A stretch of DNA of 19,215 nucleotides from Chloroflexota bacterium (lineage in GTDB: Bacteria; Chloroflexota; Anaerolineae; Anaerolineales; Villigracilaceae): contig JAKAMM010000005.1 of assembly GCA_021812905.1 (NCBI GenBank), forward strand, positions 1 through 19,215, written 5' to 3'. The notes beneath the pieces are model-generated. The model had not been told where the DNA came from. It was given only the letters and a program-made list of their open reading frames with translations, and ran no database searches. The translations under genes were made by a program, and so were the position numbers. Positions 1 through 19,215 of the stretch are shown here, piece by piece (positions within the stretch are counted from its first letter, which is position 1; the number at the start of each line of letters is the position of its first letter).

Positions 1-1
1 G

Positions 2-229
2 CTGGTCTACGGACAGAACGATCCATCGCTGACGATCCCGCCCATCGAGAACGCCGCATCCATGTCACAGCATTTGCACCAGATCAACCTTGAGAACTCC
101 GGCCACTTCCCGATGATCGACGAGACCGCACGCTTCAATCGCCTGCTGACCGACTTCCTCGCCATTGATTCGGGCATGAGTCCGCGTGAATTGCAAATGA
201 AAGATGAGTGGCGGCGGCGTGTGCGCTAA
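2..229 (+). CDS. C-terminal part of an alpha/beta-hydrolase (5' truncated by window edge)
   Basis: The last 75 codons of a gene that begins before the window. The visible protein has the pattern LVYGQNDP followed about 35 residues later by ENSGHFPMIDETARFNRLL. This fits the end of the alpha/beta-hydrolase fold: the Asp of GQNDP would be the acidic member of the catalytic triad and the His of SGHFP the catalytic histidine, followed by the usual final helix. A further 22 polar residues follow (SGMSPRELQMKDEWRRRVR region), a little longer than many family members. The nucleophile elbow lies outside the window, so substrate and exact family cannot be stated. The next gene is about 310 bp away and has its own promoter and riboswitch, so this gene belongs to a separate upstream unit. 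Confidence 0.8.
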   Translation: MVYGQNDPSLTIPPIENAASMSQHLHQINLENSGHFPMIDETARFNRLLTDFLAIDSGMSPRELQMKDEWRRRVR

Positions 230-234
230 AGCAG

Positions 235-350
235 CAATTCTCATTATGTCTTTGCGAGCGCACGTTGCGAAGCAATCTCCTCGCTGAAACAGGGGATTGC
301 TTCGACGGAAGAGCACCGTCTCGCAACGACATGGTTCATATTGAGAATTG
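235..350. repeat. Nested inverted-repeat intergenic element (REP/MITE-like)
   Basis: Three nested inverted repeats are visible. The outer arms are caattctca (235-243) and tgagaattg (342-350). The middle arms are ttgcgag (252-258) and ctcgcaa (320-326). The inner arms are cgaagcaatc (268-277) and gattgcttcg (295-304). The element lies between the hydrolase stop and the thiN promoter and contains no plausible gene. Its shape resembles dispersed extragenic palindromes seen in many bacteria; copy number in this genome cannot be judged from here. It could also serve as a terminator region for the upstream gene, though no clear U-tract is seen. Confidence 0.6.
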
Positions 351-363
351 TTGGCGCTAAAGG

Positions 364-391
364 TTGACATGCCGTAAGTTTGGAGTATATT
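364..391 (+). promoter_or_regulatory. Sigma70-type promoter of the thiamine operon
   Basis: A perfect -35 box TTGACA (364-369) is followed, after 16 bp, by TATATT (386-391). It lies about 20 bp upstream of the TPP aptamer, so transcription would start just before the riboswitch. This is a sequence match only. Confidence 0.7.
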
Positions 392-411
392 TACAGCCAT
401 TCAACCAAATA

Positions 412-498
412 GAACGGGGAGCCTGCGTACAGGCTGAGAGGAGCGTATCACGCTCGACCCGCAATACCTGATCTGGTTCATACCAGCGGAGGGAACAT
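412..498 (+). promoter_or_regulatory. TPP (thiamine pyrophosphate) riboswitch aptamer
   Basis: The hallmark segments of the THI-box are present in order: ggggagcc (417-424), ggctgagag (432-440), a short variable stem around 443-455, CTGATCTGG (468-476) and the closing ccagcggaggga. These match the pyrimidine- and pyrophosphate-sensing helices of the TPP aptamer. It sits directly upstream of thiN and the thiamine-type ABC transporter genes, which agrees with the ligand. A terminator hairpin follows at 512-538, so binding of TPP is expected to lower expression. Confidence 0.95.
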
Positions 499-511
499 AG
501 TCTTAACACTG

Positions 512-538
512 ACCATCCTCCGCCGAGGATGGTTTTTT
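512..538 (+). terminator. Attenuator hairpin that also covers the thiN ribosome binding site
   Basis: Perfect 9-bp arms accatcctc (512-520) and gaggatggt (525-533) with a 4-base loop, followed by a T run (533-538): an intrinsic terminator. The thiN start codon begins at 539, right after the T run. The only Shine-Dalgarno-like sequence, GAGGA (525-529, 9 nt before ATG), lies in the 3' arm. The same hairpin could therefore block both elongation and initiation of translation. The anti-terminator partner was not resolved. Confidence 0.85.
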
Positions 539-1180
539 ATGTCACGCATTCTCATCTTCGCCAACGGCGACCTGCCCAATCTCGAAAAAGCCCGCGCTTT
601 GATTCGTGCCGATGATTTCATCCTCTGCGCGGATGGCGGCACGCGTCATGCCCTCGCACTCGGATTGACTCCTGACTTTGTCATCGGCGATATGGATTCG
701 GTCACGACAGATGAATTTCAGCAATTGAAAAAACCCGGTGTCGCCATCGAATTATTTCCGCGCGATAAAAACGAAACAGACATGGAATTGGCAATTCAGC
801 GCGCACTCGAAAAACATCCCGAAACGATTTTGATTGTCGCCGCGCTCGGCGGTCGGCTCGACCAGACTCTCGGAAATATTTCCCTGCTCTCCGACTCCCG
901 ACTCTCAACCCTCGACTGTCGTCTCGATGATGGAATGGAGGAAGTCTTCTTTTGCCGCGGTCATTCCAAGGTCGAAGGAGGAAGCGGCGATCTGGTCTCG
1001 CTGATTCCATGGCATGAAAAAGTCGAAGGAGTCCAAACAAAAAATCTTAAGTGGCCTTTACATACTGAAACGTTGTATCCGGAAAAAACGCGCGGTATCA
1101 GCAATGAAATGATCGGCGACAGTGCGAGCATCAGCATTTCATCCGGCTTGCTTCTCGTCATTCATCGCCGTCAAATATAA
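539..1180 (+). CDS. thiN: Thiamine pyrophosphokinase (thiamine diphosphokinase)
   Basis: This enzyme transfers pyrophosphate from ATP to thiamine to give TPP in the cytoplasm. The 213-residue protein is of normal length and has the family motifs in order: CADGG (30-34), GDMDS (50-54, acidic Mg/ATP site), KNETDME (77-83), GGRLDQTLGN (104-113) and TRGISNEM (184-191) in the C-terminal thiamine-binding beta-sandwich. It is the first gene after the TPP riboswitch and is followed 14 bp later by thiB, so imported thiamine is converted directly to the cofactor that shuts the operon down. The start at 539 immediately follows the attenuator T run, and its ribosome site is inside the hairpin. A degenerate 7-bp repeat occupies 894-921 in a variable loop. 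The identification is secure. Confidence 0.95.
   Translation: MSRILIFANGDLPNLEKARALIRADDFILCADGGTRHALALGLTPDFVIGDMDSVTTDEFQQLKKPGVAIELFPRDKNETDMELAIQRALEKHPETILIVAALGGRLDQTLGNISLLSDSRLSTLDCRLDDGMEEVFFCRGHSKVEGGSGDLVSLIPWHEKVEGVQTKNLKWPLHTETLYPEKTRGISNEMIGDSASISISSGLLLVIHRRQI
894..921 (+). repeat. Degenerate 7-bp tandem repeat inside thiN
   Basis: Four consecutive heptamers ACTCCCG, ACTCTCA, ACCCTCG, ACTGTCG (consensus ACTCTCG), with a partial copy before them. They encode the polar stretch SRLSTLDCRL just after the conserved GGRLDQTLGN motif. Because 7 is not a multiple of 3, each unit is read in a different frame. Confidence 0.6.
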
Positions 1181-1194
1181 ATCGAAAGGTTCCC

Positions 1195-2235
1195 ATGAAA
1201 CGCATCCTCTACTTTCTACTCACCATCTTTCTTCTTTCCTCCTGCGCGCCGAAACCATCCGGCCCGCAGACTCTGACCGTGATGACTCACGACTCTTTTG
1301 CCGCAACCGATACGGTCATCAAGGCTTTCGAGCAGGCCAACAATGCCAAGGTCACTTTCATCAAAAGCGGCGACGCGGGCGCGGCCTTGAACAAGGCCAT
1401 CCTTTCCAAAGACGCGCCGCTGGCCGACGTGTTCTACGGCGTGGACAATACATTTTTATCTCGCGCGCTTGAAGCAAATATTTACGAGCCGTACGATTCA
1501 CCTGCGCTCAAAAATATCCCTGCTGATTTTCAACTGGACACAACTCACCAGGCCCTGCCAGTAGATCAAAGCTATGTGTGTCCCGTCTATGACAAGGCTT
1601 ATTTTGCATCGCACAACTTGCCCGTGCCCCAGAGTCTTGAAGATCTGACCAAGCCGGAATACAAAGGTTTGATAGCAATGGAAAACCCTGCCACATCGTC
1701 TCCGGGTCTCGTTTTCCTGCTTGCCACCATCAAACATTTCGGTGATCCGAATTATCTCGGCTTTTGGAAAAACTTGCGTCAGAACGGCCTCGTGGTTGTG
1801 GACGGTTGGGAGACTGCTTACTACACCAACTTTAGCGGCTCGTCTGGCAAGGGGCCTCAGCCCATCGTGATCTCGTATGCGACCGACCCGGCGGCCGAAG
1901 TAATGAATGCGCAGACTCCTCCGGCGGATTCCCCGGTCGGTTCCATTCTTGGACCCGATACCTGCTTCCGCCAAATTGAATTTGTCGGCATCCTCAAAGG
2001 GACCAAACAACGCGCCCTCGCCGAAAAATTCGTGGACTTCATGCTGGGCGCGCAATTCCAGGCCGACATGCCCGCGCAGATGTACGTGCTTCCGGTCGTA
2101 CCCAACATCACCCTGCCCGACGCGTTCGCGAAGTACGCGCAGATTCCATCCCAGCCCGCCACGCTTTCTCCCGATGAAATTTCAAAGAATCGCGACGCGT
2201 GGATTCAGGCCTGGACTGACGCGGTATTGCATTAA
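1195..2235 (+). CDS. thiB: Thiamine-type ABC transporter substrate-binding lipoprotein
   Basis: The 346-residue extracytoplasmic solute-binding protein starts with a lipoprotein signal: Lys-Arg, a hydrophobic stretch and the lipobox LSSC with Cys17 as the lipidation site. The mature part begins with QTLTVMTHDSFAA and continues with KAFEQANNAKVTFIKSGDAGAALNKAIL and DVFYGVDNTFLSRAL. This is the pattern of the ThiB/TbpA branch of the iron- and thiamine-binding family; ThiB proteins typically show such DVxxGxDN and WxxAYYTNF segments (here GWETAYYTNF). Context is decisive: it follows the TPP riboswitch and thiN and precedes the permease and ATPase genes. It likely captures thiamine, possibly also its phosphates. 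The ribosome site is weak (gaaagg), which fits coupling to thiN 14 bp upstream. Confidence 0.92.
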   Translation: MKRILYFLLTIFLLSSCAPKPSGPQTLTVMTHDSFAATDTVIKAFEQANNAKVTFIKSGDAGAALNKAILSKDAPLADVFYGVDNTFLSRALEANIYEPYDSPALKNIPADFQLDTTHQALPVDQSYVCPVYDKAYFASHNLPVPQSLEDLTKPEYKGLIAMENPATSSPGLVFLLATIKHFGDPNYLGFWKNLRQNGLVVVDGWETAYYTNFSGSSGKGPQPIVISYATDPAAEVMNAQTPPADSPVGSILGPDTCFRQIEFVGILKGTKQRALAEKFVDFMLGAQFQADMPAQMYVLPVVPNITLPDAFAKYAQIPSQPATLSPDEISKNRDAWIQAWTDAVLH

Positions 2236-2245
2236 TGAATAATTT

Positions 2246-2274
2246 GTAGGGGCACAGCGTCGCTGTGCCCCTAC
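2246..2274. repeat. 29-bp palindrome between thiB and thiP
   Basis: Perfect 14-bp arms gtaggggcacagcg (2246-2259) and cgctgtgcccctac (2261-2274) around one central base. It fills nearly all of the gap between the thiB stop and the thiP start. It shares its outer octamer gtaggggc/gcccctac with the palindrome at 16643-16680, so both may belong to one dispersed family. The hairpin could trim expression of downstream genes or protect the mRNA. It has no T run after it. Confidence 0.8.
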
Positions 2275-2282
2275 ATAAATCA

Positions 2283-3947
2283 ATGAACTCAATCGTCTCT
2301 CGCCGCACGTTGCTTTGGCTCGCGCCGTTGACGTTTCTCGGCGTCTTTTTCTTCTATCCCTTTTTTCGGATCCTTGCTTACAGCTTCAATCTTTCCACGC
2401 TGGTTGCGGCCAACCTTCAACTTGCCTTTCAGGTTTTGTTCTTTACTTTTTACCAGGCCATCCTCTCAACTTTTCTCACGCTTCTCATCGGCCTTCCTGC
2501 CGCTTATCTCTTCTCGCGATATGACTTTCGCGGCAAATCCCTGCTGCGCGCTCTGACTGCCGTTCCGTTCATGCTTCCAACAGTCGTGGTCGCGGCTGGA
2601 TTCAGCGCCTTGCTCGGCCCGAATGGTTGGATCAACCTTGGACTTGTAAGACTTGTTGGACTTGTCAGACCTATTTCTTTTATTGGTACACTCGGAGCGA
2701 TCCTGCTCGCCCACGTTTTCTACAACACTACCATCGTCATTCGCATCGTCGGCAACGCGCTCTCAAGCCTCGACCCGAAACTGGAGCAGGCCGCGCGTTC
2801 CCTGGGCGCGGACTCGCGCCGCGTCTGGCTAAATGTGATATTGCCGTTGCTTCGTCCGTCATTGTTCGCATCCTCCCTGCTCGTCTTCCTGTTCGATTTC
2901 TCCAGTTTCGGCGTGATCCTTTTGCTGGGCGGTCCGCGCTTTGCCACACTCGAGGTGGAGATTTATATTCAAGCCTTGCAGTTGCTCAATCTTCCGCTGG
3001 CCGCCTTGCTTTCGTTGATTCAATTGCTTTGCACACTGGCTTTTTCCATTCTTTATACGCGCACGCTGATTCTCACTTCCGTCCAAACCGCGCCGCGCTC
3101 GGCGGAAAGTAACATCCGTAAAGCAAAAACATTTCGCGAAAGGTCTTTTGTACTTGCGTTTTGCGTTTTACTTTTTACGTTTTTTGTTTTACCGATGCTT
3201 GCCCTGCCTCTCCGCTCTGTCTCCCGCCTCGATGCCAATCGCGGTGATCGTGCACAAACCCAGATCGGCTTTACCACCGATTACTACACGGAACTATTTA
3301 TCAACCGCCGCGATTCGATCTTCTACGTCCCACCGATCCAGGCCGCGTTGAATTCGCTTGCCTATGCCAGCGCGACAGTTCTGCTGTCACTTTTGCTTGG
3401 CTTTCCTGCCGCGTCCGCGTTGGCGGAGCTTGGCCGCCTCGAAAAGATCCTCGACCCGATTCTTATCCTGCCGCTTGGTGCTTCTGCCGTGACACTTGGC
3501 CTAGGCTTCATTATTGCATTTGGCCGCTTGCTCACTTCTCCATGGCTAGTGCCTCTCGCTCATACACTCGTGGCTTTGCCATTCGTCATTCGCGCACTTC
3601 AACCCGCGATTGCATCCATCCCTGACCGATTGCGCCAGGCTGCCTCATCTCTCGGCGCGTCACCGTTTCGCGTCTGGCAAAATGTGGATTGGCCGATCCT
3701 GCGCCGCGCGACTCTCTCTGCCGCGACTTTCGCATTCACGATCTCGCTCGGTGAGTTTGGCGCGACGTCCCTGCTTTCGCGCCCCGAGTATCCGACCATC
3801 CCAATTGCCATCTATCGTTTCCTCTCCCAGCCCGGCGGTTTGAATTATGGTCAGGCCATGGCCATGGCGACACTGCTCATGGCGCTCACGATTGCCAGCA
3901 TTCTGCTCATTGAAAAACTGCGCCTGCCCGGCACGGGAGAATTCTGA
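2283..3947 (+). CDS. thiP: Thiamine-type ABC transporter permease (fused two-domain)
   Basis: A 554-residue inner-membrane permease with many hydrophobic spans. It consists of two homologous halves, as in ThiP and the related iron permease FbpB. Each half has the cytoplasmic EAA loop that docks the ATPase: EQAARSLGADSRRVWLNVILP near residues 171-191 and RQAASSLGASPFRVWQNVDWP near 451-471. I chose ATG 2283; an upstream GTG in frame (2265) lies inside the palindrome and adds only six residues. No clear ribosome site precedes 2283, so translation may depend on the upstream gene. The stop overlaps the thiQ start by one base (TGATG). A 9-bp in-frame tandem repeat lies at 2641-2667. Family assignment is strong; the thiamine specificity comes from context. 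Confidence 0.9.
   Translation: MNSIVSRRTLLWLAPLTFLGVFFFYPFFRILAYSFNLSTLVAANLQLAFQVLFFTFYQAILSTFLTLLIGLPAAYLFSRYDFRGKSLLRALTAVPFMLPTVVVAAGFSALLGPNGWINLGLVRLVGLVRPISFIGTLGAILLAHVFYNTTIVIRIVGNALSSLDPKLEQAARSLGADSRRVWLNVILPLLRPSLFASSLLVFLFDFSSFGVILLLGGPRFATLEVEIYIQALQLLNLPLAALLSLIQLLCTLAFSILYTRTLILTSVQTAPRSAESNIRKAKTFRERSFVLAFCVLLFTFFVLPMLALPLRSVSRLDANRGDRAQTQIGFTTDYYTELFINRRDSIFYVPPIQAALNSLAYASATVLLSLLLGFPAASALAELGRLEKILDPILILPLGASAVTLGLGFIIAFGRLLTSPWLVPLAHTLVALPFVIRALQPAIASIPDRLRQAASSLGASPFRVWQNVDWPILRRATLSAATFAFTISLGEFGATSLLSRPEYPTIPIAIYRFLSQPGGLNYGQAMAMATLLMALTIASILLIEKLRLPGTGEF
2641..2667 (+). repeat. 9-bp tandem repeat inside thiP
   Basis: Three units, GACTTGTAA, GACTTGTTG and GACTTGTCA, followed by a partial copy GACC. 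The unit is a multiple of three, so the protein shows a short repeat GLVRLVGLVRP in the loop before a membrane span. The position looks like a tolerant loop of the first permease half. Confidence 0.65.
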
Positions 3948-4966
3948 TGCTCGAACTGCGCGGCATTTATAAAAGCTATGAAGGCCAGCCGCTTCTGAGC
4001 GGCGTCTCGTTCACGCTGGACAAGGCCGAAACGATTTGTTTGCTGGGCGCCTCGGGCAGCGGAAAATCCACGCTGCTGCGGATGATCGCCGGACTCGAAT
4101 CGCCCGATGCTGGACAAATTCTGTGGAATGGAAATGATCTCGCATCCACGCCACCTCATCTGCGGGATTTTGGGCTGGTCTTCCAGGACTACGCGCTTTT
4201 CCCTCACCTCAACGTTTTCGACAACGCGGCCTTCGGCTTGAAAATGAGGAATTGGCCCAGGAATAGAATTCAGGCGCGTGTGGCCGAAGCCCTGGACATT
4301 GTCAACTTAAATGTCTTTGGCAATCGCAAAGTCACAGACTTATCCGGCGGCGAACAACAGCGCGTGGCGCTGGCGCGCGCGTTGGCTCCGCGCCCGCGAC
4401 TCTTGATGTTCGACGAGCCGCTCGGCGCCCTGGATCGGGCCTTGCGCGAAGACCTGCTTAATCAACTGCGCGACATCCTGCATCGTACCGGCATTCCTGC
4501 CATTTATGTCACCCACGATCAGGAAGAAGCCTTTACCATCGCAGATCGCGTGTTGCTTTTGCACGCTGGCCAGATTGTGCGCGCAGGGAGTCCCGCCGAG
4601 GTGTGGGGCAATCCGGGGTCTGTGTGGGCGGCGGAATTTTTGGGGTTGGGAAATGTAATTGAAGGTTTGAAGGTTGAAGGTTGGAAAGTTGAAACAAAGT
4701 TTGGCATCTTCGACGTGAATTGCGGGCACAAGCATCAGGCGGGAGAAAAAATCCATTTGCTGGCGCGCTCGCTTGAGGCTCGTGCTGAGCAAAGTCGAAG
4801 CATCCGGGAAGAAGCGAATATAATTCGCGGCCAAGTCAATGATGTCATCTTCCAGCAGGATCGGTTTAAAGTCACGCTGGATAACGGTCTGTATTTTTAT
4901 TTGGATGATGAGCCGAAGATGGGGGAGGAGCTTGAAATCAGAGTTAAGATAGAATGTCTGGAATGA
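3947..4966 (+). CDS. thiQ: Thiamine-type ABC transporter ATP-binding protein
   Basis: A 339-residue ATPase that powers the ThiBP importer. Walker A GASGSGKS is at 34-41, the Q-loop Gln at 80, the signature LSGGE at 132-136, Walker B LLMFDEP at 152-158 and the switch His at 190 (THDQEEA). After residue 235 there is a C-terminal extension of about 105 residues, resembling the regulatory/TOBE-like tail of larger importer ATPases; E. coli ThiQ lacks such a tail. The start overlaps the thiP stop (TGATG), indicating translational coupling. A GTTGGAAA-type repeat at 4664-4695 encodes EGLKVEGWKVE at the junction between ATPase core and tail. ThiQ is preferred over an iron-specific FbpC because of the riboswitch and thiN. 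Confidence 0.9.
   Translation: MLELRGIYKSYEGQPLLSGVSFTLDKAETICLLGASGSGKSTLLRMIAGLESPDAGQILWNGNDLASTPPHLRDFGLVFQDYALFPHLNVFDNAAFGLKMRNWPRNRIQARVAEALDIVNLNVFGNRKVTDLSGGEQQRVALARALAPRPRLLMFDEPLGALDRALREDLLNQLRDILHRTGIPAIYVTHDQEEAFTIADRVLLLHAGQIVRAGSPAEVWGNPGSVWAAEFLGLGNVIEGLKVEGWKVETKFGIFDVNCGHKHQAGEKIHLLARSLEARAEQSRSIREEANIIRGQVNDVIFQQDRFKVTLDNGLYFYLDDEPKMGEELEIRVKIECLE
4664..4695 (+). repeat. Octamer-type repeat (GTTGGAAA family) inside thiQ
   Basis: Imperfect successive units ggtttgaa, ggttgaa, ggttggaaa, gttgaaac. The motif is the same as the four perfect GTTGGAAA units in hypF at 9893-9924. It encodes a short hydrophilic linker between the ATPase core and the C-terminal domain. Confidence 0.6.
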
Positions 4967-5421
4967 ACGAGCCGATAATTGTCCTGAAGAAAAATATCGC
5001 GGGCAAGGTAACCTGGCAATACGAGGGCCGCTTGCTTCGCCGTGAGTCGAACGCGGTCGTGCTCGAAGCGCTCTTCAACCGCCCCGACACGCCTTTCATG
5101 GATGTGATCCTGAAAGAGAAGGATCGCTTCGTCGAGACTTTTTATACAGACCATTGGTATAACATTTTCGAAATTTATGATCGCGATCATGGACAGATCA
5201 AAGGCTGGTATTGCAATGTCGGGCGTCCGGCTGTAATCGCAGACGGGGTCGTTTCGTATGTTGACCTGGCGTTGGATCTATGGGTTGCGTCAGATGGAAA
5301 ACAAACGGTGCTGGACGAAGATGAGTTCGATGAATTATCGCTTAATGCAAAAGATCGCGAGATGGCAAGTTCAGCGCTTGCTGAACTGCAAGAGTTGTTT
5401 GAATCAAAACGGCTCCCGTGA
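4954..5421 (+). CDS. DUF402 family protein (nucleotide phosphatase-like)
   Basis: A 155-residue cytoplasmic protein with the DUF402 core: the beta-barrel segments GKVTWQYEGRLLRR, FYTDHWYNIFEIYD and the most conserved part GWYCNVGRPAVIADGVVSYVDLALDLWV (84-111), followed by an acidic helix-rich tail. Characterised DUF402 proteins (the staphylococcal nucleoside tri-/diphosphatase and FomD) are Mg-dependent phosphatases of nucleotides; whether this one has that activity is inferred. Two starts are possible: 4954, or ATG 4963, which makes a 4-bp ATGA overlap with the thiQ stop. Neither has a clear Shine-Dalgarno, so coupling to thiQ is likely. It is the last gene of the thiamine operon before a strong terminator, which hints at a role with thiamine phosphates or a housekeeping passenger. 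Confidence 0.8.
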   Translation: MSGMNEPIIVLKKNIAGKVTWQYEGRLLRRESNAVVLEALFNRPDTPFMDVILKEKDRFVETFYTDHWYNIFEIYDRDHGQIKGWYCNVGRPAVIADGVVSYVDLALDLWVASDGKQTVLDEDEFDELSLNAKDREMASSALAELQELFESKRLP

Positions 5422-5440
5422 TGAAGCCGTTTTGATTTTT
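5403..5440 (+). terminator. Intrinsic terminator of the thiamine operon
   Basis: Perfect 12-bp arms atcaaaacggct (5403-5414) and agccgttttgat (5425-5436), followed by a T run to 5440. The 5' arm lies within the last codons of the DUF402 gene and the stop codon is in the loop. The A/T-rich flanks may let it act for the convergent minus-strand gene as well. Confidence 0.9.
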
Positions 5441-5449
5441 GGTTAGGTG

Positions 5450-5626
5450 TTATCCACCTTGAAGCGCTTTCAAAATTTGATCTCCGTATTGCCATGCTAA
5501 AACGCTAGCCAAGCAACAACAGCACAGAACTACAACGACTACTGCACCGATGATGAGCGGCGTGTTGTTTTTCTTCGGTGCATCTGGCATGGGGGTTGGA
5601 ACCGGGACGTTCATGTTATCGTTCAT
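5450..5626 (-). CDS. Small single-span membrane protein with CCCC motif
   Basis: A 58-residue protein not recognised as a named family. It has a polar, Pro-rich N-terminus (MNDNMNVPVPTPMPDAPKKN), then a hydrophobic span with five consecutive Val and four consecutive Cys (residues 29-38), and a short tail WQYGDQILKALQGG. The start is supported by a good ribosome site, AAGGAG, eight bases before the ATG; the frame stays open upstream, so the Shine-Dalgarno decides the start. It is a likely inner-membrane protein with N-terminus inside or outside undetermined. It is convergent with the DUF402 gene (28 bp between stops) and lies downstream of the DUF4126 gene, possibly in the same unit. Confidence 0.7.
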   Translation of the reverse strand: MNDNMNVPVPTPMPDAPKKNNTPLIIGAVVVVVLCCCCLASVLAWQYGDQILKALQGG

Positions 5627-5660
5627 CTTCTCTTCTCCTTTTGATGAATACGGAATGAAA

Positions 5661-5686
5661 TTTTGGAGCGTTATAGTTCTCCAAAA
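5661..5686. promoter_or_regulatory. 8-bp inverted repeat upstream of the small membrane protein gene
   Basis: Perfect arms ttttggag (5661-5668) and ctccaaaa (5679-5686) with a 10-base spacer. It sits between the DUF4126 stop and the ribosome site of the small gene. It could be an operator or a weak terminator; no typical T run follows on the minus strand. Confidence 0.4.
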
Positions 5687-5700
5687 GTGAAACCCAAAGA

Positions 5701-6267
5701 TCAGGCTTGCTCTTTGCTTGTGCGGCGCGCCCACCACCACATCAGGAAAATGATCAGGATGGCGACCAGGACGACGATCACGATTGGGACAAGGATGGAC
5801 AAAAAAGAAATCACCGTGGATGCGACATCTTCTGCAATGCTGACGGGAACATTTCCTGCGCCGCCGGTCGTGGCTGTGACCATTGGGCGGAGCATGCCCG
5901 ATTTGACTGCGTGCACGCCCCCGGCCACCAGCAATCCGCAAGCCAGCGCAAAGGCGGGACTTATGCCCGTTATAACTTTTGTGCTTGCGGCAAAGACAAT
6001 TGCTCCGGCGACCGGGCGCACGAAAGTCTGGATCAGATCGTTGAGATGATTGACCGCCGGAATTTTATCAGCCAGCATTTCGATGATGAGCAGGATGCCA
6101 AGCAGGATCAAAATCCAGGGGTTGGCAAGTGTGTCAAATGGCGCACTAAGTTTGAACAGATTTGTATAATGCGCCAGCACGCCGACCACCAGCAGAGGAA
6201 TGTAGGCGTTAAGTCCGGCGCTGGCCGAAAGCCCAAAGGAGGAAAAGATACCCAGCAATATCTGCAT
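5701..6267 (-). CDS. DUF4126 family integral membrane protein
   Basis: A 188-residue, very hydrophobic protein. Its N-terminus LLGIFSSFGLSASAGLNAYIPLLVVGVLA and the later AGGVHAVKSGMLRPMVTATTGGAGNP-like segment match the DUF4126 pattern, with glycines and a charged His/Lys/Arg patch between membrane spans. The segment ends in a long hydrophobic helix followed by WWWARRTSKEQA, consistent with a cytoplasmic C-terminus. Function of the family is unknown to me. The start at 6267 has an AGGAG ribosome site close upstream, and the gene begins 9 bp after the stop of the DUF2085 gene, so the two form an operon. Confidence 0.8.
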   Translation of the reverse strand: MQILLGIFSSFGLSASAGLNAYIPLLVVGVLAHYTNLFKLSAPFDTLANPWILILLGILLIIEMLADKIPAVNHLNDLIQTFVRPVAGAIVFAASTKVITGISPAFALACGLLVAGGVHAVKSGMLRPMVTATTGGAGNVPVSIAEDVASTVISFLSILVPIVIVVLVAILIIFLMWWWARRTSKEQA

Positions 6268-6276
6268 GCTCGTCTC

Positions 6277-7128
6277 CTAGCCTGAAAGTCCGGGGAAACC
6301 GCTCCAGGTGTGGGTGAGATTGAAGCGGAAGAGATCGATGCTCAAGATCATGATAAGCGCCATGGTCAAACCAGCCAGCGCAGGCAGCCATAGCTGGCGA
6401 ACGTGGTCGAAGGCGTTTTCCTGCCGCATGAGCATGACCCACACGATGCTAAAGACCATTGTCAATAGCGCCAGTACACCCAGAGTGCTGACAATCGCGA
6501 CGGGGTAAAGGACAAAAGGGTTTCCCGTCAGGGCACCGAAATCTATCAGAAGCACGATACCAACCAAAAGTCCAAATTGAGGCCAGCTCAACGCAGGCCT
6601 TTCGTCAGGTGTGCGCCAGATGCTTTGGTTATACAATGGGTACAGAACGCTGGCCATGGCGATTCCCATACCGCTTCCAGTGAAGAGTCTCATCGTATTG
6701 TCGGTTACGTATAGATTTGGAATTTTATCGAACACACCCGGATATGTGCTCTTCATCAAAGCCAGGTAGGAATTGGAACCATCCACTGCAAAGGAAAGGA
6801 AGAAGATGATCAACACGGCCAGGATGCCGCGATTGGGAAGTTTGTTCTTCCTGCGGCTGACGAATATCTGGAAGATCAGCGCGATGGCCGCGGCATTGAA
6901 CTCGCCCGTGCAACGCGCGCACAAGGGCAGTTGCAGACTGCCGATGTGCAGGGAATGTGAATCGAGACGATGACAGACAGCATAGCCGACCGCGTCCAGC
7001 TTGCCCATCAGGCCGGGAGGCGCGATATAGATCCATCCGGCCAGGGCGAAAAGGGCACCCATGGGAACCAGCCATTTGATCAATGTATGAAATGGGGTGG
7101 ATTGCTTTTCTTTAACCATGCACATCAT
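6277..7128 (-). CDS. DUF2085 family integral membrane protein
   Basis: About 283 residues with roughly seven hydrophobic spans. The diagnostic part is VCHRLDSHSLHIGSLQLPLCARCTGEF: the CHR motif followed by LPLCARCTG, three cysteines that could bind a metal or form a redox centre. Other DUF2085 proteins share this motif; their function is not established. After it come repeated membrane helices and a Thr/Gly-rich segment TGSGMGIAMASVLYPLY. The frame extends upstream to a TTG at 7155, but ATGs at 7128, 7125 and 7119 are more likely; none has an obvious ribosome site, so the exact start is uncertain. It is divergent from pfkA, with about 85 bp between the starts, and is followed 9 bp later by the DUF4126 gene. 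Confidence 0.78.
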   Translation of the reverse strand: MMCMVKEKQSTPFHTLIKWLVPMGALFALAGWIYIAPPGLMGKLDAVGYAVCHRLDSHSLHIGSLQLPLCARCTGEFNAAAIALIFQIFVSRRKNKLPNRGILAVLIIFFLSFAVDGSNSYLALMKSTYPGVFDKIPNLYVTDNTMRLFTGSGMGIAMASVLYPLYNQSIWRTPDERPALSWPQFGLLVGIVLLIDFGALTGNPFVLYPVAIVSTLGVLALLTMVFSIVWVMLMRQENAFDHVRQLWLPALAGLTMALIMILSIDLFRFNLTHTWSGFPGLSG

Positions 7129-7214
7129 TATATGGGCATTGTTTGGGAAAAGCAAGAAAGTAATCGTTTGGGGTAAGATTAAAGAGATAGCCCATAAGTA
7201 AGGAGGTATCGAGA

Positions 7215-8297
7215 ATGGATCGCATTGGAATCCTGACCGGCGGCGGGGACGCGCCAGGCTTGAATGCCGTCATCCGTGCCGCAGTGAAAACTGCGATCCT
7301 TGAATATGGATGTGAAGTATTTGGGATTCGCGATGGATATGATGGATTCTTGGACGAGAAAGGCATTATCCCATTGCGCTTGCAGGATGTGAGCGGGATC
7401 TTATCGCGCGGCGGGACCATTCTAGGAGCCGCCAACCGCGGTAATCCTTATGCTCGCAAAATAGTGCGAGACGGCAAGGAAGTCACCATTGACGTATCAG
7501 ATGAAATTGTAAAAGGCATCCAACGCCTGAAGATGGATGCCCTCCTTGTGGTGGGCGGCGACGGGACTCTGCGGATCGCTCATGAGTTTTATTTAAAAGG
7601 TGTGCCGGTTATCGGCGTCCCTAAAACAATTGATAACGATATTGGCGGCACGGATGTGACTTTTGGATTCGATACCGCGCTCAACATCGCCACGGAGGCC
7701 ATTGACCGTCTGCATACCACGGCTGAAGCTCATCATCGCGTTATGGTCCTGGAATTGATGGGTCGCGAGGCTGGCTTCATCGCTTTGCATGCCGGGGTGG
7801 CAGGCGGGGCGGATGTGATCTTGATTCCTGAAATCCCATTTAAATTTGAATCGGTCATTGCAAAAATCCGTCAGCGTGTGGAGCGCGGCAGCCTGTTCAG
7901 TATTCTCGCAGTTTCAGAGGGAGCAAAACCATTAGGCGGAACACAAATATTTTCGCGTGGTGGTAATGAAATCTATGTGCCGCGGCTGGGTGGTGTCAGC
8001 CAGATAGTGGGAAAGTATGTTGAGAAACAAGGCTTCGAAACTCGCGTCACGGTCCTTGGACATCTCCAGCGCGGCGGAACACCGACCGCCTTTGACCGTT
8101 GGCTTGCTACGCGTTATGGCGCCGCTGCCGTCAGGTTGGCTGTAAACGGTGGGTTTGATCGCATGGTGGCCTTGCGGGCAGAGCAGATCACAGACGTTGG
8201 TCTTCAAGAAGCGCTGGCCGTTCCGCGGCGGGTGAAGCCAAATGAGGATGGAGTCATTACCGCCCGCGGAATGGGAATTTCGTTTGGAGATGAATAA
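7215..8297 (+). CDS. pfkA: 6-phosphofructokinase
   Basis: A 360-residue phosphofructokinase that phosphorylates fructose 6-phosphate to the 1,6-bisphosphate in glycolysis. Motifs: GGGDAPGLNAVIR (9-21) for nucleotide binding, GGDGTL (114-119), PKTIDNDIGGTD (136-147) with the catalytic Asp region, and MGREAGF (182-188). The Gly after GGD together with Lys in PKTIDND is the combination found in ATP-using members of the mixed-specificity clade; PPi-dependent enzymes usually have Asp at the first position. ATP is therefore the predicted donor, by inference. A strong AAGGAGGT ribosome site precedes ATG 7215. Only 5 bp separate its stop from hypA and no terminator is visible, so it probably heads the hyp operon. 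Confidence 0.95.
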   Translation: MDRIGILTGGGDAPGLNAVIRAAVKTAILEYGCEVFGIRDGYDGFLDEKGIIPLRLQDVSGILSRGGTILGAANRGNPYARKIVRDGKEVTIDVSDEIVKGIQRLKMDALLVVGGDGTLRIAHEFYLKGVPVIGVPKTIDNDIGGTDVTFGFDTALNIATEAIDRLHTTAEAHHRVMVLELMGREAGFIALHAGVAGGADVILIPEIPFKFESVIAKIRQRVERGSLFSILAVSEGAKPLGGTQIFSRGGNEIYVPRLGGVSQIVGKYVEKQGFETRVTVLGHLQRGGTPTAFDRWLATRYGAAAVRLAVNGGFDRMVALRAEQITDVGLQEALAVPRRVKPNEDGVITARGMGISFGDE

Positions 8298-8302
8298 TTT
8301 GC

Positions 8303-8644
8303 ATGCATGAGCTGCCCGTCACCCAATCCATCTTGAAGATCGCCCTCGACCATGCGGAAAAGGCCAACGCCAAACGCATCACCGACCTGCATATCGTGAT
8401 GGGCGAGCTTTCGAGCATGGTGGATGATTCGATCCAGTTTTATTGGGAGATCATTGCCAAGGACACCATCGCCCAGAATGCCACACTGCATTTCCGCCGC
8501 GTGCCCGCCGAATTGCAGTGCATGACCTGTTTCACAAAATACAATCCGAGGAACGGGGAACTCGTTTGCCCGCAATGTGGGGGAGTTGGCGCCAAGATCA
8601 TTGCAGGCGAGGAGTTCTCGCTGGAAGCGATTGATGTAGAATAA
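8303..8644 (+). CDS. hypA: Hydrogenase maturation nickel metallochaperone HypA
   Basis: A 113-residue protein starting with the nickel-binding MHE motif (His2) that is typical of HypA/HybF. Zinc-site cysteines are CMTC (73-76) and CPQC (89-92). It passes nickel with HypB to the large subunit of [NiFe] hydrogenase in the cytoplasm. The start gives exactly the M-H-E N-terminus required for function; a GGAG lies 13 bases upstream within the pfkA end. Length is normal. It is followed 30 bp later by hypB. Confidence 0.96.
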   Translation: MHELPVTQSILKIALDHAEKANAKRITDLHIVMGELSSMVDDSIQFYWEIIAKDTIAQNATLHFRRVPAELQCMTCFTKYNPRNGELVCPQCGGVGAKIIAGEEFSLEAIDVE

Positions 8645-8674
8645 ATTTTTACGGTTGTCAGAATTGGAGCCGAT

Positions 8675-9331
8675 ATGACCCAACGTGTCGCTGTTGTCGA
8701 AAATATTTTAAACGCCAATGATCGCCTGGCCGATGAGAACCGTGCCCGCATCGAATCTGCGGGCGTCTTCTCCATCAATATCATGGCCTCGCCTGGCGCG
8801 GGCAAGACATCGCTCATCGAGCAGACCCTGCCGCGTCTCAAAGGAAAACTGCGCGTTGCGACCATTGATGGCGATATTGCCACCACGATTGACTCAGATC
8901 GCGCTGCCGCGGCAGGCGCACAGGCTGCCATTCAGATCAACACCGGCGGCGACTGTCACCTCGATGCAGTCATGCTGCGCGGCGCGCTCGAACAGCTCGA
9001 CCTTAGCCAGTTCGACTTGCTCATTGTTGAAAATGTCGGCAATTTGGTTTGTCCGGCTAGTTTCAAACTCGGCACGCACAAATCCGTGCTGGTGGCCTCC
9101 GTGCCAGAAGGCGACGACAAGCCTTATAAGTATCCCGGTATGTATCGCGGCGTGGATGCGCTGGTCATCAACAAAATCGACCTGCTGCCCTATGTCCCCT
9201 TCAAAATGAATTACTTCGAGCATGGTGTGCAGGCGCTCAATCCCGGCGTCACCACCTTCCCGCTTTCCTGCCGCACAGGCGAAGGCCTCGACGCCTGGGT
9301 GGACTGGCTCATTCAAAATTCCACAAAATAA
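8675..9331 (+). CDS. hypB: Hydrogenase maturation GTPase HypB
   Basis: A 218-residue GTPase that drives nickel insertion. The P-loop SPGAGKTS is at 39-46, the switch/metal site GGDCHLD at 91-97 (Cys94 and His95 are the usual G-domain metal ligands), ENVGNLVCP at 119-127 and the guanine-specificity NKIDL at 166-170. The N-terminus lacks both the CxxCGC high-affinity nickel site and any histidine-rich stretch, so nickel storage is not expected here and delivery probably depends on HypA. A GGAG ribosome site is present just upstream of ATG 8675. The gene ends one base before hypF. Confidence 0.96.
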   Translation: MTQRVAVVENILNANDRLADENRARIESAGVFSINIMASPGAGKTSLIEQTLPRLKGKLRVATIDGDIATTIDSDRAAAAGAQAAIQINTGGDCHLDAVMLRGALEQLDLSQFDLLIVENVGNLVCPASFKLGTHKSVLVASVPEGDDKPYKYPGMYRGVDALVINKIDLLPYVPFKMNYFEHGVQALNPGVTTFPLSCRTGEGLDAWVDWLIQNSTK

Positions 9332-9332
9332 A

Positions 9333-11744
9333 ATGCAAGGTTTGCAGGTTCATATCACGGGCATCGTGCAAGGGGTTGGCTTCCGGCCCTTTGTTTATAA
9401 CCTTGCCACGCGCCTGAATCTCAAAGGCTGGGTTCGCAATACTTCTGCGGGTGTGGATATCGAAGTGGATGGCGAACAGGAAATTTTGGACACATTCGTC
9501 AAAACGTTACGCGACGAAGCTCCGCCGCTCTCCCGCATTGACGAATTGACCGCTTCCTTCCGCGCCGCCAACGGCTTCCGTTCATTTGAAATTGTCCACT
9601 CTGAATCAGTGGAGGGCGCCTTCCAGCCCATCTCGCCCGATGTTGCCATCTGTGATGATTGCCTGCGCGAACTCTTCAACCCGTCTGATCGCCGCTATCG
9701 TTATCCCTTCATCAACTGCACCAACTGCGGACCGCGCTTCACCATCATCAAGGATATTCCCTATGATCGACCAAAAACAACCATGGCAGGATTCGCGTTA
9801 TGTCCCGACTGCGAACGCGAATATACCGACCCAACGAATCGCAGATTCCACGCACAGCCAGTTGCCTGTCCGGCGTGTGGGCCGTCTGTTTGGTTGGAAA
9901 GTTGGAAAGTTGGAAAGTTGGAAAGTTCGAGCGATGGCGATACCGCTATTATAGAGACGCGGCGGCTTTTAACAAATGGGAAGATTGTTGCGATAAAAGG
10001 CCTGGGCGGATTTCACCTCGCCTGTGATGCGACCAATGCTCAATCTGTCATCGAACTTCGCAATCGCAAACTGCGCGTGGACAAACCTTTCGCATTGATG
10101 ATGTCTAATATTGAAATGGTCGAGAAGCATTGCTTTGTGAGCGACGCTGAACGCGAGTTGCTATCCTCCACGGCCAGACCGATTGTTCTATTGCGCCGCA
10201 AACCTGAGTCCAACATTGCCCGTGAGGTTGCGCCGAAACAGGATTGGCTCGGTGTGATGTTGCCGTACACACCGCTGCATTACCTGCTGTTGGACCCTAG
10301 ACCGTTGATTGTAGACGGTAACGAAATTGTCCACCGTTCACCGTCCACCGTCCTTGTCATGACCAGCGGTAATCTTAGCGAAGAACCCATCGCAACAGGC
10401 AATGACGAAGCCCGTGAAAGACTATCCAGGCTGGCTGACGCGTTTTTGATGCACAACCGCGATATTCATATTCGCTGTGACGATTCGGTGGCGAGGGTTT
10501 TTGCGGATTACGAATTACGCGCTACAAATGGTCTCGATACGGCGGCAGGTTTTGATATGCAAGATACGCTACTCAACCAACGCCGCCTACTCGACCACCG
10601 AAAAGTTATTTACCCAATTCGCCGTTCACGCGGATATTCTCCATTCCCTGTAAAACTACCTTTTGACGTTCCGCAAATTTTGGCGGCAGGTTCGGAATTA
10701 AAAAATACATTTTGCATCACCAATAAAAATTATGCTTTCCTGAGCCATCATATCGGCGACATGGAAAATTACGAAACGCTGCAATCCTTCGAGCAGGGCG
10801 TGGAACATTTCGAGAAATTATTCCGCGTCAAACCTGAAGCCATTGCGTATGACATGCATCCGAATTATCTGGCAACACGCTATGCAATGGAACGTGCCGA
10901 GCGTGAAAATATCCCGACCTTTGCAGTTCAACACCACCACGCGCACGTTGCGTCTTGCATGGCCGAGCATGGATTGACTGAATCTATAATCGGTGTGTCT
11001 TTCGATGGCACGGGCTACGGCGAAGATGGCGCGATCTGGGGCGGGGAATTTCTGGTCGCCGATTACAAAAATTATCAGCGCGCCGCGCATCTTGAATATT
11101 TCCCGTTGCCGGGCGGTGATGCGGCCATCAAGAAGCCGGCTCGCACGGCGCTGGCTTTGCTTTGGTCGCTTGGCATGGAATGGGATGAACGGCTTGAATC
11201 GGTAAAAGAATTTTGCGCAGATGATCGAACCATTTTGCGGACGCAGCTTGAGAAAAAGATCAATACACCGCAGACTTCCAGCATGGGCCGTCTGTTCGAC
11301 GCGGCTGCGGCGCTGGCGGGCGTGAGACAAAAAGTCAATTACGAGGGGCAGGCCGCCATCGAGTTCGAGGCGTTGGCGGATTCGGCCGAGATGGAGATGT
11401 ACCTGTTCGGACAGAATCAGGCCGAAGTCCAGGTAAGAGGCGTTGTAGAAGCGTTGGTCAAAGATGTGCTGGCAGGAGTTTCCATCCCGAAAATTTCGGC
11501 GCGCTTCCATAATGGTCTGGCAGAGTCGGTGCGGGAAACGGTCAAGAAAATCAGTGGGGAAACGGGGATTCGATCAGTCGTTTTGTCTGGCGGAGTCTGG
11601 CAGAATCTCACCTTATTAGGACGAACTTTGTCACTATTGAAGAATGATGATTTCAAAGTATATATACATCGAGAGGTGCCGACGAATGATGGCGGGCTCT
11701 CGTTGGGACAAGCCGCAATCGCGGCATCCAGATTGAGAGGTTGA
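9333..11744 (+). CDS. hypF: Carbamoyltransferase HypF, with repeat-derived insertions
   Basis: An 803-residue enzyme that makes the carbamoyl donor for the cyanide ligands of [NiFe] hydrogenase. Domains in order: acylphosphatase (VQGVGFRPF, 12-20), two zinc-finger blocks (Cys pairs CDDC/CTNC at 107-132 and CPDC/CPAC at 157-182), a YrdC-like domain (GKIVAIKGLGGFHLA; LVMTSGNLSEEPI) and a Kae1-like carbamoyltransferase domain (HHHAHVASCMAEH at 534-546, FDGTGYGEDGAIWGGEF, C-terminal LSGGVWQN). Start: ATG 9333, one base after the hypB stop; an earlier in-frame start would overlap hypB and lacks homology. The protein is longer than usual. Extra residues coincide with short DNA repeats at 9893-9924, 10330-10353 and 10507-10600, the largest being about 33 residues between DDSVAR and RRSRGY. 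All catalytic motifs are kept, so it is probably active. Confidence 0.95.
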   Translation: MQGLQVHITGIVQGVGFRPFVYNLATRLNLKGWVRNTSAGVDIEVDGEQEILDTFVKTLRDEAPPLSRIDELTASFRAANGFRSFEIVHSESVEGAFQPISPDVAICDDCLRELFNPSDRRYRYPFINCTNCGPRFTIIKDIPYDRPKTTMAGFALCPDCEREYTDPTNRRFHAQPVACPACGPSVWLESWKVGKLESSSDGDTAIIETRRLLTNGKIVAIKGLGGFHLACDATNAQSVIELRNRKLRVDKPFALMMSNIEMVEKHCFVSDAERELLSSTARPIVLLRRKPESNIAREVAPKQDWLGVMLPYTPLHYLLLDPRPLIVDGNEIVHRSPSTVLVMTSGNLSEEPIATGNDEARERLSRLADAFLMHNRDIHIRCDDSVARVFADYELRATNGLDTAAGFDMQDTLLNQRRLLDHRKVIYPIRRSRGYSPFPVKLPFDVPQILAAGSELKNTFCITNKNYAFLSHHIGDMENYETLQSFEQGVEHFEKLFRVKPEAIAYDMHPNYLATRYAMERAERENIPTFAVQHHHAHVASCMAEHGLTESIIGVSFDGTGYGEDGAIWGGEFLVADYKNYQRAAHLEYFPLPGGDAAIKKPARTALALLWSLGMEWDERLESVKEFCADDRTILRTQLEKKINTPQTSSMGRLFDAAAALAGVRQKVNYEGQAAIEFEALADSAEMEMYLFGQNQAEVQVRGVVEALVKDVLAGVSIPKISARFHNGLAESVRETVKKISGETGIRSVVLSGGVWQNLTLLGRTLSLLKNDDFKVYIHREVPTNDGGLSLGQAAIAASRLRG
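9893..9924 (+). repeat. Four tandem GTTGGAAA octamers inside hypF
   Basis: Four perfect copies of the 8-bp unit, encoding part of WLESWKVGKLESS between the second zinc finger and the YrdC-like domain. The unit length is not a multiple of three, so gain or loss of one copy would shift the frame. A degenerate version occurs in thiQ at 4664-4695. Confidence 0.85.
10330..10353 (+). repeat. 7-bp tandem repeat TCCACCG inside hypF
   Basis: Units TCCACCG, TTCACCG, TCCACCG and a partial TCC. They encode VHRSPSTV, part of about 15 extra residues placed just before the conserved LVMTSGN motif of the YrdC-like domain. Confidence 0.65.
10507..10600 (+). repeat. In-frame palindromic/tandem element within hypF
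   Basis: Begins with a duplicated heptamer ATTACGA/ATTACGC (10507-10520). From 10530 it shows an imperfect, nested inverted arrangement: ggtctcgatacggcggc against gccgcctactcgacc, enclosing a second gttttgatat / gctactcaaccaac pair. The stretch corresponds to the residues between DDSVAR and RRSRGY, where E. coli HypF has only about six residues. It is open in the hypF frame and adds about 33 residues. This resembles palindromic elements that insert in coding regions, such as those of Rickettsia; the family itself is not identified. Confidence 0.6.
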
Positions 11745-11745
11745 A

Positions 11746-12003
11746 ATGTGTTTAGGTGTACCTGGAAAAATCGTTGAGATCAATGAGAAGGCCGGGTTGA
11801 AGATAGCCAAAGTGGATTTCGGCGGAATCTTCCGTGAGGCTTGCCTCGATTATGTGCCCGAAGCGCAGGTGGGAGACTACTGCTTGATCCACGTGGGTTT
11901 TGCGATCAGCTTGTTGAGTGAATCGGAAGCAATGGAGACACTGGATTTGCTGAGGCAGATCGGCAGCGTTGAGGAAGATTTGGGGCCAAGGACAGCGCCA
12001 TGA
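11746..12003 (+). CDS. hypC: Hydrogenase maturation chaperone HypC
   Basis: An 85-residue protein starting MCLGVPGKI. The N-terminal Met is removed in the family so that Cys2 can bind the Fe(CN)2CO precursor. It partners HypD during iron-centre assembly and then carries the unit to the hydrogenase large subunit. The start lies one base after the hypF stop and has a GAGAGG ribosome site inside the hypF end. Its stop overlaps the hypD start (ATGA). Confidence 0.96.
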
Positions 12004-13108
12004 AGTACGTCAGCGAGTATCGTAATGCGGTGCTGGTGAAGGGCGTGATCGAAGAGATCCGCCGCGCCGTGACGCGTCCGTGGACGATGATGGAAATCTG
12101 CGGCGGGCAGACGCACGCCATCGTTCGGCACGGGATCGATCAGCTGCTCCCGCCTGAGATCGAGCTGGTGCACGGGCCGGGCTGTCCCGTTTGTGTGACG
12201 CCGCTGGAACTGATCGACAAGGCGCTGGCAATTGCATCCCGCCCGGATGTGATCTTCTGCTCGTACGGCGACATGCTGCGCGTGCCCGGTTCACATCACG
12301 ACTTATTCTCGGTCAAGGCTCAAGGCGGGGATGTGCGCGTGGTCTATTCGCCGCTGGATGCAGTTGCTCTCGCAGAGAAAAACCCAGACAAGCAGGTGGT
12401 TTTCTTTGCGATTGGATTCGAGACGACTGCGCCGCCGAACGTGATGAGCGTGCTGCAGGCGCAGCGACTCGGCTTGAAGAACTTTTCCATTTTGGTTTCG
12501 CATGTGCGCGTGCCGCCTGCCATCAGCGCCATTTTGGATTCGCCGCATAATCGCGTGCAGGGATTTTTATTGGCGGGACATGTCAATGCGGTGATGGGTT
12601 ATCACGAATATCCGCCGCTGGCGGAGAAGTTCCAGACCCCGATGGTGGTGACAGGCTTTGAGCCGCTCGACATCGTGCAGGGAATTTTGAAGACGGTGCA
12701 ATTGCTCGAAGCAGGCCAGGTGGAAGTTGCAAACGCCTATCAGCGTGCTGTGACTTTTGAAGGGCTGAAACCTGCCCAGGCGGCGATCCACAAGGTCTTC
12801 ATGGAATGTGACCGCAAATGGCGCGGCATTGGAATGATTCCCATGAGTGGCTGGTGTTTGCGGCCCGAGTTTGATGACTTCAACGCCGAGAAGCGTTTCG
12901 ATGTGGGAACGATTCAGTCGGAAGAATCTCCGCTTTGTATCGCGGGACAGATCCTGCAGGGATTGAAAAAGCCATTCGATTGTCCTGCCTTTGGAAAGGA
13001 ATGCACAACTGAAAATCCGCTCGGTGCAACGATGGTCTCATCTGAGGGCGCGTGCGCGGCGTATTACCGGTACGGACGCGTTGAGTTGAAGGGTCAAAGT
13101 GTGACATC

Positions 13109-13112
<4 letters not shown>
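12000..13112 (+). CDS. hypD: Hydrogenase maturation iron-sulfur protein HypD
   Basis: A 370-residue scaffold on which the Fe(CN)2CO group is assembled, together with HypC and HypE. Conserved cysteines are visible: Cys34 in [10 protein letters not shown], Cys62 and Cys65 in HGPGCPVC, and a C-terminal group ([30 protein letters not shown]) that includes the ligands of the 4Fe-4S cluster. [10 protein letters not shown] is also typical. The start overlaps the hypC stop and the stop overlaps the hypE start, both as ATGA, so the three genes are translationally coupled. Length is normal. Confidence 0.97.
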
Positions 13113-14173
<1,061 letters not shown>

Positions 14174-14261
14174 TTCCGAACAAATGGAGATTGACGACGG
14201 AGTTGCTGCCTGGGAGAAGTACGCAGTGAAAAGAAAACAAAGATCCTCTAGAATTAAACCA

Positions 14262-14287
14262 GAGTGCCATCCGAAAGGATGGCACTC
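14262..14287 (-). terminator. 11-bp hairpin, probable terminator (possibly bidirectional)
   Basis: Perfect arms gagtgccatcc (14262-14272) and ggatggcactc (14277-14287). On the minus strand the loop is TTTC and the tail is T-rich (tggtttaattc). The same CC-TTTC-GG loop occurs in the sense direction of the terminator at 16199-16227, which favours the minus-strand reading. On the plus strand it is a GAAA tetraloop without a T run, 88 bp after the hypE stop. Confidence 0.65.
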
Positions 14288-14332
14288 GTGGGCGCTGTGG
14301 CTTCCCGAAGGTGCAGGTGAACTTCCTGCCTG

Positions 14333-14389
14333 TTACTTGAGGAGGGATGCCACAGCGCTGGGTTTGATACTACTATCCATGTTAGACAT
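14333..14389 (-). CDS. Putative 18-residue peptide
   Basis: The ORF reads MSNMDSSIKPSAVASLLK. It is preceded by AAAGGAGG (14401-14394), five bases before the ATG, a near-perfect match to the 16S rRNA 3' end and one of the strongest ribosome sites in this window. It lies inside a transcript with its own promoter and terminator-like hairpin. It has no membrane span and no cysteine. It is not recognised. It could be a functional microprotein, a peptide-type precursor, or a leader whose translation controls the downstream stem. No modifying enzyme is adjacent. Real translation is inferred from the ribosome site alone. Confidence 0.5.
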   Translation of the reverse strand: MSNMDSSIKPSAVASLLK

Positions 14390-14448
14390 CACCTCCTCCT
14401 TTCATTAGGATGGCTTTGAGTTGTTGATCCGCCCTGAACAATACCGAG

Positions 14449-14477
14449 AGTATCACATAGCTTGAATTGGATGTCAA
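14449..14477 (-). promoter_or_regulatory. Minus-strand promoter of the small transcript
   Basis: A perfect -35 TTGACA (14477-14472), a 17-bp spacer and GATACT (14454-14449) preceded by TGt, giving an extended -10. It points away from the DUF4173 gene and towards the 18-codon ORF. Confidence 0.65.
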
Positions 14478-14478
14478 T

Positions 14479-14498
14479 AGGCGTATTTAGGCGTATTT
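14479..14498. promoter_or_regulatory. Two perfect 10-bp direct repeats abutting the -35 box
   Basis: AGGCGTATTT occurs twice without a gap (14479-14488 and 14489-14498), one base from the -35 box of the minus-strand promoter. The 10-bp period is one DNA turn, so a dimeric activator could bind both on the same face, as OmpR/PhoB-type regulators do. It could equally act on the plus-strand gene starting at 14614. Confidence 0.5.
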
Positions 14499-14613
14499 AT
14501 CTGCCATTAATTTGCAATGCCACTGTTTGAACACGAAAAAACATGATAGCCTTTGAGAGACTCCGAAAGCGCCACTCTGCTATCCTGCGGGAAATTTGTT
14601 GAGGAGATGATCG

Positions 14614-16188
14614 ATGAAGAAAAACCCGAACCTGCTCTGGATCATTACCATTGCTCTTGGCTGGCTGTTTGATTTTCTCTTTTGGAAGAGACCCGCCGGA
14701 ATCAACTTCACGATCTTTACCTTATTGTGTCTCGCGGGCGGCTTCTTCCTTTTGTGGAGGGATGAAAAGCACGCGGCACGCGGGACCCTGTGGCTGATTC
14801 CGCTCATCTTGTTTTTCGACGCTGTGACCTTTATCCGAGCTGAACCGCTGACGATTTTGCTGGCCGCAGTGTTCACACTCTTTCTGATGGCAGTCGTTGC
14901 CATGACCTACCTCGGCGGACGCTGGTTCATGTACAGCCTCTCGGATTATGTTTCCGGCTTTTTCAAATTAATAGCCAGCATGATGGCGAGGCCGTTGACT
15001 TTCAATGCTGAAATAAAACGCGAACAAGCCGAGAATGGGACGACTATGCCGAAACGAAATCTTTGGCCGGTGGTACGCGGCATCGTCATCTCATTGCCTG
15101 TGCTGGCAATCTTCGCCGCCCTGTTGGCCTCCGCCGACGCCATCTTCAGCCAGCAACTCGACGTGTTCATAAAACTCTTCAAGCTGGAGAACTTGCCCGA
15201 ATACATTTTCCGGTTTATCTACATTCTCATCGGCGCGTATTTGCTGGCTGGAGTCTTTCTCCACGCCGCCACACAAAGCAAGGACGAGAAACTGATTGGC
15301 GAAGATAAACCGCTGATTAGTCAACTGCTTGGCTTTACCGAGTCCGCGATTGTGCTGGGCAGTGTGACCGTTTTGTTTGTAGCCTTTGTCTTCATCCAGT
15401 TCCGATATTTCTTCGGCGGTCAGTCCAACATTCACATCGACGGCTACACCTACTCTGAATACGCACGGCGCGGATTTGGCGAGTTGGTGGCAGTCGCCTT
15501 CTTCAGCTTGCTCATGATCCTCGGACTGGGCGCGATTACCCGTCGAGAGAATGAAGCGCAGCGCCGTGCTTATTCTGGATTGAACGTCGCCATCGTCGTG
15601 TTAGTCATGGTTATGCTCGTGTCAGCTTATCAGCGCCTGAATCTCTATGAGGCCGCTTATGGCTTTTCCCGCCTGCGGACTTATACCCACGTGGCGCTCA
15701 TCTGGATTGGACTTTTGCTTGGCGCAGTTGTTGTGTTGGAGATCCTGCGGCGTGAGCGTGTCTTTGCTTTTGCGATGTTGATCGCATCTTTAGGTTTTGC
15801 AGCTTCGTTGAGCGTGATGAACGTGGATGGTTTCATCGTGAAACAAAATGTAGCCCGTGCCATGCAAGGCGATGGATTGGATGTGCCGTATTTGGTTTCG
15901 CTTTCAAGCGATACAGTGCCTGTTTTGGTAGGTGAATTTAAAGATCAATCGTTGCCGGGTTTGACTCATGATGCTGTTGGAGCAGTTTTGGTCTGCCGCC
16001 TACATTTTCCTTCAACCGATTTGGATAAAGATTGGCGCTCATTCACTTTATCCAAATGGATGGAGAAGAATGCGCTAAAAAGTATTCAGGATGATTTGAG
16101 CGGCTATCGGGTTACCAAGCCCGAGGGGCTTCTGCAAATGACCACTCCGGGTAACGTGTTCTATAAATGTTATCAAAATCAGTATTAA
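14614..16188 (+). CDS. DUF4173/DUF4153 family multi-span membrane protein
   Basis: A 524-residue protein with about eleven or twelve hydrophobic spans, then a soluble C-terminal part of about 110 residues. Recognisable segments are the loop LGGRWFMYSLSDYVSGFF, the membrane segment FVAFVFIQFRYFFGG and the strongly conserved TYSEYARRGFGELVAVAFFS, which mark the DUF4173 (DUF4153-like) family. Function of the family is not known; it is sometimes near sensory or envelope genes. A GAGGAG ribosome site lies upstream of ATG 14614. No plus-strand promoter was convincingly seen in the 115 bp before it. The C-terminal region (about residue 420 onward, VARAMQGDGLDVPYLVSLSSD) appears extracytoplasmic or cytoplasmic, undetermined. 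The gene ends at a clear terminator. Confidence 0.8.
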   Translation: MKKNPNLLWIITIALGWLFDFLFWKRPAGINFTIFTLLCLAGGFFLLWRDEKHAARGTLWLIPLILFFDAVTFIRAEPLTILLAAVFTLFLMAVVAMTYLGGRWFMYSLSDYVSGFFKLIASMMARPLTFNAEIKREQAENGTTMPKRNLWPVVRGIVISLPVLAIFAALLASADAIFSQQLDVFIKLFKLENLPEYIFRFIYILIGAYLLAGVFLHAATQSKDEKLIGEDKPLISQLLGFTESAIVLGSVTVLFVAFVFIQFRYFFGGQSNIHIDGYTYSEYARRGFGELVAVAFFSLLMILGLGAITRRENEAQRRAYSGLNVAIVVLVMVMLVSAYQRLNLYEAAYGFSRLRTYTHVALIWIGLLLGAVVVLEILRRERVFAFAMLIASLGFAASLSVMNVDGFIVKQNVARAMQGDGLDVPYLVSLSSDTVPVLVGEFKDQSLPGLTHDAVGAVLVCRLHFPSTDLDKDWRSFTLSKWMEKNALKSIQDDLSGYRVTKPEGLLQMTTPGNVFYKCYQNQY

Positions 16189-16198
16189 GATTAACCAA

Positions 16199-16227
16199 AA
16201 GTGCGCCTTTCGGCGCACTTCACTTTT
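16199..16227 (+). terminator. Intrinsic terminator after the DUF4173 gene
   Basis: Perfect arms aagtgcgcc (16199-16207) and ggcgcactt (16212-16220), loop TTTC, followed by cactttt. It lies 10 bp after the stop codon. Confidence 0.85.
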
Positions 16228-16255
16228 ATAATCTCAATCATAATAGGAGCTAATT

Positions 16256-16648
16256 ATGCAAACTTATTCTTTTCGCTTGAAACCCGGACAGGATTTGTTC
16301 GATGAGATCGAATCTTTTGTGGCCGAGAAAAAAATCTCGGCAGGTTGTGTGCTTTCTTCAGTTGGAAGCTTGACTCACGCTACTTTGCGTCTCGCCAACC
16401 GCGAATTTTATACAGAATATGAAGGCCACTTCGAGATCGTTTCGTTGAATGGAACTGTCTCGACGAATGGTTCGCATTTGCATGTTTCAATTTCGGATGG
16501 CGACGGAAAAACCATCGGCGGGCATCTCGTGCCGGGCTGCAAGATTTATACAACAGCCGAGATGGTCATCGCTGGTTTTGATGATGTGGTTTACAAACGG
16601 GAATTTGCGGAAGATTCGGGGTATGAGGAGCTGACGATTTATAAATAG
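16256..16648 (+). CDS. PPC (DUF296) domain protein
   Basis: A 130-residue single-domain protein. It starts with the typical YSFRLKPGQDLFDEIESFV and has AGCVLSSVGSLTHATLRLAN, GSHLHVSISDGDGKTIGGHLVPGC (His74, His76 and His90 are the metal-type histidines of the family) and TTAEMVI. PPC domains form trimers. In plants they are fused to AT-hook DNA-binding segments; bacterial stand-alone members have no firmly known role, though DNA binding has been proposed. No AT-hook is present here. An AGGAG ribosome site precedes ATG 16256. The gene lies 67 bp after the DUF4173 gene, beyond its terminator, so it probably has its own promoter (a TATAAT is at 16227-16232 without a clear -35). Its stop codon lies inside a perfect palindrome. 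Confidence 0.9.
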   Translation: MQTYSFRLKPGQDLFDEIESFVAEKKISAGCVLSSVGSLTHATLRLANREFYTEYEGHFEIVSLNGTVSTNGSHLHVSISDGDGKTIGGHLVPGCKIYTTAEMVIAGFDDVVYKREFAEDSGYEELTIYK

Positions 16649-16680
16649 TAGGGGCGGATCGCGATCCGCCCCTACTATTT
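16643..16680. terminator. Perfect 38-bp palindrome at the convergent gene ends
   Basis: Arms of 19 bp (16643-16661 and 16662-16680) are perfect complements, from aaatagtaggggcggatcg outward. The TAG at 16646-16648 ends the PPC gene, and the symmetric TAG on the other strand (16677-16675) ends the ECF ATPase gene. The A/T-rich ends give a short U tail in either direction, so it can act as a bidirectional terminator. The inner core shares gtaggggc/gcccctac with the palindrome at 2246-2274. Confidence 0.85.
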
Positions 16681-17472
16681 CTTCAACGCCGCTAAAAATT
16701 CTTCCTGGTTGCGGACAGTTTCCGTTAATCCCATCCGCTGGCCGAGGCGGGTGAGTTGCGGCGGGTCAACGTATGTTTGCGCCAGCACATCGCCCTTCCC
16801 CAAAACTTCGTTGGCCGGACCATCCAGTAAAATCTTTCCCTTGGAAAGCGCAACCACCCGTTCAAAATTCTCCGCGCAAAAATCAATATCGTGCGTGATC
16901 GTAATGACCGTTTTGCCGCGCTTCTTTAGTTCCGCCACAACGTGTGCAATGCGCCCCACACTCAACGCATCCTGCCCGGTGGTTGGTTCATCAAAAACAA
17001 GGATGTCCGTATCCATCGAAATGATAGAGGCCAGCGCAACCATCTTGCGCCAGGTGGGGGACAGGTCGTAAGGGTTGGTTCCGGTCTTGTCGCTTAATTT
17101 GGTCAGAGCCAGCGCGTCTTTTACAAGCGCGTCTATTTTTTCGGCAGAATAACCCAGATTGCGCGGCCCGAAGGCAACTTCAATACCGACATTGCTTGAG
17201 AACAATTGCTCATCGGGATTCTGGAAGACGTAACCAACGCGCGCCGCGAGTTTCGCCACTGCGACTTTCTTTGTGTCCCAATCACCGATCAGCACGCACC
17301 CGGAAGTGGGTTGCAACAACCCGTTCAGATGCTTGACGAGAGTTGTTTTCCCGGAACCGTTCTGCCCGACCATGGCGACTTGCTCGCCGGAATCGATGGT
17401 CATCGAAATGCCGCACAGGGCTTCCACCCCGCCGGGGTATGTGTAATGCAAATCCTTGATTTCGATTTTCAT
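16675..17472 (-). CDS. ecfA: ECF transporter ATP-binding protein with degenerate signature motif
   Basis: A 265-residue ATPase of an energy-coupling-factor importer. Walker A GQNGSGKTT is at 36-44, the Q-loop FQNPDEQLFSSNV follows (83-95), Walker B ILVFDEPT is at 157-164 and the switch His is in THDIDF (193-198). The ABC signature, normally LSGGQ, reads LSPTW (137-141). In a heterodimer this would spoil one of the two ATP sites, while the partner encoded just upstream keeps a canonical LSGGQ. The ATG lies two bases after the partner's stop, and its ribosome site (GGGGAG, eight bases away) lies in the repeat at 17481-17526. The stop codon is in the palindrome at 16643-16680. Confidence 0.9.
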   Translation of the reverse strand: MKIEIKDLHYTYPGGVEALCGISMTIDSGEQVAMVGQNGSGKTTLVKHLNGLLQPTSGCVLIGDWDTKKVAVAKLAARVGYVFQNPDEQLFSSNVGIEVAFGPRNLGYSAEKIDALVKDALALTKLSDKTGTNPYDLSPTWRKMVALASIISMDTDILVFDEPTTGQDALSVGRIAHVVAELKKRGKTVITITHDIDFCAENFERVVALSKGKILLDGPANEVLGKGDVLAQTYVDPPQLTRLGQRMGLTETVRNQEEFLAALKK

Positions 17473-17474
17473 CG

Positions 17475-18359
17475 TTATCGCTCCCCTCTCTCTTTGGGAG
17501 AGGGTCGCGAAGCAGGGGTGAGGTTAAATCCATCCACGGCTTCCTGCAACGTGACTGGCAGATGCAGATGCTTGGGCCACAGATCGTATTTCAAAGCTTC
17601 ACGCGCAGTCGACGTATAACGCGAAATCCCGAAGCCATTTTCCGAAAGCAGACGCGACGTAAGCACATCGGCGGGCGTTCCCTGCAAAAGAATTCTTCCG
17701 TCTTTGAGAGCCACCACGCGGTCAGCGAACTCGGCGATCCATTCGATTTTGTGTTCGGCCATGATCACGGTCATACCGCGTGCGGCCATCTGGCGGATCA
17801 CGCCAAAGACTTCGCGCGTGCCGATCGGGTCCATTTGCGAGGTCGGTTCGTCGAGGACGAGCAATTTCGGTTGCATGACCAGGATCGAGGTCAGCGCGAC
17901 GCGTTGCTGTTGTCCGCCGGAAAGGGAATAGGGCGAACGGTCAGCCAAATCGCGGATGCCGGTCATGGTCAAGGCCTGATCGACGCGTTGATTCATTTCG
18001 TCGCGCGGCACGCCCTGATTTTCCAATCCAAACGCGATCTCTTCGAAGACGGTATATTTCGCGCCGCTGATCTGGTTGAACGGGTTCTGGAAAGCCAGCC
18101 CGACGTTTCGCACCCACTCGTTGAGGGCAGATGATTTCAAATCAACACCCGCAACTTCAACTTTGCCTTCCAGCTCGCCTTTGAAGAAATGCGGGATGAA
18201 CCCAGCCAGCGTGTAACACAGCGTGGACTTGCCTGCGCCGTTCGGGCCGATGATGGCGACGAACTCGCCTTCCTTCACCTCCAAATTGATGTTGGAAAGG
18301 ACGGGCGCTTCGGTGAGCGGATACTTATAGGTGACATTCTGAAGATTTACGATAGCCAT
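17475..18359 (-). CDS. ecfA: ECF transporter ATP-binding protein (canonical)
   Basis: A 294-residue ATPase, the partner of the protein encoded downstream. Walker A GPNGAGKST is at 38-46, Q-loop FQNPFNQ at 90-96, signature LSGGQ at 146-150, Walker B LLVLDEP at 166-172 and the switch His is in MAEHKIEW. The protein ends in TPASRPSPKERGER, which does not look like ATPase sequence; it is the translation of a short dispersed-type DNA repeat (17481-17526), so the original C-terminus was probably replaced or extended. The start at 18359 overlaps the end of ecfT by 13 bp, indicating tight coupling. With ecfT it forms the energising module of a vitamin or metal importer; the substrate cannot be told. 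Confidence 0.92.
   Translation of the reverse strand: MAIVNLQNVTYKYPLTEAPVLSNINLEVKEGEFVAIIGPNGAGKSTLCYTLAGFIPHFFKGELEGKVEVAGVDLKSSALNEWVRNVGLAFQNPFNQISGAKYTVFEEIAFGLENQGVPRDEMNQRVDQALTMTGIRDLADRSPYSLSGGQQQRVALTSILVMQPKLLVLDEPTSQMDPIGTREVFGVIRQMAARGMTVIMAEHKIEWIAEFADRVVALKDGRILLQGTPADVLTSRLLSENGFGISRYTSTAREALKYDLWPKHLHLPVTLQEAVDGFNLTPASRPSPKERGER
17481..17526. repeat. Hairpin-containing element forming an ATPase C-terminus and the next RBS
   Basis: Contains the hairpin ccctctc (17484-17490) / gagaggg (17498-17504) and the tail tcgcgaagcaggggtgagg, a sequence type common as intergenic dispersed repeats. On the minus strand it encodes the final 15 or so residues of the first ATPase and supplies GGGGAG in front of the second. 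Confidence 0.55.
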
Positions 18360-19126
18360 ATACGGGCCGCAATCACGGCAATGACGAGCAGGATGAGGAA
18401 CCAGCGGAATATTTTATCGAAGCCGGTGTCCGGTATTTCCCGCAGGGATGTCTTGACCCTGGTGGATGTGAAGCCGCGCGCTTCGATGGCGATGGCGCGT
18501 TCTTCTACTTCGACCAGCGAACCGAACACCAGCGGCCCAACCAGCGGCACAAGCGCGCCGATGCGTTTGAGGTAACTGCCCTGTGTATCCAATCCCCGTG
18601 AACGCTGCGCGGCAATGATGGTCTGGGCTTTGGCTTGCATCTGTGGGATGATCTGGATGGTTGAAATAATGACGTATGCAAACTGGCTGGGCAGGCCGCG
18701 GCGGGTCAGGTCGCTCATCAAATCGCTGGGGTGGGTGGTGAGCAAAAGAATTGTAAATGAAGAAACCATCACGAAAATGCGTGAGGCGTTGGCAAAAGCA
18801 AAGGCCAAGCTCTCCGAAGTAATATCAAAGAACCAGAATTTGAAAATTGCTTTTGTGCCGATGGGCTGGAAAAAGGCTTGCATCAAAAAGAGAAATCCTG
18901 CCGCGGGCAGGATCAGGCGGAATGCTGCGCTGAAATATTCGCGATGAACTTTTCCAAGAATGCTAAGAGGAATAATTGCAACTAGAAATAATATCTGAGG
19001 CGCCCAATACCAGGGGCTGAAAAAGGCAATGAAAATCAATCCGAAAGCCAGCGTTAGCTTGGTCAGCGGATTGAGGCGATGTAGGAAGTTATCGCGTTTG
19101 ACGTAAAAAGAAAGTCGTTCGTGCAT
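18347..19126 (-). CDS. ecfT: ECF transporter transmembrane component EcfT
   Basis: A 259-residue integral membrane protein that couples two ATPases to a substrate-binding S component. The N-terminus RDNFLHRLNPLTKLTLAF is typical (HxLxPxxKL). The two coupling-helix motifs are AQRSRGLD (173-180) and IEARGF (214-219), which dock on the ATPases. About five or six hydrophobic spans are visible, ending with FRWFLILLVIAVIAARIWLS. It overlaps the following ATPase gene by 13 bp. The first residues MHERLSFYVKRD agree with homologues; no strong ribosome site is seen upstream, where a 12-bp hairpin lies instead. Confidence 0.92.
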   Translation of the reverse strand: MHERLSFYVKRDNFLHRLNPLTKLTLAFGLIFIAFFSPWYWAPQILFLVAIIPLSILGKVHREYFSAAFRLILPAAGFLFLMQAFFQPIGTKAIFKFWFFDITSESLAFAFANASRIFVMVSSFTILLLTTHPSDLMSDLTRRGLPSQFAYVIISTIQIIPQMQAKAQTIIAAQRSRGLDTQGSYLKRIGALVPLVGPLVFGSLVEVEERAIAIEARGFTSTRVKTSLREIPDTGFDKIFRWFLILLVIAVIAARIWLS

Positions 19127-19134
19127 TTGTGATT

Positions 19135-19164
19135 GGCCTCCCTTCCTTTACGGGAAGGGAGGCC
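19135..19164. terminator. 12-bp hairpin between the ECF genes
   Basis: Perfect arms ggcctcccttcc (19135-19146) and ggaagggaggcc (19153-19164), loop of six. It sits between the end of the upstream minus-strand gene and the start of ecfT, nine bases before the start codon. With no T run it more likely lowers expression or stabilises mRNA than terminates fully. Confidence 0.6.
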
Positions 19165-19174
19165 TAGTTAATGA

Positions 19175-19215
19175 TTATTGGGTGAGTATCTTGGTCAACA
19201 CAAAAGCAGCAATCA
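19175..19215 (-). CDS. C-terminal end of an upstream gene, perhaps the ECF S component
   Basis: Only 12 codons and a stop are inside the window, reading IAAFVLTKILTQ on the minus strand. The hydrophobic end and the position directly upstream of ecfT fit a membrane-embedded substrate-binding S component, which is usual here in ECF operons. The evidence is position plus a few residues only. Confidence 0.35.
   Translation of the reverse strand, partial: IAAFVLTKILTQ

Follow-up and report, generated by a model that had tools for sequence, protein, structure and literature searches.

Genomic context of the candidate RNA gene

The window, that is the whole 19,215-nucleotide stretch of Chloroflexota DNA analysed here, carries a gene cluster that we take to be hyp (hydrogenase maturation), its genes being named from their translations. 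The last gene of this presumed cluster, an AIR-synthase/HypE-like gene assigned by blastp clustering (13109-14173, plus strand), is separated by a 440-bp gap from a DUF4153 gene (14614-16188, plus strand), and our finding lies on the minus strand of this gap. Here a probable RNA of ~190 nt (14254-14442, the 5′ end estimated from the position of the -10 element) has the DUF4153 gene as its upstream neighbour and is antisense to the last gene of the upstream operon; the elements that a preliminary description had listed for 14252-14498 of the minus strand are all present. Elsewhere in the window, a TPP riboswitch (RF00059, 405-511, plus strand, 66.5 bits) is closely followed by the gene for thiamin pyrophosphokinase and those of an ABC transporter set.

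Upstream of the RNA stands a candidate promoter of the extended -10 type, TTGACA-17-TGtGATACT (14449-14477, minus strand; 10/12 matches), in which TTGACA (14477-14472) is followed by a 17-nt spacer and by a TG before GATACT (14454-14449). Three promoter-like sites occur on the two strands of 14100-14700, versus 0.5 in shuffles, two of them weak and on the plus strand. This promoter, already noted in the preliminary description, recurs among relatives: 75 of 88 homologues have an upstream promoter-like site that scores 9/12 or better, versus 14 of 430 control stretches. The two perfect 10-bp direct repeats reported alongside it are likewise present in the window, as a tandem of TAAATACGCC (14499-14490 and 14489-14480, minus strand), but do not stand as a conserved control region, as a regular-expression search for perfect 9-11-bp tandems in the 100 nt upstream found one in the window only (0 of the 87 other homologues). 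We rejected these repeats as operators because they are not conserved; particular to the window, they are probably not part of the element.

Distribution across the Chloroflexota

Whole-genome searches found homologues in 26 of 30 sister genomes (E ≤ 1.3e-11); among the remainder one matched at E 0.066 and three gave no match, two of which (G005 and G011) were still negative in a deeper search. A synteny route was tried and dropped: in 74 other hypE loci, blastn with the element as query gave nothing better than E 2, and in the whole genomes behind 30 of those loci the homologues sit elsewhere. Alignment A1 comprised the window and 26 loci, leaving out L202 (a partial copy lacking the SD), L221 (E 0.066), and L223 and L224 (the same places as L217 and L219). 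The covariance model built from it, R1, matches the window at 14414-14254 with 147.6 bits, the window being itself part of that alignment. The partial copy L202, in genome G021, is a second copy beside the complete copy L222.

Within the class, R1 matched 197 of 396 genomes with one match in each, a lower bound because eight candidates were scored per genome; a deeper search brought out matches at E ≤ 0.01 (the weakest at 0.007) in 7 of 17 ‘negative’ class genomes. Across the phylum, a second model, R2, matched 112 and a third, R3, 174 of 400 genomes at E ≤ 0.001, a few genomes having two or three matches to one or the other. Control searches with R2 at the same threshold gave 0 of 118 genomes in one set and, in the phylum of a Thermogutta MAG, 1 of 119 at 28.9 bits, while with R3 the phylum of a Deltaproteobacteria MAG gave 13 matching genomes of 99 at E ≤ 0.001, none of them above 30.6 bits. 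Since the E-values of R3 are unreliable, only its matches of at least 40 bits were counted, and with cut-offs placed above the control-phyla scores (30 bits for R2, 96 genomes; 40 bits for R3, 112 genomes) the union comes to ~128 of 400 phylum genomes.

The 88 homologues compared below form alignment A2, a subset of the listed class places: the window, seven A1 loci, 20 of 29 new class loci and 60 further places, nine new class loci from genomes already in A1 being left out. Twenty distant homologues were drawn from the 112 phylum matches of R2. When viral contigs were scanned for a 14-mer that spans P1 and part of its loop, at least 120 stretches were reported; the result was uninformative, and these loci were not used.

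The preliminary description recognised no family for this RNA, and the Rfam searches agree with it: at gathering thresholds, Rfam 15 gave no match on the element in the window and 18 divergent loci, and relaxed searches (E ≤ 10 for the window, E ≤ 1 for 12 distant loci) gave sub-threshold matches only, among them one to CC2171 (22.9 of 75 bits) that lies across the L325 element on the opposite strand. At another distant homologue, L317, a 5S rRNA-like match that narrowly misses its gathering score (1229-1342, minus strand; 35.3 of 38 bits) is convergent to the element.

Two co-varying stems

The RNA is predicted to fold at -79.3 kcal/mol, compared with -57.3 ± 4.4 kcal/mol for shuffled sequences (z -4.97; 0/200 shuffles as good), and its fold contains the two strong hairpins that had been described, the last one terminator-like. 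The first, P1, is a 10-bp stem between a 5′ arm, GCGCTGTGGC (14349-14358, minus strand), and a 3′ arm, GCCACAGCGC (14292-14301, minus strand); the second is a terminator hairpin with a short U tract, TGGTTTAA (14255-14287, minus strand), whose stem (14287-14262) has 11 pairs. Covariation, which the preliminary description had proposed as a check, is found in both. Over the 88 homologues, two-sided changes occur in eight of nine modelled pairs of P1, with 100% of cells paired, and in all 11 modelled pairs of the terminator; taken together, 99.5% of cells are standard pairs and 19 of 20 pairs show two-sided changes, and sliding the partner by 1-3 columns lowers stem pairing to 37-55%. The 20 distant homologues likewise have 97.4% of cells paired and two-sided changes in 19 of 20 pairs. 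Both alignments were fitted to the model and are thereby biased toward structure, but the margin is still large.

The P1 loop of the window holds an extra hairpin insert (14305-14332, minus strand), also present in L196, L202 and L240. Short stretches of this insert match weakly elsewhere in several genomes (query 169-199), and it is perhaps a small dispersed repeat. Such matches are what might lead one to regard the whole feature as a chance hairpin or dispersed repeat rather than a gene; the covariation of the stems contradicts this, as do the single match per genome and the conservation of promoter and frame, and we find the idea hardly credible.

A mini-ORF with a conserved frame

The preliminary description had listed an 18-codon ORF, before which an SD, AAAGGAGGAGG, lies at 14402-14392 and recurs in homologues. 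That ORF is present and its frame is conserved, but its start probably lies elsewhere. Read from the first ATG (14389-14387), which overlaps the SD, the ORF encodes MSNMDSSIKPSAVASLLK (14333-14389, minus strand); read from the second, it encodes the 15 residues MDSSIKPSAVASLLK (14333-14380, minus strand), with a TAA stop at 14335-14333. The SD-overlapping codon shares the frame of the conserved start in 65 of the 88 homologues and departs from it in 23, and for this reason we reject the first ATG and prefer the 15-codon ORF (14380-14333), whose start is likely the true one.

Over the 88 homologues the start codon is ATG in 85 and GTG in three, and it lies 7-12 nt 3′ of GGAGG in every one. In 87 of the 88 the ORF has 15-20 codons, varies in length by threes and ends in the P1 region: its start stands 20, 23, 26 or 29 nt from P1, and its stop begins 13, 16, 19 or 22 nt past the P1 5′ arm, which places the stop within the P1 loop in 83 and in the first bases of the P1 3′ arm in four. 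The one exception, L293, has a broken frame. Among the distant homologues, 19 of 20 have an ORF of 14-22 codons, the stop being lost in L321. The overlap between ORF and long stem, a further point of the preliminary description, is supported, the P1 5′ arm lying inside a frame-conserved mini-ORF. Together these patterns are strong evidence that the frame is read. They also bear on the suggestion that this is a purely structural non-coding RNA with the ORF as a by-product, toward which the conservation of P1 and loop nucleotides beyond that of the amino acids would point; a start-to-P1 length that changes in threes and a stop confined to four positions (87/88) speak against it, as does the in-frame bias of AGT codons described below, and we regard it as highly improbable.

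The peptide itself has left a fainter trace. For 40 nearest pairs, pN/pS comes to 0.73 in the codons ahead of P1, 0.57 across P1 and the anti-SD, and 0.78 beyond them; the frame is kept, and amino-acid identity is only weakly constrained. Because of this weak constraint, ‘peptide gene’ may be the wrong emphasis: of the peptide-coding regulatory RNA first described, an RNA gene with an in-frame ORF stands, whereas the stress on the peptide may not. The alternative would be a micro-protein gene whose product is the peptide and whose mRNA silences itself by SD masking until needed, in the manner of type I toxin mRNAs. Conservation of frame and stop in 87 of 88 homologues is consistent with this, and the SD of the aapA3 toxin mRNA is indeed masked in this way, by one anti-SD upstream and another within the ORF (PMC6733600). 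Against it stand the weak constraint on amino acids (pN/pS 0.57-0.78), a shared AVAS core that coincides with P1 and the anti-SD, the single copy per genome in 197 of 197 matching genomes, and the absence of a hydrophobic set among the 87 peptides (mean GRAVY -0.04, maximum 0.84, hydrophobicity here serving as a proxy for membrane activity). On balance we consider a micro-protein gene unlikely.

Enrichment of Ser-AGU codons

The part of the mini-ORF before P1 (14380-14359 in the window, minus strand) is where Ser-AGU codons are enriched. Across homologues, 165 of the 526 codons before P1 encode Ser and 137 (26%) are AGT, whereas among the neighbouring genes (53,560 codons) AGT makes up 0.53% of all codons and 10.7% of Ser codons; Ser-AGU is thus ~49 times commoner before P1 than in neighbouring genes. 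The signal follows the reading frame, as AGT occurs 138 times in frame and three times out of frame in the mini-ORFs; the corresponding count for the distant set (22 in frame, 10 other) was made from the last candidate start in some rows, and we set it aside. Serine starvation in B. subtilis does not slow the Ser codon AGU, and a comparable ranking is stated for E. coli (PMC3862929), which counts against a simple serine-starvation trap as the cause of this strong enrichment.

Variable gene neighbourhoods

The genes that flank the element differ widely from locus to locus. Downstream genes at 87 loci fall into 41 clusters, 38 genes being co-directional with the RNA and 49 opposed, and upstream genes at the same loci fall into 56 clusters; the neighbours include rhodanese, glucan phosphorylase, phosphofructokinase, homoserine dehydrogenase, AIR-synthase-like, HNH, MgtE and photolyase genes, and the DUF4153 gene is common to 16 of 88 loci, the window included. 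Because the neighbours and their orientation vary, we interpret the RNA as a free-standing gene and not a leader. At 10 of 60 loci, tRNA genes stand within ~2.5 kb of the RNA, those for His and Gln among them and mostly as a His-Gln-Phe-Gly-Ala-Leu cluster (L267, L269, L275, L278, L279, L283, L287, L289, L293 and L304), a proximity that is probably the synteny of one lineage.

Some groups do have a co-directional gene within ~190 nt (homoserine dehydrogenase at nine loci, AIR-synthase-like at seven), and, with an ORF that precedes a terminator and is enriched in AGU, they raise the question whether the element is a leader or attenuator that serves the gene downstream, in which case Ser-AGU would be the regulatory codons. 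We judge this very unlikely: the next gene is opposed at 49 of 87 loci and belongs to any of 41 clusters, the RNA of the window is antisense to the last gene of the upstream operon, and AGU is the very Ser codon left unslowed by serine starvation in B. subtilis (PMC3862929).

Complementarity between the SD and the mini-ORF

The SD/start region, GCCATCC...AAAGGAGGAGGTGATG (14387-14414, minus strand), has a counterpart within the mini-ORF itself. At the start of the P1 loop, an anti-SD segment, CATCCCTCCTC (14339-14349, minus strand), can form 11 pairs with GAGGAGG-U-GAUG (14398-14387), the U being bulged. The corresponding ORF segment in the P1 loop reads CAUCCCUCCUC in the window and GCAUCACCUCC in many homologues, the latter being the complement of GGAGGUGAUGC; this segment also resembles the 3′ tail of 16S rRNA.

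When SD and anti-SD partners were swapped among homologues, the native energies summed to -1689 kcal/mol against a permuted mean of -1578 kcal/mol, and 0/2000 permutations were as good. The informative position, which is A or G on the side of the SD region and U, C or, rarely, A on that of the loop, is paired in 87 of 88 homologues, again with 0/2000 as good, and SD position 5 is paired in 48 of 88 in the ungapped register (1/2000 as good), while the outermost pair forms in 62 of 88, which does not exceed chance (545/2000), and the other positions are invariant or weaker. Clear covariation is seen at one position only, because the SD hardly varies, and the permutation tests ignore relatedness, related sequences inflating them. 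In the distant homologues the SD/start complementarity is more stable than the shuffle mean in 19 of 19 computed cases (L333, for which there is no duplex value, was judged by eye); distant groups differ in geometry, and there the P1 5′ arm itself can serve as the anti-SD.

In isolation, the segment that spans SD and anti-SD folds into the SD:anti-SD helix (-21.7 kcal/mol). In a pseudoknot-free fold of the full RNA, P1 wins (-76.8 kcal/mol, compared with -64.3 kcal/mol when the SD:anti-SD helix is forced), and masking in the finished RNA would therefore need a pseudoknot, the only form in which P1 and the SD:anti-SD helix can coexist in these models. An upstream segment, GCCAUCCU (GCYAUCC across homologues), may also pair with the SD, although the near-invariance of the SD leaves no covariation to see. 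A pairing between the upstream GCCATCC and the terminator was considered and dropped, since by eye it is not kept where terminators differ.

A C-rich loop so strongly conserved beside a proven stem, in a free-standing gene with varying neighbours, could also belong to a trans-acting small RNA, in which the anti-SD-like loop would repress other mRNAs and the ORF would tune its exposure. Pairing with the RNA's own SD also explains the conservation of the loop, and we hold this interpretation to be decidedly unlikely.

A proposed translation-gated RNA switch

Building on the RNA gene, stems, reading frame, stop position, SD:anti-SD complementarity and variable neighbours that comparison of the homologues has shown, we propose that the element is a stand-alone RNA gene of an uncatalogued Chloroflexota family and acts as a translation-gated RNA switch; from sequence comparison we would give this reading a probability of roughly 55%. 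A strong promoter would produce an RNA with a strong SD and an ORF of 15-20 codons rich in Ser-AGU, and the far part of that ORF would be an anti-SD able to pair with the RNA's own SD/start region, this segment lying in the P1 loop or, in distant relatives, in the P1 5′ arm. In a closed state the SD would be masked, and an open state would be held by ribosomes: judging from the stop position, a ribosome at the stop codon would cover the anti-SD and so leave the SD free for the next ribosome.

Several parts of this model reach beyond the alignments. The RNA is presumably made and translated, and two RNA states would exist. Selection appears to act on translation itself more than on the peptide sequence, and we favour an output that would work in trans or govern the fate of the RNA itself, because no gene is linked to the RNA. 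As it matches no catalogued RNA family, the RNA looks like an undescribed genetic switch. The preliminary observation is confirmed and was understated, the conservation of ORF, stem and promoter in relatives that it had looked to being found for all three, and its interpretation is partly supported.

A bolder version of the translation-gated switch, which we offer tentatively and with the odds against it, is a phylum-wide free-standing translation sensor, in which translating the Ser-AGU-rich mini-ORF, and not the peptide, would set the fold of an RNA read out in trans. Competition of the in-ORF anti-SD for the SD would be how translation sets the fold; for example, ribosomes pausing early in the ORF would leave a free anti-SD loop to repress other mRNAs.

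Comparison with known systems

A conserved RNA gene without an Rfam match, found across much of a large and little-studied phylum, invites comparison with RNAs described elsewhere. The searched parts of the open-licence PMC literature, including parts of PMC11109978, PMC2864571, PMC6733600, PMC5521070 and PMC3862929, hold no description of it. The aapA/IsoA type I toxin mRNAs of Helicobacter are likewise short stand-alone mRNAs, in which an anti-SD upstream and a second one inside the ORF mask the SD (PMC6733600), masking that is here indicated by complementarity and covariation only. Unlike those systems, the present RNA has an ORF of 15-20 rather than 30 codons, peptides that are not hydrophobic, and one match per genome across a class. 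On the plus strand, from which an antisense antitoxin RNA would come, 14100-14700 has the two weak promoter-like sites noted above. The hok mRNA is of the same kind as those of aapA/IsoA.

SgrS/SgrT, SR1/SR1P and VcdRP are dual-function small RNAs, each a stand-alone RNA with a small ORF. The RNA described here is like them in this and, judged by sequence, in having its own promoter and terminator, and frame conservation in 87 of 88 homologues points to a translated small ORF; it differs in that the ORF lies inside a regulatory stem and that its amino acids are weakly constrained. VcdRP combines base-pairing with a 29-residue protein (PMC8672173). The cyanobacterial Downstream-peptide motif (RF01704) also joins an RNA structure to a conserved short ORF whose indels come in threes (PMC2864571), but there the structure is in the 5′ UTR, whereas here it overlaps and follows the ORF. 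With the ORF in frame and its amino acids weakly constrained, selection for the act of translating becomes testable, and the presence of SD and anti-SD within one short ORF makes clean compensatory tests possible.

Leader-peptide attenuators share with this RNA a short ORF with a one-codon run (here AGT, 137/526 codons before P1), alternative RNA folds and a terminator, and differ from it in that the 87 loci lack a conserved co-directional downstream gene. If the translation sensor suggested above is real, it would act much like an attenuator, but with no downstream gene attached to it.
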